Positions 1 to 64,000 of a stretch of 64,000 bases of DNA are shown one piece after another. Under the pieces are notes generated by a model. That model searched no databases and was not told the origin of the DNA. It saw nothing but the letters and a program-made list of their open reading frames with translations. The stretch is from Leisingera aquimarina DSM 24565 (GTDB lineage: Bacteria; Pseudomonadota; Alphaproteobacteria; Rhodobacterales; Rhodobacteraceae), in NCBI RefSeq assembly GCF_000473165.1, contig NZ_KI421504.1, positions 620,596 through 684,595 on the forward strand, given 5' to 3'. Position 1 is the stretch's first letter; every line of letters starts with the position of its first letter. A program made the position numbers and the translations under genes.

Positions 1-46
1 TTGATAGTGAGGGTCCATAGACCGGTCCGCGCAATATCCAGATCAA

Positions 47-796
47 TCATAACAGGCCAACCCGCTGACGGATGCTGTCTTCGCGCAGCGAAACTTCCTG
101 GCCGATGCAATCGTCCGCATCATCAGTGCACATCCACATGAGCGTCCGCGCGGGCCATTCGGCGGGGATGTGATCTTCCCAATCAAGCTCGCTCACCGGA
201 TTAATGCCGCTGGTCTTGATTTCACGCTGCATCCGGGTTGCGACTGTTCCCGGCGACAGCCCCATGGCGCGGATACCGTTGGCACGTTCTTCCAGGTCCA
301 GTGCCCGGGTTAGCATTGCTGCGCCCGCTTTCGATGAACAATATGCACTCCAACCCTCCAGTGCATGATGCGCCGCGCCCGAACTGACAGTGATAATGGT
401 GCCGCCGCCCGCTGGCTTCATCAGCGGCAGGGCGGCGCGGACACCGTTGAACACTCCAGTCAGGTTGATATCGATAAGCTTGCTCCAGTCGCCGGGCTGG
501 GCATCCGCCAACCGGGCAATAGGCTCGATCACACCGGCGTTGTTAATCAGAATATCCAAGCCGCCGAAGTGCTGGTGCGTCTTGGCCAGCGCGCGCTCCA
601 CCGATGAGTAGTCTGATACATCGCAGGTAAAGGTCAGCACATTTCCGCCGATCTCCTCCGCCAGCTCCCGCAGCGCCTCCTCGCTCCTTGCCAGCAAGGC
701 CAAATTGGCCCCGGCGGCGGCAAAAACCCGGGCCGTATCCGCGCCGATACCGCGGCTGGCGCCTGTAATTGCAACTGTTTTTCCATTGAAATCCAT
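47..796 (-). CDS. SDR family NAD(P)-dependent oxidoreductase
   Basis: Short-chain dehydrogenase/reductase of 249 residues, a cytosolic oxidoreductase of unknown substrate. The N-terminal cofactor motif TGASRGIG, the NNAG motif and the catalytic YCSSK (Tyr-x3-Lys) are all present, so it should be active. The reading frame is open far upstream, but the ATG at 796 is preceded by GGAGGGACAGCCG, a clear ribosome binding site, and the fold starts right after it. The C-terminal part contains a tryptophan-rich stretch (around EWPARTLMWM) instead of the usual glycine-rich end. It is divergent from the DUF2125 gene. Substrate cannot be told from sequence. Confidence 0.85.
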   Translation of the reverse strand: MDFNGKTVAITGASRGIGADTARVFAAAGANLALLARSEEALRELAEEIGGNVLTFTCDVSDYSSVERALAKTHQHFGGLDILINNAGVIEPIARLADAQPGDWSKLIDINLTGVFNGVRAALPLMKPAGGGTIITVSSGAAHHALEGWSAYCSSKAGAAMLTRALDLEERANGIRAMGLSPGTVATRMQREIKTSGINPVSELDWEDHIPAEWPARTLMWMCTDDADDCIGQEVSLREDSIRQRVGLL

Positions 797-931
797 CGGC
801 TGTCCCTCCAAGTGGCTGCTAACCCATGTGGTAAAGCGGTTAGGGGGAACGGTCCAGCCCAAGGCCCCCTTGACGGCACCGCCCGCCGGGCCGACGATGA
901 TTTCAATTATCTCACTGAGAAAGGTTCTCTT

Positions 932-2455
932 ATGTCCGTTATTTTTGCACGCAGTGGCGTTGCAGCGGTAATTTTTGTTGTTTCCGCTCAGGGTGCCCTG
1001 GCAGATCTGAGTGCCCAGGACGTCTGGGCTGACTGGAAAGCGTATCTGACCAGCACCGGCTACACTGTGTCCGGCACTGAAGCCGTTTCGGGCAGCACTC
1101 TGACCATCTCCGATGTCTCGATGGTCATGCCAATCCCGGAAGAGGACGGCTCTGGCACGGTGAGTTTCCCGGAGATCCAGTTTGTGGAAAACGGCGATGG
1201 CACTGTCAACGTACTGCTGCCCGCGGAATTCCCGATGGGCTTCAAATTCTCCGGCGAAGGCGAGAGCTTCGCGGGCAAACTGATTTATGCCCATGACGGC
1301 ACCCCGATGAAAGTGTCGGGCGACGCCGAAAGCATGAGCTATGATTACAGCTCTTCCAAGGTCACCATGACGCTGGACGGGCTGACTGCAGACGGCGAGG
1401 CCGTGCCGGCGGACGTGGCGAAAGTTCAGATCGTCATGAACGACGTTGCCACCAAGACCGATATGAAAATCGCTGGCGCGCGCAAATATGACCAGACGCT
1501 GACTGCCTCCAGCCTAAGCTATGACATGGGTTTCAACGATCCCGAAAGCAACGGCACAGGCTCCTTCAAAGGCGCCCTGCAGGGCCTGAACGTTACCGGC
1601 ACCAGCACCGTTCCGGCTGGTCTGGAAGGCCCCGACATGGCTGCACTGCTGGAGGCCGGATTTGCCTTTGACGGCACCTTCACCTTTACCGGCGGCAACG
1701 GCGCAGTATCCGGTGTGGACGGCAGTGAGAACTTCGCCATGGAGAGCAACTCCCAAGGCGGCTCGATCGCGGTGGCGATGGACAAGCAGCATCTGACCTA
1801 TGATGTGTCCCAAATCGGCACCAATGTGAATATCTCCGGCTCCGAGATCCCGTTCCCGCTGGCGCTCAGCATGGCGGAGACCGGTTTCAAACTGATGATG
1901 CCGCTCGCCAAATCTGAGGAAGAGCAGGACTTTGCCCTGGGCATTACCCTGCGCGACTTTGCGGTTCCGGACATGCTGTGGGGCATGGTCGACCCGACCG
2001 GCCAGCTGCCGCATGATCCGGCCACTGTGGTGCTGGATCTTGCCGGCAAGGGCAAGGTGCTGTTCGACCTGTTCGATCCGGAAGCCATGGAATCGGTGGA
2101 ATCCGGCCAAGAACAACCAGGCGAACTGAACGCGCTGACCGTGAAACAGCTGCAGGTCACCGCAGCAGGCGCCGAGTTGACTGGCACCGGCGACTTCACC
2201 TTCAACAACGACGACCTGGTCAGCTTTGACGGCATGCCTGCCCCCTCAGGTGAGGCTGACCTCAAACTGACCGGCGCCAACACCCTGATCGACAAGCTGA
2301 TCGGGATGGGCTTGATGTCCGACAGCGACGCCATGGGCGCGCGGATGATGATGGGCATGCTGGCCGTGCCGGGCGAGGGCGAAGACACCCTGACCTCGAA
2401 AATTGCGATCTCCGAGGACGGCCAGATCCACGCCAATGGCCAGCGCATCAAATAA
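932..2455 (+). CDS. DUF2125 domain-containing exported protein
   Basis: Protein of 507 residues with an N-terminal signal peptide (about residues 1-22, cleavage near GALA-DL). The rest is a long beta-rich, Gly/Thr-rich chain that I recognise as the DUF2125 type found in alphaproteobacteria; its molecular role is unknown. The frame is open upstream to 812, but the ATG at 932 follows a GAGAAAGG ribosome binding site and begins the signal peptide. A strong hairpin terminator follows the stop codon, so it appears to be a single-gene transcript, divergent from the SDR gene. The protein is acidic and probably periplasmic. Confidence 0.75.
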   Translation: MSVIFARSGVAAVIFVVSAQGALADLSAQDVWADWKAYLTSTGYTVSGTEAVSGSTLTISDVSMVMPIPEEDGSGTVSFPEIQFVENGDGTVNVLLPAEFPMGFKFSGEGESFAGKLIYAHDGTPMKVSGDAESMSYDYSSSKVTMTLDGLTADGEAVPADVAKVQIVMNDVATKTDMKIAGARKYDQTLTASSLSYDMGFNDPESNGTGSFKGALQGLNVTGTSTVPAGLEGPDMAALLEAGFAFDGTFTFTGGNGAVSGVDGSENFAMESNSQGGSIAVAMDKQHLTYDVSQIGTNVNISGSEIPFPLALSMAETGFKLMMPLAKSEEEQDFALGITLRDFAVPDMLWGMVDPTGQLPHDPATVVLDLAGKGKVLFDLFDPEAMESVESGQEQPGELNALTVKQLQVTAAGAELTGTGDFTFNNDDLVSFDGMPAPSGEADLKLTGANTLIDKLIGMGLMSDSDAMGARMMMGMLAVPGEGEDTLTSKIAISEDGQIHANGQRIK

Positions 2456-2483
2456 CCGTCAAATCCCTGACAGGTTTTTCAAA

Positions 2484-2510
2484 GGGGCCGCCAAGTGCGG
2501 CCCCTTTTTT
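2484..2510 (+). terminator. Rho-independent terminator
   Basis: Seven-base-pair GC stem GGGGCCG/CGGCCCC with a short loop, followed by a run of six T. It lies 29 bp after the DUF2125 stop codon. Confidence 0.85.
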
Positions 2511-2577
2511 GCTGCCCGCTCTTGCGGCAAGCCGCCTCACTGGATAGCTCTGGAAGGGAGCAGAACAGAAGGTGCCC

Positions 2578-3924
2578 ATGACCCAATCCCCCGAAGCGCT
2601 TTGCCACGCCCTGATTGATGCCGCCCGCAAGTCCGGCGCGGATGCTGCCGATGCCATGGCAGCGGAAGGCAGTTCCCTCAGCATCGAAGTGCGGGAAGGC
2701 AAACTGGAGCATGCGGAGCGCTCTGAGGGCACCGATCTGGGCCTGCGGGTGTTCGTAGGAAAACGGCAGGCACTGGTCTCCTCCTCGGACATGCGCCCGG
2801 AAACCATCGCTGCGATGGCCGAGCGTGCTGTCGCCATGGCCAAGGAAGCACCTGAGGACCCTTATGCAGGCCTTGCCGATCCGTCGCAGCTGGCCAAGAA
2901 CTGGAACCTGGCACCGTTGGAGCTGGAAGACCCCAACGGCGAGCCGGCGCCTGCTGCTCTGCAGTCTGACGCGCTGGCTGCCGAGACCGCCTGCCAGGAA
3001 ATCAGCGGCATCACCCAGGTTCAATCCGCTGCGGCCGGTTATGGCCGCCATGTTGTGCATATGGCCGCGACAAACGGTTTTTCCGGCGGCTACCAGCGTA
3101 CCGGGCGCTCACTCTCTTGCACCGGGATTGCAGGCAGCGGCACAGGTATGGAGCGTGACTACGACGGAGATTCGCGCACTTTTCAAACCGACCTGCGCAG
3201 CGCCCAAGACATTGGCCGCACCGCCGGCGAACGCGCGGTTGCCCGGCTTGGCGCCCGCAAACCCAAAACCGGCAGTTTTCCAGTTCTGTTTGACGAGCGC
3301 ATCTCTTCCTCGCTGATCGGGCATCTGTTGTCTGCGGCCAATGGCGCCGCGATTGCCCGGGGGTCCTCTTGGCTGAAAGGGTCACTGGGTGAGCAGGTTT
3401 TGCCCGAAACTCTCTCTATTGTTGAAGACCCGCACCGCCCGCGCATTTCCGGTTCCCGCCCGTTTGATGGCGAGGGTCTGCCGACGCGCCAGCGCACTGT
3501 CGTTGACAACGGTGTGCTGACTGGCTGGACGCTGGACCTCGCCTCTGCCCGCAAGCTGGGCTTGGAAAGCACCGGCAACGCCGCCCGAGGTATCGGCGGG
3601 GTGCCTTCGCCCGCGACCTGGAATCTTGCTCTGACTGAAGGGGAAGCCAGCCGCGATGATCTGATTGCGCAGATGGGCACCGGTCTCTTGGTGACGTCGA
3701 TGATCGGCTCGACCATCAATCCGAACACCGGCGATTATTCCCGCGGCGCTTCGGGCTTCTGGGTGGAAAGCGGCGAGATCGCCTATCCCGTCAACGAATG
3801 CACTATCGCGGGCAACCTGCTTGACATGCTGCGGCGGATCGTTCCCGCCAATGACGCGCGCGGGCACCTCTCAACCGTGGTCCCTTCGCTGCTGACCGAA
3901 GGAATGACCCTTGCCGGCAACTGA
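2578..3924 (+). CDS. TldD/PmbA family metallopeptidase
   Basis: Protein of 448 residues of the TldD/PmbA family, which in E. coli forms a zinc-dependent protease acting on peptides such as microcin B17 precursor and CcdA. The length and the N-terminal half (GLRVFVGKRQ) and C-terminal half (TNPNTGDYSRGASGFWVESG region) match the PmbA-like member. No HExxxH motif is seen, which is normal for the PmbA partner. A GTG at 2572 could also start translation, but AGAAGG sits correctly before the ATG at 2578. The stop overlaps the next gene's TTG start by 14 bp, implying coupled translation with cysQ. Confidence 0.85.
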   Translation: MTQSPEALCHALIDAARKSGADAADAMAAEGSSLSIEVREGKLEHAERSEGTDLGLRVFVGKRQALVSSSDMRPETIAAMAERAVAMAKEAPEDPYAGLADPSQLAKNWNLAPLELEDPNGEPAPAALQSDALAAETACQEISGITQVQSAAAGYGRHVVHMAATNGFSGGYQRTGRSLSCTGIAGSGTGMERDYDGDSRTFQTDLRSAQDIGRTAGERAVARLGARKPKTGSFPVLFDERISSSLIGHLLSAANGAAIARGSSWLKGSLGEQVLPETLSIVEDPHRPRISGSRPFDGEGLPTRQRTVVDNGVLTGWTLDLASARKLGLESTGNAARGIGGVPSPATWNLALTEGEASRDDLIAQMGTGLLVTSMIGSTINPNTGDYSRGASGFWVESGEIAYPVNECTIAGNLLDMLRRIVPANDARGHLSTVVPSLLTEGMTLAGN

Positions 3925-4714
3925 CCTTTCCCTGCTTGTGAAAGCGGCGGAACAGGCCGGCGATATTGCGTGCCGTTTTTCCGGTCCCGAAGCCAAACGC
4001 TGGGACAAGCCCGGCGGCGCTGGTCCCGTGACCGAAGCCGACCTGGCCGTCAATGCAATGCTCGAAGACATGCTGCAACAGGCGCGGCCCGGCTATGGCT
4101 GGCTGTCGGAAGAAACTGAAGACAATGACGCGCGGCTGTTGCGCGACAAGGTTTTTATCATCGACCCGATCGACGGCACCCGCAGTTTCGCCGAGGGTTC
4201 CCGCACCTGGGCGCATTCCTTTGCTGTCGCTGAACACGGCGAGGTGACCGCCGCCGTGATCTATCTGCCGCAACGGGAGCTGATGTACACTGCCGCCAAT
4301 GGCCAGGGAGCGAATTGCAATGGCAGCCCGATTCATGTGTCCCCTGCAACAGAACTTTCCAGTTCTGAAGTGCTGGCTGCCAAACCTAACCTGCAGGCCC
4401 ATCATTGGCTGGGTGGCACCCCGCCTGAATTCATCCGCAGCTACCGGCCATCGCTTGCCTACCGGCTGGCCAAGGTGGCAGACGGCCGTTTCGGCGCCAT
4501 GCTGACCCTGCGTCCAAGCTGGGAATGGGACATTGCGGCAGGTGATTTGCTGATACGCGAAGCTGGCGGCATCCTTACAGATCAAACCGGCAGCCCCTTG
4601 CGCTTCAACAATCCGCACCCCCGCCTGAATGGGGTGGTTGCGGGCAATTCGGCGCTTCAGAATTCGCTGCTGACAGCGCTGGACCCGAACGGCCCTGGCA
4701 TCGCTGGACATTAA
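3911..4714 (+). CDS. cysQ: 3'(2'),5'-bisphosphate nucleotidase (inositol monophosphatase family)
   Basis: Member of the inositol monophosphatase superfamily, 267 residues, most like CysQ, which removes the 3'-phosphate of PAP/PAPS during sulfate assimilation. Metal-binding motifs are present: a SEET glutamate near residue 67, DPIDGT at 85-90, and WDIAAGDLL in the C-terminal half. The start is a TTG inside the end of the upstream peptidase gene. No ATG is available before the conserved fold, so translational coupling is likely. It could instead be a general inositol phosphatase; the SEE/DPIDGT spacing and length favour CysQ. Confidence 0.8.
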   Translation: MPATDLSLLVKAAEQAGDIACRFSGPEAKRWDKPGGAGPVTEADLAVNAMLEDMLQQARPGYGWLSEETEDNDARLLRDKVFIIDPIDGTRSFAEGSRTWAHSFAVAEHGEVTAAVIYLPQRELMYTAANGQGANCNGSPIHVSPATELSSSEVLAAKPNLQAHHWLGGTPPEFIRSYRPSLAYRLAKVADGRFGAMLTLRPSWEWDIAAGDLLIREAGGILTDQTGSPLRFNNPHPRLNGVVAGNSALQNSLLTALDPNGPGIAGH

Positions 4715-4784
4715 ACCAGACTGGCCTTATGCGGCACAGCAGCAGCGCTATCGTCATACGCAAATTTTTCACAGACAAACCCGC

Positions 4785-6020
4785 ATGTTGCAGATACCTT
4801 GGGCCGGAAATTTCAGATCGAGCCAGATGCAACGGCGAACCACAGCTCCCAACCGCACCTCCGTTCTGCAGCCCCGCCCCAAAGGAGAGCTGTTGTGGGT
4901 GCACGCTACCACCCCTGAACGCTATCAAGCGCTTTGCGATATCGGCCGCCGTCTCAAGTCCCTGCGCCCGGACTTGTCCGTACTGGCAAGCTGGGAACCC
5001 GGACTGCGGCTGACAGGTACAGTTGGCTGCGATGTTCCAATTGGCCCGCTGCCTGAGGACACCATGGCCGAGGCCCGCGAGTTTTTAAACCATTGGCAGC
5101 CCGACGCTTGCATCTGGACCGGCTCGCCAGCACGACGGGTGCTGCTTCGGCAAATGCGCGAGCGCGGCACCGGCGTGCTGCTGGCGGATCTGCTAGAGGA
5201 TGAAATGCCCAACCGCGCCAGCCGCTGGCTGCCGGACCAGAGGCGGCGCCTGCTGGACGGGCTGACCTGCATCCTGACCCCCTCCAAGGCTGTTCAGGCG
5301 CGGCTGACCCGGATCGGATTTCCAGCGGAGCGGGTGCAGCTGGCCAGCAAGCTGCGGGTGTCGGCAATTCCGCCCGGTTGCAATGACGAAGAACTTACCG
5401 CCATGCAGCAGACCCTGGGCAGCCGCCCGGTCTGGCTGGCCGCTCATACCACGCTCAGCGAGCTGCCCCGTATATTGGACGCCCATCGCGCTGCATTGCG
5501 GCTGCTGCACCGGTTGCTGCTGGTGGTCGCGCTGGAGGACAGCGCGGATCTTGAAACAGCCCGTCGGCTGGTGCAGGACAGCGGACTGTCTTTTGCCGAT
5601 TGGGAAGATGGCGGTGAACCTGAGGACCTGACCCAGGTGCTGTTGGCAGGCAGCGAGGATTTGGGTCTGTGGTACCGGCTATCTCCAGCCGCGTTGATTG
5701 CCAGCAGCCTGGATCCTGTGGCACAGGGCCAGTCGCCTTTGGACGCAGCGGCCTTAGGCTCGGCCTTGCTGCACGGACCGGGTATCCACGCGCATCGCGA
5801 CCTTTATGAAAGACTGGCCGCGGCGGGCGCTGCCCAGCCGGTGCTGACTCAATCGGAACTGGCCGATGCGGTTGTTGCGCTTTCCGCCCCGGACAAGGCT
5901 GCCGAAATGGCGCTGGCCGGCTGGCAGAGTGTCACCGAAAGCGCCGCCACAACCGACATGTTACTGGAAAAGGTCCAGACCCTGCTGGATCAACGCGAGG
6001 TTACCGATGCGGGCACCTGA
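4785..6020 (+). CDS. 3-deoxy-D-manno-octulosonic acid transferase-like protein (KdtA/WaaA-related)
   Basis: Protein of 411 residues that resembles the glycosyltransferase N-terminal domain family of Kdo transferases and sits directly before lpxK, overlapping it by 14 bp. A role in adding Kdo to lipid A is therefore likely by context. Recognisable parts are GELLWVHA near residue 34 and the [19 protein letters not shown] block near 170. The N-terminal anchor and the glutamate-containing stretches expected in WaaA are reduced or replaced ([10 protein letters not shown] where a glutamate-rich WMESE-type motif is usual). Activity is uncertain. The start at 4785 leaves a short unconserved leader; a non-ATG start further up is possible. 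Confidence 0.65.
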
Positions 6021-7008
6021 TTTCTGGCACAAACCGCCGGGTGATTTTGATCTTCGGGCAGCTTTGCTGGCGCCGCTGGGCTGGGTCTATGCACGCGCCA
6101 CAGCTTCCCGGGTCGCCAAAGGCAACCCGATGCGTGCGAATGTCCCGGTGATCTGCGTTGGCAATCTGAATGCTGGCGGCACCGGCAAGACGCCCACTGT
6201 GATCTGGCTGCTGGAAACGCTGCGCGACCAGGGGCATGAGCCGCATGTTGTGACCCGCGGTTATGGCGGCACGCTGGAGGGACCGGTGCAAGTCTTCCCT
6301 GGCCGGCACAAGGCCGCGCAGACGGGGGATGAACCGCTTCTTCTGGCCGCCTTTGCCGAAGTTTGGGTTTCCAAGGACCGCGCCGCTGGCGCACGCGCCG
6401 CCGCGGATGCAGGGGCTACCATCATCATACTGGATGACGGGTTTCAGAACCCCGCCGTGGGCAAGGACCTGTCGCTGATCGTGGTGGATGCGCAGCAGGG
6501 CTTTGGCAATGGCCGCTGCCTGCCCGCCGGCCCGTTGCGGGAGCCTGTTGGCGTTGGCCTGAAACGGGCTGACGCGGTGCTTTCGCTTGGACCGGAAGAG
6601 GCCCAGAGAGCTTTTGCCACTGCCTGGGCAAGCCAATTGCAGGGCCTGCCGCATTTCGCTGGCGCACTGGAGCCCTTGCAGACCGGGATGCCTTGGAACG
6701 GTACCCGCGTTCTGGCATTTGCTGGCATCGGCCACCCCCAGAAATTTTTCAACACTTTGCGCAGCCTTGGCGCTGACATTGCACGGGCCGAAGCGCTTGA
6801 CGATCATCAGCCGCTCTCATCCGCGCTAATGAACCGGCTGGAGAATGAAGCCAAACTGCTTAACGCCCAGTTGGTCACTACGGAAAAAGACGCCGTCCGC
6901 CTGCCAGACAGCTTCCGCTCCAAGGTCATTACCCTGCCTGTGCGGCTGCAGGTTGCTGGAGATGACCGATTAAGGGATCTATTGAAGAAGGCGGCGCCAG
7001 CTCGCTGA
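6007..7008 (+). CDS. lpxK: Tetraacyldisaccharide 4'-kinase
   Basis: LpxK, 333 residues, phosphorylates the 4' position of the lipid A disaccharide precursor at the inner face of the inner membrane. The Walker A motif ([11 protein letters not shown]) lies at about 52-62, followed by the VTRGYGG motif and DDGFQNP, both characteristic of the family. The length is typical. The ATG at 6007 overlaps the end of the Kdo-transferase-like gene, so the two are expressed together. Confidence 0.93.
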
Positions 7009-7067
7009 CCTCCAGCTCTCGCAGAGGCTGCCGAAAGAGAAATTTCCCGGTTTGCTCTGCCCTGAAA

Positions 7068-7090
7068 AGCCCAGGCACACGGCCTGGGCT
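7068..7090. terminator. Hairpin between lpxK and the convergent dsbA-like gene
   Basis: Eight-base-pair stem AGCCCAGG/CCTGGGCT with a seven-base loop. On the minus strand it is followed by TTTTCAGGGC, so it can end the dsbA-like transcript. On the plus strand only a weak T-rich tail follows. Confidence 0.6.
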
Positions 7091-7114
7091 TAAAAGTTCT
7101 TCTGCAGGAAGAGT

Positions 7115-7786
7115 TTAACCTTCCAGCTCTGCGTCCAACAGCGTCTTGAACTCTGTGTAAGATTGATTGGAAATCTTTTCACCATTCAGGATGAACGACG
7201 GCGTTGCCTCAATGCCGTGCTCGGTGGCGTTTTCCTGATACCAGGCCACCAGGGTTTGCGCTTTCTCTCCATCCTGCAGGCAGGCTTCCAGCTGCTCATT
7301 CCCGATTCCCGCCAGGCGGCCGATTTTGCGCAGCTCATCGACGATCTCGGTTGCGCCTCCGGCCCGCGCCCATTCGGACTGGCCCTTGTAGATCAGATCG
7401 GAAATACCAAAGAACTTATCCGGTCCGCTGCAGCGCGCAATCATCGAGGCCCACAGCCCGTAACGGTCAAAATAGACTTCGCGGTAGATGAACTTCACTT
7501 TGCCGGTGTCAATGTAGTCAGCCTTCAGCTTCTTGAAAGTTTCATTGTGGAAACTGGCGCAATGCGGGCAAGTGTAGGAGGCGTATTCGATCAGCGTGAC
7601 CGGCGCGTCCTCGGCCCCCAACGTCATCTCGGCGATTGTTGAGATGTCCACCTCGGCCTCTTGCGCAATAGCGGCGCCAACCAGCGGGTTCTGCGGCAGA
7701 TTGTTCTGAGTGTTGAATCCCGACAGGGCATAACCGCCCGCAACAACCGCAACCGCGGCAAAGACACCAGACATAAGACGGGTCAT
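7115..7786 (-). CDS. DsbA family thiol:disulfide interchange protein
   Basis: Periplasmic thioredoxin-fold oxidoreductase of 223 residues with an N-terminal membrane anchor or signal peptide (residues 5-22). The active site is CPHC at residues 73-76, the DsbA-type dipeptide, and a cis-proline motif (EATPSFILNG) lies near residue 200. It probably oxidises cysteines in exported proteins. Its ATG overlaps the stop codon of the DUF721 gene (ATGA), so the two genes form an operon. Confidence 0.88.
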   Translation of the reverse strand: MTRLMSGVFAAVAVVAGGYALSGFNTQNNLPQNPLVGAAIAQEAEVDISTIAEMTLGAEDAPVTLIEYASYTCPHCASFHNETFKKLKADYIDTGKVKFIYREVYFDRYGLWASMIARCSGPDKFFGISDLIYKGQSEWARAGGATEIVDELRKIGRLAGIGNEQLEACLQDGEKAQTLVAWYQENATEHGIEATPSFILNGEKISNQSYTEFKTLLDAELEG

Positions 7787-8310
7787 TTGAACCCCTTTCC
7801 TTGCGTTTTCTGTTTTGTCAGCACGTTCTGCCCCAGGCGTTCCAGGGCGGCACGCAGATCGTCGTTCTCCACACCAGCAGCCGCCTGGCTGGCAGCCGCA
7901 GTATCCTGCGGGTCGGGCTGTCGGGGCGCTTGCACTTTGGGGGCATATTTGAATTCCACGCGGCCATCGGAAAATCCCGTCGGTGCCGTTTGCGTGATCC
8001 GCACCTTGGAGATGGCATTGAAGCCATAAACCGCATTCACCCGCTCACGCAGGCGTTCCTTTTGCATTTCGAGCATTGGCGCATTGGCTCCGGTCGTCAG
8101 CACCGTCAGCGTTGCGCCAAAGGAACCGCGCCCGTAGCCGACGTTCACCGGACGCGCCATTGCGGCAAGATCCGGACCGGCGATTTCTTCCCAGTGGGTC
8201 AGCAGCCGCGACACCCCAAAACCACGGCTTTCCCCCGCCTTGCGGATCTGCTCGTTGAGGAGCTTGGAGGTTCTTGCGAACCCGCGTGTGGTGCTGCGTC
8301 TGAATGCCAT
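7783..8310 (-). CDS. DUF721 (DciA-like) protein
   Basis: Protein of 175 residues with an N-terminal DUF721 domain (HWEEIAGPDLAAMARP, residues about 39-54). DciA, the studied member of this family, loads the replicative helicase DnaB; extending that role to this protein is inference. The C-terminal third is low in order and rich in Ala/Gln/Pro. It is the first gene of a two-gene unit with the DsbA-like protein and is divergent from mutY. Confidence 0.75.
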   Translation of the reverse strand: MAFRRSTTRGFARTSKLLNEQIRKAGESRGFGVSRLLTHWEEIAGPDLAAMARPVNVGYGRGSFGATLTVLTTGANAPMLEMQKERLRERVNAVYGFNAISKVRITQTAPTGFSDGRVEFKYAPKVQAPRQPDPQDTAAASQAAAGVENDDLRAALERLGQNVLTKQKTQGKGFK

Positions 8311-8394
8311 GATCTAGCTTTTGCGTGACTGCCTGCCCTATTGTAAAGAGCCGGAATGCAGGCGCCAGCCAAACCGCGAGCCAGGGAATAACGA

Positions 8395-9459
8395 ATGCGT
8401 GACTTGAACAGCAATTCCGCCGCGATGAGCGAAGAATTGCTTGCGTGGTATGACGTGCATGCGCGCGCGATGCCCTGGCGGGTGGGCCCGGCAGATCGAG
8501 CGGCAGGCAGCTACCCCGATCCTTACAAAGTTTGGCTCAGCGAAGTGATGCTGCAGCAGACCACGGTGGCGGCGGTGCGGGACTACTTTCTTCGCTTTAC
8601 CAACCTTTGGCCGACGGTGTCCGATCTTGCAGCGGCTGAGGACGCAGAAGTCATGGCCGAATGGGCCGGCCTTGGTTACTACGCCCGGGCCCGCAACTTG
8701 CTGAAATGCGCCCGTGTGGTCGCAAGCGGTTTCAGCGGAGAATTCCCGGACAATTACGATGGCCTGCTCAAACTGCCCGGTATCGGCCCCTATACCGCCG
8801 CCGCCATCGCCTCAATTGCGTTTAATCGCCCCGAGACTGTTCTGGATGGCAATGTGGAACGGGTGATGGCCAGGCTGCACGACATTCACGACCCGCTTCC
8901 TGGTGTGAAACCTGTACTGAAAGAACGCGCGGCAGAACTGACCCCATCTCAGCGGCCCGGTGACTACGCCCAGGCGGTGATGGACCTGGGCGCCACCATC
9001 TGCACCCCGCGCAACCCGGCCTGCGGCATCTGTCCCTGGCGCGATCCCTGTGCAGCGCGGTCTGCAGGCACTGCAGCTGAGCTGCCCAAGAAGACGCCAA
9101 AGAAACCGAAACCCACCCGGAAGGGCATCGTTTACCTGGCGAAATCTGCCGGCGGCCTATGGCTGCTGGAACGGCGGCCGGACAAAGGGCTGCTGGGTGG
9201 AATGCTTGGCTGGCCCGGTTCGGAGTGGAGTGACGCCCCGGGTCCGAACCCGCCTTTTGAAGCGGTTTGGCAAGAGGCGGATGGGGAAGTGCGCCACACC
9301 TTTACTCATTTCCATCTGATCCTACGGGTGATGACGGCCGAATTGCCTGAAGGTTTTAACCAGAATGCAGCGCAGGAACTGATACCACACCGCGACTTCC
9401 GCCCCTCCAGCCTGCCCACAGTAATGCGCAAGGCCTTCGATTTGTATCAGGGCCTCTAA
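8395..9459 (+). CDS. mutY: A/G-specific adenine DNA glycosylase
   Basis: MutY, 354 residues, removes adenine mispaired with 8-oxoguanine. The key parts are visible: catalytic Glu50 in SEVMLQQT, the helix-hairpin-helix LPGIGPYTAAA (127-137), catalytic Asp151 in VLDGNVERV, and the four iron-sulfur cysteines 203, 210, 213 and 219 with the C-x6-C-x2-C-x5-C spacing. A C-terminal NUDIX-like domain that recognises 8-oxoG follows (HTFTHFHL). An AGGGA ribosome binding site lies before the ATG. Confidence 0.95.
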   Translation: MRDLNSNSAAMSEELLAWYDVHARAMPWRVGPADRAAGSYPDPYKVWLSEVMLQQTTVAAVRDYFLRFTNLWPTVSDLAAAEDAEVMAEWAGLGYYARARNLLKCARVVASGFSGEFPDNYDGLLKLPGIGPYTAAAIASIAFNRPETVLDGNVERVMARLHDIHDPLPGVKPVLKERAAELTPSQRPGDYAQAVMDLGATICTPRNPACGICPWRDPCAARSAGTAAELPKKTPKKPKPTRKGIVYLAKSAGGLWLLERRPDKGLLGGMLGWPGSEWSDAPGPNPPFEAVWQEADGEVRHTFTHFHLILRVMTAELPEGFNQNAAQELIPHRDFRPSSLPTVMRKAFDLYQGL

Positions 9460-9544
9460 GGTATCCGGCGCCGCTCTTGGGTTTTCAGATTTTAGGGCAT
9501 AGTGTCGGCGCAAACGCGCGCTGATTGATTTGGGAGACACAGGC

Positions 9545-10678
9545 ATGATCGCCCCCGAAACCCTTGCCCGCTGGCAAAGCGCCCTGCCGTTCTGGATGTC
9601 TTTTTTGCTGCTGCCGCTGGTTTGGATTTCTGCAGTTTACGGTGGTTGGACGCTGGTCCTGCCGCCGCTGGTGACCTGGCATCTGTTTGCGGTGCTGGAC
9701 GGGGCATTCGGGTTGAACCTGGAGAACGCCGACCCGGAAACGCCGGACAGTGATCTCACCTGGTACAAGGCGCTGACCGCTGCTTGGGTGCCACTGCAAT
9801 TCGTCACGCTGTTCGGATTAATCTGGTACGTCAGCGGTGCCGATCATCTGAGTGCATTCGGCAAATTCGCTGTTTTCTTTGGCGTCGGCGTCGTTACCGG
9901 CGCCGTGGGTATCAACTACAGCCATGAGCTGATGCACCAGTCCAGCCGGATTGAGCGCTGGCTGGGAGATATCCTGCTGGCGATGGTGCTTTATTCGCAT
10001 TTCCGTTCCGAGCATTTGCTGGTGCATCACCGCTATGTGGGCACTCCCCGTGACCCGGTGACCGCCCGTTACAACGAGGGGTTTCACCGCTTCTACCCGC
10101 GGGTCCTGCGGCAATGCTGGCATTCCGCGTTCCGCGCCGAAAAGGAAAAGCTGGCGAAGAAGAGCCGCCCCTGGACCGACCGTACGAACCCGTTCTTCCG
10201 TTATTGGGCGCTGCAGGCAGCCATGCTCATGCTGGCGCTTATACTGGGCGGCGTGACCGGCGTCTTGCTGTTTTTGGTGCAAGCCGGCGTCGCAATCTGG
10301 CAGCTGGAGGTCGTCAACTATGTCGAACACTACGGGCTGACCCGCAAACATCTTGGCGACGGCAAATACGAACCCGTGCAGCCGCGCCATTCCTGGAATG
10401 CAGCGCATAAGGCATCGAACTGGCTGCTGATCAACCTGCAGCGCCATTCAGACCATCATTACAAACCAAACCGCCGCTTTCCGCTGCTGCAGAACTATAC
10501 TGAAGCCGACGCACCGCAGCTGCCTTATGGCTACCCGGTAATGACCATTGCCGCGATGGTCCCGCCCTTATGGCGCCGGGTGATGAACCCGCGGGTGCGG
10601 CGTTGGCGGCAAACGTACTACCCCGAGATCACCGATTGGCACGCCTACAACAATGCGCGGAACCCGGTGCCCCGATAG
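9545..10678 (+). CDS. alkB: AlkB-type alkane 1-monooxygenase / membrane fatty acid desaturase family
   Basis: Integral-membrane di-iron hydroxylase of 377 residues. The histidine boxes of the alkane hydroxylase family are present: HELMH (127-131), HxxxHH at 157-162, HxxHH at 301-305, plus NYVEHYG around 258-264, which is typical of AlkB. It has about six membrane segments. It would hydroxylate medium-chain alkanes or a related lipid at the terminal carbon, using electrons from rubredoxin; no rubredoxin gene is in the neighbourhood. A TTG at 9530 is in frame, but GGGAG before the ATG at 9545 supports the later start. Confidence 0.88.
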   Translation: MIAPETLARWQSALPFWMSFLLLPLVWISAVYGGWTLVLPPLVTWHLFAVLDGAFGLNLENADPETPDSDLTWYKALTAAWVPLQFVTLFGLIWYVSGADHLSAFGKFAVFFGVGVVTGAVGINYSHELMHQSSRIERWLGDILLAMVLYSHFRSEHLLVHHRYVGTPRDPVTARYNEGFHRFYPRVLRQCWHSAFRAEKEKLAKKSRPWTDRTNPFFRYWALQAAMLMLALILGGVTGVLLFLVQAGVAIWQLEVVNYVEHYGLTRKHLGDGKYEPVQPRHSWNAAHKASNWLLINLQRHSDHHYKPNRRFPLLQNYTEADAPQLPYGYPVMTIAAMVPPLWRRVMNPRVRRWRQTYYPEITDWHAYNNARNPVPR

Positions 10679-10681
10679 GGC

Positions 10682-12070
10682 TTACGCCCAGGCCAGAACC
10701 GTCATCGGCTGATCCAGCCCGCGCACCTCTTGGTCCGGATGCCGGGTGTTGCCCTCTAGCAGATCCAGGCCGATTTGCTCCGCCCTCACCTGTGCGGCCA
10801 GCGTTTCGCTGATCACAATCCCGGCCTGCAGCTTGCGGGTCAGGTTCTCCAACCGGGCGGCGATGTTCACCGTCATGCCCAGCACCGCAAACTCCAGCCG
10901 GTTGGAACCAATGTCACCCAGCAACGCTTCGCCATAGTGAATTCCGATTCCGGCGCGGATCTCCGGCTTGCCGTGGCGGGCGCGTTCCCTGTTCCATGCC
11001 ACCAGCGACTCGCGCATGGAATGAGCACAGGCCAGGGCATTGGTGGCATCCTGCCGGCCAGCAACCGGCGTTCCAAAAGTCGCCATCAGCCCGTCTCCAA
11101 GATATTTATCCAGCGTGCCGTGATGGCGGAACACCTCCCGCTCCATCCGGCCGTGGAATTCCCGCAACAGGTCAATCACCGAACGCGGATCCATGTCTGA
11201 AGACAATCGGGTGAAACCCACAATATCGAGAAACAAAACCGCCACATTTTCACTGCGAACCTGTTTCAGCGGTTCGTCGTTCTGCGACAGTTGATTCACC
11301 ACATTGGGTGAAAAATAGCGTGACAGGTTCGCCCGCTCCCGTGTCAGGCTGGCATTGCTTCTGAGCAGCCCGTTGAACCGGCGCACTGAAAAGCCCAGCG
11401 TCACTGCCACCAGCACAAAAACCACTGCCTCCTGCACACGCAACTGAACCATAAAACTGTTAGGGTCGAAAAACTCCGCCAACTCAGGCTCAAAGCCCAA
11501 GGCGGCGTTCATGACTTCGGTAAGCCCGGGAACCGGGTTGGAGAACCACCAGACCAGCCCCAGCGCGCCCAGCCACATCGTAGCCGTCCATGTCCCGATC
11601 GCAATCACTGTGCGCCAGGAGTAAGCCATGGTGCCCGCGGCCAAGATGACAAAAAAGTACTGAAAATTGTCAAACCTGTACTGCATGGCAACCGGCATGC
11701 TGCGGCTGTCAAACGGATTGGGCACAACCAGGCCAAACGTCATGATGAGAAGGTCCAGGAAAATCAGGAACAGCTCCAGCCGCGACTTTCCTACTTTTCC
11801 TGCGCGGCTGATGAACCAGCCATTGACGCATAAAAGTGCAAGAATTCCATGATAATAGAGGATTTCCCAGGCCGGGTTCAGGAAGACGATGAAGACCGCG
11901 ATAATGGGCATCGCGATCCAACGCGCCCGTACCGCCAACTGCAACCCCCGTCGCTTGTGGGCATCCAGAGCAGCCTCGGCAAATTTGCTTTCCGCAGATG
12001 ACAGCTGCTGGCTACCGGCTTGGAACGCTGAAACGGTTTCGTTTCCGGAGGCAAACGCGGTGTCGGTCAT
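10682..12070 (-). CDS. Membrane-anchored adenylate/guanylate cyclase (class III)
   Basis: Protein of 462 residues with about six hydrophobic segments (residues about 45-250) followed by a class III nucleotide cyclase domain. The metal-binding aspartates are in LFLDIVGFTRL and KYLGDGLMATF, and the transition-state stretch is LGMTVNIAARLEN. It probably makes cAMP in response to a membrane signal. The frame is open 54 codons further upstream, but the ATG at 12070 marks the start of the conserved protein. It ends 3 bp from alkB (convergent). Confidence 0.88.
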   Translation of the reverse strand: MTDTAFASGNETVSAFQAGSQQLSSAESKFAEAALDAHKRRGLQLAVRARWIAMPIIAVFIVFLNPAWEILYYHGILALLCVNGWFISRAGKVGKSRLELFLIFLDLLIMTFGLVVPNPFDSRSMPVAMQYRFDNFQYFFVILAAGTMAYSWRTVIAIGTWTATMWLGALGLVWWFSNPVPGLTEVMNAALGFEPELAEFFDPNSFMVQLRVQEAVVFVLVAVTLGFSVRRFNGLLRSNASLTRERANLSRYFSPNVVNQLSQNDEPLKQVRSENVAVLFLDIVGFTRLSSDMDPRSVIDLLREFHGRMEREVFRHHGTLDKYLGDGLMATFGTPVAGRQDATNALACAHSMRESLVAWNRERARHGKPEIRAGIGIHYGEALLGDIGSNRLEFAVLGMTVNIAARLENLTRKLQAGIVISETLAAQVRAEQIGLDLLEGNTRHPDQEVRGLDQPMTVLAWA

Positions 12071-12166
12071 GGGCTTTCCCCTCTTCCCGCTGGCTGTTGC
12101 AGCGTTAGTACTGCAGATAGTTGCGCTGATATGAACAGGGAATAGCGCATCACTGGGCAAAAGCAC

Positions 12167-12193
12167 AAAAAACCCCGCCTGATGCAGGCGGGG
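12167..12193 (-). terminator. Rho-independent terminator of ccrM
   Basis: Stem CCCCGCCT/AGGCGGGG with loop GATGC. On the minus strand it is followed by six T. It lies 70 bp after the ccrM stop codon. Confidence 0.85.
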
Positions 12194-12262
12194 CAAGGTG
12201 TGCGCCTGTGCATTAAGCACAAGCACCTGCAATAGGTTTTTACGCTAAGAACGCCCCGGGCC

Positions 12263-13375
<1,113 letters not shown>

Positions 13376-13421
13376 TCATACCCGCGGCGCATTTTTGCGC
13401 TCATTAGGTTGTCCACAGGAT

Positions 13422-13437
13422 GAGTCATCGCGGATTC
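13422..13437. promoter_or_regulatory. Paired GANTC sites upstream of ccrM
   Basis: GAGTC at 13422-13426 and GATTC at 13433-13437, 56-71 bp upstream of the ccrM ATG. In Caulobacter, paired GANTC sites in the ccrM leader let the enzyme repress its own promoter. The same layout here suggests autoregulation. The sites are seen; the role is inferred. Confidence 0.55.
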
Positions 13438-13473
13438 GAGGTCAATTTGTTTATTAGAACAACACCCTACGGT

Positions 13474-14091
13474 TCACTCTTGATACAAGATGTTGTGTAC
13501 GGGTCTGAATGACCGCCGATGATGTGGGGTCACACCTAAATCAACTAGCGCCGCGCGGTGCTGTTTCGAGGGGTAGCCTGCGTTTTTCTCCCAGCCATAT
13601 CCCGGAAACTGTTGCGCCAAATCCACCATGACCCTGTCACGCGCAAGTTTGGCGATAATCGAAGCAGCTGCGATGGAGACAGATTTGGCATCTCCTTTGA
13701 CCACAGCCTCTGCAGGCAATCGCAATTTTTTGGGGATCAGGTTGCCATCAATCAGCAGGTAATCCGGCGCCGGATCAAGTGCGGCCACCGCACGTTCCAT
13801 CGCCAGATGCGAGGCACGTAAAATATTCAGAGAATCAATCTCTTCGACTGAGGCATGCGCAACGGACACCTGACCGGCGGTCAGGATCTTTCCTTCCAGC
13901 GCTTCGCGTTTTTTCAGGCTCAGTTTTTTGGAATCGTTGAGCCCCTCGGGAATGGCAGAGATGTCCAGCACCACCGCTGCGGCAGTCACCGGCCCGGCCA
14001 GCGGGCCGCGGCCCACCTCGTCCACACCGGCAATTCTCAGGTACCCTTTGGCAAGGGCGGCATCTTCCAGGCAGTAGTCAGGTTTTGTCAT
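13474..14091 (-). CDS. rnhB: Ribonuclease HII
   Basis: RNase HII, 205 residues, cuts the RNA strand of RNA-DNA hybrids and single ribonucleotides in DNA. The signature AGVDEVGRGPLAGP carries the first catalytic Asp and Glu, and LLIDG and VKGDAKSVSIAAAS hold the rest of the active site. A GTG three codons upstream (14100) is an alternative start; neither has a strong ribosome binding site. It lies upstream of ccrM on the same strand with about 107 bp between, in which ccrM has its own regulatory sites. Confidence 0.92.
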   Translation of the reverse strand: MTKPDYCLEDAALAKGYLRIAGVDEVGRGPLAGPVTAAAVVLDISAIPEGLNDSKKLSLKKREALEGKILTAGQVSVAHASVEEIDSLNILRASHLAMERAVAALDPAPDYLLIDGNLIPKKLRLPAEAVVKGDAKSVSIAAASIIAKLARDRVMVDLAQQFPGYGWEKNAGYPSKQHRAALVDLGVTPHHRRSFRPVHNILYQE

Positions 14092-14186
14092 GCCAGTCAC
14101 AAAGCCAATTCAGGCCCGAAATTCAACCCGCACAAAAAGGAGGGGACCGAAGCCCCCAAGTTTCTGCTGCCCGAAAGCGGATTTTG

Positions 14187-14702
14187 TTAGCGGTTGACCA
14201 TCCGGTAGCCATGCTGCTTCAGACAGCGGGGCTTGTATCCGGTGAGGTTGCGTTTGCCGTTCCAGAAGGTCACCTTGCAGGCTCGCGGCAGATTCGGTGT
14301 GTACCCGTAATTGCGGTCGAGGCAGCCTTTGCCGGCCAGCGGATAGTTGCGGCTGTAGCGCGGAAAGTAACGGACACACTGTGCCGGCAAGTCATAGCGG
14401 TGCACCCGCGGCGGCAGCGGCTTCACATACCCGCCATGGCGGTTGTGCGAATTGTGCCTATGGCCGCCATGCCCATGGCCGCGCGGCGGGTTATAGGTCC
14501 GCGTGACATGACGGTCGTCATCCTTCCTGGCATCATTGATTGCAGCGCCCAGGATCCCCAGCAGAGCCATCCCGGCGATGAATTTGGCGACATCCTCGTC
14601 TGCGCGTGCCGGCGCTGCCGAAAAGCCGGTGATGGCGATTGAGGCTGCCACGATCAGCGCGATGAATTTGCGGTGCGGCTTGGAACCATATGTCTGGGCC
14701 AT
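14187..14702 (-). CDS. His-rich exported protein of unknown function
   Basis: Protein of 171 residues with a signal peptide (about residues 10-34, ending APARA-DE). The middle holds a histidine/glycine-rich stretch (about residues 70-90), and the C-terminal 70 residues contain four cysteines and many Tyr/Arg residues. Frame upstream is open, but AAAGG before the ATG at 14702 supports that start. The basic, cysteine-paired tail suggests a folded periplasmic domain; the histidine cluster could bind metal. I do not recognise a named family. Confidence 0.65.
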   Translation of the reverse strand: MAQTYGSKPHRKFIALIVAASIAITGFSAAPARADEDVAKFIAGMALLGILGAAINDARKDDDRHVTRTYNPPRGHGHGGHRHNSHNRHGGYVKPLPPRVHRYDLPAQCVRYFPRYSRNYPLAGKGCLDRNYGYTPNLPRACKVTFWNGKRNLTGYKPRCLKQHGYRMVNR

Positions 14703-14871
14703 GTTGGGACCTTTCTTTTGATTGTGGATGCGCAGCCTGTGCGCCGTTGATGACCCCAACCTGTCCCCACCCCCTTCAGACAGGCAATATCGGCCGCTTG
14801 TTATCGGATATCAGCTGCCTCAACCCCCTGCGGTTATTGAATTTCAAAGCTCGCCGCCGCAGGATGCCCCC

Positions 14872-15165
14872 ATGAAACAGCACCTCCTGATACCCGCTCT
14901 TGCGGCTGCCCTTCTGGCGCTTTCTCCGCCGGCCCAGGCGGCTGATTGCTATGCTGATTACAAGGCCAAGCAAGACAACCCGCTGCGCCTGCACTATGGC
15001 GTGATCCAACTCTCCGGTACCTGCAAGAAAAAGGCTGCCCGAAGCGAGATCCAAGCCCGCATTGCACCCGGCGGCTGGAAGCTTTTGAATGTCTTGTCCA
15101 TCTTCGGCCCCGAAGGTCTGCAGCAAAGGAAGGCCAATGCCGGATCTTACTATCTCCGTTTCTGA
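14872..15165 (+). CDS. Small exported protein of unknown function
   Basis: Protein of 97 residues with a clear signal peptide (residues 1-22, ending AQAA). The mature part of about 75 residues has a pair of cysteines (in ADCYAD and SGTCKKK) that may form a disulfide. The stretch GGWKLLNVLSIFGPEGLQQRKANAG suggests a compact domain. The end overlaps the following gene by 29 bp in another frame, so the two are likely co-transcribed. Not assigned to a family by eye. Confidence 0.65.
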   Translation: MKQHLLIPALAAALLALSPPAQAADCYADYKAKQDNPLRLHYGVIQLSGTCKKKAARSEIQARIAPGGWKLLNVLSIFGPEGLQQRKANAGSYYLRF

Positions 15166-15838
15166 AGCCCGGGCGGCCGGCAGCAGGGTGGTCGCGCTTG
15201 GCATTGCTGCCATTGTTGCGCTTCTGGTGGTTGCCGGCACTGTTCTTCTGCTGACGCTGCCCGATGCCAATGCCTTCAATGCACGGGTCGAACGGCTGTT
15301 TGTCGAAAACGATCTGACAGCCCAAGCCGAGATCAAGCTGCTGGAAATCCTGGCCCAGTCCGGCACCGCCTTTGCCGATACTCTGACCAGTTACAGGATG
15401 GTGATCTTTGTGCTGCTGGTCTTTGCAACCGCGATGCTGGTGGCTGCACTGACGGTGCTGGGCATGCTGGTGATGCTGAACCGGCGCATGGCGCAGATCG
15501 AACGGTCAGGCATTCAGGTTAATGAATTGCTGATCAGCCGGGATGAAAACACTGTCTATCTCAACAATATGGGGTTCAAACTGACCCCCGCCGCGATGGA
15601 AACTCTATCTGTTTTGGCAGAGGCGCGGCTGGACGACGACGTGCTGTCGGGCGCGGAAATCGAAGCCGTAATTTCCGGCCGCGCCTCTGCCGACTGCGAG
15701 GAGGCCGCCGGCGCCACCCGGATCAAACGCCTGCGGGACACGCTGGGCAACCAGATGGTGAGCGAACTGCTGGTCAAAAACATCGCCAAACGCGGTTATG
15801 TGCTGGCCATCAGCAGGGACGTGATCCGTATGGTCTGA
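15137..15838 (+). CDS. Membrane protein with winged-helix-like C-terminal domain
   Basis: Protein of 233 residues with two membrane segments (about 17-40 and 88-114) enclosing a short loop of about 45 residues, then a soluble C-terminal half. The tail (residues about 140-230) resembles the OmpR-type winged helix: GFKLTPAAMETLSVLAEA, then TRIKRLRDTLG and ending NIAKRGYVLAIS. If the tail is cytoplasmic it could bind DNA, as in CadC/ToxR-like one-component membrane regulators but with the order reversed. AAGGAAGG precedes the ATG. Function is inferred from layout only. Confidence 0.65.
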   Translation: MPDLTISVSEARAAGSRVVALGIAAIVALLVVAGTVLLLTLPDANAFNARVERLFVENDLTAQAEIKLLEILAQSGTAFADTLTSYRMVIFVLLVFATAMLVAALTVLGMLVMLNRRMAQIERSGIQVNELLISRDENTVYLNNMGFKLTPAAMETLSVLAEARLDDDVLSGAEIEAVISGRASADCEEAAGATRIKRLRDTLGNQMVSELLVKNIAKRGYVLAISRDVIRMV

Positions 15839-15980
15839 ACTGTCTGGCTCCGCTTTGCACAACATCATGTGTTCAACTCTGGAATTTCTGGTCCCTGACC
15901 CCACATAACCCAGAACCGGCCCACGCCGGCCGGTCCTGGTTTTCGGCACATATCCGGCGCAAATGACAAGGACCACAGGG

Positions 15981-17555
15981 ATGGATGCACAAGTACAGGC
16001 ACCGCATCGGGGTTACGGCATTGTTATCGAGCCGCTTCAAGGCTTGGTCATAGCCCGGCGCAATGGCACCGTTCTGGCGCAAAGCTCCCGCGCCAAGGTG
16101 ATGTATGAAACCCGCCTTCCACCTGCAATTTATTTCCCGGCTGACGACGTGACTGCATCGCTGTCGTCCCACACCCCCTTGCAGACATTCTGCCCATTCA
16201 AGGGCACGGCCAGCTACCGCGATGTGCTGCTGACTGGGGGCGGAGTTCAAAACGGTGTCTGGTCTTATGAGGAGGCGATGCCGGAGGCAGCACCCATCTC
16301 TGGCCATATTGGTTTTATGCCTGGCGCCGAAGCCGAATTCGACGTGGGCAGCAACAAGGTGGAGATGCCGGACTACGGCAATATCTCCGGCCCGGTGATC
16401 GATTGGCTGCTACGGGACGCCGCCCTGGTTCAAACCCCTGAGGACCTGACGGCCGCTCTGGCAGAAAAATTCGTTGAGCAAGGCATCTACTTGTCCCGCC
16501 TCTCAGTCATGGCCTGGTCGCTGCACCCGCTGATCGCGGGCAAGAACTTCATCTGGCAGAAGAAAACCGGCGAGGTCACCACCTACGCGCCGTCTTACGA
16601 AATCCACGACCACCCTGCCTATCAGAACAGCCCGCTGCGCCATGTCTCCAACGGCTTGGGCGGAGTGCGCCACCGGCTCGGCTGCTGCAAATCCGCGGAT
16701 GCCTTCCCGATCCTTGAAGACCTGCGCAAGGAGGGGGCCACTGATTATGTCGCCATGCCGTTGCGGTTCTCTGACGGGCGCATCAATGTTCTGACCCTCA
16801 CCAGTGATCACCCGAACGGCTTTTCCACTGCTAACCTGGGGCTGATATTCGAATGCTCCGATGTGATTGCCCGCTACTATGAAATCTTCATGCAGCGCGA
16901 AAACGCACAGTCGCTGCTGGAAACCTATGTCGGCAAGCGCACCGGTGCCCGGGTGCTAGGCGGTGAAATCCGCCGCGGTGACGGAGATGAGATCGACGCC
17001 GCAATCATGTTCTGCGATCTGCGCGGTTCCACCCGGCTGGAAGAGCAGCTGGGCCGCCAGGACTACATCGCGCTCCTCAACCAGTTCTTCGAGACTGCCT
17101 CGACCATCGTGCATGATCATGGCGGCGAAGTGCTTAAATTCATCGGCGACGCTGTGCTGGCGGTGTTCCCGGCCGGCAGCGATGCTGAAAAGGCCCGCAC
17201 GCAGGCCCTGAACAGCGCCCGCACTATCGTGGCCCGGTTAGAGGAAATCGCCACCGAGGAGAACGGCCACCGTTGCGAAGCCGCCATCGGCATCGCTTAC
17301 GGGCGCGTGACCTACGGCAACGTCGGCTCCCGCGAACGGCTGGACTTCACGGTGATCGGTCAGGCCGCCAACATCGCCGCCCGGCTGGGCGACTACGGCA
17401 AGACTGTCAACCACCCGGTCGTTGTCAGCCAGGACATCCTGAGCGATCCATCACAAGGCCTGTCCCTGGGCGCCGTCAGCCTGCACAATGTCTCCCGGCC
17501 TGTCACCTGTTTCGCAGTTCCAGCAGCGGCAGAACCGCAGGCCGCGGCCGAATAA
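15981..17555 (+). CDS. DUF427 domain fused to class III adenylate/guanylate cyclase
   Basis: Protein of 524 residues. Residues about 5-100 match a DUF427 domain (VIARRNGTVLAQSSRAKVMYE and a VWSYEEAMPE end). A middle region of about 230 residues looks like a GAF-type sensor. Residues about 335-480 form a class III cyclase with both metal aspartates (MFCDLRGSTRLEE and KFIGDAVLAVF) and the VIGQAANIAARL stretch. No membrane segment is present, so it is a soluble cyclase. An ATG at 15963 is an alternative start; ACAGGG and GGA precede the one at 15981. Confidence 0.85.
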   Translation: MDAQVQAPHRGYGIVIEPLQGLVIARRNGTVLAQSSRAKVMYETRLPPAIYFPADDVTASLSSHTPLQTFCPFKGTASYRDVLLTGGGVQNGVWSYEEAMPEAAPISGHIGFMPGAEAEFDVGSNKVEMPDYGNISGPVIDWLLRDAALVQTPEDLTAALAEKFVEQGIYLSRLSVMAWSLHPLIAGKNFIWQKKTGEVTTYAPSYEIHDHPAYQNSPLRHVSNGLGGVRHRLGCCKSADAFPILEDLRKEGATDYVAMPLRFSDGRINVLTLTSDHPNGFSTANLGLIFECSDVIARYYEIFMQRENAQSLLETYVGKRTGARVLGGEIRRGDGDEIDAAIMFCDLRGSTRLEEQLGRQDYIALLNQFFETASTIVHDHGGEVLKFIGDAVLAVFPAGSDAEKARTQALNSARTIVARLEEIATEENGHRCEAAIGIAYGRVTYGNVGSRERLDFTVIGQAANIAARLGDYGKTVNHPVVVSQDILSDPSQGLSLGAVSLHNVSRPVTCFAVPAAAEPQAAAE

Positions 17556-17654
17556 CCGCTTCCTGTGTTCAGCTGCAGGTCAAGGGCGGCGCAGCCGCAG
17601 CGCCTTACACAGCTCACCCTTGAGGCGAGGATAAACACGCCACACTGGAAACGG

Positions 17655-17766
17655 GGCCTTCAGGGCACCGTTGCCCCTGAAAGCCTTCTCAGAAAAAACC
17701 TTCCGCACTGCCCCCCAGGGCAGTGCAACGCCCAAGGCTGCTTTGCCTGCATCTATGATGCAGGCA
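17655..17766. repeat. Cluster of three hairpins between convergent genes
   Basis: Three inverted repeats in 112 bp: an imperfect one at 17655-17684, a 9-bp stem with 4-base loop at 17705-17726 (GCACTGCCC arm), and a perfect 10-bp stem with 3-base loop at 17744-17766 (TGCCTGCATC arm). They lie in the 244-bp gap between the cyclase gene and the convergent malonyltransferase-like gene. They may act as terminators, although none has a clean T run. Confidence 0.5.
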
Positions 17767-17799
17767 TCAGGCGCGGGAGTTCCGCTGCCCGGGCCGGGC

Positions 17800-18834
17800 T
17801 CACCCCGTTACCAAAGAGCGCTGCACCTCATCCCCCATCGAAATCAACAGCGGCGCCTCCGCCTGCCGCGCCTTGAAAGCCGGCTTTCCTGTCATCCCTT
17901 GCCAGCCGCATTGCACAAGAGATAGCGCAACTGCGCCGCCCAGCGTGGTACCGGGGCCAGTCACGATGAACAGGTCCGGCGCGAACTCACAGGCGGCATT
18001 CTGTACCGCACGGGTAAAGTCATACGGCTTCACCACCTGATGCCCCAGCGTGTAGTCCGCCAGGGCCTGCGTATCCGTAGCGCCCGGCCACCAGATCTGC
18101 CCGCGACCGTCGATCATCGGCACCTCCGGCTGCTGGAACAACTCTGCCCCCAGCTGCTTGCGCCCCTCAGCAGCCACCGGCGCTTGCAGCACTGTATGGA
18201 ACGCGGCGTGGTTGGCCAGCCGCATGGGGAAGCGGCCGTTCAGCACTGGCACCGCCGCCTCAAACGCTTTCAGCCCGGCCTCATTTCCGGCCAGCACCAG
18301 CATTCCGCCCAAGTCAATCGACAGCCCCAGATCATGCCCCTCGCGCACATTGATCTCTGCCGCCAAGTCCAGCAGCTCCGTCTTGCGATGCGGGCTATTC
18401 TGCCACTCGGGACCGGTAAAGGGATAGACAAGCTGGCCGCCGATCAGCTGCTGCTGCATCAGCGTGCCCATGGTGTTCACCACCTTGAACCCATCCGCCG
18501 CGCTCAGCGCCCCGGCCGCCGCCAGCCCGATATACCACCCCATGGAGTTGCCGGTGACCGCGACAACGTCGATGTCCTCCGCCAGCGACTGTGCATCCGC
18601 CAGCGCTGAGGCATAGATCAATGGCGAAGCAATGTCCCCGCGGGAATACTTTGACACCGAAAACCGGGTTGCCCCGTCGAGCGCCGTGACTTCCTCCTGC
18701 CCGGCGTCCTTCCGCTGCGCATCAAATCCGGCGAACAGCGCCGCCTTGTCCGCATGGTGGCGGTGCAAATAACCGAGTTCCGCCTTGTTGTAAGTGCCCC
18801 GTCCCGGGCAGATCAGAACAGCCGTGCGGGTCAT
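17800..18834 (-). CDS. ACP S-malonyltransferase-like acyltransferase
   Basis: Protein of 344 residues with the FabD/acyltransferase fold. The nucleophile elbow GNSMGW (GxSxG) and a downstream histidine in LANHAAFHTVLQ fit the Ser-His pair of malonyl/acyl transferases. It starts inside the stop codon of the fused E1 dehydrogenase gene (4-bp overlap), so the two act together. It is not the housekeeping fabD by context, since no other fatty acid synthesis gene is nearby. It may load an acyl group produced by the dehydrogenase, but this is inference. Confidence 0.75.
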   Translation of the reverse strand: MTRTAVLICPGRGTYNKAELGYLHRHHADKAALFAGFDAQRKDAGQEEVTALDGATRFSVSKYSRGDIASPLIYASALADAQSLAEDIDVVAVTGNSMGWYIGLAAAGALSAADGFKVVNTMGTLMQQQLIGGQLVYPFTGPEWQNSPHRKTELLDLAAEINVREGHDLGLSIDLGGMLVLAGNEAGLKAFEAAVPVLNGRFPMRLANHAAFHTVLQAPVAAEGRKQLGAELFQQPEVPMIDGRGQIWWPGATDTQALADYTLGHQVVKPYDFTRAVQNAACEFAPDLFIVTGPGTTLGGAVALSLVQCGWQGMTGKPAFKARQAEAPLLISMGDEVQRSLVTG

Positions 18835-21020
18835 GACTTGCCTCCTGCCAGCTTCAAAGCAGCTGCAACAATGCTATCCTTCGACGGCAACGTGGCACCA
18901 TAGGCCGGCCCTGTGGCAATGAAACAATCGCTGGCCGCCACCCGCGCCGTTGGAGCACCGCCTTGTTCCGCAAACAGTGCCATCAGCGCCTCTGACAGAC
19001 TGCCTGTGATGCGGCATTCATCGACGATTAGCAGATGTTTACAGCCCTTCACCGCCTCCAACAGCGCCGCCTCCGGCAAAGGCGCCAGCCAGCGCAGATC
19101 CACAATCCGCGCGTCCACTCCCTGGACCGCCAGTTCCGCCTGCGCCTGGGTCGAGAGATACCGTCCATTGCCATAGGTCACGATGGCCAAATCGGTGCCT
19201 TCCCCATGCAGACCCGCTTCGCCCAAAGCAATCCGCCGGTCCGGAGTGGGGTAGGTCCGCATCCAGCCGCCATCCTTCGCCTGATGCAGGTCCCGCATTG
19301 GATACAGCGCAATCGGCTCGACAAAGACCACCACCCGCTGCTCTTCGCGCGCCAGGCGCACCGCCTCGCGCATCATCATTGCAGCCTCAGCCCCATCTGA
19401 GGGACAGGCAATCACAATTCCAGGAATATCCCGCAGCACCGCCAGAGAGTTGTCATTGTGGAAGTGCCCGCCAAAACCCTTCTGATAGCCAAGGCCCGCA
19501 ATCCGCAGCACCATCGGGTTGGTGAAGTGCCCGTCCGAGAAGAAAGGCAAAGTCGCCGCTTCGCCGCGCAGCTGGTCCTCGGCATTGTGCAGATAGGCAA
19601 GGAACTGGATTTCCGGGATGGGCACAAACCCATTGTGCCCCATACCAATCGCCAGTCCCAGGATCGACTGCTCATCCAGCAGGGTGTCGATGACCCGGTC
19701 CGGTCCGAACCGCTGCTGCAATTTCTGAGACACGCCGTAGACACCGCCCTTGCGGCCTACATCCTCGCCCATCATGACGATCTCGCCATGCTCCAGCATC
19801 AAATCGGTCAGCGCCCAGTTGATCAGCCGCGACATCGGTTGCGGCTCCTCCATCGCCCGCATGTCGCTGCCGAACGCCGCTGCCCGCTCCTCTAAACGCG
19901 GGCCATTGGTGGGCGTACAGTTCCGCGTTGGCGGAATCAGGCTGGCAGCCACATCTTCTGCCGTCTTCAGATGCGGCCGTGTCACCGCCTCTGCCCGGAT
20001 TCGCTCCACCCGCGCGCAAGTGTCCGTGTAAATTTTCAGCGCTTCCTTGGGCTGCAGCGCCCCGGCTTTATTCAGCAGCCGCACCGAATGAAGCAGCGGA
20101 TCATTGGCTTCATCCGCCTCAACCTCGGTCTTGCTGAGGTAAGTGGTCGGAACATCCGCCCCGGCATGGCCGTACAGCCGCACGGTGCGCAGATGCAGGA
20201 AGGCCGGCTTCTTGCGGGTCCGCACATACTCTGCTGCCTCTTGCGCCACTGCAAAGGCGTTATAGATATCCAGCCCGTCTGCCTTGAAATACTTGATGCC
20301 CGGCCGCTGCGCCATCGAGGCCTCGATCCAGCCCTTCGGCGTTTTTACGGAAATGCCGATACCGTTGTCCTCGCAGACAAACAGCAACGGCAGCGGCGTC
20401 GATTGCACCGAACTCCAGCCCGCGGTGTTGATTGCCCCCTGCGCGGTCGAATGGTTGGCCGAAGCATCCCCGAAGGAGCACATGACAATGGCGTCTTCCG
20501 GCAGCACCTGGTGCTCCGGCTGATGCCGCTTGGCTGCGCCGATGGAATAAGCCGCCCCCACCGCCTTTGGCAGATGCGAGGCAATGGTGGAGGTCTGCGG
20601 CGGAATCATTAAAGTTTTGGAACCCAGAACCTTGTGCCGGCCGCCTGAGGTCGGGTCTTCGCTGGAACAGGCAAAGGACAGCAGCATGTCCCAAGCAATC
20701 CGTTGACCCGGCACCTGATCCGCCCGGGCAATCTGGAACGCAGCATCACGATAGTGCAGGAACGCCATGTCGGTCGGGCGCAACGCTTGCGCCACCGCTG
20801 CCATCCCCTCATGCCCCGAGGAGCCAATGGTGTAAAACCCCTCGCCCTCCTTTTGCATCGCCCGGCTGGTCAGGTCCAGCGCCCGGCTCAACACCTGTGC
20901 ACGGAATGTGCCGACAGCCTCCGATACGCCGAGCGGCCCTGCTGGTGCCGCACCTGCAGGGAAGTCTGCGGCTTTAACCCGGTCCAGGAAATTCTTATGC
21001 ACAATCTGGGCGCGGTCCAT
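18831..21020 (-). CDS. Fused alpha/beta 2-oxoacid dehydrogenase E1 component
   Basis: Protein of 729 residues joining both E1 subunits of a thiamine-diphosphate 2-oxoacid dehydrogenase. The alpha half (about 1-390) has the ThDP motif FGDASANHSTAQGAINTA. The beta half (about 400-729) has the conserved MGEDVGRKGGVYGV and IPEIQFLAYL. The type is closest to branched-chain 2-oxoacid dehydrogenases. There is no E2 or E3 gene beside it; the only partner is the overlapping malonyltransferase-like gene. AAGGAGG before the ATG at 21020 decides the start, although the frame is open further upstream. Confidence 0.85.
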   Translation of the reverse strand: MDRAQIVHKNFLDRVKAADFPAGAAPAGPLGVSEAVGTFRAQVLSRALDLTSRAMQKEGEGFYTIGSSGHEGMAAVAQALRPTDMAFLHYRDAAFQIARADQVPGQRIAWDMLLSFACSSEDPTSGGRHKVLGSKTLMIPPQTSTIASHLPKAVGAAYSIGAAKRHQPEHQVLPEDAIVMCSFGDASANHSTAQGAINTAGWSSVQSTPLPLLFVCEDNGIGISVKTPKGWIEASMAQRPGIKYFKADGLDIYNAFAVAQEAAEYVRTRKKPAFLHLRTVRLYGHAGADVPTTYLSKTEVEADEANDPLLHSVRLLNKAGALQPKEALKIYTDTCARVERIRAEAVTRPHLKTAEDVAASLIPPTRNCTPTNGPRLEERAAAFGSDMRAMEEPQPMSRLINWALTDLMLEHGEIVMMGEDVGRKGGVYGVSQKLQQRFGPDRVIDTLLDEQSILGLAIGMGHNGFVPIPEIQFLAYLHNAEDQLRGEAATLPFFSDGHFTNPMVLRIAGLGYQKGFGGHFHNDNSLAVLRDIPGIVIACPSDGAEAAMMMREAVRLAREEQRVVVFVEPIALYPMRDLHQAKDGGWMRTYPTPDRRIALGEAGLHGEGTDLAIVTYGNGRYLSTQAQAELAVQGVDARIVDLRWLAPLPEAALLEAVKGCKHLLIVDECRITGSLSEALMALFAEQGGAPTARVAASDCFIATGPAYGATLPSKDSIVAAALKLAGGKS

Positions 21021-21641
21021 ACGGCCTCCTTGAGATAAACTTTGGGTGCATTTATCCGCGAAGGCGCCATCAAGGCCAATGAGATTGCCTACTAGTTTCA
21101 TTCCCAATTGGAATGATGTGACGTAAAATCAGGACATTTTAGTACTAGCAGGACGATCCAACTTGATTGAGAAGCAAATATTATGAATATCTTTCAATAG
21201 GTTTTCAGATATACATGGCGTTGTTGCAGAACTCTGACTTCTGAGGATTCACATCAGGAATCCATGCGCTTGCACGGTCCGCATGAACAAACCATCCCCC
21301 TCCCGCGATCGCACAACGAACTGGTCCAGCCACAACGCCGCGTTGCGCAAGCGGGGCTCGCTGCTGATCTGGGTGGACAAGGACATGACTTGGCGCGCGC
21401 CGCAGGAATGCCGTCCGGGCCGCCCTGCGGTCTTCTCCGACGCGGCGATCCAGTTCTGCCTGTCGATCAAAGCGCTGTTCAAGCTGCTCTTGCGGCAGGC
21501 CGCCGGGATGGCGTCGAGTCCGCTCCGGCTGGCAGGTCCGGATTGGCCCGTGCCCGGCTTCTCCACCCTCTGCCGCAGGCAGAAGACACTGGCGGTGCAG
21601 ATCCCCTATCGCCGCATGGACGGCCCGCTCAACCTGCTGGT

Positions 21642-21681
21642 CCCCTCTCGGGCATCACTCTGTGATGCCCCGCCGGGCAAT
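21642..21681 (-). repeat. Hairpin mini-insert E1
   Basis: Forty bases inserted in the IS5 transposase between CTGGT and GGACAGC. The order in this strand is CCCCTCTC, a perfect 9-bp stem (GGGCATCAC, 21650-21658, with GTGATGCCC, 21662-21670) around a TCT loop, then CGCCGGGCAAT. Read on the minus strand it has the shared layout TGCCCGGC - stem - GAGAGGGG. It shifts the transposase frame. Confidence 0.75.
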
Positions 21682-21758
21682 GGACAGCACCGGGATCAAG
21701 TTGCTTGGGGATGGCGAATGGCAGGCCCGCAAGCACGGGATGCAGGGCCGCCGCCAAT

Positions 21759-21797
21759 CCCTGCCCGGCAGTTGATTGCAAAGCAATCAATGAGAGG
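21759..21797 (+). repeat. Hairpin mini-insert E2
   Basis: Thirty-nine bases inserted between codons for Gln and Arg-Lys of the IS5 transposase (GRRQ/WRKVHLA). The layout is TGCCCGGCAG, a perfect 8-bp stem (TTGATTGC, 21772-21779, with GCAATCAA, 21783-21790) around an AAA loop, then TGAGAGGGG. The length keeps the frame but adds two TGA stop codons. Confidence 0.75.
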
Positions 21798-22078
21798 GGC
21801 GCAAGGTGCATCTGGCCATGGACACGGCGACCTCCGGCATGCGCGCTGTGGAATTCACTCCAAGCCGCGACGGCGACAGTCCTGTGCTGCCGGCCTGTGC
21901 TGCCGGACCTGCTCGGTCAGATCTCCGAGGCCGAGCAGATCGGCACCGTGACCGCTGACCGGGCATATGACACGCGCCGCTGCCACACCGCCATCATCGG
22001 CCGGCAAGCCACCCCGGTCATCCCGATCCGCAAGAACGGGCCCGCGTGGAAAGAGGATTGCCCGGCTGCGCGGGTCGA

Positions 22079-22360
22079 GCCCTCTGCCGGCAGCGCCGGA
22101 GACAGTTGCGACAATGCCTTGGCCGAGACGATCAACGGCTTGTTCAAGGCCGAGGCCGTTCACCGCCGCGGCCCTTGGCGCAACTTCGAGGCAGTGGAAT
22201 ACGCAGGTGGACTGGTTCAACAGCCGCCGCCTGCTCGAGCCTATCGGGAACATTCCGCCGGCAGAAGCAGAGGCCAATTTCTACGCCGCCCTGGAAACTG
22301 AGGACATTGCCGCGTAACTAACTGAAATCAGCCTCCGGCAAACCCGGGGCGGTTCAATCC
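22079..22360 (+). pseudogene. IS3-family transposase OrfB, C-terminal fragment
   Basis: From GDSCDNALAETINGLFKAE onward the translation matches the end of an IS3-type OrfB (integrase-like DDE domain), joined in frame to the IS5 remnant upstream. A short deletion before VDWFNSRRLLEPIGNIPPAEAEANF breaks the frame. The coding part ends with TAA at 22317, and the following CTGAAATCAGCCTCCGGCAA looks like the element's right end. Only about 80 codons remain. Confidence 0.75.
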
Positions 22361-22599
22361 TTTGAGGGAGTACAGTATTCCTTGAAAGGATACTCGCGCA
22401 AACGCGGGGCGTTTTGAGCGTTCACTATCCCCCTTTGTGGGTGCGGCTAGCTCTTTGCCAGGATAGTTCGAAGTTTGATCAGCCCACCTAAGTGTTCCAG
22501 TCTAATTGTAAGTGCATGACCGGCTGGAGCTCATCCCGTTTCTAGTCCGGGCTTCATGCGACCTTTCGGGCTTCCTTCAGTTGGGCGGCAAATTCGCCC
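22361..22599. other. Non-coding accessory sequence between IS remnants
   Basis: No gene seen. It holds an imperfect inverted repeat near 22370-22402 (GAGTA ... TACTC with TCCTT/AAGGA inside). Otherwise there is unassigned sequence between the IS3 tail and the IS110 scrap. Confidence 0.4.
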
Positions 22600-22790
22600 G
22601 GCGTCAATGGCATCGGACTTGCCACGCTTCACATAGGGCTTCATGCACACCGGTGGGATCAACCGCACATCATGACCCAACGCTCTTAACCCGCGAGCCC
22701 AATGGTGAGCTGTGCTGCAGGTTTCCATGCCAATCAGGCACGCTCCAGCTTCGCAAAGAAAGGCATATCTTTGGACGTGTCGCGGTTTGA
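22600..22790 (-). pseudogene. IS110-family transposase fragment
   Basis: On the minus strand about 60 codons match an internal part of an IS110 transposase: ACLIGMETCSTAHHWARGLRALGHDVRL, then KPYVKRGKSDAIDA. Sequence before ACLIGME fits the family only in another frame (KDMPFFAKLE), so the fragment is also frameshifted. It is cut at 22790 by the left end of the IS3 element and loses similarity after the DAIDA stretch. Confidence 0.7.
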
Positions 22791-22834
22791 TGCCGCTCCT
22801 TTGATAGCATTTATTGCAGCAAAGGAGACGAGCT

Positions 22835-23076
22835 ATGGGAACGAAACGGACGGGCGAATTCCGCGCTGATGCAGTGCGGATCGCGTTAACCAGCGGACTG
22901 ACACGCAAACAGGTGGCGTCTGATTTGGGCGTTGGCGTATCGACGCTGAACAAGTGGATCACGACGCACCGCGATACGGAAGTGGTGCCGGACAAAGACT
23001 TGGACCTTGCCCGCGAGAATGAACGGCTTCGACGCGAGAACCGCATTCTCAAGGAGGAGAGGGAGATCTTAAAAAA
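22835..23076 (+). pseudogene. IS3-family OrfA, split by IS110
   Basis: The first 81 codons of an IS3-type OrfA: helix-turn-helix (RIALTSGLTRKQVASDLGVG, residues about 15-35) followed by a leucine-zipper-like coiled coil (DLARENERLRRENRILKEE). The frame then runs into the IS110 insertion. The missing last residues are found at 24668-24703. AAGGAG precedes the ATG. The A-rich LKK codons are where IS3 elements often use programmed frameshifting. Confidence 0.85.
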
Positions 23077-24667
23077 ACCGTTCCGGGCCGCTGCCCGCCT
23101 GTGCGCGGTAGCAACAGCTTGTGCTACGTTTTGCGCGAAGGGTAGTTGCCGATGGCTTATTGGAGGTCAGACCCCGTTAAAAAACGTGGCACATGGGCTG
23201 ATGCGCACTTGAGAGTGGTGACGCCGCCGTTGCGGCGATCCCGGTTAGGAAGATGACGAACTTGCATGGCCCACGCCCTTCGCCTGGAACGGAGGAGATG
23301 CCATGACAAAGGTTAATACCGTTGACCACCCGGATTTGAAGATGGTCAGTCCCAATGCGGCGGCGATTGACATCGGTTCGACCATGCACATGGCAGCTGT
23401 GAACCCGGACACTGGCACCATGCCGGTGCGTGCCTTCGGGACGTTCACCCAGGACCTGCACGATCTCGCCGCCTGGTTTCGGTCGTGCGGTATCACCACT
23501 GTGGCGATGGAATCGACCGGCGTCTACTGGATACCGGCCTTCGAGATCCTGGAAGAGCACGGCTTCGAGGTCATCCTCGTCAATGCCCGCTATGCCAAGA
23601 ATGTACCGGGTCGCAAAACCGACGTCAGCGATGCCGGATGGCTGCGCCAGTTGCACTCTTATGGGTTGCTCCGCGGCAGCTTCCGGCCTGAGGCCGAGAT
23701 CGCCACGCTGCGGGCTTACATGCGCCAACGGGAACGGCTCATTGAGTACGCCGCCGCGCATATTCAACACATGCAAAAGGCGTTGATGGAGATGAACCTG
23801 CAGCTGCATCATGTCGTCTCCGACATCACAGGCGCGACGGGCATGCGGATCATCCGCGCCATCGTCGATGGTGAGCGTGACCCGGAAGTTCTCGCCGCGT
23901 TTCGGGACATCCGCTGCAAATCTTCTGTGGACATGATCAAGGCCGCACTGGTCGGCAACGATCGTGACGAACACGTCTTTGCTCTGACACAGTCGCTGGA
24001 ACTTTACGACTTCTACAAAGCGCAGATCGAGGCCTGCGATCGCAGGCTGGAGGCAGCTGTTGGAGCGCTGACGGTCCGGGCGGATGGTGATCTGGTTCCA
24101 CTGCCCAAGGCACGGATCAGGGGCAAGCAGCACAATGCCCCGTCCTTTGATGTGCGGGCTGCGCTATATGGGGTGTTGGGCACAGATCTGACGCAGATCC
24201 ACGGCCTCGGGCCATCGCTGGCTCTGAAGCTGGTGGCCGAATGCGGCACGGACCTGCGCGCCTGGAAGAGCGCCAAGCACTTCACATCGTGGCTTTGTCT
24301 GGCCCCGGGCAACAAAATATCGGGTGGTAAATTGATGTCCTCACGGACACGCAGATCTTCAAGCCGCGCGCGGCTGCGCTCCTGCGTCTGGCAGCCGTCA
24401 CGATTGGCCGAAGTGACACGGCCTTGGGTGCGTTCTATCGACGCCTCTCGGCACGGATCGGCAAACAGAAGGCAGTGACGGCCACGGCAAGGAAGATCGC
24501 AGTCTTGTTCTACAACGCCATCCGCTATGGCATGACCTATCAAGATCAGGGGGCGGCTGCCTACGACGAACGACATCGGCAACGTGTGCTCTCCAACCTC
24601 CAACGCCGCGCCAAGACACTTGGTTATGCCTTGGCGCCTATGCCAGGGGAATGGGCTGTTTCTTAGG
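23077..24667 (+). mobile_element. IS110-family insertion sequence inside IS3 orfA
   Basis: About 1.59 kb placed between two parts of orfA that rejoin cleanly, which fixes the boundaries within a few bases. There are no long terminal inverted repeats, as usual for IS110. It has a 226-bp non-coding left part ahead of the transposase gene and almost none after it. That layout matches IS110 elements whose left end encodes a guide (bridge) RNA. Confidence 0.75.
23303..24666 (+). pseudogene. IS110-family transposase, frameshifted
   Basis: DEDD-type recombinase of IS110, about 453 codons. The RuvC-like N-terminal part has the acidic residues in AAIDIGST, AMESTGVYW and GRKTDVSDA. The C-terminal transposase_20 part begins near QIHGLGPSLALKLVAE. 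After GNKISGGKLMSSRTRRSSSR (about 24370) a one- or two-base change shifts the frame. The true C-terminus (LGAFYRRLSARIGKQKAV to GEWAVS) continues in another frame to the TAG at 24666. The original active-site serine region lies close to the break, so the copy is probably inactive. Confidence 0.85.
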
Positions 24668-24951
24668 AAGGCAACACAGTTCTTCGCGAGCCAAAGGCCA
24701 TGAGATTTAGATTCATCGAAGAGCACTGCCACATCTTTTCAACGAAACAGATGTGTAAGGTCATGGATGTGAGCCCCCGTGGTTTGCGGGCATTCCGCAG
24801 CCGTCCTGCCAGCCGGAGGCAGAGAACTGATCTGGTAGTGCTGGCTCACATCAAGGAACAATCCTGCCTTAGCTTGGGCAGCTACAGTCGACCGAGAATG
24901 ACTGAAGAGCTGAAAGAGCTGGGTCTGAACGTTGGACACCGCCGGGTTGGC

Positions 24952-25000
24952 AGCGTTCCTCGGGCAAATGATCCCCCGGATCATTTGCGGAATCCTCGTC
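24952..25000. repeat. Hairpin mini-insert E5 (divergent)
   Basis: About 44 extra bases in OrfB between RRVG and RENGI. The core is a perfect 11-bp stem (GCAAATGATCC, 24964-24974, with GGATCATTTGC, 24978-24988) around a CCC loop. The flanks CCTCGG and CCTCG differ from the other inserts, so it may be a distant relative or unrelated. Confidence 0.55.
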
Positions 25001-25054
25001 ACTGCGCGAAAACGGCATACGGGTCGAACGGTTAAAGAAATACAAGGTGACGAC

Positions 25055-25095
25055 CATTGCCCGGCAGGCGATTGCAAAGCAATCTGCCGAGAGGG
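25055..25095 (+). repeat. Hairpin mini-insert E3
   Basis: Forty-one extra bases in OrfB between KVTT and DSNHAFN. The layout is ATTGCCCGGCAG, a stem GATTGC/GCATTC-type pair (GATTGC 25070-25075 with GCAATC 25079-25084, AAA loop) extended by GGCA/TGCC around a 3-base bulge, then GAGAGGGG. It shares both flanks and the loop with E2. Confidence 0.75.
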
Positions 25096-25427
25096 GGACA
25101 GCAATCACGCCTTCAACATCGCGCCAAATCTGCTGAACCGCAATTTCCATGCGGACCGGCCCAATCAGAAATGGGCGGGAGAAATCAGTTATGTTTGGAC
25201 GCGAGAGGGGTGGCTCTATCTGGCCGTCATCCTCGACCTGCATTCACGGCGAGTGATCGGCTGGGCTGTGTCAAACCGGATGAAACGCGACCTTGCCATC
25301 CGCGCACTGAACATGGCCATAGCCTTACGGCAGCCGCCCAAAGGCTGCATTCACCACGCGGACAGGGGCAGTCAGTACTGCTCGCACGACTACCAGAGGA
25401 TCCTGCGCCGGCATGGGTTCCAGGCGT

Positions 25428-25465
25428 CCCCTCTCATGCATGTAAACATGCACTGCTGGGGCAGT
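25428..25465 (-). repeat. Hairpin mini-insert E4
   Basis: Thirty-eight extra bases in OrfB between RRHGFQ and MSGKGN. In this strand: CCCCTCTCA, a 7-bp stem (TGCATGT, 25437-25443, with ACATGCA, 25446-25452) around AA, then CTGCTGGGGCAG. The minus-strand layout TGCCCCAGCAG - stem - TGAGAGGGG matches E1-E3. Confidence 0.7.
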
Positions 25466-25700
25466 GGATGAGCGGGAAGGGCAATTGCTATGACAACTCC
25501 GCGGTGGAAACCTTCTTCAAGACCATCAAGGCTGAATTGATCTGGCGGCAGTCCTGGCCAACGCGACGAACAGCAGAGATGGCAATCTTCAACTACATAA
25601 ACGGCTTCTACAATCCGCGCCGACGGCACTCTGCCTTAGGCTGGAAAAGCCCAGTCGCTTTCGAACGGAACGTGGCTTAAACGAGCACCTGGGGCGGCAC

Positions 25701-26516
25701 TAATACGTGACACGTACAGTCCGCGTTCAATTTCCCGGCTAGTCGGTTCGGCTTGCCAATCGTCATGGAAAATTTCTCCTTTCAATCGCCAGCGTTCGCC
25801 AGTGTCGGGGTCTTTGGCGGTGATGTAATTTTTGCTGGCGCGGGGAATTTCGAAGCCTGCTTCTGTCAGGGCGTCGACCATGCTGGCGCGGTCGCTGATG
25901 ACGCCGATACTGATCTGGTCCAAGATCCACTCGTGCAGCTCTTCGCGACCTCGCGCCCGCGTTGAGGCCTCGACGGTAGCCTGCACCTCCTGAGCGCGAT
26001 CCAGATCCATGGGATCGGCCCAGCCGTGCGTCTTGTTCATCAGATCGCGCAGGCTGTCATAGGCAATCTGATAGCCAGGCGGAGCAATATTGAGGGCCTT
26101 GCCTGCCGTCAGCACCAAACGTGGCGTGCAGAAGTGCAGCTCAACACGGTCTTCGTGGCTGTGACGAACCCAGAGCATGTCAAATTGCTCACCATCCAGC
26201 CTCGCAAAAGCCGGCTGTTCGAAAGCATCCATGACTTCGGCCTGCTGGGCTTCGGTAGGCGCGTCTTCATTGGCAAAGCTGACGACACCCGCGCGGTAGG
26301 TCATTGGTGGCGGCCGGCATCGATCAGCGCCTCGGTGCGGACAGGATCTCCGCGCAGCACCTCTGGCAGCGGGTCACGTGCGACCGTCATCGGCTGGCCG
26401 TCGGCATCGCGGATCAGGTCGCGATTGGCGTCATAGTCCAGCACTTCCCGCACCACCAGATAGCCGACAGGGCCAGCACCCGCGCCCTTGCCGTTGGGAA
26501 AGAACTTGATCAGCAT
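25701..26516 (-). pseudogene. Relaxase/mobilization nuclease, frameshifted and truncated
   Basis: MobA/VirD2-type relaxase. The N-terminal piece (26301-26516, MLIKFFPNGKGAGAGPVGYL) and the next piece (from 26304, MTYRAGVVSFANEDAPTEAQQ) are one domain broken by a single missing base at ATGA; an added G would restore CAA-TGG-ACC. The nuclease histidine cluster WVRHSHEDRVELHF follows. The C-terminus is cut at about 25700 by the IS3 right end, so the residues after VSRIS come from the element. The enzyme would nick at an oriT, but this copy is broken. Confidence 0.75.
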
Positions 26517-26848
26517 TGCCGCGCCTCTTCGAGGATCCGGGCAAGCTGGCGTTCGATCACAACAAGCTGGCGGGCCACGGCCAGCACCTGCGCCGGATCA
26601 ACGCGCGGGGCTGGCTTGCGGCGGCGGGCGTCTGTAAGGCCAAGTGCTTCACGTAGGAGCGTCGCAGCGGGAACGCCCGCCGCTTCGGCCTTGGCGCGAA
26701 GTTCGGCCTTTTCAGCAGCCGTGCACCGAAAGACGAAGGTCTCGGTGAGCGGCGCTTTGGCGTGAGGCTTGCCCCCGCCGGTGGGGTTCGAAGGGGAGGC
26801 TTGCCACCCCTCGCAAGGTCCCGTGTCAACAGCGCCAGCGTATGACAT
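26510..26848 (-). CDS. MobC-like plasmid mobilization relaxosome protein
   Basis: Protein of 112 residues resembling MobC accessory proteins that help the relaxase open oriT. After a disordered Pro/Gly-rich leader comes a ribbon-helix-helix-like region (ETFVFRCTAAEKAELRAKAEAAGVPAATLLREALGL), then a basic stretch and a helical C-terminus (VIERQLARILEEARQ). It overlaps the relaxase start by 7 bp, the usual mobC-mobA order. An earlier ATG at 26878 with GGGAG upstream is an equally good start. Confidence 0.7.
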   Translation of the reverse strand: MSYAGAVDTGPCEGWQASPSNPTGGGKPHAKAPLTETFVFRCTAAEKAELRAKAEAAGVPAATLLREALGLTDARRRKPAPRVDPAQVLAVARQLVVIERQLARILEEARQC

Positions 26849-26867
26849 GGGTCGCCTTGCTCTTTGC

Positions 26868-27110
26868 TCAACACGCATGACGACGCTCCCGTTCCGCTGG
26901 TGCGAACAAGCCCCAACCTTCAATGATTAGCCTGTTCCGCCACGCTGGCCACTCGTCTTTGCAAATGGGTGGGTAGTTGTCCGGAAGCCAGTAGCCTCGC
27001 TCTCCGTTCTCTACAGCATCAGAGAAGGCGCGCTCAATCCGGGTATAGAACATTCGCTGGGTATAGTCCTCCCATTGCCGGCAACCGAAAGACTTGCGCG
27101 AAACGAACAC
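26868..27110 (-). CDS. Hypothetical protein
   Basis: Possible 80-residue protein starting with GTG at 27110, with no strong ribosome binding site. It is rich in Trp, Tyr and Arg (RGYWLPDNYPPICKDEWPAWRNRL), which looks like a real folded sequence rather than a chance frame. It lies between the replication-type gene and the mobC-like gene on the same strand, so it may belong to the same mobile element. No family recognised. Confidence 0.4.
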   Translation of the reverse strand: MFVSRKSFGCRQWEDYTQRMFYTRIERAFSDAVENGERGYWLPDNYPPICKDEWPAWRNRLIIEGWGLFAPAERERRHAC

Positions 27111-27149
27111 AGCTTGCGGAACGCGCCCGCGTGCCGAGCCGGATGGCCC

Positions 27150-27599
27150 TCAATCCGGCAGATCCGGTTCAGCCGCGGGGTTTTGTTCTTTGGATTGTTG
27201 ATCCTTTATATAAGAAAGCTCACCAGTAAGCCTCTTTTCAGTCACAGGTGTACTCTTTTGAGGTGTTGAAAGGGTCGCAGGTGCACCCTTTTTCTTGGGG
27301 CGGAATGGGGTGATATTGCAAGGAGCGCGGAAGTCATATTCTGTGTTGTTTCCGGCCCCACGACCCTCGGTACGAAGGAGCCAGCCGAACTCTACAAGCT
27401 GACGCAGGCATCGCTTGATGGTGGCCAACGACATGCCCGCCAGGAACTCATCTAGCGTCTTCAAAGACGGATTAAGCTGCCCAGTTTTGTCGTTGGCGAA
27501 TTGTACAGAAAGCGCAGACGCGACAGCCTTTGTCGACGAGTTCAAATCCGCGCATTGCAGGACGGCTTTCAGCCATTCAAACCGATTTAGCTTAGGCAT
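27150..27599 (-). CDS. Helix-turn-helix replication-type protein
   Basis: Protein of 149 residues. Residues about 5-90 form a winged helix of the HTH_36/replication-initiator type (STKAVASALSVQFANDKTGQLNPSLKTLDEFLAGMSLATIKRCLRQL seen in pieces), followed by a charged, low-order tail. Such domains occur in small plasmid replication proteins and in excisionase-like regulators of mobile elements. It is the gene nearest the tRNA-Arg and reads away from it, upstream of the mob genes. Confidence 0.6.
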   Translation of the reverse strand: MPKLNRFEWLKAVLQCADLNSSTKAVASALSVQFANDKTGQLNPSLKTLDEFLAGMSLATIKRCLRQLVEFGWLLRTEGRGAGNNTEYDFRAPCNITPFRPKKKGAPATLSTPQKSTPVTEKRLTGELSYIKDQQSKEQNPAAEPDLPD

Positions 27600-27680
27600 G
27601 CGCCCCTCCCGCGATTGCAGCAGGACCCGGAAACATGCTATTGAAGCGATGAAAGTGGGAAGCTTTCAAATGAGCTTTTG

Positions 27681-27714
27681 CCCCGGTTTCGGTTGCCGCC
27701 GAGCCGGGGTTTTT
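27681..27714. terminator. Hairpin with T run between mobile genes and tRNA-Arg
   Basis: CCCCGG (27681-27686) pairs with CCGGGG (27704-27709), with an inner CGG/CCG pairing. On the plus strand it is followed by TTTTT. On the minus strand CAAAAGC follows. Confidence 0.6.
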
Positions 27715-27876
27715 GTTTGCCTCTTGGTCGCCAGGGGTGAGCAGAGCACAGAGAAATTGTACAGGTTTTGTACGGAAAAACGGTGATCTCAGACCGTATA
27801 CTGCTGCTTTGTCCTGCAGACTTCTGCAAGTTCCACCAACCGAATTGCGGCAATATATTGTTTTATAATGAATATT

Positions 27877-27953
27877 TGGCGACCCCGGCAGGATTCGAAC
27901 CTGCAACCTGCCCCTTAGGAGGGGGCTGCTCTATCCAGTTGAGCCACGGGGCC
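27877..27953 (-). tRNA. tRNA-Arg (anticodon CCT)
   Basis: Cloverleaf is complete: acceptor GGCCCCG pairs with CGGGGTC, D arm GCTC/GAGC, anticodon stem GCCCC/GGGGC with loop CTCCTAA, and T arm with GGTTCGAATCC. The 3' CCA is encoded. The mobile region begins on its 3' side, the usual side for integration. Confidence 0.95.
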
Positions 27954-28100
27954 GCGCTTGATTACGCGATAACAAATCCCTCCTGCGATCACAATGGGAT
28001 GGGCGGGCCCGATTGCCGATTTGCCGCGCGCAGTTTCCATTGTGCAGCAACCGATGTCTGCGCTAACGTTGCACACAGCAGTAACAAGAGGCTCAGGAAC

Positions 28101-29126
28101 GTGACCACGGACAGCAAGCGCCCTCTCACCCTCCGCGATGTATCCGAAGCAACCGGTGTTTCCGAAATGACCGTGAGCCGCGTTCTGCGCAATCGCGGCG
28201 ATGTGTCGGAAAAGACCCGCACAAAGGTGCTGAGTGCCGCCAAGGAGCTGGGCTACGTGCCCAACAAGATCGCCGGCGCGCTGGCTTCGAACCGGGTGAA
28301 CCTGGTGGCGGTGATCATCCCGTCGCTGTCGAATATGGTCTTCCCTGAGGTTCTGACCGGCGTCAACAAGGTGCTGGAGAACACCGAGCTGCAGCCGGTG
28401 GTCGGGGTGACTGACTATCAGCCCGAGAAAGAGGAAAAAGTGCTGTACGAGATGCTCTCGTGGCGCCCCTCAGGTGTTATCATTGCCGGGCTGGAGCATA
28501 CCGAAGCCGCCCGCGCCATGCTGAACAGCGCCGGCATCCCGGTGGTGGAGATCATGGATACTGACGGCAAGCCGGTGGATGCGATGGTCGGTATTTCCCA
28601 CCGTCGCGCGGGCCGCGAAATGGCCAGGGCGATCCTTAAGGCCGGATATCAGCACATTGGCTTCATGGGCACCAAAATGCCGCTTGACCACCGGGCGCGA
28701 AAGAGGTTCGAAGGTTTCACCGAGGCGCTGGCCAAGGAAGGCGTGGAGATCGAGGACCGCGAATTCTACTCAGGCGGCTCGGCCCTGGCCAAGGGGCGCG
28801 AGATGACGCAGGCCATGCTGGAACGATCGCCGGAACTGGATTTCCTCTATTTTTCCAATGATATGATCGGCGCGGGTGGATTGCTGTATTTGCTCGATCA
28901 GGGCATTGATGTGCCGGGCCAGATCGGCCTGGCCGGGTTCAACGGGGTGGAGCTGTTGCAGGGGCTGCCGCGCAAGCTTGCCACCATGGATGCCTGCCGT
29001 CAGGAGATTGGCCGAAGAGCGGCGGAAATCATTGCCGCGCAGCTGGAAGATCCGGACGCGGAGATTGAAAACAAAGTCACTTTGACCCCGACCATTTCCT
29101 ATGGCGACACGCTGAAACGGCGCTGA
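28101..29126 (+). CDS. LacI family transcriptional regulator
   Basis: Repressor of 341 residues. The N-terminal helix-turn-helix (TLRDVSEATGVSEMTVSRVLRN) and hinge helix (KIAGALASNRVNLVAVIIPS) are typical of LacI/GalR, followed by a periplasmic-binding-protein-like sensor domain. It resembles GntR-type gluconate repressors in the hinge region. The start is a GTG with AGGA just upstream. Its stop codon overlaps the ATG of the next gene (TGATG). Effector and targets cannot be told. Confidence 0.88.
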   Translation: MTTDSKRPLTLRDVSEATGVSEMTVSRVLRNRGDVSEKTRTKVLSAAKELGYVPNKIAGALASNRVNLVAVIIPSLSNMVFPEVLTGVNKVLENTELQPVVGVTDYQPEKEEKVLYEMLSWRPSGVIIAGLEHTEAARAMLNSAGIPVVEIMDTDGKPVDAMVGISHRRAGREMARAILKAGYQHIGFMGTKMPLDHRARKRFEGFTEALAKEGVEIEDREFYSGGSALAKGREMTQAMLERSPELDFLYFSNDMIGAGGLLYLLDQGIDVPGQIGLAGFNGVELLQGLPRKLATMDACRQEIGRRAAEIIAAQLEDPDAEIENKVTLTPTISYGDTLKRR

Positions 29127-30328
29127 TGGCGCTGCAGCGGCTGGACAATCAAAGCGCGCGGCGGCTGTTCTTGGACCGCCATGCCTTGCTTGAACAGCCA
29201 GCAGGTCCGGCCAAGGGAGCGGATCTGCTGGCGCTGATCCAGCGGCTGGGCTTTGTACAGCTCGACAGTATCAACACGGTGGCGCGCGCGCATGACGTGA
29301 TCCTCTATTCACGCCGCCCGGGCTATCGCGCCAAACATCTGAAGCAGCTCTACGAGCGGGACCGCGGGCTGTTTGAACATTGGACCCATGACGCCGCGAT
29401 GATCCCGATGGCGTTCTACCCTCATTGGCATCTGCGCTTTCTGCGTGATACCGAGCTGCTGCGCAATCGCTGGCGCAACTGGCGGCGCGACGGGTTTGAG
29501 GCGCAGTTCGAAACCGTCCTGAACCATGTGCGGGATCACGGTCCAGTCAGTTCTTCTGACCTTGGCAAGGATGAAAAGAAGGGCTCCGGCGGCTGGTGGG
29601 ACTGGCACCCGTCTAAGACTGCGTTGGAATATCTCTGGCGCTCAGGCGCGCTGACAGTGGTGGGGCGTGAAGGTTTCCAGAAACGCTATGACCTGACCGA
29701 ACGAGTGATTGAGGAGCATCTGCGCCCTGGCACCTCCTGCGACGAGACTGCGACCATTAACTGGCTTTGCTCCGCTGCGATGGACCGGCTGGGCTTTGCC
29801 ACCTCCGGCGAGCTCGCGGCGTTCTGGGACACCGCTTCTCCGGTGGAAGCCAAGATATGGTGCGCCGAACAGCTGCGCCGTGGAGAGCTGGAAGAGATTG
29901 AAGTCGAACAGGCGGACGGCAAGCTGCGCAAAGTGTTCGCCCGTCCGGGCACCGTGAAAGCCGCCGCGGAATTGGGTCCGGCACCAGGCCGGATGCGGGT
30001 GCTCAGCCCCTTTGACCCAGCCCTGCGCGACCGCAAGCGAGCGGAACGGCTGTTCGGTTTCCACTACCGGATCGAGGTTTTCACCCCAGCACTCAGGCGC
30101 CAGTATGGCTATTACGTCTTTCCACTGCTGGAAGGCATACGTCTGGTTGGCCGGATTGATATGAAGGCGGACCGGGACGCAGACGTCCTTCGCGTCACCG
30201 CCGTATGGCCTGAACGGGATGTGAAGTGGTCACCGGTCCGCGCCAGGCGGCTGGAGGCTGAACTGGGTCGGGTTGCACGTTTTGCGGGCCTCAGCAGAGT
30301 GTGTTTCACAGACGGCTGGCTGCGCTGA
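29126..30328 (+). CDS. YcaQ/AlkZ-like winged-helix DNA glycosylase
   Basis: Protein of 400 residues of the HTH_42 (formerly DUF1006) family, whose studied members AlkZ and E. coli YcaQ remove bulky alkylated bases and unhook DNA crosslinks. The catalytic QxD motif is present as VQLDSINTV at about residues 50-58. Tandem winged-helix regions follow. It overlaps the LacI gene by one base, but there is no evident functional link. Confidence 0.85.
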   Translation: MALQRLDNQSARRLFLDRHALLEQPAGPAKGADLLALIQRLGFVQLDSINTVARAHDVILYSRRPGYRAKHLKQLYERDRGLFEHWTHDAAMIPMAFYPHWHLRFLRDTELLRNRWRNWRRDGFEAQFETVLNHVRDHGPVSSSDLGKDEKKGSGGWWDWHPSKTALEYLWRSGALTVVGREGFQKRYDLTERVIEEHLRPGTSCDETATINWLCSAAMDRLGFATSGELAAFWDTASPVEAKIWCAEQLRRGELEEIEVEQADGKLRKVFARPGTVKAAAELGPAPGRMRVLSPFDPALRDRKRAERLFGFHYRIEVFTPALRRQYGYYVFPLLEGIRLVGRIDMKADRDADVLRVTAVWPERDVKWSPVRARRLEAELGRVARFAGLSRVCFTDGWLR

Positions 30329-30334
30329 CAGAAG

Positions 30335-30781
30335 CTACTCTGGCTGCAACTGCGCCTCGATTACCCGGCGATAATCTTCCGGCGCTGGTATTGCTGTGAA
30401 GCTCTCCGGAGCAATGAATACGCAAACGAACCTGCCTTCAAAACAAAGCTCCCCATTCTGCCGCGCATTCACCCGGAAAGTCACCGACTTGCCGCCCAAC
30501 GCGGAAGGCCAGACATCGCACATCAGCCGGTAACGCGGGGTCACAGGCGCGCGGAAATCGATGCTCATATGCACGAATGGCGTGCCGGTGCCCCGGTCCA
30601 GCTCCATCTGATACCAGCCATCGCCACCCAAGTGATGCTCCCACCAGGCGTCAATCGCTTCCAATGCAAAGACAGGCAGCCGTCCGGTATAGGCAATCCG
30701 GGCCGGATCGCAGTCCCCCCAGCCGACACGGATTTCATGGGTAAAACCCTGCTGTGCTGAAACGGAAGTATGTTCAGTCAT
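30335..30781 (-). CDS. Acyl-CoA thioesterase (4-hydroxybenzoyl-CoA thioesterase type)
   Basis: Hot-dog-fold protein of 148 residues. The motif GWGDCDPARIAYTGR near residues 20-34 is the active-site loop of the 4HBT/YbgC type (WGDCDPAxIxY, with the catalytic Asp). It hydrolyses an aryl- or acyl-CoA. It lies 9 bp after the TRAP large permease gene on the same strand, so it may be co-transcribed with the transporter and the imported compound may be processed as a CoA ester. Confidence 0.82.
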   Translation of the reverse strand: MTEHTSVSAQQGFTHEIRVGWGDCDPARIAYTGRLPVFALEAIDAWWEHHLGGDGWYQMELDRGTGTPFVHMSIDFRAPVTPRYRLMCDVWPSALGGKSVTFRVNARQNGELCFEGRFVCVFIAPESFTAIPAPEDYRRVIEAQLQPE

Positions 30782-30790
30782 TCCTGTTCC

Positions 30791-32296
30791 TCATTGCATC
30801 AGCATCAGAGGCAATAGCGTGATGATTGGGAAAGCCACCAGGACGACAACCCGGATAAGGTCAGAAGCAACAAAGAACATCACCGCCTTGTATGTGTCGA
30901 TCATCTTGGTCTTTCGGTCCATCGCATTGATGATGAACAGGTTCATTCCAACCGGCGGGGTGATCAAGCCCACTTCCACAACGATCAGCACTAGGATCCC
31001 GAACCAGATGGCGACATATTCCGCCTCGATCCGGTTCACCCGGCCTTCGGTCACCCGGATGCCCAGCTCTTTCATCTGCTCACGGGTCAATTCGGCTCCG
31101 GCAGCAATGGCGTCCTTGATTGAGGCGAGAGTCTCCGCCCCCATCCCCTCGGGCACGCCGGCCTTCAGCACCTCCATCGCCGCATCCGCCTGCATCGCCG
31201 GCAGGGACAGCAGGCCGAAATCCATTGCCGAGATCACAGGAAAGAAAATCGGGATCGTCAGAAGGATCATCGACAGCGAGTCCATCAAACAACCGAACAC
31301 CAGATAGAACCCCAGGATCAGCGCCAGCACCACCCAGGGGCTAAGCCCCATGCTTACGACATAGTCTGCCAATTCCTGCGGCACCTTGGTCAGCGCCAGA
31401 AAGCCGTTGTAGAACCCCGCGCCCAGCACGATGAAGAAGATCATCGCGGTGGACCGCGCGGTCACCAGGAAACTGTCCGCGAGTGTTTCGCGGTTCAGCC
31501 CGCCATTGGTCCAGGCAATGAAACCGGTGCCAAATGCACCCACGGCCGCGCCCTCGGTCGGGGTGAACCAGCCCAGGTAGATACCGCCGACGACCAGGCC
31601 AAAGACCAGCAGTACCGGCCAGACATGCACCAGCGCAGCAAATCGCTCGCGCATCGGCACGGGCGGGCGGGTGCCGGCGCTTTCCGGGAACAGCCGCACA
31701 TAGACAGAGATCGCGATCACATAGCCCAATGCCGCCAGCAATCCCGGGATGAAGGCCGACAGGAACAGCTTGGCGATGTTCTGTTCGGTCAGGATCGCAT
31801 AGATCACCAGCACCACAGAGGGCGGAATTAGGATGCCCAGCGTGCCACCCGCCGCCAGCGTTGCGGTCGAAAACCCGCCGGCATAACCGTATTGCTTCAG
31901 CTCCGGCAGTGCCACACGGCCCATTGTGGCTGCGGTGGCCAAGGATGAGCCGCAGATCGCACCAAAGCCTGCGCAGGCGCCGATGGCCGCCATCGCAACC
32001 CCGCCCTTGCGGTGGCCGAGGAATCCTTCAGCCGCTTTGAACAACGCGGTGGACATGCCGCCCAGCGTCGCGAAATGCCCCATCAGCAGGAACATCGGCA
32101 CAATGGTCAGCGAATAGGAGGAGAATGTCGAATAGGTCTCGCTTTTCAGCCGCCCGAACGCCACCTGGGTGCCATCCGTGACCCAGATCAGTCCGCCGAG
32201 ACCGACCAGAAACATCGAAAGCCCGATGGGCACCCGCAGAAAGATCAGCAGCATCAGGACCGGAAAGGACGCGATGCCAATTTCAAGAGCCGTCAC
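30791..32296 (-). CDS. dctM: TRAP transporter large permease (DctM)
   Basis: Large membrane subunit of a tripartite ATP-independent periplasmic transporter, 501 residues with about 12 membrane helices. It drives uptake of a carboxylate-type solute with sodium or protons. It starts with a GTG overlapping the small permease stop codon. It is about 70 residues longer than usual because of a charged, helical insertion (about residues 365-435, LPAMQADAAMEVLKAGVPEG onward) between two helices late in the protein. Confidence 0.9.
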   Translation of the reverse strand: MTALEIGIASFPVLMLLIFLRVPIGLSMFLVGLGGLIWVTDGTQVAFGRLKSETYSTFSSYSLTIVPMFLLMGHFATLGGMSTALFKAAEGFLGHRKGGVAMAAIGACAGFGAICGSSLATAATMGRVALPELKQYGYAGGFSTATLAAGGTLGILIPPSVVLVIYAILTEQNIAKLFLSAFIPGLLAALGYVIAISVYVRLFPESAGTRPPVPMRERFAALVHVWPVLLVFGLVVGGIYLGWFTPTEGAAVGAFGTGFIAWTNGGLNRETLADSFLVTARSTAMIFFIVLGAGFYNGFLALTKVPQELADYVVSMGLSPWVVLALILGFYLVFGCLMDSLSMILLTIPIFFPVISAMDFGLLSLPAMQADAAMEVLKAGVPEGMGAETLASIKDAIAAGAELTREQMKELGIRVTEGRVNRIEAEYVAIWFGILVLIVVEVGLITPPVGMNLFIINAMDRKTKMIDTYKAVMFFVASDLIRVVVLVAFPIITLLPLMLMQ

Positions 32297-32874
32297 TGTT
32301 CGCCCTCCACGCCGTCCCAGATCAGGATCCGGCCGGTAAAAAATTCGATGGTGCGCACCGCACCCATGTAGATGCCCACAATGGCCGCCACGATCGCTGC
32401 CACCATGCTGATGCCGTAGGCCCACCAGACCGGAAACTCGAGCAGGAAGGAGGTCTCGCCATTGGAGAACTTGCTCGCAAGCCCGGCCCCCAGCCGCCAG
32501 GCGATAAGAATCAGCGCTGCGGCAAAGACAATTTCAGTCACCATCCGCAAAAACCGATTCACTCCGCGTGGAAACGCATTGGCGACCACATCGACCGAAG
32601 CATGGCCTGCGGTGATCTGGCACAAAGGCAAAAAGGCGAAGATCGCAAAGGCGACGCCGGCCTCGACCAGTTCAAAGTCGCCGTTGACCGGTCCAACCCA
32701 ACCGGTCATCCACTTTGAGAACCCGGGTGCAATCCGCTCCATCAGGTCACCATGGAAGACGCCATTGAGCAAACGCCCGGCTATCGAAACACATGTCAGA
32801 ATGATCAGAAGAGTGAGGACCGCACCGCCCAGGTAGGCCATGGATTTGGCCAGCCGCATCATGAGCTTATGCAT
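32293..32874 (-). CDS. dctQ: TRAP transporter small permease (DctQ)
   Basis: Small membrane subunit of 193 residues with four predicted helices (around residues 15-35, 62-82, 95-120 and 140-165). It pairs with DctM and overlaps its start by 4 bp. A hairpin separates it from the binding-protein gene upstream. Confidence 0.88.
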   Translation of the reverse strand: MHKLMMRLAKSMAYLGGAVLTLLIILTCVSIAGRLLNGVFHGDLMERIAPGFSKWMTGWVGPVNGDFELVEAGVAFAIFAFLPLCQITAGHASVDVVANAFPRGVNRFLRMVTEIVFAAALILIAWRLGAGLASKFSNGETSFLLEFPVWWAYGISMVAAIVAAIVGIYMGAVRTIEFFTGRILIWDGVEGEQ

Positions 32875-32901
32875 CGTTCAGTTGCCTTATTCCGGTATGC
32901 A

Positions 32902-32933
32902 AAGGGCCGCAGTGCCTATGCCGTGCGGCCCTT
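32902..32933 (-). terminator. Intercistronic stem-loop between dctP and dctQ
   Basis: Ten-base-pair stem AAGGGCCGCA/TGCGGCCCTT with a 12-base loop in the 80-bp gap. There is no T run on the minus strand. It probably stabilises the dctP message or partly stops transcription, giving more binding protein than permease. Confidence 0.55.
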
Positions 32934-32954
32934 CACTTTTATCATCAAAACGCC

Positions 32955-33998
32955 TTACTGATATTGCGGCGTGTATTTCTCGATCAGCCCGCTGGCTTCT
33001 TCGATCAGCGCATTGCCGTCGATGCCCTTTTCGGCCATGTCGGCGATCCACTTGTCATAGATCGGCTGCGAACGTTCTCGCCAGACGGCGGTCTGTTCTT
33101 CGTCCAGGGTGATCACAGTGTTGCCCAGATCCAGCGCCATCTCGCGCGAGGGACCATCCGAATCCGCCTGGGTGCCGCCGGCAAAGACCGAGAATTCCAA
33201 GCCGGAGTTGTCGTCGATGGCCTTTTTCAGGTCATCCGGCAGGCTCTCATACTTCTCTTTGTTCATCGCCAGAACAAAAGTCAGCGTGTACAGCGCCTTG
33301 CCAGTGAACTCGGTGTGGTTTTCCACCAGTTCCGGAACCTTCAGCGCCGCGGTCACTTCCCAGGGAATGGTGGTGCCGTCGATCACGCCCTTGGACAGCC
33401 CTTCCGGAATGGCCGGAACCGGCATCCCCACCGGTGTTGCGCCAAGTTCGGTCAGCAACGCGTTGACCGACCGTCCGCCGCCACGGATCTTCATGCCTTC
33501 CAGATCCTCGGGCGTTTCCACCGGATCCGAAGTATGGATCAGGCCCGGCCCATGCACCCAGGTGCCCAGGATGTGGACATCCTTGAACTCAGTGTCCTTC
33601 ATGTGCTTGTCGAACATTTCCCAATAGGCATGCGACACGGCGCGCGCATTGGTCATCATAAACGGCAGCTCGAACACTTCGGTCGAGGGATATCGGCCCG
33701 GGGTATAGCCCACCACGGTCCAGACGATATCCGCCACGCCATCAATGGCCTGGTCCATCAGCTCAGGCGGCTTGCCCCCCAGTTGCATCGACGGGAAGCG
33801 ATCAATCTTGATGCGCCCGCCCGAGGATTCCTCGACATTGTCCGCCCAGACATCCAGGATCAGTTTCGGCACGTTTGCCTGTGCCGGCAGGAACTGGTGC
33901 AGCTTCAGGGTCACTTCCTGGGCAAATGCCGGCATTGCGCCGAACATTGCCAGGGCCGCTGCACCCGCTGCCCCCAAAATATTTCTCCGAGTGGTCAT
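32955..33998 (-). CDS. dctP: TRAP transporter solute-binding protein (DctP)
   Basis: Periplasmic binding protein of 347 residues with a twin-arginine-like or Sec signal peptide (TTRRNILGAAGAAALAMFGAMPAFA, cut near residue 26). The DctP fold motif with the carboxylate-binding arginine lies in GMKIRGGGRSVNALLTELGA. It captures the solute for DctQM. GGGAGGACAGAC before the ATG at 33998 fixes the start. The ligand is unknown; the nearby fumarylacetoacetase-family and thioesterase genes hint at an aromatic or branched acid. Confidence 0.9.
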   Translation of the reverse strand: MTTRRNILGAAGAAALAMFGAMPAFAQEVTLKLHQFLPAQANVPKLILDVWADNVEESSGGRIKIDRFPSMQLGGKPPELMDQAIDGVADIVWTVVGYTPGRYPSTEVFELPFMMTNARAVSHAYWEMFDKHMKDTEFKDVHILGTWVHGPGLIHTSDPVETPEDLEGMKIRGGGRSVNALLTELGATPVGMPVPAIPEGLSKGVIDGTTIPWEVTAALKVPELVENHTEFTGKALYTLTFVLAMNKEKYESLPDDLKKAIDDNSGLEFSVFAGGTQADSDGPSREMALDLGNTVITLDEEQTAVWRERSQPIYDKWIADMAEKGIDGNALIEEASGLIEKYTPQYQ

Positions 33999-34324
33999 GT
34001 CTGTCCTCCCTTTGACCAAATCATTTGCCAGACCCGCTGCTTTCGCAACATTACTGCAGCAGATGGCAGAATTCTTTCCGTTTTCGCCGCCAGAGCCCCG
34101 CACAGGGTTCGTTTAACGAACCAGTTGCCTCTCTGCTATTAGGTGCATTTGTAACTATCAACAGCGGATTATGCATTTTCTACTCATGAAATCTGACTGC
34201 GCTTCCTGATCGCAAACAAGTTTCACAGTTCATATGTTACAAAGCCCCCAGCGATCACATCCAAATTGATACATATTGAGATGGCCGCATGGCAACAAAA
34301 ATCATGGCTTTGCGACGCCTTGCG
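33999..34324. other. Intergenic region upstream of the TRAP operon
   Basis: About 326 bases without a gene, AT-richer than the surroundings. It must hold the dctPQM promoter and lies after the end of the fumarylacetoacetase-family gene. I see no defined operator or terminator. Confidence 0.4.
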
Positions 34325-35023
34325 TCATTCCGCAGCAGCCAGCGTCAAGTCGACCTGTGGCAGCCCATCAACCCCGCCGCTCATCCGGTCGCCTGCCTGA
34401 ACGGCTCCAACACCGGCCGGCGTGCCGGTCAGAATCACATCTCCGGGCCGCAAGTGATAAAAGCCGGACAGATGGCAGATAATCTCCTCAACGGACCAGA
34501 TCATTTCCTCCAGCGCGGCGTCCTGCCGGATCTCCCCGTTCACCTCCAGCCAAATTCGCCGGCCAGACGGGTTGCCCCAATCTGCTGCCCGGGTCAGGGG
34601 CGCAAACACTGCCCCATTTTCCAAATCCTTGCCCAGATCCCAGGGGCGCTGCTTCTGCCGCTCACGGATCTGCAGATCGCGCCGGGTCATATCCAGCGCA
34701 CATCCATAGCCGAAGACAGCAGCTTTCGCCTCTTCGGCGGATGCGCGGAACACCGGCGCGCCAATCGCCACAGCGAGCTCCATCTCGTAGTGGAAGTTTT
34801 CAGTCCCAGGTGGATAGGGCACAACCGCACCTGTCAGCACCGCATTGGCCGCCGCCTTGGTGAAATAGAATGGCGCCTCACGGTCCACTTCGTTGCCCAT
34901 TTCGGCAGCATGAGCCGCGTAATTGCGCCCAACGCAGAAAATCCGCCCTACCGGGTATCCAGCCGGTTCTCCGGCAACCGGAACCACCGGCGCTTCCGGT
35001 AATGTGAACAGAAGCTTACCCAT
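34325..35023 (-). CDS. Fumarylacetoacetate hydrolase family protein
   Basis: Protein of 232 residues of the FAH C-terminal fold, which cleaves C-C bonds or isomerises acylpyruvates. Metal and substrate motifs are present: ICVGRNYAAHAAEMG, the acidic YEMELAVAIG, and LTGTPAGVGAV. The short length fits fumarylpyruvate/acylpyruvate hydrolases. GAGGG lies before the ATG at 35023. It is upstream of the TRAP genes on the same strand, 326 bp away. Confidence 0.85.
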   Translation of the reverse strand: MGKLLFTLPEAPVVPVAGEPAGYPVGRIFCVGRNYAAHAAEMGNEVDREAPFYFTKAAANAVLTGAVVPYPPGTENFHYEMELAVAIGAPVFRASAEEAKAAVFGYGCALDMTRRDLQIRERQKQRPWDLGKDLENGAVFAPLTRAADWGNPSGRRIWLEVNGEIRQDAALEEMIWSVEEIICHLSGFYHLRPGDVILTGTPAGVGAVQAGDRMSGGVDGLPQVDLTLAAAE

Positions 35024-35362
35024 CAAAGAATCCCTCGTAAAGTTGAAGCCACATTCCGCCGCCCCAAGTCAGAGCCGCAATCCAAGAGCCTGTAAACCCC
35101 GCGTTCGGCTTGAAATGATTTGAATGCCCGTACCCATCCATATTTTCGGAACGCCAGCAACTGCTTTGCGGTCACGTATTTGCGGCTTGATTGAGACCGG
35201 CCCCAAAGCAACAATCAAGCTGCGGCAATCGCAATTTGAGTTCAACATGATAACTGGGGTCACGAACAGTTGCGTTCCTGCAAAAAACAAGACCAGAAAC
35301 AGGCGCTTCTATCACATTACGGATACTGCTCTGGCTACCGCCATCTGAGTCCCAGACTAGGT
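35024..35362. other. Intergenic region, nothing recognised
   Basis: About 340 bases between the FAH-family gene and the phosphopantetheinyl transferase remnant. There are only short frames without coding character. No RNA gene or repeat seen. Confidence 0.4.
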
Positions 35363-35656
35363 TCAACCGGGTGCCATGCACAGTGACACCACCAGATCTC
35401 CAGCCAGATAGAGATGTGTGTGTCCGGATGCGTATATTTCCGGAATGGTCCAGGACAGTAGATTTGACGCATCACGTGTCAGATCTATCCCTGCGAGCCA
35501 AAACCGGGAGGTAGAGTCCGGTGCTATCGCCTTAAACACCGCCTCTTTGGCCGAAAAAGCACATAAAACCGCGCAGGGACTATCAAAAATCCGGGTTTCT
35601 TCGGGTGTCAGGCAAAGGGCTGCGGCGGCATTGGCGATGTTGGTTGTCGTCCAGAT
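35363..35656 (-). pseudogene. 4'-phosphopantetheinyl transferase remnant (C-terminal part)
   Basis: The minus strand encodes an uninterrupted C-terminal half of an EntD-type phosphopantetheinyl transferase with no start codon. The motif AFSAKEAVFKA (W/FSxKEAxxKA) holds a catalytic Lys and metal-binding Glu, preceded by LCLTPEETRIF and followed by LAGIDLTRDAS and the C-terminal AGDLVVSLCMAPG. A TAA in frame at 35657 ends similarity upstream, so the first half is lost. It would transfer phosphopantetheine to carrier proteins; this copy is probably dead. It lies beside tRNA-Lys. Confidence 0.6.
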
Positions 35657-35761
35657 TAGTGGATTTCAGGAGAGATTTGCACTTATTTTTCACCAAAGTC
35701 GGCACCCCAAGCAAAGTGTTAATGCACTCTACCGGCATCTCTTTGATTTCACTGGAGGAAG

Positions 35762-35837
35762 TGGTGAGCCGTGCAGGATTCGAACCTGCGACCCACTGAT
35801 TAAAAGTCAGTTGCTCTACCAACTGAGCTAACGGCCC
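35762..35837 (-). tRNA. tRNA-Lys (anticodon TTT)
   Basis: Complete cloverleaf: acceptor GGGCCGT, D arm GCTC/GAGC, anticodon stem ACTGA/TCAGT with loop CTTTTAA, and T arm GGTTCGAATCC. The 3' CCA is encoded. Confidence 0.95.
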
Positions 35838-36024
35838 ACTTCTTCGCTGCGGTCTAAGTGTTTTTTCCAGAAGGATCAAGCACTTATTTCGCTTCGGGAC
35901 TGCCTGGCAGCCTGTGTCATGCTGTCCCGATAGGCGGCGTATCTAGGGCCAGTGCAGCGAGGGGTCAACCCCTTTTTTCAACTTTTCTCACCGAAGACTG
36001 GATTCATCGTCAGCACAGGTCTAT

Positions 36025-36867
36025 ATGCCCGGAATGAACACCCAAGCAGATACCGCACTCCCCTTCATGAAGATGCACGGGCTGGGCAATGACTTTGTTG
36101 TTGTCGACGCGCGCGCGCAGGACATCGTCATCACCCCGGCGATGGCCAAGGGAATTGCCCACCGCCGGTTCGGCGTGGGATTTGACCAGCTGACCGTCAT
36201 CTCGGACGGCGCCGGGGACGCACATCTGGCCTTCTATAACGCCGACGGATCCACGTCCGGAGCCTGCGGCAACGCCACCCGCTGCATTGCCCGCCATCTG
36301 ATCCTGGAAAGCGGCAAGTCCGAGCTGCATCTGACCACCGATCGCGGCGACCTTTATGCACGCGATGCCGGCGATGGCCTTACGTCTGTCAACATGGGAC
36401 AGCCACAGCTTGATTGGCAGGACATCCCGCTGGCCGAAGACGCGGATACATTGGAACTGCCCATTGAAGGCGGCCCTGCTGCAACTGGCATGGGCAACCC
36501 GCACTGCACATTCTTTGTCGAGGATGCCACGATCATTCCGCTGGAAGAATTCGGCCCCCGCTACGAGCATCACCCCCTGTACCCCCAGCGCACCAATGTG
36601 CAAGTTGCCCAGGTGACTGGCCCCAACCGCATCCGCATGCGCGTGTGGGAGCGCGGTGTGGGGGTGACACTGGCCTCCGGCTCCTCTTCCTGCGCCACAG
36701 CCGTTGCTGCGGCCCGCCGCGGGCTGACAGGGCGCAAGGTGCAGGTTGATCTCGATGGCGGCACCCTGTGGATCAACTGGGCGGAGGACGGAGTCTGGAT
36801 GACCGGCCCAACCATGCATGTGTTCGACGGCAGCTTCACACGCGAATTTCTGGAGACACTGAAATGA
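36025..36867 (+). CDS. dapF: Diaminopimelate epimerase
   Basis: DapF, 280 residues, converts LL- to meso-diaminopimelate for peptidoglycan and lysine. It is a cofactor-independent two-base racemase with both catalytic cysteines present: Cys81 in SGACGNATRC and Cys223 in SGSSSCATAV. The motif MHGLGNDFVVVD marks the N-terminus. A second ATG nine bases in (36034) is possible. Its TGA overlaps the mtaB ATG, so the two form an operon. Confidence 0.95.
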   Translation: MPGMNTQADTALPFMKMHGLGNDFVVVDARAQDIVITPAMAKGIAHRRFGVGFDQLTVISDGAGDAHLAFYNADGSTSGACGNATRCIARHLILESGKSELHLTTDRGDLYARDAGDGLTSVNMGQPQLDWQDIPLAEDADTLELPIEGGPAATGMGNPHCTFFVEDATIIPLEEFGPRYEHHPLYPQRTNVQVAQVTGPNRIRMRVWERGVGVTLASGSSSCATAVAAARRGLTGRKVQVDLDGGTLWINWAEDGVWMTGPTMHVFDGSFTREFLETLK

Positions 36868-38126
36868 GCGTACCCAAGTTCACCACCCTTGGCTGCCGCC
36901 TCAACGCCTATGAGACCGAGGCGATGAAGGAATTGAGCCAGCAGGCGGGCCTTGAGAAGGCTGTGGTCGTCAATACCTGCGCGGTGACCGCAGAGGCGGT
37001 GCGCAAGGCACGCCAGGAAATCCGCAAGCTGCGCCGGGAACACCCAGAGGCGCCCATCATCGTGACCGGCTGCGCCGCCCAGACCGAACCGGACACCTTT
37101 GCCGCGATGGAAGAAGTCACCCGCGTCATCGGCAACACTGAAAAAATGCAGGCCGAGACTTGGCAGCAGATCGCCAAGGGCCCGGACTTCATTGGCACCA
37201 CGGAAAAGGTGCAGGTCGACGACATCATGTCGGTGACGGAAACCGCAGGCCATCTGATCGACGGATTCGGCACCCGATCCCGCGCCTATGTGCAGGTCCA
37301 GAACGGCTGCGATCACCGCTGCACCTTCTGCATTATCCCCTATGGCCGCGGCAACTCCCGCTCCGTCCCTGCAGGCGTGGTGATCGACCAGATCAAGCGC
37401 CTGGTGGACAAGGGTTATAATGAGGTGGTGCTGACCGGAGTGGACCTCACCTCCTGGGGCGCTGATCTGCCTGCGCAGCCGCGTTTGGGCGATCTGGTGA
37501 TGCGCATTCTAAAGCTGGTGCCGGACCTGCCCCGCCTGCGCATCTCCTCGATCGATTCGATTGAAGCGGATGAGAATCTTATGCAGGCGATTGCCACCGA
37601 ACCGCGCCTGATGCCGCATCTGCATTTGTCATTGCAGCATGGCGACGACCTGATCCTCAAGCGCATGGCCCGGCGCCATCTGCGCGGCGACGCCATCGCG
37701 TTTTGCGAGGAGGCCCGGCGCCTGCGCCCGGAGATGACCTTTGGCGCAGACATCATCGCCGGCTTTCCAACCGAGACCGACGCTCATTTTGAGAACTCAC
37801 TGAAACTGGTCACTGACTGCGACCTGACATGGCTGCACGTCTTCCCCTACTCCAAACGCGACGGCACCCCGGCCGCAAAGATCCCCAATCAGGTGAACGG
37901 CAACGTTGTCAAGGAGCGCGCCGCCCGTCTGCGTGCGGCAGGCGACGCCCAGATCGACCGCCATCTGGCTGAACAGCTCGGCAAGACCCACCGCATCCTG
38001 ATGGAAAACCCGCATATGGGCCGCACTGAGCAGTTCACCGAAGTGGCCTTTGCCGCGCCGCAGGCAGAGGGCCGGATCGTCACCGCCGCCATAACAGGCG
38101 CCAGCGGCAGCCAGCTCACCGCCTGA
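36864..38126 (+). CDS. mtaB: tRNA t6A37 methylthiotransferase
   Basis: MtaB, 420 residues, adds a methylthio group to t6A37 in tRNAs reading ANN codons. It is a radical SAM enzyme with two iron-sulfur clusters: the UPF0004 cysteines 11, 39 and 70, and the radical SAM CDHRCTFC with Cys149, 153 and 156. A TRAM-like C-terminal region follows. It overlaps dapF by 4 bp. Confidence 0.93.
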   Translation: MSVPKFTTLGCRLNAYETEAMKELSQQAGLEKAVVVNTCAVTAEAVRKARQEIRKLRREHPEAPIIVTGCAAQTEPDTFAAMEEVTRVIGNTEKMQAETWQQIAKGPDFIGTTEKVQVDDIMSVTETAGHLIDGFGTRSRAYVQVQNGCDHRCTFCIIPYGRGNSRSVPAGVVIDQIKRLVDKGYNEVVLTGVDLTSWGADLPAQPRLGDLVMRILKLVPDLPRLRISSIDSIEADENLMQAIATEPRLMPHLHLSLQHGDDLILKRMARRHLRGDAIAFCEEARRLRPEMTFGADIIAGFPTETDAHFENSLKLVTDCDLTWLHVFPYSKRDGTPAAKIPNQVNGNVVKERAARLRAAGDAQIDRHLAEQLGKTHRILMENPHMGRTEQFTEVAFAAPQAEGRIVTAAITGASGSQLTA

Positions 38127-38143
38127 TCAGCGCGCTGAATGCG

Positions 38144-38557
38144 TCAGCAAGTTGCGGCCGCCACCGAAGCGGAATCGTAGAACTCGTGCAGGTCGCAGAT
38201 GCGCCCGTCCCGGAACCGGCACACAATGGCAACAGGCGTCTCCACCCGCTTTCCTGTGGCCTTGCAGGTCCAGGCCGTGGTGCCCAGCCCAACCACCCGG
38301 TCGCCCTCCGAAACCGTCTCTTCCAACGTCCAATGTTCCATTTCAAAGGCGCTGGTCAGCTCACTCAGATAGCTCTGCAGCTGCGCGCGCCCGTTCCGTG
38401 CCGCACTGAAATCCAGCCCATGCGCGCCCTCTCCCATCGAACGCATGCACATGTCTTCGGTTGTGTAGCCGTCCCACATGGTCAAATCGCCCGCCTTGCA
38501 GTCATTCCACTTGGCCATCACCTCACGCAGGATCTCTGCATTCGATAGTCCCGTCAT
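38144..38557 (-). CDS. SnoaL/NTF2-like fold protein
   Basis: Protein of 137 residues with the nuclear-transport-factor-2-like alpha-beta cone. The pattern (YTTEDMCMRSMGEGAHG, then CRFRDGRICDLHEFYDS at the end) is typical of SnoaL-like proteins, which include ketosteroid isomerase-like enzymes and many of unknown role. GGAGG before the ATG at 38557 fixes the start. It is convergent with mtaB. Function unknown. Confidence 0.7.
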   Translation of the reverse strand: MTGLSNAEILREVMAKWNDCKAGDLTMWDGYTTEDMCMRSMGEGAHGLDFSAARNGRAQLQSYLSELTSAFEMEHWTLEETVSEGDRVVGLGTTAWTCKATGKRVETPVAIVCRFRDGRICDLHEFYDSASVAAATC

Positions 38558-38819
38558 TGCAACGCCTCCCAACTCGTATTGATACAACCTCTAAAGGGTG
38601 CGCTCCGGTCTCCTCATCCGTCAAGCGTGCCTGCCCGCAATTGCAGCGCAGTCTGAACTGCGCTATGACTTCAACAAGGTCCCGGATACCTGCCGCTCGC
38701 AGCCTTTAGCTTTGGTGAAACCCGGACAAGGAATATTCCTGACGCCTGGGTGCATGCCCGGATAGCAACGCGAGCCCTGTCTGTATCGGCAACTGCACCT
38801 TCACGCGAAAGGTAACTCC

Positions 38820-39257
38820 ATGCAGCAACAGCCTGCTCTCCCACCTGTTCCGCAGCTCAAGGCCGAAGCGCGCCTGCTGCGCAAGCATTCACAGGCCCAG
38901 GGCCAACCCATCAGCCACAGCACCTCCCTGGAGCGAATCGCGCAATACTACGGCTTCCGCGACTGGAACACCCTTAGCGCGCGTGCATCAAACATCCTCG
39001 ATTTGCAGGTCGGGATGCGAGTCGAAGGCAAGTACTTGGGCCAGCCTTTCACCGGCTATATCCACGGTCTCTCGGCCTGCGGCACCAACGGCCACCGCCG
39101 GATAACCCTGCAGTTCGATACTCCGGTGGATGTGGTCCGGTTCGACAGCTTTTCATCCTGGCGCCAAAGGGTGTCCGCGGTGATTGGCGCAGACGACCGG
39201 TCGCCGCAGAAAACCGCCAACGGGCTGCCCCATCTGACGGTCAGCCCGCTGTTGTGA
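38820..39257 (+). CDS. Glyoxalase-related domain protein of unknown function
   Basis: Protein of 145 residues. The first 60 residues (LKAEARLLRKHSQAQGQPISHS and YYGFRDWNTLSAR) match the helical domain often annotated as glyoxalase-related in roseobacters. The rest is a small beta-rich part (MRVEGKYLGQPFTGYIHGLS). AAAGGT precedes the ATG. Role unknown; no catalytic residues are evident. Confidence 0.65.
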   Translation: MQQQPALPPVPQLKAEARLLRKHSQAQGQPISHSTSLERIAQYYGFRDWNTLSARASNILDLQVGMRVEGKYLGQPFTGYIHGLSACGTNGHRRITLQFDTPVDVVRFDSFSSWRQRVSAVIGADDRSPQKTANGLPHLTVSPLL

Positions 39258-39285
39258 CCCAAAGGCCTGTCTTCTTTCTAGTCCC

Positions 39286-39340
39286 AAATACTCCGGGGTG
39301 AATGCCCGCAGGGCAGAGGGGCAGCGCCCCTGTTCCCCTG
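39286..39340 (+). repeat. AAATAYYCCGGGG intergenic repeat, copy 1
   Basis: Starts AAATACTCCGGGGTG and continues into a GC-rich hairpin (AGGGGCAGCGCCCCT). Similar sequences lie at 47476 and 59150, all downstream of or between genes. Confidence 0.5.
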
Positions 39341-39347
39341 GCAACGA

Positions 39348-39378
39348 AAACCCCCGCAAGAGACACTTGCGGGGGTTT
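39348..39378. terminator. Bidirectional terminator between the glyoxalase-related gene and petC
   Basis: A 13-bp perfect stem AAACCCCCGCAAG/CTTGCGGGGGTTT with loop AGACA. Minus-strand readers get GGGTTTTCG after it, so it ends the petABC transcript. Confidence 0.85.
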
Positions 39379-39407
39379 GATGTTTCACGCTGTCAGTCAG
39401 ACAAGGA

Positions 39408-40193
39408 TCAGTCTTTGCCCTTGTGCGGCGCCCACAGCTTCTTGTTGGTCAGATACAGCAGCACCGACAGAACGGTCAGGAACAGCACGCCGACAAAGCC
39501 GGCCTGCTTGCGTGCCATCATCTTGGGTTCAGCAGTCCACATCAGGAATGCAGCGACGTCCTGCGCCATGGCGTCCACGTCATTGGCGTGGCCATCTGCA
39601 AACTCCACCTGTTCATCCGACAGCGGCGGCGCCATCGAAATCCAACCGCCCGGGAAGGCAGTGTTCTGATAGAAGATGGTGCCAGCCTCTTCCTTTTCTT
39701 CGCCGGTATAGCCAGCCATCAGAGAGGCGATATACTCGGCACCACCCATGCCTTTGAACAGCTGGTTCAGACCCGAACCGTAGGGACCGTGGAAGCCCGC
39801 GCGCGCCTTGGCCATCATGCTGAGATCCGGGGCGCCGGCGTTGTTGTTTTCCGGGAAGTGGTCGACCGGCTTTGCCGGGCGGTCCTCATCCAGTTCCGCA
39901 TCATAAACGCTGAAATTGTCAGCTGCGTAAGCCCGCACCTGATCCTCAGGCAGCTGCGGGCCGCCCTCGTCGCTCAGGGTGCGCAGCGGCACCAGCTTCA
40001 GACCGTGGCAGGCTGCGCAAACCTCGGTGTAGATCTGAAGGCCGCGCTGCAGCTGGTTGCGGTCATAGGTGCCGAACGGGCCTTCAAACGAGAAGGCGTA
40101 GTCGGTGATGTGCTGCTCGCCGCCTGCTGCGAAAGACGCCGCAGGGATCAGGGCCAGAGCGAAGGCGGCACCGGTTGCCAGTTTCTTGAACAT
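39408..40193 (-). CDS. petC: Cytochrome c1 of the bc1 complex
   Basis: Cytochrome c1, 261 residues. It has a signal peptide (1-22), the heme site CAACH at residues 59-63, and a C-terminal membrane anchor ([18 protein letters not shown]). It passes electrons from the Rieske protein to a soluble cytochrome c. It is last in petABC. Confidence 0.95.
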
Positions 40194-40212
40194 AGTCAGG
40201 TGTTCCTTCTTC

Positions 40213-41547
40213 TTACTCGGCAGGAGTGGCTTCAGCAGAAGACTTCTTGCCGTAGTGGGCGTCGAAATCCTCTTCGATGGTAGCAGGCTGCGCCGTCGGC
40301 TTCTCGATCACGCCCAGGAGCGGCAGGATCACCAGGAAGTAGCCGAACCAGTAGGCCGATGCGATCAGCGAGAACGATGCATAGGGCTCTTCCGCCGGCA
40401 TCGCGCCCAGCCACATCAGGGCAAAGAAGTCGATCACCAGCAGCGCGAACCACCATTTGAACATCGGACGGTAACGGCCCGAACGGACGCGCGAGGTGTC
40501 CAACCAGGGCACCAGCGCCATCACGGCAATCGCACCGAACATCGCCAGAACACCAAAGAACTTGGCGTCAACAATGCCGCCGGTCACGAAGGAGGCGAAC
40601 TGCACCACCCACACTTCCGAGGTAAAGGCGCGCAGGATCGCGTAGAACGGCAGGAAGTACCATTCGGGCACGATGTGCGCGGGCGTTACCAGCGGGTTGG
40701 CTTCGATGTAGTTGTCCGGGTGGCCCAGGTAGTTCGGCATGAAGCCGACGATTGCCCAGAAGATCACCAGCACAACGGCCAGGCCCAGGAAGTCCTTGAT
40801 CACGAAGTATGGCCAGAACGGCAGGGTGTCTTTCTTGGCTTCTTCCTTGGAGCCCTTGCGGACGTCAACACCGGTGGGGTTGTTGTTGCCGGTGGTGTGG
40901 AAGGCCCAGATATGCACGATCACCAGCGCCGCAATCACGAAGGGCAGCAGGTAATGCAGCGAGAAGAAGCGGTTCAGCGTGGCGTTATCCACCGCCGGTC
41001 CGCCCAGAAGCCAGGTCTGGATCGGTTCGCCGATGAACGGGATGGCGCCGAACAGGCCGGTGATCACGGTTGCGCCCCAGAAGGACATCTGGCCCCACGG
41101 CAGCACATAGCCCATGAAGGCGGTGCCCATCATCATCAGGTAGATCAGCATGCCGACGATCCAGGTGATCTCGCGGGGCGCCTTGTAGGAGCCGTAGTAC
41201 AGGCCGCGGAAGATGTGGATGTAGACAGCAACAAAGAACAGCGAGGCGCCGTTCATGTGAAGGTAGCGCAGCATATGGCCGCCGTTCACGTTGCGCATGA
41301 TGTGCTCGATCGAGGCAAAGGCCAGATCAGCATGCGGGGTGTAATGCATCACCAGGACAATGCCGGTGACGATTTGCAGCGCCAGGCAGAAAGCCAGGAC
41401 GATGCCCCAGATCCACCACCAGTTCAGGTTCTTGGGGGTGGGGATCATGATTGTGTCGTAGACAAGACCGACGATGGGCAGGCGGCTGTGCAGCCACTTT
41501 TCTGCGCCTGTCTTCGGCTCGTAATGGTCGTGCGGAATACCGGACAT
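40213..41547 (-). CDS. petB: Cytochrome b of the bc1 complex
   Basis: Cytochrome b, 444 residues with eight membrane helices. It binds hemes bL and bH through paired histidines in helices B and D (around [21 protein letters not shown] and [20 protein letters not shown]) and carries the quinol-oxidation PEWYF-type motif ([14 protein letters not shown]). It is 12 bp from petA and 19 bp from petC. Confidence 0.96.
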
Positions 41548-41559
41548 GAGCGCGTTTCC

Positions 41560-42120
41560 TTATCCCAGCTTGATGGTGTTGGCGTCGGTGAACTCAGCCA
41601 CCGGCACATGCAGGTTCTCCGGCGCCGGGCCTTTGCGGATGCGGCCTGCGGTGTCGTAGTGCGACCCGTGGCAGGGGCAGAACCAGCCGTTGAATTCGCC
41701 GGCGCCGTCGCCCAGCGGCACACAGCCCAGGTGGGTGCAGACACCCATCATCACCAGCCATTCGCCGGCCTCGTCCATGGTGCGGTTGGCGTCAGCCGCG
41801 TCGGTGCCCGGCTTGTTCGGGTTTTCCGACCGCGGGTCGATCAGCTCGGACAGCTCCACGGCACGGGCTTCTTCGATCTCTTCCGGGGTGCGGCGGCGGA
41901 TGAACACCGGCTTGCCCAGGAACATGACCGAGATTTGCGTGCCAACTTCCACGCCGCTGACATCGACCAGGATCGAGGACAGTGCTTTCACGTCGGCGGA
42001 GGGGTTCATCTGGTTGACCAGGGGCCATACGGCGGCACCCGCGGTCACTGCCCCGGCGCCGGCAGTGGCGTAGTAGAGGAAATCTCTCCGGGTTCCTTCG
42101 TGGTCTTCTGCGTGGGACAC
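41560..42120 (-). CDS. petA: Ubiquinol-cytochrome c reductase Rieske iron-sulfur subunit
   Basis: Rieske protein, 186 residues. An N-terminal TRRDFLY sequence plus a hydrophobic helix (residues 17-36) serves as a Tat-type uncleaved anchor. The 2Fe-2S ligands are Cys128-x-His130 with Cys133 (CTHLGC), and Cys148-x-x-His151 (CPCH). First gene of petABC; the 210-bp gap upstream should carry the promoter. Confidence 0.96.
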
Positions 42121-42330
42121 GAGGTTTTCTCCAATTCCAGCGCCCGTTTAGGGCAAACATGCGCATGCACCGCGATTGCTCGCAGTGACTCAGGCGCGTG
42201 TCTAGCGGGGAGAAGGGCATTCGTCCAGCGGTCATAGGCGCGCAGAAAGCCGCAGACGGCAATTCTGTCACGACTGTGTGACCGTGCCGCACCCATATCG
42301 GTGCGGCACCTGTCATTATCAAGGGCGCTC

Positions 42331-42933
42331 TCAGCCCGCCGGCGGTTTTGTAGCCTGCATGGAGGGGCGCGATTCGAAGCCCGCAAACCACTCCGCCAGC
42401 GCCTCGTTGCCCTGGCGCCAGCCCGCATCCGGGTGGCGCAGATCGACATATCCCAGCGCACAGGCCACCGCGATCTGGCCAATATCAAGCGGCCCCAGCA
42501 GGTGGCTCATCCAGCGCGCATTCAGCGCGGCACAGCCGCCCAGGACCTTGCTGCGCTGCGCATCCAGCCAGCCATCCCATTGTTTTTCCTCAGGTCGCAG
42601 ACGTTTTTCATAAGCCATCAAGATCGCCGCATCCATAATACCGTCGGCGGTGGCTTCCAGAACCTTACTGTCCCAACCGCCGCCATACAGCATGCCGCCT
42701 GCGCGGTCGTCCAGATAGGCGCAGATCACCCGGCTGTCATAAAGCGCCGGGCCGTCATTGCGCTCAAGCGCCGGGATTTTGGCCAGCGGGTTGCTGGCTT
42801 TCACCTCTGCACTGGGGCTGAGGGGCGTTGTGGTCACATTCAGGATTTCAACATCCTCAATCTGCCCGGTCTCATGCAGCAGCACCAAAACCTTGCGGGC
42901 AAAGGGCGACGCCGGTGAATATGTAAGCTTCAT
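42331..42933 (-). CDS. Glutathione S-transferase family protein
   Basis: GST of 200 residues. The thioredoxin-like N-terminal domain starts MKLTYSPASPFARKVLV, with Ser as the likely catalytic residue (SPASPF), then the cis-Pro/glutathione site KIPAL and DSRVIC. A helical C-terminal domain follows. The ATG at 42933 with GGAGG upstream is chosen over an earlier one. Substrate unknown. Confidence 0.85.
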   Translation of the reverse strand: MKLTYSPASPFARKVLVLLHETGQIEDVEILNVTTTPLSPSAEVKASNPLAKIPALERNDGPALYDSRVICAYLDDRAGGMLYGGGWDSKVLEATADGIMDAAILMAYEKRLRPEEKQWDGWLDAQRSKVLGGCAALNARWMSHLLGPLDIGQIAVACALGYVDLRHPDAGWRQGNEALAEWFAGFESRPSMQATKPPAG

Positions 42934-43047
42934 GGAAAATCCTCCGCTGTTTGGCTGCAGCCTACTGCAAGCCCTGCCAAGGGAAAGGGGCAATCATCAC
43001 TCTGTGTTACGCTGGGCGGGCAAAACCAGTGTCAGGAGGGTCTCCAA

Positions 43048-43344
43048 ATGATCATGCGGATATTCCAGGTTGTCATCCGGCCCGGCAAGGAAGCCGAGTT
43101 CAGCAAGTTCTTTCATGAAACCGCAATTCCATTGATGAAAGGCACCGAAGGCATCGTTTCCGTCCTGCCCGGCGCACCCCGCGCCGAAACTCCGCGGGAG
43201 TTCAGTTTTGTGATGGTGTGGAAGGATCTGGCGTCGCTCAAAGCCTTCGCGGGCGAGGACTACACCAGCCCGCATATCGACCCGGCTGAGGCAGAACTGG
43301 TCGAGTCGCGCACCATTAAACACTATGATCTGGTGGAAACCTAA
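43048..43344 (+). CDS. Antibiotic biosynthesis monooxygenase (ABM) domain protein
   Basis: Small protein of 98 residues with the ferredoxin-like ABM/dimeric alpha-beta barrel fold (RIFQVVIRPGKEAEFSKFF, then REFSFVMVWKDLASLKAFAG). Such proteins act on quinones or heme, or are of unknown role. GGAGGG lies before the ATG, and a second ATG two codons later is possible. It is followed by the FMN riboswitch and is not obviously linked to it. Confidence 0.75.
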   Translation: MIMRIFQVVIRPGKEAEFSKFFHETAIPLMKGTEGIVSVLPGAPRAETPREFSFVMVWKDLASLKAFAGEDYTSPHIDPAEAELVESRTIKHYDLVET

Positions 43345-43395
43345 CTCATTGTGAAATTCCCGCTTGCAGGCATCCCTGCTGGTTGGCACAGTCCC

Positions 43396-43545
43396 GCCGT
43401 TCTCAGGGCGGGGCGGAATTCCCCACCGGCGGTAAGCGGGCCAATCCCGTAAGCCCGCGAGCGGCTTCCAAGGATTTGGAAGTGTCAGCAGATTTGGTGC
43501 AACTCCAGAGCCGACGGTCACAGTCCGGATGGAAGAGAACGTGCA
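43396..43545 (+). promoter_or_regulatory. FMN riboswitch (RFN element)
   Basis: Carries the conserved blocks: TCTCAGGGCGGGGCGGAA, CCCACCGGCGGTAA, AGCCCGCGAGCG, GTCAGCAGATTTGGTG, CCAGAGCCGACGGTCA, and AGTCCGGATGGAAGAGAAC. It lies 78 bp upstream of ribH, so riboflavin synthesis is switched off when FMN is plentiful, probably at translation or transcription elongation. Confidence 0.96.
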
Positions 43546-43622
43546 GAAGGGCGGCGCCAGAAACGCGCCCGTCTGTTCGTGATCGCCTTGGGTGACGTGT
43601 CAGAACCAAAGGAGATTACGAT

Positions 43623-44060
43623 ATGACACACACCCGCTATGCCTTCATCAAGGCGCAATGGCATGCTGATATTGTTGACCGGGCGCTGGAAGGGTTTTTG
43701 CAGCTGATCCCGGAAGCGCAAGTCGATGTCTTCGACGTGCCCGGCGCCTTTGAAATGCCGCTGCTGGCGCAGGAGCTTGCCAAGACCGGAAAATACGCCG
43801 CCGTGGCTTGCGCCGCATTGGTGGTGGATGGCGGCATCTACCGGCATGACTTTGTCGCCCAGGCAGTTGTCGACGGGCTGATGCGTGCAGGCATGGAAAC
43901 CGGAGTGCCGGTGCTGTCGGTCTCGCTGACCCCGCATCAATTTCAGGAAACCGATCACCACGTCGCCATCTACCGCCAGCACTTCATTCAAAAAGGCAAA
44001 GAAGCCGCCTGCGCCGCGCTGATGATCACCAAAACTCGAGAAGCGGCGCTGGCCGCCTAA
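43623..44060 (+). CDS. ribH: 6,7-dimethyl-8-ribityllumazine synthase (type II)
   Basis: Lumazine synthase of 145 residues, the penultimate step of riboflavin synthesis. The stretch FIKAQWHADIVDRALEGF and the later PGAFEMPLLAQ match the type II (RibH2) form known from Brucella and Mesorhizobium, which forms a decamer rather than a capsid. It stands alone under the FMN riboswitch. Its stop codon overlaps the convergent thiQ stop by a few bases. Confidence 0.92.
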   Translation: MTHTRYAFIKAQWHADIVDRALEGFLQLIPEAQVDVFDVPGAFEMPLLAQELAKTGKYAAVACAALVVDGGIYRHDFVAQAVVDGLMRAGMETGVPVLSVSLTPHQFQETDHHVAIYRQHFIQKGKEAACAALMITKTREAALAA

Positions 44061-44749
44061 CCCAAATAGGCCTTCAAGGCAGGCGGCGGGTTGTCCAGCA
44101 GCTCCGCCGTCTGTTGCGGCGGATGCGCCGTGCCATCCGTCACCAGGACCACCTGATCTGCAATCCGGCGCGCATCATCCGGATCGTGGCTGACCATCAG
44201 CACCGTGGCACCGCTTTCGCGGGCCAGCTCCGCGACCAGATCCAGCATCTCTGCCTTCAACGCCGGGCCAAGCGCGGCAAAGGGTTCATCCAGCAGCAGA
44301 ATGCCCCGCCCCTGCACCAGAACCCGCGCCAGTGCCACCCGGCTTTGCTGCCCCCCGGACAGCGCCGCAGGCTTGCGTGTACCCATGCCGCCAAGGCCGA
44401 CCCGCTCCAGCGCTGCATCGACCCGGCTCCACTCCGCCCGGCTCAGCCGAAGGTTGGCATGCAGCCCCAAGCCGACGTTTTGCGCCACGGCCAGATGCGG
44501 AAACAGGTTGCCGTCCTGAAACAGCATCGCCACCGGCCGCTTGCCCGGCGGCCGGTTGGTCATGTCCGCGCCCTTCCACAAGATACACCCGCGGGTGACA
44601 GGCAGGAAACCGGCCACAGCCTCCACCAGCGTGGATTTCCCAGCACCGGAGGGGCCGATCACCGCCACGCAAGCACCGGGCGCGATCTCCAGATCCGCCT
44701 CGACCGCATAGTCGCCGTTCATGATCCGGCAGTTCTCAAGCCTCAGCAT
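44057..44749 (-). CDS. thiQ: Thiamine ABC transporter ATP-binding protein
   Basis: ABC ATPase of 230 residues: Walker A GPSGAGKST (33-41), signature LSGGQQSRVALA, Walker B ILLLDEPFAAL, switch His in VSHDPDD. It powers the ThiBPQ importer for thiamine. It overlaps thiP by 14 bp and ends tail to tail with ribH. Confidence 0.94.
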   Translation of the reverse strand: MLRLENCRIMNGDYAVEADLEIAPGACVAVIGPSGAGKSTLVEAVAGFLPVTRGCILWKGADMTNRPPGKRPVAMLFQDGNLFPHLAVAQNVGLGLHANLRLSRAEWSRVDAALERVGLGGMGTRKPAALSGGQQSRVALARVLVQGRGILLLDEPFAALGPALKAEMLDLVAELARESGATVLMVSHDPDDARRIADQVVLVTDGTAHPPQQTAELLDNPPPALKAYLG

Positions 44750-46292
44750 GCCAGCGTCCTCCGCGGTCCAAAATCCAGAATGCGCCCATCGACAGCATCA
44801 GCAACAGAAGCGCCGCACCCGCCGCTGCCTCCATCCGGTACGCCCCCATCAGCCGGTAGATCTGCAAGGGCAGCGTTGCAAAATCCGGATCAGCAAACAG
44901 CGCCACCACCCCCAGATCTCCCATCGACAAGGCCGCGGCCAGCCCGGCGGCAAACCCTGTCTGCGCCCGCATCCGGGGCAAGTAAACCCTACGGACAAAA
45001 GCCCAGTCCCGCATGTCCAGCGACAGCGACAGCCGGCCATAGCGCGCCAGCACCTCGCTGGCGCGGGGTACCAGGATCCGCATGGCAAACGGCAGCGCCA
45101 TCACCGCATTGACCAGCGCCGTCACCGGCACAGCCAAGACAAAGGGATCGGCAACGGGGTAGATCAGGATGAACAGCCCGGTGCCGATCACCAGAGGCGA
45201 GGCCGCAAGGCCCAGAATGCCCGACAGTTCAGTCATGCCGTTGCGCCCGGCGGCCACCGCGGCGGCCATCGGCAGGGCCAGCCCCAGCAGGATCAATGTG
45301 CTGACCGCAGCAACCAGTATGGAGTTTCCAGCGGCCTGCCAGATACTGCTTTTCAAATCTGCCAGCCCCGGCAGTCCCGCCAGCACGATTGTGGCTAACG
45401 GCAGCAGCAGGAACGCCGCAGACAGGATAATCCAGAAAACATCCAAGCCGCGCGCCAGCGCACCCTGCCCGTCCCAGCGCCGCGCCGCACGGTCAAGACC
45501 AGCGCCAAAGCCCTCTCCTGCCGACGCCCGCAGCGCCACCAGCGCAGCGGCGCCGGTCAGCAGCAACTGCATGCCCGACAGCAGCGCCGCGCGGCCCAGA
45601 TCGAAATCAAAGCGGAACGCCTGATAGATGGCGAGTTCAATGGTTGTGGCTCTGGGCCCGCCGCCCAATGTCAGCGCCACCGCAAAGCTGGAGAGGCAGA
45701 TGGCGAAGACAACCGCCAGTGCGCCGGGCACCACTCGCCGCAGCATCGGCCCTTCCAGCAGCCGCCACATCGCCAGCGCCCCGGCATCCAGCTGCGCCGC
45801 AAGGCGGAAGCGCTCGGCAGGAATCTCCTGCCAGCCCTGCAGGATCAGCCGGGTCGCCAGCGGCAGATTGAAAAAGACATGCGCCAGCACCACGCCGTGC
45901 AACCCGTAGATCTGCACCGGTTCCATCCCGAATTGGCCAAGAAGGCTGCTCAGCCAGCCAGCCCGGCCAAAGACCGCGAGGAGCCCAAGAATGGCAACAA
46001 TAACTGGCAGAATGAACGGTGCGCCCAGCAGGGCAATCAGAAACCCCCGCCCCGGAAACCGCCGCCGCGCCAAAGCGCGGGCAACGGGAATGGCGAGGCC
46101 GACACTCAGCAGCGCCGACAGGCTCGCCTGTGTCAGCGTAAAGCGGACCGCGGCCCAGTCGCTGGCTGCGAATCCGCTTCCGGCCTCAGCCCTTAGGGCA
46201 ACTGCCCCAAGGGTTCCGAGGATCAGCGCAGCCACCAAAAGGGCCGCACAGATCCCTAGAAAGGCGCTTACTGGCTGAGCGCGTCCAGCCAT
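44736..46292 (-). CDS. thiP: Thiamine ABC transporter permease
   Basis: Permease of 518 residues with about 12 membrane helices in two fused halves, each with an EAA-type loop that contacts ThiQ. The double-length layout is typical of ThiP. It overlaps thiB by 25 bp and thiQ by 14 bp. Confidence 0.92.
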   Translation of the reverse strand: MAGRAQPVSAFLGICAALLVAALILGTLGAVALRAEAGSGFAASDWAAVRFTLTQASLSALLSVGLAIPVARALARRRFPGRGFLIALLGAPFILPVIVAILGLLAVFGRAGWLSSLLGQFGMEPVQIYGLHGVVLAHVFFNLPLATRLILQGWQEIPAERFRLAAQLDAGALAMWRLLEGPMLRRVVPGALAVVFAICLSSFAVALTLGGGPRATTIELAIYQAFRFDFDLGRAALLSGMQLLLTGAAALVALRASAGEGFGAGLDRAARRWDGQGALARGLDVFWIILSAAFLLLPLATIVLAGLPGLADLKSSIWQAAGNSILVAAVSTLILLGLALPMAAAVAAGRNGMTELSGILGLAASPLVIGTGLFILIYPVADPFVLAVPVTALVNAVMALPFAMRILVPRASEVLARYGRLSLSLDMRDWAFVRRVYLPRMRAQTGFAAGLAAALSMGDLGVVALFADPDFATLPLQIYRLMGAYRMEAAAGAALLLLMLSMGAFWILDRGGRWHAEA

Positions 46293-47245
46293 TCGCCCAG
46301 CGCCACATCGCGCACCTCCGCGGCTTCGGTTTCGCTCAGCAGCAGCGATTTCTCCGGCGCGATCAATGTGTCAAACCCTTCCGGCAGTCCGCCCTCCGGC
46401 GTTACCGCCGGGTACATCCAGTTGGTGGTCGGGATGATCGACTGGAAGGCATCAGACACCATGAAGGCCAGGAACTGGTCGGCCAGCTCCGGCTGGTCGG
46501 TGTTTGCTAGCTTGCCGGCAACTTCCACCTGCATGTAATGACCTTCGCCAAAGGCGGCAGCAGCCTTGGAGCCGTCTTCCTCAGCAATCAGGTGGTACGC
46601 GGGCGAGGTGGTGTAGGAGAGCACCATGTCGGCCTCGCCCTCCAGGAACATTCCATAAGCCTCGGACCAGCCCTTGGTCACGGTGACCACGTTGTCAGAG
46701 AGGCCCTTCCAGATCTCCGGCGCCTCGTCGCCATAGGCGGCCTTCACCCACAACAGCAGGCCCAAACCGGGAGTCGAGGAGCGCGGGTCCTGGATCACGA
46801 TTTTCTTGTCGCTGGCAGCCAGCGCCTTGAAATCCGCAGGTGCCGTTGCATCGGCGTTGTGAACAAAGGCAAAATAGCCCCAGTCATAAGGCACAAAGGT
46901 CGCGTCGTTCCATTCGACCGGCAGCGCAAAATCGGCGCTGACCGAATGCTCCGCAAACAGGCCGGTTTCCTTGGCCGCCGCAGTCAGGTTGGTATCGAGG
47001 CCCAGTACCACGTCCGCGTCAGAGCGCTCGCCCTCCAGCTTGACCCGCGCCAGCAGCGCCGCGCCGTCGCCCGTGCCGACCAGTTTCAGGTCGCAGCCGC
47101 AGGCCTCTTCAAACGCCTTTTCCACCGCCGGGCCCGGACCCCAGTCGGAGACAAAGCTGTCATAGGTGTAAACGACCAGTTCAGGCGTTTCGGCAAAAGC
47201 TGCCGATGCGCCGAGCAGTCCCGCTGCAAAAACAAGATGTTTCAT
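46268..47245 (-). CDS. thiB: Thiamine-binding periplasmic protein
   Basis: Solute-binding protein of 325 residues with a signal peptide (1-18). The motif LVVYTYDSFVSDWGPGP and FEEACGCDLKLV are ThiB-type. It is the first gene after the TPP riboswitch. AAGGAGG precedes the ATG at 47245. Confidence 0.94.
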   Translation of the reverse strand: MKHLVFAAGLLGASAAFAETPELVVYTYDSFVSDWGPGPAVEKAFEEACGCDLKLVGTGDGAALLARVKLEGERSDADVVLGLDTNLTAAAKETGLFAEHSVSADFALPVEWNDATFVPYDWGYFAFVHNADATAPADFKALAASDKKIVIQDPRSSTPGLGLLLWVKAAYGDEAPEIWKGLSDNVVTVTKGWSEAYGMFLEGEADMVLSYTTSPAYHLIAEEDGSKAAAAFGEGHYMQVEVAGKLANTDQPELADQFLAFMVSDAFQSIIPTTNWMYPAVTPEGGLPEGFDTLIAPEKSLLLSETEAAEVRDVALGEWLDALSQ

Positions 47246-47282
47246 GGCATCCTCCTTTGCGGCTTCGGGCAAGGGTGGAGGC

Positions 47283-47384
47283 TGTCCAGTACCTTCCCTC
47301 CGCCGGTGTGAGCCGGTTCAGGTTCAACGGGTGTCATCTCAGCGCTGCCGCGCACCCCGAGGTGGCGCGCACCCTAGGCCCCTC
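47283..47384 (-). promoter_or_regulatory. TPP riboswitch (THI element)
   Basis: On the minus strand: GGGGTGC..., GCTGAGAT, ACCCGTTGAACCTGA and CCGGCGGAGGGAAGG, the THI-box blocks. It lies about 40 bp upstream of thiB and should switch off thiBPQ when thiamine pyrophosphate is high. Confidence 0.95.
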
Positions 47385-47475
47385 GAGCGGCAATGACAAG
47401 CCAAAGTCAGGCCAGGACCTACCGCTTGCCCAAACCGGACCGCTGGCAACCCGGATCCCCTGTTCATCTGGCTGA

Positions 47476-47545
47476 AAATATCCCGGGGGAGCCGCCGCAG
47501 GCGGCGGGGGTAGCGCCCCTAATACCCGCGCTGCAACACAGGAAT
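47476..47545 (+). repeat. AAATAYYCCGGGG intergenic repeat, copy 2
   Basis: AAATATCCCGGGGG followed by GCCGCCGCAGGCGGC and a GC-rich end similar to the copy at 39286. It lies in the gap between thiB and aroC (transcribed away from each other). Confidence 0.5.
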
Positions 47546-47601
47546 CCCCTTGAGAGAGCCGCCCCCGCCCGCTAAGCACGCCGCAAAGGAGACAGCGCCT
47601 C

Positions 47602-48702
47602 ATGTCGATCAACAGCTTCGGACACCTCTTCCGCGTCACCACCTGGGGCGAGAGCCACGGGCCCGCGCTAGGCGCCACCGTCGACGGCTGCCCGCCGAAC
47701 GTGCCGCTGGAGCCGGAGATGCTGCAGCAGTGGCTCGACAAGCGCCGCCCCGGCCAGAACAAGAACACCACCCAGCGCAACGAGCCGGACGCGGTGAAAA
47801 TCCTGTCAGGCGTGTTCGACGGCAAATCCACCGGCACCCCGATACAGCTGATGATCGAAAACACCGACCAGCGCTCCAAGGATTATGGCGAGATCTCCCA
47901 GACCTTCCGCCCCGGTCACGCCGACATCACCTACTTCCAGAAATACGGCAATCGCGACTACCGCGGCGGCGGCCGCTCCTCGGCGCGCGAGACCGCGGCG
48001 CGGGTGGCTGCGGGCGGTGTTGCACGTGAAGCAATCAAGGCGCTGGCGCCGGGGCTGGAGATCAAGGGCTACATGACCCGGATGGGCGAGTTGGAGATCG
48101 ACCGTAGCCGGTTCGACTGGGACGCGATAGAGCAGAATGACTTCTGGATCCCTGACGCAGGCGCAGTGCAGGAATGGGAAGATTATTTGCAGGGCCTGCG
48201 CAAGGCGCACGATTCGGTTGGCGCTGTTGTCGAAGTTGTGGCCCGCTATGTCCCCGCAGGCATCGGCGCGCCGGTTTACGGCAAGCTGGACACTGATCTG
48301 GCCGCTGCGATGATGTCGATCAACGCAGTGAAGGGCGTGGAGATCGGCGAGGGCATGAATGCAGCAAAGCTGAAAGGCTCGGAAAACGCCGATGAGATCT
48401 TCATGGGTGAAAAAGGCCCGGAGTATTCCTCCAACCACGCCGGCGGAATTCTGGGCGGGATCTCCACCGGGCAGGATGTGGTGGTACGCTTTGCGGTGAA
48501 GCCGACCTCCTCGATTCTCACCCCGCGCCAGTCGATCCGCAAGGATGGCTCATCCGTGGAAGTCATCACAAAGGGCCGCCACGACCCCTGCGTCGGCATC
48601 CGCGCGGTGCCGGTGGCCGAGGCGATGATGGCCTGTGTGATTCTGGACCACCTGCTGCTGCACCGCGGTCAGATCGGCGAGAATCAGGGCCGGATCGGCT
48701 GA
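47602..48702 (+). CDS. aroC: Chorismate synthase
   Basis: AroC, 366 residues, last step of the shikimate pathway (EPSP to chorismate, needs reduced FMN). Signature stretches are [36 protein letters not shown] and the C-terminal [24 protein letters not shown] precedes the ATG. No other aro gene is nearby. Confidence 0.96.
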
Positions 48703-48768
48703 ACTTAAGGCTCTAATAAAGTGTATCGCCCGAAAAGGTCCGGGCGCGACGTCCTTCAGGCAGCTTTT

Positions 48769-49185
48769 CTAGCTGTGATCACCCGCACATAGCCTGTGAT
48801 CGCCCAGCGCCGTCAGCACTTGGCAGCAGCCGCCATTGCCGTCGTCGCACAGATGGCTGATCCGCTCCAGCTCGGTTGCCAGCTGTTCCAGCTTGCGGAT
48901 CCGGTCGCGGACATTGGCCAACTGACTGCGGGCAATTTTGTCGGCTGCGGCACAGTCATCGCCCAGGTGTCCGTCGAGACCCATCAGCGATTTGATATCC
49001 TCCAGTGAAAATCCAAGGTCGCGGGCGTGTTTGATGAAGCCCAGCGTATCCATGCCGCCCTGCCCGTACCGGCGCTGGTTACCGGCATTGCGGCCCGGCG
49101 CGGGCAGCAGGCCGATCTCCTCGTAATAGCGGATGGTGGGAACCTTCACCCCAGTCGCCTTGGAAAGCTGGCCGATGGAAAACAT
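48769..49185 (-). CDS. MerR family heavy-metal regulator (ZntR/CadR-like)
   Basis: MerR regulator of 138 residues: winged helix-turn-helix (FSIGQLSKATGVKVPTIRYYE), long dimer helix (residues about 80-115), and metal-loop cysteines Cys78, Cys113, Cys120, Cys121 and Cys133. The CCQ and paired-cysteine pattern fits Zn, Cd or Pb sensors. It is divergent from a cation diffusion facilitator gene, and the shared region has a 19-bp-spaced promoter with a palindrome (49204-49218). Confidence 0.88.
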   Translation of the reverse strand: MFSIGQLSKATGVKVPTIRYYEEIGLLPAPGRNAGNQRRYGQGGMDTLGFIKHARDLGFSLEDIKSLMGLDGHLGDDCAAADKIARSQLANVRDRIRKLEQLATELERISHLCDDGNGGCCQVLTALGDHRLCAGDHS

Positions 49186-49197
49186 TTATAAAACCTC

Positions 49198-49228
49198 TTG
49201 ATGCTCTAGTGACTAGAGGTCCTACTTT
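49198..49228 (+). promoter_or_regulatory. MerR-type promoter and operator
   Basis: TTGATG (49198-49203) and TACTTT (49223-49228) are 19 bp apart. Between them is the perfect palindrome CTCTAGTGACTAGAG (49204-49218). Over-long spacers with a palindrome are the MerR-family design. It drives the transporter gene. Confidence 0.8.
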
Positions 49229-49258
49229 GATCCCGAATCGGAAATGAGGACAAGAGAA

Positions 49259-49897
49259 ATGGCAGGCTGCTGCAATCACAACGCCCGGTTCGACGGGGTC
49301 TCGGCAGATTATAAACGCAGGCTTTGGCTGGTGATCGTCATCAACGCCGGCATGTTCGCGGTGGAGATGGGCGCGGGGCAGCTGTCCGGTAGCCAGGCCC
49401 TGAAGGCGGACGCTTTGGACTTTCTGGGTGATGCGCTGACTTATGGCATTTCGCTGGCTGTGATCGGCGCCACCCTGCGCACCCGCGCGCTGGCAGCACT
49501 TGGCAAGGGCATCAGCCTGCTGCTGATGGGGCTCTGGGTGTTTGGTTCTACTGTCTATCAGGTGTTCTACGTCGGCGTGCCGCAGGCGCAGATCATGGGT
49601 GTGATCGGCTTCATGGCGCTGGCCGCCAATCTGATCTCGGTGCTGCTGCTGGCCCGCTACAAGGACGGCGACGCGAATGTGCGCTCGGTCTGGCTGTGTT
49701 CACGCAATGACGCCATCGGCAATGTGGCGGTGATGATTGCAGCACTGGGGGTCTGGGGCACTGCCACCGGCTGGCCGGATCTGATCGTGGCCGGCATCAT
49801 GGGGGGGCTGTTCCTGAGCTCTGCCTTCCAGATCCTGGTGCAGGCGGTGCGGGAATGGCGCGAGGAAGAGGCGCACGCGGAAGCCCACCTACACTAA
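49259..49897 (+). CDS. Cation diffusion facilitator transporter
   Basis: Transporter of 212 residues with about six helices, exporting divalent metal in exchange for protons. Metal-site acidic residues are in helix 2 (ADALDFLGDALTY) and helix 5 (SRNDAIGNVAVM). It lacks the C-terminal cytoplasmic domain of larger members. The first ATG at 49244 is possible; the second at 49259 is favoured. The N-terminal CCNHNAR may bind metal. Controlled by the divergent MerR gene. Confidence 0.85.
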   Translation: MAGCCNHNARFDGVSADYKRRLWLVIVINAGMFAVEMGAGQLSGSQALKADALDFLGDALTYGISLAVIGATLRTRALAALGKGISLLLMGLWVFGSTVYQVFYVGVPQAQIMGVIGFMALAANLISVLLLARYKDGDANVRSVWLCSRNDAIGNVAVMIAALGVWGTATGWPDLIVAGIMGGLFLSSAFQILVQAVREWREEEAHAEAHLH

Positions 49898-49937
49898 GAG
49901 CCCGTGCCGCAAGCGGACAAACCCTGCCTTGTGTTAC

Positions 49938-51440
49938 TTAGTCAAACAGCCCTGCGTATGCCTCACGCAGGGCTTTCTTCTGCACCTTGCCCATGGTGTT
50001 GCGCGGCAGGGCGTCCAACAGGATGATCTCCTTGGGCTGCTTGAACTTGGCCAATTGCCCCGACAGAGCCGCCTTGACGGCCTCAGCGCTGGTGCCTGCG
50101 CCCTCCAGCACCACGACGGCCACCACGGCCTCGCCGAAATCCGGATGCGGCACACCAATTACCGCGCTTTCCAACACGCCGGGCAAATCGTCGATCAGGC
50201 TCTCCACCTCCTTGGGGTAGACGTTGAAGCCACCGGTGATGATCAGATCCTTCTCGCGCCCGACGATCGTGACATAGCCATCGGCGCCGATCTTTGCCAT
50301 GTCGCCTGTGATGAACCAGCCGTCCGGCTGCAGTTCCTCCGCCGTCTTCTCCGGCATCTGCCAATAGCCCTGGAACACGTTCGGCCCGCGCACCTCCAGC
50401 GCGCCAATCTCTCCTGCGGGCACCTCAGCGCTGTCCTTCATCACCCGCGCCTCAACCCCCGGCAGCGGGAAGCCGACGGTGCCAGCCCGGCGCTCTCCGT
50501 CATAGGGATTCGACGTGCTCATATTGGTTTCGGTCATCCCGTACCGTTCCAGGATGCGGTGGCCGGTTCGACCCTCCCACTGCTCGTGGGTATCCACCAG
50601 CAGGGGCGCTGAGCCGGAAATGAACAGCCGCATGTTTGCGGCGCGGTCCCGGGTCAGCCGCTCATCCGCCAGCAGACGGGTGTAAAAGGTCGGCACCCCC
50701 ATCATCGCGGTGGCGGTGGGCATCGTCTCCAGGATGGCATCGGCATCGAACCCCGGCAGGAACACCGTCTGGGCACCGGCAAACAGCGCCACATTGGTCG
50801 CCACAAACAGCCCGTGGGTGTGGAAGATCGGCAGCGCATGGATCAGCACGTCATCCTTGGTGAACCGCCAGTAGTCCCTCAGGGTCAGCGAGTTGGAGGC
50901 CAAGTTGTCATGGCTCAGCATCGCGCCTTTGGAGCGGCCGGTGGTGCCGGAGGTATAAAGGATCGCCGCCAGATCATCAGCCTGCCGTGAAACGGGCTCA
51001 AACCCGGGCTGCCCGTCCGCCAGATCGCGCAAGGTGCCCTGCCCCGCGGCATCCAGTGTCAGCACCTCGGCCTCGCCGGAGATCGCGCTGATCTCCTCCA
51101 AACGCGCAGGATCGCAGACCACGGCCCGGGGCGTTGCGTCGCCAACGAAATAGGCGACCTCCGACCCGGTATAGGCTGTGTTCAGCGGCAGAAAGACACC
51201 GCCGGCCATGACCGTGCCCAGATACAGTTCAATCGCCTGAATCGTTTTCTGCACCTGCACCGCGACCCGGTCGCCGGGCTGCACGCCCAAGGCCGCCAAC
51301 GCCGCCGCCATCCGCTCGGCACCGGCAAACAGCGCACCGGAGGTAACCGTGCCACCGTTCGGGAGCCGGGCGAAGACAGCCTCCTCGCGCTCCAGGGACG
51401 ACTCGCGCAATTGGCGGATCAGGTGGTTGGCATCATACAT
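49938..51440 (-). CDS. matB: Malonyl-CoA synthetase
   Basis: Acyl-adenylate-forming enzyme of 500 residues closest to MatB, which activates malonate with CoA. The motifs YTSGTTGRSKGAM, YGMTETNMSTSNPY, GWFITGDMAKIG and the C-terminal lysine region NTMGKVQKKAL are complete. GGAG before the ATG at 51440 sets the start over an earlier one. Separate from other malonate genes. Confidence 0.8.
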   Translation of the reverse strand: MYDANHLIRQLRESSLEREEAVFARLPNGGTVTSGALFAGAERMAAALAALGVQPGDRVAVQVQKTIQAIELYLGTVMAGGVFLPLNTAYTGSEVAYFVGDATPRAVVCDPARLEEISAISGEAEVLTLDAAGQGTLRDLADGQPGFEPVSRQADDLAAILYTSGTTGRSKGAMLSHDNLASNSLTLRDYWRFTKDDVLIHALPIFHTHGLFVATNVALFAGAQTVFLPGFDADAILETMPTATAMMGVPTFYTRLLADERLTRDRAANMRLFISGSAPLLVDTHEQWEGRTGHRILERYGMTETNMSTSNPYDGERRAGTVGFPLPGVEARVMKDSAEVPAGEIGALEVRGPNVFQGYWQMPEKTAEELQPDGWFITGDMAKIGADGYVTIVGREKDLIITGGFNVYPKEVESLIDDLPGVLESAVIGVPHPDFGEAVVAVVVLEGAGTSAEAVKAALSGQLAKFKQPKEIILLDALPRNTMGKVQKKALREAYAGLFD

Positions 51441-51534
51441 CGGCAGCTCCTTCATCTGGCGGCGCCATTTGCGCGCCTTGATCCCCCGAAATCAAGCCAT
51501 TGATCTTTGCGGCGCACGGGCGCAGGTTCACGCC

Positions 51535-52470
51535 ATGGCAAAATCCTTAACATCGCATCGACCGATGCTAGCGATTCTCCTGAAGGTGACAGCAATTGCC
51601 CTGTTCACCGCCCTGTCAGGGATCATCAAGGCGACATCCGAACATGTGCCTGCAGGCGAGGCGGTGTTCTTCCGCTCTTTCTTTGCGATTCCTGTGATTG
51701 TGGCCTGGCTATCCATGCGCGGAGAGCTGCGACACGGGCTGATCACCAAAAAGCCGATGTTTCACGTGTGGCGCGGCCTTGTTGGAACGTCAGCCATGGC
51801 TATGACCTTCATGGGGCTGGCACTGCTGCCGCTGCCCGAGGTCACCGCCATCGGATATGCCACGCCAATCTTCACCCTGATCCTGGCGGCGCTGTTTCTG
51901 GGGGAAACCATCCGGCTGGTGCGGATTTCCGCAGTAGCGATCGGTTTGCTGGGCGTTATGATCATGATCTGGCCTCGGCTTGGCGGAGATATGAGCGACG
52001 GCGCCATGCTGGGTGTGCTGCTGGTGGTCGGGGCGACAGTGGCACGAGGATTTGTACAAATCCATATCCGCCGCATGGTGCAATCGGAACACACCGCAGC
52101 GATCGTGTTCTATTTTTCGCTCACGGCCTCCGGTCTGGCGCTGCTGACCGCGCCCTTCGGCTGGGTAGTGCCAGACACGCAAACCACCGCGCTGCTGGTC
52201 AGCGCCGGGCTGGTCGGCGGGATTGCACAGATCTTGGTCACCTCCTCCTACCGCTTCGCCCCGGCCTCGATGCTGGCGCCCTACGATTACGCCTCTATGA
52301 TCTTTGCCATCGTCATCGGCTACATCTGGTTCGAGGAATGGCCGACACTGGTGATGCTGGCAGGTGCCGGGCTGGTCATTGCCGGTAATGTGCTGGTGAT
52401 CTGGCGCGAACACCGGCTGGGCCTGCAGCGCGGCAAGGCCAAGCCGATGATCGACCCCAAGGGCGGATAA
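51535..52470 (+). CDS. EamA/DMT family transporter
   Basis: Ten-helix drug/metabolite transporter of 311 residues, built of two EamA repeats. The inner helices carry the GETIRLVR and WFEEWPT repeat motifs. Direction and substrate are unknown; family members export or import small metabolites. Confidence 0.85.
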   Translation: MAKSLTSHRPMLAILLKVTAIALFTALSGIIKATSEHVPAGEAVFFRSFFAIPVIVAWLSMRGELRHGLITKKPMFHVWRGLVGTSAMAMTFMGLALLPLPEVTAIGYATPIFTLILAALFLGETIRLVRISAVAIGLLGVMIMIWPRLGGDMSDGAMLGVLLVVGATVARGFVQIHIRRMVQSEHTAAIVFYFSLTASGLALLTAPFGWVVPDTQTTALLVSAGLVGGIAQILVTSSYRFAPASMLAPYDYASMIFAIVIGYIWFEEWPTLVMLAGAGLVIAGNVLVIWREHRLGLQRGKAKPMIDPKGG

Positions 52471-52476
52471 CAGGCT

Positions 52477-52731
52477 CTAACTTGACCAGAAGCCTACAAT
52501 CATTGCGCCCAACGCCACCACGTGGATCAGCATGATCGCACGGTCATTCCACAGCACACCGACCAGGAACCAGCCCGTGAGGCCCGCCAGGAACAGATAG
52601 ATGTTCCAAGGGTGCAAACCCCAGGCAGTGGCAGAATATCCTAGGATCTGCACGATGGACGCGGCCCATTTCAGAACAAACGCCGGGTTGACTGTGACCT
52701 GTCTTGGCAGGGCCTGTACGTCAGATTGCAC
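52477..52731 (-). CDS. Small membrane protein (DUF6552-like)
   Basis: Protein of 84 residues with three hydrophobic segments (about 22-40, 43-60, 63-82). I believe it is of the small DUF6552 type seen in roseobacters. It overlaps the 3' end of the SDR gene by 11 bp on the same strand. Role unknown. Confidence 0.65.
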   Translation of the reverse strand: MQSDVQALPRQVTVNPAFVLKWAASIVQILGYSATAWGLHPWNIYLFLAGLTGWFLVGVLWNDRAIMLIHVVALGAMIVGFWSS

Positions 52732-53419
52732 GGGTCAGCCCCCCGTCAACGCGAATGTTCTGCCCAGTCGTATAGGCCGCATCATCCGAGGCCAGATAAG
52801 CAATCAGCGCAGAGATTTCGCGCGCGGTGCCATAACGGCCCATCGGGATGCGTGCCTTGCGGTCTTCGGTCTCCGGCAGACTGTCAATGAAGCCCGGCAG
52901 CACGTTGTTCATCCGCACGCCCTGGGCGGCGAATTTGTCGGCAAACAGTTTGGTGAAACTGGCAAGCCCGGCCCGGAACACGCCAGATGTGGGGAACAGC
53001 GGATCGGGCTCAAACACCGCAAACGTCGAGATGTTGATGATCGAGCCTTTGCCCTGCGCCGCCATGATCGGGGCCACCAGCCGGGCGGGCCGGATCACGT
53101 TCATCAGGTAGAATTCCATTCCCAGATGCCAATCGTCATCGCTGATTTCCATGATGTCCCCCTTGGGGCCGTGGCCCGCGGAATTGACTAGAACGTCAAT
53201 CCGTCCCCAACGGTCCATAACCTTATCGACCAGCGCCTGCAGGTCGTTTTGTTCCAAGTTAGAGCTTGTATGGCCCACGCCGCCCAGCTCTTGCGCCAGG
53301 GCCTCGCCCTTACCGGAAGAGGAGAGGATAGCGACCTCATATCCTTGTGCGTGAAGATGGCGGGCAGCGTCGGCGCCCATGCCGCTGCCTGCGGCGGTGA
53401 AGAGTGCTACTTTGGTCAT
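52721..53419 (-). CDS. SDR family oxidoreductase with altered catalytic motif
   Basis: Short-chain dehydrogenase-like protein of 232 residues. The cofactor region reads FTAAGSGMGADAA and the NSAG motif is kept. At the catalytic site the usual YxxxK is replaced: the aligned stretch PTSGVFRAGLAS has Ser and Arg. It may not be a normal oxidoreductase. The ATG at 53419 follows GGAG at the right distance. Divergent from the LysR gene, which may control it. Confidence 0.75.
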   Translation of the reverse strand: MTKVALFTAAGSGMGADAARHLHAQGYEVAILSSSGKGEALAQELGGVGHTSSNLEQNDLQALVDKVMDRWGRIDVLVNSAGHGPKGDIMEISDDDWHLGMEFYLMNVIRPARLVAPIMAAQGKGSIINISTFAVFEPDPLFPTSGVFRAGLASFTKLFADKFAAQGVRMNNVLPGFIDSLPETEDRKARIPMGRYGTAREISALIAYLASDDAAYTTGQNIRVDGGLTRAI

Positions 53420-53521
53420 TTCCATACTCCTTTGCTTGTTCCCAAGATGGTCGTTGAAGGCGCGCTTGACCAATCATGTCTCATCGCGCGAGACTGCAGA
53501 AAAACTACTGTCTTGGATCTG

Positions 53522-54358
53522 ATGCGCTTGCCCAATCTCAATGCCCTGCGGATGTTTGACGCTGCCGCCCGCCATCTGAACTTCGGCCGCGCGGCAGAAG
53601 AGCTGCACCTGACCCAAGGCGCGGTGGCGCAGCAAGTGCGGCGACTGGAGGCGGATCTGGGGCACAAACTGTTCCACCGCCACGCCCGCGGGCTGACGCT
53701 GACCGACACCGGGCGCAGCTACCACGCGCCGGTGCAGCAGGCCCTGGCACTGATCGGGGATGCAACAGACAAGCTGGCCCCGGCGGTGCAGCGGGTGACG
53801 CTGTCGGTGCCACCCTCCTTTGCCTCAAAATGGCTGGTACCGCGGCTGCCGGAGTTCGAGGCCGCGCATCCGGACATCGACCTTCGGGTGGTGGCAGAGG
53901 AGAGCCTGACAAATTTCAAACGGGACGGCATCGACATTGCCATCCGCCAAGGCAGCAAACCGCAGGACAGCAGGCTGAATTCTGCCCTGCTGTCGCTAGT
54001 GGACCTGGTGGCAGTGGCACGGCCGGACTCGGCTTTGGCACAGGAAGAGTCGCTGGAACTGGCGGACCTGGCCCAGCACACGCTGATCCAGGACGGGCAC
54101 CGCCACTGGGACCTTCTGCTGCGCCAGGAGAGCCTCACAGCCACCGGCAGGGTCCTGCAATTCAACCAGACAGCGCTGGCGATGGATGCGGCGGTGAACG
54201 GCCAGGGCATCGCATTGGTGCCCCGGATCTTTCTGGGCAGCCAGCCCTTGGTGGTGCTGTGGCAAGCGCCCCGGCTGGAGGACCAGGGCTTCCATGTGCT
54301 GTGGCCCAGCGCAAAAAGCCGGGCCAAGGCAGTGGTGGACTGGCTGCTACGCCAATAA
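53522..54358 (+). CDS. LysR family transcriptional regulator (GcvA-like)
   Basis: LysR regulator of 278 residues. The winged helix (NALRMFDAAARHLNFGRAAEELHLTQGAVAQQVRRLE) fits GcvA-type members. The substrate domain follows. It is divergent from the SDR gene, with about 100 bp between. The ATG at 53522 is chosen because the fold starts there. Ligand unknown. Confidence 0.88.
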   Translation: MRLPNLNALRMFDAAARHLNFGRAAEELHLTQGAVAQQVRRLEADLGHKLFHRHARGLTLTDTGRSYHAPVQQALALIGDATDKLAPAVQRVTLSVPPSFASKWLVPRLPEFEAAHPDIDLRVVAEESLTNFKRDGIDIAIRQGSKPQDSRLNSALLSLVDLVAVARPDSALAQEESLELADLAQHTLIQDGHRHWDLLLRQESLTATGRVLQFNQTALAMDAAVNGQGIALVPRIFLGSQPLVVLWQAPRLEDQGFHVLWPSAKSRAKAVVDWLLRQ

Positions 54359-54361
54359 GGA

Positions 54362-54733
54362 TCAGGCCGAGGCCGCCTCAGCCTCTTCCGGCGCGCTGAG
54401 CGAGATCACCGCAACAACGGCGGCCCCGTTCAGCCAATAGAAGGCGGCGTCCAGACCGGCAAAACCAAAGAGGAACGGTGCGGCCAGAAAGGTCAGGCCA
54501 ACAATCAGGTCGACGGTCAGATGCAGCCTGTACGGCAGCACCCGGATCAGGCCCAGGTGGTGGTCGGTCAGCACTGTGAGCACAAGAGCGGCGATACCGG
54601 TCGCCACAGACAGCCACAGCGCCAACGGGTTGCTGTCACCAAGGCCGAGCAGAAACGGCAGCCCCATCAGGGCGATTGCCACCGGATAGTCGAGATAGGC
54701 GTGGATGGTGCGGGTCACGAAACGAAGAGGCAT
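54362..54733 (-). CDS. Four-helix membrane protein (SPW-repeat-like)
   Basis: Protein of 123 residues with four hydrophobic helices in two repeats (YPVAIALMGLPFLLGL and HLTVDLIVGLTFLAAPFLFGF). The repeat looks like the SPW family, of unknown function. Convergent with the LysR gene, with only a 3-bp gap between stop codons. Confidence 0.6.
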   Translation of the reverse strand: MPLRFVTRTIHAYLDYPVAIALMGLPFLLGLGDSNPLALWLSVATGIAALVLTVLTDHHLGLIRVLPYRLHLTVDLIVGLTFLAAPFLFGFAGLDAAFYWLNGAAVVAVISLSAPEEAEAASA

Positions 54734-54800
54734 GGATCAGGTCCTTGTTACTGAGAGTGTCCTGGCCGCATCATTTGCGGCTCTGTCCCCAGATTGATCC

Positions 54801-54840
54801 GTTTATTCCGAACGGTGAATTTCAATTCATCCGAATAACC
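54801..54840. repeat. Imperfect palindrome
   Basis: Inverted repeat of about 40 bp (GTTTATTC...GG-TGAATT/AATTCATCCGAATAAC) with a 5-base bulge. It lies between the AraC regulator end and the SPW-like gene start. It may be an operator for the latter. Confidence 0.4.
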
Positions 54841-54876
54841 ATGCAGATCGTTCAGAATCTGGAAGGAATGCCCGGT

Positions 54877-55854
54877 TCAGGCCGCCACGTGCTGCTGCCG
54901 GTAGGCTGCGGGCGACATGCCGACTTGCTTGCGGAACACCCGTGAAAATGCCGCCTCGGACGCATAGCCGGCAATCTCGGCAGCGTCGGCCACGTTCAAT
55001 CCCTGTTCCGTCAGCCCCTGGCAGGCGATCTGCATCCGCCAACCGGTGAGGTACTGCATCGGTGTTACCTCCATCTTGGCGGCAAACTCCTGAGCGAATG
55101 CAGTGCGCGACATGCCAGCCTCGCGCGCCAGCCCTTCGACGCTCCACTCCTGCGCCGGGGACTGGTGAAAGGCGGTCAGCGCCCGGGAAATCCGCGGATC
55201 TGCAAATCCAGCCAAGGCCGAACCGCTGGGGCTCTGGTGCTCCAGATAGGCGCGGATCGCCTGGGCAAACAGCACCTCCGACAGTTTCAGCGCAATCAAA
55301 TCGCCGCCAATGCGGGCGCCGTGCACCTCTGAGCCGATCATCCGCAAGGTCGCCTCGATCCAGGCGCCGGCCTCCTCGCCGTAGTTCTCGATCACGATGT
55401 AGGGTGGCAGCCGGTCAATCAGCATATGCCCGGCACCGCGCCGCCCGGGCACACCCGCAAAAGAGAAATGGCCACAGATCAGCTGGGTATCGCGGCCTTC
55501 TTCTTCACCGCCATAAACCAGTACTCCGTCACCATCGTACCCGGCGTCCTCCAGCACCTGCTCCAGCGGCAAAGCCTCCAGCGGCTGCACCTCATTGCAC
55601 AAGAGCATATGGGCGGCACCATGCGGGATCAGTACCAGGTCTCCCTGCTTCAGCCGCAATGTCTCATCAGTTGTCGGGACATGCACCTTTAGCTCGCCGC
55701 GCTGCACGAAGTGGAATCGCGCGACATTTTCAAACTGCGGCACCTGGACTCCAAAGGGCGGCGTAAAAGAAGTGCAGAAATAGAGCGTCCCCTTGAGGGA
55801 CAGGCGGGTCAGGATATCACTAAGCAGATCAAGCATGGCAGTAGGATACGTCAT
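54877..55854 (-). CDS. AraC family transcriptional regulator with cupin domain
   Basis: Regulator of 325 residues. An N-terminal cupin_6-type sensor (residues about 10-170, with GDLVLIPHGAAHML) precedes a C-terminal double helix-turn-helix (EWSVEGLAREAGMSRTAFAQEF and NVADAAEIAGYASEAAFSRVFR). The start at 55854 follows GGAAAA; ATGs at 55890 or 55836 are possible. Divergent from the DUF4142 gene, whose upstream region has two direct repeats. Confidence 0.85.
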   Translation of the reverse strand: MTYPTAMLDLLSDILTRLSLKGTLYFCTSFTPPFGVQVPQFENVARFHFVQRGELKVHVPTTDETLRLKQGDLVLIPHGAAHMLLCNEVQPLEALPLEQVLEDAGYDGDGVLVYGGEEEGRDTQLICGHFSFAGVPGRRGAGHMLIDRLPPYIVIENYGEEAGAWIEATLRMIGSEVHGARIGGDLIALKLSEVLFAQAIRAYLEHQSPSGSALAGFADPRISRALTAFHQSPAQEWSVEGLAREAGMSRTAFAQEFAAKMEVTPMQYLTGWRMQIACQGLTEQGLNVADAAEIAGYASEAAFSRVFRKQVGMSPAAYRQQHVAA

Positions 55855-55903
55855 TTTTCCGGCCCGTCCACAGGGCTGAACGATCTGCAATACTCTTTGG
55901 TGT

Positions 55904-55941
55904 TTCGCGCATTCTAATGCGAGCGTTCTTCGCCATTCTTA
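55904..55941 (+). promoter_or_regulatory. Direct repeats between the AraC gene and the DUF4142 gene
   Basis: TTCGCGCATTCTAA (55904-55917) and TTCGCCATTCTTA (55929-55941), start to start 25 bp, a little over two helix turns. AraC proteins often bind such half-site pairs. Candidate binding site; inferred. Confidence 0.45.
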
Positions 55942-55978
55942 GCCCTACCGAAGAACCCAATTGTTGGAGAAACGCAAG

Positions 55979-56503
55979 ATGAAGACCCTTTTCCTGTCCG
56001 CTGCCATTGCCACCAGCCTGTTAGCGCAAACCGTTCAGGCAGGCGAAAAGATGAACGACCTGGAGATTGCGCACACTGCCTATACCGCCGGTCAGCTGGA
56101 CATCCGCTATGCCCATCTGGCGCTGGCTGTGTCCGAAAACACCGAGGTGCGCGCCTTTGCCGAGACCATGCTCCGCGACCATGCGGCGGTGAACACCGCT
56201 GCAGTTAATCTGATCACTAAACTGAACGTGACCCCGCAGGACAATGACCTCAGCCGGGCGCTGGTTCAGGGTGCCGCTGATAAACGGGCCGAACTGATGA
56301 GCCTGTCGGGCAAGGCCTTCGACTGCGTCTATGCACAGAATGAACTCGGTTATCACCAAGTGGTGAACAAGACCGTTGAGGAAAGCTTTATCCCCGCAGT
56401 CACGGTTGAGCCACTGAAAGAGCTGCTGAGCGAAGCACTGGTGACATTCAAGGTGCATGAAGGCCATGCTGAAATGATGGTTAAAGGCCTGCAATGCGCC
56501 TAA
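55979..56503 (+). CDS. DUF4142 domain-containing exported protein
   Basis: Protein of 174 residues with a signal peptide (1-21). The rest is a four-helix bundle of DUF4142 type, ferritin-like in shape (LEIAHTAYTAGQLDIRYAHLA, DHAAVNTAAVNLITKLNV, HEGHAEMMVKGL). It overlaps the next gene, a cupredoxin, by 10 bp. GGAG precedes the ATG. Confidence 0.8.
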   Translation: MKTLFLSAAIATSLLAQTVQAGEKMNDLEIAHTAYTAGQLDIRYAHLALAVSENTEVRAFAETMLRDHAAVNTAAVNLITKLNVTPQDNDLSRALVQGAADKRAELMSLSGKAFDCVYAQNELGYHQVVNKTVEESFIPAVTVEPLKELLSEALVTFKVHEGHAEMMVKGLQCA

Positions 56504-56823
56504 ACCGCAGGCAGCTCTGCCTGGGCGCGGGGGCGGTGGCAGTGGCCCCCGCCCTTCCCGCCACGGGCGCCCCTGCCGCACGGGTTGATATCCACGCCTT
56601 TGCTTTTGAACCCGCCCATGTAACCATCCGGGCAGGCGAAAGTATCGAATGGATCAACCACGATTTCGCCCCTCATACCGCTACCGGCGATGAGGTGAAC
56701 TGGGACACCGGCGAGCTTGAAAAGAACGACAGTGCTAGCCTTCGTTTCGACACGCCCGGGACTTACCCCTACTTCTGTGCCTACCATCCGCATATGCGCG
56801 GTATGGTCGAGGTGATCAGCTGA
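56494..56823 (+). CDS. Cupredoxin-domain blue copper protein
   Basis: Protein of 109 residues with a signal peptide (about 1-28) and one cupredoxin fold. Copper ligands are visible: His in HDFAPHTATG, then Cys, His and Met in YFCAYHPHMRGM. This is a type 1 copper site, so it is probably a periplasmic electron carrier. Coupled with the DUF4142 protein. The basic start (MRLNRRQLC) could be a Tat or lipoprotein-like signal. Confidence 0.85.
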   Translation: MRLNRRQLCLGAGAVAVAPALPATGAPAARVDIHAFAFEPAHVTIRAGESIEWINHDFAPHTATGDEVNWDTGELEKNDSASLRFDTPGTYPYFCAYHPHMRGMVEVIS

Positions 56824-56825
56824 CA

Positions 56826-56857
56826 AAAAACGGGCGTCCCTCCGAGGGGGACGCCCG
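56826..56857. terminator. Bidirectional terminator between the cupredoxin gene and ilvE
   Basis: Stem CGGGCGTCCC/GGGACGCCCG with a short loop. On the minus strand it is followed by TTTTTT, ending ilvE. On the plus strand only CCTTGC follows. Confidence 0.85.
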
Positions 56858-56882
56858 CCTTGCATTCAAAGCCCGGCTAAAG

Positions 56883-57749
56883 TCAGCTGCGCACCAGCTT
56901 CTCGTAGTCCTCGGCGATTTCGCGGGTCAGCGCGCCGACCTCGAACTTGTAGGGGCCGATCTCGCCCACCGGGGTCACCTCAGCGGCGGTGCCGGTCAGC
57001 CAGCACTGCTCGAACCCTTCCATCTCTTCCGGCTTGATGCGGCGCTCTTGCACGGTGATGCCCTTGTCTTTCAGCATCTGGATCACGGTCTGGCGGGTGA
57101 TGCCATTGAGGAAGCAATCCGCGAGCGGGGTGTGTACTTCGCCATCTTTCACGAAAAAGATGTTGGCACCGGTCGCCTCAGCCACATAGCCGCGCCAGTC
57201 CATGAACAGTGCGTCCGAGCAGCCCTGCGCGGTCGCCTTATGCTTGGAGATGGTGCAGATCATGTAGAGGCCGGCCGCCTTGGCGTGGACCGGAATGGTT
57301 TCCGGGCTCGGGCGTTTCCATTCGGCAATGGCCAGTTTGGCCCCCTGCATCTTGGCGTCGCCGTAATAGGCGCCCCAGCCCCAGACCGCGATCGCCATGC
57401 GCACCGGGTTGGCGGCAGAGGCCACGCCCATATCATCGCCCGAACCGCGCCAGACCAGCGCTCGCACATAGGCGTCCTGCAGGCCGGAAGCCTTTAGCGC
57501 TTCATCCTTGGCCGCCTCGATCTGATCAACGGTATAGGGCATCGGCATATCCAGCGCCTCGGCACTGGCGATCAGGCGCTCGGAATGCTCGCGGCTCTTG
57601 AAGATCTTGCCGTTATAGGCGCGCTCACCCTCAAACACCGAGGAGGCATAATGCATCGCATGGGTCAGGATATGCACCTTGGCATCCCGCCAATCGACCA
57701 GCCCTCCATCCATCCAGATCACACCGTCGCGGTCGTCATAACCTGCCAT
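56883..57749 (-). CDS. ilvE: Branched-chain amino acid aminotransferase
   Basis: Fold-type IV PLP enzyme of 288 residues that makes and breaks down Leu, Ile and Val. The PLP lysine is Lys157 in HAKAAGLYM, and the family signature continues as DWRGYVAEATGANIFFVKDG. GGAGG before the ATG at 57749 fixes the start. Divergent from petP. Confidence 0.93.
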   Translation of the reverse strand: MAGYDDRDGVIWMDGGLVDWRDAKVHILTHAMHYASSVFEGERAYNGKIFKSREHSERLIASAEALDMPMPYTVDQIEAAKDEALKASGLQDAYVRALVWRGSGDDMGVASAANPVRMAIAVWGWGAYYGDAKMQGAKLAIAEWKRPSPETIPVHAKAAGLYMICTISKHKATAQGCSDALFMDWRGYVAEATGANIFFVKDGEVHTPLADCFLNGITRQTVIQMLKDKGITVQERRIKPEEMEGFEQCWLTGTAAEVTPVGEIGPYKFEVGALTREIAEDYEKLVRS

Positions 57750-57910
57750 GCCGCACCCTCCTAAACTCTGCGGGATTTCCATTTATTGCGCACATTACGA
57801 CCGGAGCGGACATAATCTTGCGTCAAAGCTGAGATTCGATACATCTTCACCCTTGGAATGTCAACAACACTGACATAAACTGCACGGTAATACAGACAAG
57901 GGGGCACCGA

Positions 57911-58414
57911 ATGCCTGAAGGCCGGACAGGGCAGGGATACGGCGGCGAAAGCCTGCTGTTTCTGACGGATGAGCAGCTGCGCCAAGGGATTGAGGCAATG
58001 TTTTTTGCCTACCGCGGCTTTACGGCCGATCCCGACCGGATCCTGGCAGAATTGTCCTATGGCCGGGCGCATCACAGGGCGATCCACTTTATCAACCGCT
58101 CACCCGGAACGACGGTGAACAACCTTCTCAGTATTCTGGGCGTGACCAAACAGTCGCTGAACCGGGTGCTGCGCACATTGATCGGCGACGGTTTGGTGAT
58201 CAGCAAGGTGGGTGAGCTGGATAAGCGCGAGCGGCATCTGTACCTGACCGATCAGGGCGCGGCGCTGGAAGCCACGCTGTCAGACGCACAGCGCGCCCGG
58301 ATGCGCGCCGCCTACAAAGATGCCGGCCCCGAGGCGGTGCAAGGCTTCAAGAAGGTGCTTGAGGCAATGATGGATGCGGATATGCGCCGTGCCTATGCCA
58401 AGCTTCGGGATTGA
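57911..58414 (+). CDS. petP: MarR family regulator PetP
   Basis: MarR regulator of 167 residues. The winged helix (TVNNLLSILGVTKQSLNRVLRTLIGDGLV) and wing (VGELDKRERHLYLTD) are clear. Its pairing with an overlapping OmpR-type regulator matches petP-petR of Rhodobacter capsulatus, needed for cytochrome bc1. The stop codon is 5 bp from the petR ATG. Confidence 0.8.
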   Translation: MPEGRTGQGYGGESLLFLTDEQLRQGIEAMFFAYRGFTADPDRILAELSYGRAHHRAIHFINRSPGTTVNNLLSILGVTKQSLNRVLRTLIGDGLVISKVGELDKRERHLYLTDQGAALEATLSDAQRARMRAAYKDAGPEAVQGFKKVLEAMMDADMRRAYAKLRD

Positions 58415-58419
58415 GCCAC

Positions 58420-59121
58420 ATGAGCATGAATGACGCCCATCTGCTGATCGTCGATGACGACGAACGCATCCGCGGGCTTTTGAAGAAATTCCTGATGCGC
58501 TCGGGTTTTCTAGTCACTGCTGCGCGCGATGCCGCCCATGCCCGGCGGGTGCTGGCGGGCTTGGATTTCGACCTGATTATCATGGATGTGATGATGCCGG
58601 GCGAGGACGGTATCTCGCTGACCACCGCCTTACGCGACACCATGGCCACCCCGATCCTGCTGCTGACGGCCAAAGGTGAGACCGAGGACCGGATTGCCGG
58701 ACTGGAAGCAGGGGCAGACGATTACCTGCCGAAACCGTTTGAGCCCAAGGAGTTGCTGCTGCGCGTCAATGCGATCCTGCGGCGGATGCCGGACACCGTC
58801 GCACAGGAAAGCGCCCCCAAAGTGCTGCATCTGGGTGCCATCCGGTACGACATTGAACGCGGCGAGATGTGGCAGGGCGACGATCTGATCCGCCTCACCG
58901 GCACCGAAAGCCAGCTGATGAAAATCTTCTCGGCCCAGCCCGGCGAGCCGGTCTCCCGCACCAAGCTGGTCGAGGATCTGGGCCGCGACCGCGGCCAGGC
59001 GCAGGAACGCGCGGTGGACGTGCAGATCACCCGTCTGCGCCGCAAGATCGAGCCGAACCCGAAACAGCCGCAATACCTGCAGACGGTACGCGGCGCGGGC
59101 TATATGCTGGCACCCGACTAA
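58420..59121 (+). CDS. petR: OmpR-type response regulator PetR
   Basis: Response regulator of 233 residues. Receiver domain: acidic pocket DDD at 12-14, phosphorylated Asp56 in IIMDVMMPG, and Lys in LPKPFEP. A winged-helix DNA-binding domain follows (residues about 135-230, ending QTVRGAGYML). No histidine kinase is nearby. Downstream of the MarR partner, as in Rhodobacter. A TTG at 58411 or ATG at 58426 are other possible starts. Confidence 0.85.
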   Translation: MSMNDAHLLIVDDDERIRGLLKKFLMRSGFLVTAARDAAHARRVLAGLDFDLIIMDVMMPGEDGISLTTALRDTMATPILLLTAKGETEDRIAGLEAGADDYLPKPFEPKELLLRVNAILRRMPDTVAQESAPKVLHLGAIRYDIERGEMWQGDDLIRLTGTESQLMKIFSAQPGEPVSRTKLVEDLGRDRGQAQERAVDVQITRLRRKIEPNPKQPQYLQTVRGAGYMLAPD

Positions 59122-59149
59122 AGCGTACCGCGCCTCTTCCTCTTGCCAG

Positions 59150-59190
59150 AAATATCCCGGGGTCCGGGGCAGAGCCCCGGGATTCCCCTT
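59150..59190 (+). repeat. AAATAYYCCGGGG intergenic repeat, copy 3
   Basis: AAATATCCCGGGGTCCGGGG followed by CAGAGCCCCGGG, forming a hairpin. Between petR and the deacetylase gene; similar to the copies at 39286 and 47476. Confidence 0.5.
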
Positions 59191-59251
59191 GCCGCGCAGC
59201 ACCGCTGCCCCCTAGGGTCGCGCCAAACCCGGCCGCAGGAGGACACGCGCC

Positions 59252-60178
59252 ATGACAACCGCCCTGATCACCCACGCGGATTGCCTGAACCACGTGACAC
59301 CGGACGGGCATCCGGAACAGGTGGCGCGGCTGGAACATATCCTGCAGGCGCTGGAACCGCTTGACCTGAAACGCGTCACAGCACCGATGGCCGCCGAAGA
59401 CGATATTCTGCGTATCCACCCTGCCGGATACCTGTCGAACCTTCGCAAAGCCTCGCCTGCTGAAGGCTGGGCACAGATTGACGGCGACACATTCATGTCT
59501 CCTGGCTCACTGGATGCCGCCTTCCGCGCGGCTGGTGCCGTGGTGCGCGGCGTGGATATGGTGCTGGGCGGCGAGGTGCAGAACGCCTTTGCCGCGGTGC
59601 GCCCGCCAGGACATCATGCCGAAACCGATACCGCGATGGGATTCTGCCTGTTCGGCAATGCAGCACTGGCGGCCAAACATGCGCTGGATCATCACGGCCT
59701 CAGCCGCGTTGCGGTGGTGGATTTCGACGTGCATCACGGCAATGGCACCCAGGATCTGCTGTGGGACGAGGCGCGCGCGCTGGTGATCACCAGCCAGCAG
59801 ATGCCGCTCTGGCCCGGCTCCGGCCGCCCGGATGAAGACGGCGCCCATGGCAATATCCTCAACATGCCACTGGCACCGGGTTCGGGCCGGGCGGAAATGC
59901 AGGCAGCCTATGAAACCCAGGCCTTCCCCCGCCTGCGCGCCTTCAAACCGGAGCTGATCATCATCTCGGCCGGCTTTGACGCCCATCAGGACGACCCGCT
60001 GGCCAGCCTGAACTGGGCAACCGCGGATTTCGCCTGGATCACCGCCGAACTCTGCAACCTCGCAAGCGAACTCTGCGGCGCCCGTATCGTCTCGACTTTG
60101 GAGGGCGGATATGATCTGAACGCGCTGGCCGCGGCAACGCGCGCACATGTGGAAGAATTGATAAAGGCACCGGCATGA
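59252..60178 (+). CDS. Histone deacetylase family protein (acetylpolyamine amidohydrolase-like)
   Basis: Zinc hydrolase of 308 residues in the class II deacetylase-like family. The active-site motifs RPPGHHAE and DFDVHHGNGTQ (metal-binding Asp and His) and the second Asp in ISAGFDAHQDDPL are present. Likely acts on acetylated polyamines or small amides. It overlaps xseB by 4 bp (ATGA). Confidence 0.88.
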   Translation: MTTALITHADCLNHVTPDGHPEQVARLEHILQALEPLDLKRVTAPMAAEDDILRIHPAGYLSNLRKASPAEGWAQIDGDTFMSPGSLDAAFRAAGAVVRGVDMVLGGEVQNAFAAVRPPGHHAETDTAMGFCLFGNAALAAKHALDHHGLSRVAVVDFDVHHGNGTQDLLWDEARALVITSQQMPLWPGSGRPDEDGAHGNILNMPLAPGSGRAEMQAAYETQAFPRLRAFKPELIIISAGFDAHQDDPLASLNWATADFAWITAELCNLASELCGARIVSTLEGGYDLNALAAATRAHVEELIKAPA

Positions 60179-60417
60179 CTGAGACCCCCGTAGACCAGAT
60201 GAGCTTTGAACAGGCGATGCGTGAGCTGGAAGGCGTGGTGGACCAGCTGGAGCGCGGCGACGTGGCGCTGGATGCCTCAATCGCGCTGTATGAACGCGGC
60301 GCGACGCTGAAAAAACGCTGCGAGGATGAACTGAAGCGCGCCGAGGAAAAGGTCGCCGCCATCACACTTGACGCAAACGGCACCCCTAAGGGCACCCAGC
60401 CGCTGGACGCCGGCTGA
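60175..60417 (+). CDS. xseB: Exodeoxyribonuclease VII small subunit
   Basis: XseB, 80 residues, small helical subunit of exonuclease VII. The pattern SFEQAMRELEGVVDQLERGDVALDASIALYERG is typical. The large subunit xseA is elsewhere. Overlaps the deacetylase gene and is 3 bp from ispA. Confidence 0.93.
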   Translation: MTETPVDQMSFEQAMRELEGVVDQLERGDVALDASIALYERGATLKKRCEDELKRAEEKVAAITLDANGTPKGTQPLDAG

Positions 60418-60420
60418 GCC

Positions 60421-61305
60421 ATGACCGCCGCTGCAGACGCAAGAACGCGCCCCTTTACGGCAGTGCTGAAAGACGCACAGTCCCGCATCACCGCGCATAT
60501 GGAGATGCGGCTGGCAGGCAGTGATGAGCTGCACACCGCCATGCGCTACGCCATCACCGGCGGCAAGATGCTGCGCGGTTTTCTGGTGCTGGAAAGCGCC
60601 CGCCTGCACGGGGTCCCGGCGGAGGCCGCCATCGAGGCCGCACTGGCCATCGAATGCATCCACGCCTACTCCTTGGTGCATGACGACCTGCCCTGCATGG
60701 ACGACGACGATCTGCGCCGCGGCCAGCCCACCGTGCACAGGAAATGGGACGAAGCAATGGCGGTGCTGGCGGGCGACAGCTTGCAGGCCTTCGCCTTTGA
60801 ACTGCTGGCAGATCCCAAGATTGGCCCGCATGCGCTGACCCTGATCCGCGGTCTGGCGCAGTCCTCCGGCAAGGACGGCATGGTCTCGGGTCAGATGCTG
60901 GATATCGCCGCGGAAACCACCGCTGATCCGCTGACGCTTGAACAGATCACCCGCCTGCAAAGCCGCAAGACCGGCTGTCTGATCGAATGGTCCGCCACCG
61001 CCGGCGCGGTGCTGGCTGGTGCCGACCCGGCTCCGCTACGGCAATACGCATCCGCCCTTGGCCTTGCATTTCAGATCGCCGACGACATCTTGGACGTGGA
61101 AGGTGATGTTGCCAAGGTGGGCAAGGCCGTGCGCAAGGACGCTGACGCCGGCAAAGCGACCTTTGTCTCGCTTCTGGGGCTGGCAGAGGCCAAAACCCGT
61201 GCCGGCGTCCTGTGTGAAGAGGCCTGCGATGCGCTTTCACCCTACGGTGAAGACGCGGCAACCTTGAAGGACGCCGCGCGTTTCGTTATTGCGCGCGACA
61301 GCTAA
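60421..61305 (+). CDS. ispA: Farnesyl/geranyl diphosphate synthase
   Basis: Prenyl diphosphate synthase of 294 residues. First Asp-rich motif DDLPCMDDDD (about 89-98) and second DDILD (about 221-225) bind Mg-diphosphate. The aromatic/short spacer before the first motif suggests C15 product. Followed directly by dxs, so two isoprenoid genes are together. Confidence 0.93.
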   Translation: MTAAADARTRPFTAVLKDAQSRITAHMEMRLAGSDELHTAMRYAITGGKMLRGFLVLESARLHGVPAEAAIEAALAIECIHAYSLVHDDLPCMDDDDLRRGQPTVHRKWDEAMAVLAGDSLQAFAFELLADPKIGPHALTLIRGLAQSSGKDGMVSGQMLDIAAETTADPLTLEQITRLQSRKTGCLIEWSATAGAVLAGADPAPLRQYASALGLAFQIADDILDVEGDVAKVGKAVRKDADAGKATFVSLLGLAEAKTRAGVLCEEACDALSPYGEDAATLKDAARFVIARDS

Positions 61306-61359
61306 CCCCGCACGCCACGCCCCGTGCCTTCCCGGCCAGGCGCAGCCCAAGGAGACACC

Positions 61360-63288
61360 ATGTCCGACCGGCCCAATACCCCGCTTCTGGACCAGATCAC
61401 GCGCCCGGCGGATCTGAAGGGGCTGACGGATACCCAACTGGTGCAGGTGGCGCAGGAGCTGCGGCAGGAAACCATCGCCGCGGTCTCCGTCACCGGAGGC
61501 CATCTTGGTGCGGGGCTTGGCGTGGTGGAGCTGACCACCGCGCTGCACGCGGTATTCGACACCCCGCGGGACAAGGTGATCTGGGACGTCTCCCACCAGT
61601 GTTATCCGCACAAGATCCTGACCGGGCGCCGCGACCGTATCCGCACCCTGAGGATGAAGGACGGCCTCAGCGGCTTCACCAAACGCTCCGAGTCGCCTTA
61701 TGACCCGTTCGGCGCCGCCCACAGCTCCACCTCGATCAGCGCCGCGCTTGGCTTTGCCGTGGCCCGCGACCTCGGCGGTGTGATCCCCGAAGGCAACGGC
61801 GATGCCATCGCGGTGATCGGCGACGGATCAATGTCGGCCGGCATGGCGTTTGAGGCGATGAACAACGCAGGCCACCTGGGCAAGCGGCTGTTCGTGATCC
61901 TGAACGACAATGAAATGTCGATCGCCCCGCCGGTGGGCGCACTGTCCTCCTACCTCTCGCGCCTCTACGCCGGGGAACCTTTCCAGGAGCTGAAAGCCGC
62001 GGCCAAAGGCGCCGTCTCCCTACTGCCTGAACCCTTCCGCGAAGGCGCCAAACGCGCCAAGGACATGCTCAAGGGCATGGCGGTGGGCGGCACCCTGTTC
62101 GAAGCACTCGGCTTCTCCTATCTCGGCCCCATCGACGGCCACGACATGGACCAGCTGCTGCCGGTCCTGCGCACGGTCAAGGCGCGCGCCACCGGCCCAA
62201 TCCTGATCCATGTGCTGACCAAGAAGGGCAAGGGCTACGGCCCCGCCGAGCGCGCCCGCGACAAGGGCCACGCCACCGCCAAGTTCGACATGGTGACCGG
62301 CGAGCAGAAGAAGGCGCCCTCCAACGCGCCCTCCTATACCTCGGTTTTCGGCAATGAGCTGGTGAAGCTCGCCGCCAAGGACGACAAGATCTGCGCCGTT
62401 ACCGCGGCGATGCCAGACGGCACCGGCCTCAACCTGATGGCCGAACGCTACCCCTCGCGCTGCTTCGACGTCGGCATTGCCGAGCAGCACGGCGTGACCT
62501 TTGCGGCCGCGCTGGCAGCGGGCGGCATGAAACCCTTCTGCGCGATGTATTCCACCTTCCTGCAGCGCGGCTATGACCAGGTGGTGCATGACGTGGCCAT
62601 CCAGCGGCTGCCGGTGCGCTTTGCCATCGATCGCGCAGGCCTGGTCGGCGCCGATGGTGCCACCCATGCCGGCAGTTTCGACATTGGCTATATGGCCAAC
62701 CTGCCCGGCATAGTGGTCATGGCCGCCGCGGATGAGGCTGAACTGGTCCATATGGTCGCCACCGCCGCCGCTCATGACGATGGCCCCATCGCCTTCCGCT
62801 ACCCGCGCGGCGAAGGTGAGGGCGTCGAGATGCCGGAAACCCCGGAAGTGCTGGAAATCGGCAAGGGCCGGATGATCCAGGACGGCAAACGCGTGGCGCT
62901 GCTGTCCTTCGGCACCCGCCTGGGCGAGGTAAAAAAGGCCGCCGAGGCGCTTGCTGCCAAGGGCATCACGCCCACCATCGCCGACGCCCGCTTTGCCAAA
63001 CCGCTGGACCGGGACCTGATCCTGCAGCTGGCCGCGGACCACGAGGCGCTGATCACCATCGAAGAAGGCGCAGTGGGCGGTTTCGGCTCCCACGTCGCGC
63101 AGCTGCTTGCAGAAGCAGGCGTTTTCGACAGCGGCCTCAAGTTCCGCTCAATGGTGCTGCCCGATACTTTCATCGACCAGGCCAGCCCGGTGGACATGTA
63201 TGAGGTCGCGGCGATGAACGCGCCGCAGATCGAAGCCAAGGTGCTGGAAGTGCTGGGCGTCGCAACGATAGGCGAGAAGCGGGCTTAA
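61360..63288 (+). CDS. dxs: 1-deoxy-D-xylulose-5-phosphate synthase
   Basis: DXS, 642 residues, first enzyme of the MEP isoprenoid pathway, joining pyruvate and glyceraldehyde 3-phosphate with ThDP. The ThDP motif [18 protein letters not shown] starts near residue 149, and the C-terminal transketolase-like domain is complete. AAGGAG precedes the ATG at 61360. Last gene of the ispA-dxs unit. Confidence 0.96.
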
Positions 63289-63331
63289 TCGCGGAACAAC
63301 AGGCCCGCGCCTGCCAGTTGTGTGCTGCGTG

Positions 63332-63652
63332 TTAAGGAAAACCAGTCACCTCACAGGCATATCTGTAAGCTCCAGATAGCTTTCTTTCATTCAGCTTGCG
63401 CACCAGTGCAGCGACCTCGTCGTCCCCGAGCAGGTGAACAGGCAGCTTGTAAGGGCAGACCACGGCAACGTTCAATAACATGGCCCGTTTGGCAAAAACC
63501 GCGGGGCCAAACACGATGTCCGCTTTGGCTGAAAACGATTGCTTTTCCCAAATCTGATCCAGAACCCCAGGAAACTGCTTACTAATCCGCGCATAAAGCC
63601 GCCCAAGCGTCCGGAAATTCGACAGAACAAAGACCAAATGCAGCCAGCCCAT
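63332..63652 (-). CDS. Conserved-looking hypothetical protein
   Basis: Protein of 106 residues, basic, without signal peptide. No recognised domain. It lies 3 bp from the end of the SDR/epimerase gene and is in the same direction, so the two may be co-transcribed. Convergent with dxs. Confidence 0.55.
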   Translation of the reverse strand: MGWLHLVFVLSNFRTLGRLYARISKQFPGVLDQIWEKQSFSAKADIVFGPAVFAKRAMLLNVAVVCPYKLPVHLLGDDEVAALVRKLNERKLSGAYRYACEVTGFP

Positions 63653-63655
63653 GCC

Positions 63656-64000
63656 TTAAACCCCCGGCGGCTCTGCCGGCGGCACAAAGCTCTCCATGTC
63701 CTCGGCTTCCAGCACCGCGCGCAACCCCTCGCGGTAGGTTGGATAGAGCAGCTCAACCCTCAGCTCCTCCCTGATGCGGCGGTTGCGGACCCGCTTGTTC
63801 TCGCCGTAAAAACTGCGCGCCATCGGCGTCATGCCGGCCTCGTCAAAGGGCACCTCGGCAGGCATAGGCAGGCCAAGCAGTTCCGCTGCATGGCCCAGCA
63901 CATCCTGCGGCGGGGCCGGGTCGTCATCACAGACGTTGTAGATCGCACCCGGATTGGGCTGCGCGATGGAGGCCGCCAGCACCTGCGCGATATCCTCCAC
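63656..64000 (-). CDS. NAD-dependent epimerase/SDR family protein (partial)
   Basis: The C-terminal 114 residues of a YeeZ-type extended SDR. The remaining part (IYNVCDDDPAPPQDVLGHAAELLGLP and ENKRVRNRRIREEL) is the typical substrate-domain end. The N-terminal cofactor domain lies beyond the window. Function uncertain. Confidence 0.7.
   Translation of the reverse strand: MEDIAQVLAASIAQPNPGAIYNVCDDDPAPPQDVLGHAAELLGLPMPAEVPFDEAGMTPMARSFYGENKRVRNRRIREELRVELLYPTYREGLRAVLEAEDMESFVPPAEPPGV

Follow-up and report, generated by a model that had tools for sequence, protein, structure and literature searches.

The 64,000-nucleotide stretch of the Leisingera aquimarina DSM 24565 genome analyzed here (the window) contains four copies, E1 to E4, of F1, a family of non-autonomous mobile hairpins about 40 bp long that occurs mainly in marine Rhodobacteraceae. 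The account that best covers the data, with a probability of about 0.72, is that F1 hairpins insert at CRTC^G and ride on insertion sequences (ISs) that are spread in trans, and that they are moved by an enzyme acting on the folded strand and encoded elsewhere than in F1. The hairpins would thereby inactivate the host transposase, and the ISs would be copied by intact relatives, carrying the hairpins along.

All four inserts were present in the window, in one IS5 and one IS3 transposase gene (Table 1). The lengths of 40, 39, 41 and 38 bp given by a first-pass annotation made from sequence alone were borne out as net additions relative to empty relatives. The references for E1 and E2 were annotated IS5 transposases without hairpins, from Celeribacter ethanolicus (L293, WP_096807325.1) and from Alloyangia pacifica (L294). 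E3 and E4 were measured against the copy of the same IS3 in Tritonibacter multivorans (L122); both sites are empty there, although another part of that gene has an F1 hairpin. Comparison with uninterrupted copies, which that annotation had proposed, gave the exact borders and no target duplication. The annotation was also right about the common frame with differing stems, the opposite orientation of E1 and E4 relative to E2 and E3, and the GCAG before the stem, which is usually GGCAG (GCGG in E1). The window IS5 is truncated, its match to type A stopping at 22076, and its frame is broken by a tandem duplication of 13 bp (about 21881-21906). The window IS3 shows rve_2/rve_3 matches within 25057-25680 and, besides E3 and E4, holds a hairpin of another family (F2), the fifth hairpin insert in the window.

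Table 1. Hairpin inserts and their host elements in the window. Genome positions refer to G000:C1 (G000, own genome) and are those of the motif match for E1 to E4.
Feature	Window position	Strand	Genome position	Remarks
E1, F1 hairpin insert, 40 bp	21642..21681	-	642237-642274	At first catalytic Asp codon (LLV|DSTG) of IS5 transposase; 40 gap in hairpin-free L293/L294; slidable by 1
E2, F1 hairpin insert, 39 bp	21759..21797	+	642357-642394	Same IS5 gene as E1; 39 gap in L293/L294
E3, F1 hairpin insert, 41 bp	25055..25095	+	645653-645691	IS3 transposase; 41 gap in L122, placed by the aligner at 25056-25096; slidable by 1
E4, F1 hairpin insert, 38 bp	25428..25465	-	646023-646058	IS3 gene of E3, just 5' of MSGKGNCYDN; 38 gap in L122, placed by the aligner at 25429-25466; slidable by 1
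Host IS5 (type A), 3' part missing	21216..22076	+	641811-642671	Matches 286-1145 of full copy; holds E1 and E2
Host IS3 orfB remnant	24698..25680	+		Holds E3, E4 and F2 hairpin; 90-91% aa identity to L122 copy on both sides of E4
F2 (second-family) hairpin insert	24956..25002	+	645551-645597	Perfect 11-bp stem at 24964-24988

The F1 unit reads C-N-Y-TGCCCGGCAG-[variable stem-loop]-GAGAGG(GG), with a right end of GAGAGGGG in most copies and GAGAGGG in some, plus 0–2 target Gs, and copies lie both along and against the direction of the host gene. The own genome holds about 50 copies: a search with the two-sided motif, as the first-pass annotation had suggested, returned 52 matches there against 1 for the reversed control. 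Within the window, GAGAGGGG alone was not above chance (5 matches, 2.36 expected, at least 5 in 11 of 100 shuffles). The strict motif was found in 4 of 5 same-family genomes as opposed to 2 of 380 other alphaproteobacteria, while its reversed form had zero matches in either set. Loose-motif matches numbered 60 in genome G002, 21 in G019, 11 in G007, 10 in G022 and 7 in G033. The proposal of a tiny mobile element, its frame conserved and its hairpin variable, as distinct from an IS end, an attC site or chance, is supported; F1 recurs across the own genome and in relatives. The same sites are empty in relatives, and the flanking sequences are found again at other places; neither observation that would have counted against the proposal was therefore made; the empty relatives together with the reversed-motif controls rule out both chance and natural IS sequence. 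Rfam gave no match up to E 1 across window positions 20500-26500, and in the open PMC literature no paper among the matches listed describes the F1 family by title or abstract.

From 188 motif matches, 18 weak folds were set aside (L047, L083, L087 and L135 among those probably being real variants). The remaining 170 represented 120 positions, from which 13 loci that were non-hairpin or from unrelated taxa were removed by hand (L045, L093, L095, L097, L101, L142, L144, L152, L157, L168, L180, L189 and L205), leaving 107. The terminator-like, intergenic L094 and L183 were also left out of the pairing, net-length, bulge/mismatch and absorbed-base analyses. The stems differ in sequence but remain paired: over 114 distinct inner sequences, the mean pairing score was 6.73, compared with 3.53 when the arms were re-dealt (highest of 200 re-deals, 3.82), and 851 of 877 stem pairs were Watson-Crick. 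A single bulge was seen in 52 of these sequences, in every case on the 3' side, and was a T in 44.

Insertion takes place at CRTC^G without target duplication. At the 107 positions, the left flank had the consensus CRTC and the right flank was almost random, with a G favored 3' of the cut. The terminal G run of the hairpin usually merges with the target G or GG. Taking M as TGCCC...GAGAGGGG, the net insert at the 63 positions with an empty relative was len(M)+2 in 39, +1 in 17, +3 in 4 and another length in 3. The 54 close empty sites absorbed one target base in 39 cases, two in 12 and none in 3; G was absorbed in 27 and GG in 8, hence at 35 of the 51 sites taking up at least one base. The fraction of G among single absorbed bases (27/39) differed from an assumed 0.35 with p 3e-5, the other 12 being C, T or A. 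In the G002 lineage, GTC^GAATTC is empty in L357 and in the own-genome relative L248, and other copies carry a 42-bp insert there.

In the two genomes tested, nearly all F1 copies lie in or beside transposase genes, of many IS families. Of 30 G002 loci, fetched from the 55 matches of that genome, 25 had a transposase match no more than 60 bp away; for the own genome the figure was 43 of 47 loci. At the 107 positions, host genes were assigned mostly by eye from motifs, with Pfam run on 49 selected pieces, a few of which are hairpin neighbors and not the interrupted gene. Some intergenic and phage sites exist, and in two phage methyltransferases (L194 and L203) the frame stays open through the insert, which adds about 12 residues. 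Single sites, such as the first catalytic Asp codon of IS5, have been reused by different hairpins, with empty IS relatives interspersed. In three multicopy IS lineages, each with 5–7 near-identical full copies, the transposase is broken both by hairpins and by further frameshifts: a 13-bp duplication in 6/6 type A copies, frameshifts in 6/6 full type B copies, and a 1-base and/or 7-base deletion in 7/7 full copies of an IS in G002. Three hairpin-free, full-length type A relatives in the own genome (L247-L249) each retain a single frame over 308 aa. Since the hairpin-bearing transposases are otherwise frameshifted yet multicopy, we favor hairpins riding on trans-mobilized ISs over self-removing inserts, and the hairpin-bearing ISs are probably mobilized in trans.

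The G002 IS carries five inserts, four of them F1, in a gene of 0.93 kb. The five hairpins are present in all seven full copies and two other deletions are not, so the hairpins predate these deletions. The gene has no in-frame stops and a branch omega of 0.14 in a five-relative comparison, with the amino-acid constraint largely preserved; this pattern would also fit inserts tolerated for a time.

Why transposase genes are hit so often can be read in other ways. Insertion might be random genome-wide, with inserts retained and multiplied solely in ISs and at a few intergenic locations. We regard this as a serious minority possibility: IS copying multiplies inserts, some intergenic and phage sites are occupied, and our site sample (from a contig scan with 80 of 117 stretches listed) is skewed to multicopy sites. 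However, five inserts in a 0.93-kb gene within a short neutral interval would, at an equal rate, lead one to expect thousands genome-wide, far from the 55 matches of G002. Gene conversion between ISs could soften this argument. Considerably less probable is insertion directed at ISs, in which a host defense or an IS parasite rapidly peppers (multicopy) transposase genes at CRTC^G and shuts them down; if true, bacteria would have a counterpart to repeat-directed mutation of the fungal RIP kind. Such direction would agree with the near-exclusive location in many unrelated IS families (two genomes tested), with up to five inserts per 0.93-kb gene in a short neutral interval and reuse of the same sites, and with the existence of at least F2 as a further hairpin family that likewise occupies several own-genome ISs. 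Of 25 genomes searched with the exact F2 pattern, the own genome alone gave matches, at 8 places distributed over two types of host IS. Two diverged F2 variants, also hairpins, occupy 8 more own-genome places, and the exact pattern is therefore too strict to gauge the spread of F2. That the inserts are transparent, being cut from RNA or bypassed by ribosomes in a byp-like manner so that hairpin-bearing transposases still work, fits the multicopy state of these ISs, the G002 gene with its old hairpins and the in-frame phage inserts, but is very improbable given that both orientations occur, that additional frameshifts affect type A, type B and every one of the seven full G002 copies, that variable sites in five type A copies fall 8/6/4 over the codon positions, and that net lengths spread over all three frames (remainders of 0, 1 and 2 after division by 3 in 12, 23 and 28 of 63).

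As to what inserts the hairpins under the favored account of F1 as a passenger, Y1, IS91 Y2 and reverse transcriptase (RT) were searched, and none tracks F1 in all loaded genomes; no inserting enzyme was found. The first-pass annotation had proposed a RAYT/IS200-like enzyme. A Y1 transposase (RAYT or IS200/IS605-like) acting on the hairpin foot, lost or never present in some carriers, would make F1 a REP-like but unrecognized class, and we consider this unlikely, albeit the stronger of two specific candidates. The anatomy does resemble Y1/REP systems (no target duplication, a mainly 5'-side target motif, the GGCAG foot and a strand-specific bulge), and the search for a single-strand transposase that the annotation had called for found Y1 in 15 of 61 genomes, including G000 and G003. 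F1 and Y1 counts were correlated across 21 same-genus genomes (rho 0.56, p 0.008), although IS-rich genomes are richer in everything. As stated, the proposal did not hold: no Y1_Tnp (PF01797) match was obtained in G002, G019, G007, G022 or G033, all of which carry loose-motif matches, F1 was near Y1 at only 2 of 30 loci (1.6-3.4 kb each), about 0.3-1.3 kb from the Y1 gene, and variable merging with target Gs seems unlike a fixed cleavage site.

Distinctly doubtful is primed synthesis of the target-primed, retro type. Here a nicked target would expose C or CC for pairing with the terminal G run and would receive a copy of a short RNA or single strand whose end is GAGAGGGG. This route would account for the exact merging with target G or GG and for a 3' end that is fixed while the 5' end is a short C-N-Y. 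Stem mismatches were G-T in 14 cases and A-C in 5, a leaning toward this route that was not significant (strand test, p 0.06), and no RVT_1 match was obtained in G002, G003, G007, G009, G019 or G022. The IS91 Y2 transposase was rejected as mover; it tracks F1 (rho 0.82, 21 genomes) but has no match in G007, with its 11 loose-motif matches. IS91 is itself a host of F1 hairpins, and no F1-like IS91 ends were seen in six IS91 loci, where the ends were not resolved.

F1 adds a family of hairpins for which the unit, the target and the rule at the junctions are defined; it is almost restricted to a single bacterial family and is at home in the transposase genes of other mobile elements. Being short, countable and available as empty and filled sites, it is a tractable system for asking how REP-like hairpins move without a RAYT and why ISs are over-hit. 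For annotators, many "broken" transposases in these bacteria hold a recognizable insert.

Among known systems, REP/BIME/REPIN sequences are short hairpin repeats with a conserved foot that are associated with RAYT transposases and show no target duplication. F1 resembles them in its short single hairpins, many copies, conserved foot, one-sided irregularity, absence of target duplication and occurrence in both orientations. It differs in location (REPs are mainly extragenic), in its foot (mostly GGCAG, as opposed to GTAG/GGAG), in its insertion at CRTC^G with G merging, and in its relation to Y1, since REPs flank their cognate RAYT/Y1 gene whereas five loaded genomes lack PF01797 and few Y1 loci have F1. 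Traits of REPs used in this comparison were taken in part from PMC3733652. According to the same paper (Di Nocera 2013), CGTC-tagged REPs of alphaproteobacteria contain an unpaired CGTC within the repeat, A-T first pairs and a CCA tail, and have only a few fortuitous associations with transposase genes. Like F1, they are alphaproteobacterial and combine CGTC/CRTC beside a hairpin with no known dedicated transposase. F1 departs from them in that CRTC is the target, lying outside the insert at empty sites, that its stems are not A-T-first as a rule, and that it ends in GAGAGGGG and not CCA. With the Y1 elements IS200/IS605, F1 shares a short fixed 5' target and the lack of target duplication, to which it adds the favored G 3' of the cut. 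MITEs and other non-autonomous IS derivatives are multicopy and have terminal inverted repeats and target duplications; F1 is likewise non-autonomous, multicopy and presumably moved in trans, but is a single hairpin with asymmetric ends, no terminal inverted repeats, no target duplication and no parent IS found. Rickettsia palindromic elements are short palindromes that lie in frame in protein genes and are translated, as F1 is in frame in the two phage methyltransferases, whereas the majority of F1 inserts lie in transposases and disrupt the reading frame. The byps of Magnusiomyces mitochondria are also small hairpin inserts in coding genes; F1 appears to differ from these in that its hosts are frameshifted further and their sequences give no sign of bypass.

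All four hairpin inserts of the window, E1 and E2 in an IS5 transposase and E3 and E4 in an IS3 transposase, were found where the first-pass annotation had placed them, and the lengths it gave matched exactly the net insertions relative to empty relatives. The empty relatives were hairpin-free annotated IS5 transposases on plasmids of Celeribacter ethanolicus and Alloyangia pacifica for E1 and E2 and, for E3 and E4, the Tritonibacter multivorans copy of this IS3 (L122), which is empty at both sites yet bears another hairpin of the family. Half-motifs taken singly showed no significant excess in the window. The two-sided motif had 52 matches in the own genome (G000), compared with 1 for the reversed pattern.

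Features of the window and of other loci, with positions in the respective sequence
Feature	Locus	Position	Remarks
IS island	window	21200-25700	
E1	window	21642	net insertion 40 bp
E2	window	21759	net insertion 39 bp
Truncated IS5	window	ends near 22076	in IS island
IS3-type orfA piece	window	22814-23212	HTH_Tnp_1 (Pfam)
IS110 transposase	window	23303-24478	Pfam
F2 insert	window	24956-25002	
IS3 bearing E3/E4	window		in IS island, 3' of IS110 transposase
E3	window	25055	net insertion 41 bp
E4	window	25428	net insertion 38 bp
tRNA gene	window	27880-27953	
tRNA gene	window	35765-35837	
FMN riboswitch	window	43395-43544	
TPP riboswitch	window	47278-47369	
F1 in methyltransferase	L194	8879-8913	frame open
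F1 in methyltransferase	L203	1526-1560	frame open
F1 in methyltransferase	L202		two sites
Terminator-like version	L094	7539-7570	
Terminator-like version	L183	4635-4666	
Terminator-like version	G000:C1	2306865	
Terminator-like version	G002:C7	16237	
GC-rich insert	L062	about 1757-1807	
GC-rich insert	L338, other G002 copies; L070/L075		

The family, F1, has the unit C-N-Y-TGCCCGGCAG-[stem, loop mostly 2-4]-GAGAGG(GG) and recurs among relatives. Within the genus, loose-pattern matches numbered up to 60 (G002), with 52 in the own genome, 49 in G003, 22 in G006 and 21 in G019, and reversed-pattern controls gave 0 or 1 in these five genomes. Among 385 evenly drawn alphaproteobacterial genomes, a stricter motif was present in 4/5 of the same family and in 2/380 others (three hairpin-like matches), and its reversed form had zero matches. 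A scan of named genomes yielded at least 117 stretches; the 80 matches listed were mostly from Rhodobacterales, with a few from elsewhere (e.g. Cohaesibacter, Labrenzia and one Rhodospirillales bin), and among them the hairpin was absent from most matches in more distant taxa. Searches of the open-access (PMC) literature listed no description of F1. A terminator-like version, CGGCAGGCGGC-TTT-GCCGCCGAGAGG, occurs in several genomes, is intergenic wherever inspected, and may be related to F1 or have given rise to it.

The hosts were mostly transposase genes. A transposase match lay within 60 bp of the hairpin in 25 of 30 G002 loci, fetched from 55 matches and scored with a library containing no G002-fetched locus; the remaining five had a library match elsewhere within the same 3-kb locus. 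For the own genome, the figure was 43/47 at the first match per locus (the 47 loci hold all 52 matches, and the library includes some of them). Three of the four misses (L010, L015, L064) were chance or terminator-like motif matches; the fourth was the L061 site in another copy. The library covers only 1,881 of the 64,000 window bases, all within 21,283-25,662. Pfam detected transposase or integrase families in 22 of 30 selected pieces, corresponding to IS3, IS5, IS66, IS256, IS91, IS110, IS21, IS630 and IS1182-like elements and a tyrosine integrase. Ten pieces picked beside unclear or intergenic sites contained ordinary host genes or no Pfam match; intergenic places are a minority. Among non-transposase hosts, the phage C5 methyltransferases of L194, L202 and L203 carry F1 at one shared position, and in L194 and L203 the insert is read in an open frame as about 12 residues; another site (L105/L198) lies next to a RelE-type gene, identified by eye. 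At one position outside recognised transposases, four genomes carry F1 hairpins with different stems (L137, L138, L190, L193).

The left flank directly before the element is C-R-T-C, and the right flank is near random (107 positions). Relative to empty relatives of 70-96% identity, the net insert at 63 positions exceeded the motif stretch from TGCCC through the conserved 3' end by 2 bases in 39, 1 in 17 and 3 in 4, with 3 others. Across 54 aligned close empty sites, the target base(s) merged into the terminal G run were G in 27, GG in 8, C in 7, T in 3, A in 2, other dinucleotides in four and none in 3. GTC^GAATTC is empty in L357 (G002 lineage) and L248 (an own-genome relative) and holds a 42-bp insert in other copies. 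Thus, F1 enters at CRTC^G without target duplication, and its GGGG end usually fuses with target Gs. Different hairpins have hit the same site, e.g. LLV|DSTG of IS5 in several ISs with empty relatives interspersed, which is compatible with a short target.

The hairpin itself is conserved. In a set of 114 different inner sequences, Watson-Crick pairs account for 851 of the 877 in the stems, and the mean pairing score was 6.73, versus 3.53 with 3' arms re-dealt among elements (maximum of 200 re-deals, 3.82). A single bulged base in 52 of the 114 stems was always on the 3' arm and was T in 44; hence one strand is special. G-T mismatches were commoner than A-C (14 versus 5), though not significantly (p 0.06); either RNA or single-stranded DNA may be the folded form.

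Judging from their reading frames, the host transposases are predicted to be dead in the three IS lineages examined, all multicopy. Type A, the window IS5 lineage, comprises five full copies (differences by codon position 8/6/4) and the truncated window copy, and 6/6 share a 13-bp tandem duplication. In type B, a second IS5 lineage, all six full copies, which share 95-99% identity with the query copy, bear three F1 hairpins and one hairpin of a second family, F2; relative to L075/L070, 6/6 have a 1-base and 5/6 a 2-base deletion (L214 differs). A third lineage, the G002 IS, has four F1 hairpins and one GC-rich insert in 7/7 full copies, each with a 1-base and/or 7-base deletion in varying combination. 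Three full-length hairpin-free type A relatives in the own genome (L247-L249), each with a single frame over 308 aa, could provide transposase to the hairpin-bearing ISs.

F2, about TTCGNCGGG-stem-CCNCCTCAC, occurs in the window, in type B copies and in L228-L232, L238, L240, L256 and L257; the exact pattern has 8 places in the own genome and none in 24 others, and two diverged variants, whose stems differ in sequence yet remain paired, occupy 8 further places there. The GC-rich insert, GTGAG..GGGACCGT..GCCCC..GGGGC..AGCCC..GAA, is whole in four of six full type B copies and recurs across unrelated IS5 lineages.

Timing argues for directed insertion of the hairpins. The G002 IS differs from intact L248 by dN 0.034 and dS 0.18, and a three-taxon calculation by hand gave its own branch dN about 0.019 and dS about 0.08, therefore only a small neutral interval, roughly 0.01-0.02 substitutions/site at most with wide error. 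During roughly this interval five hairpins reached the 0.93-kb gene; random insertion at that rate would predict thousands of genome copies, compared with the 55 matches of G002. This is an argument, not proof, because some of the hairpins may have arrived by gene conversion among related ISs. Bearing on this, E1 and E2 occupy type A positions, and the B1 hairpin is common to type B and a 73% relative with near-identical flanks. The near-identity of L062 and L075/L070 (73% overall) extends for tens of bases on each side of B1, a tract that looks like one left by homing or gene conversion.

As to the mover, RVT_1 had no match in G002, G003, G007, G009, G019 and G022. The best-correlating candidate was an IS91-type Y2 (rho 0.82, 21 genomes), which itself hosts F1 and had no match in G007. 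Since hairpins travel within ISs, the mover need not be present in every carrier.

Among known systems, F1 was set beside RPE and byp, and it fails the tests for a MITE. The annotation's suggestion of a RAYT/IS200-like mover was not borne out: Y1_Tnp had no match in G002, G019, G007, G022 and G033, and F1 fails the REP/RAYT tests on foot, location and enzyme. It likewise fails the tests for the CGTC-REP features described in PMC3733652. In the way it works, F1 nevertheless resembles a REP or some other kind of short mobile hairpin, and its target geometry is Y1-like.
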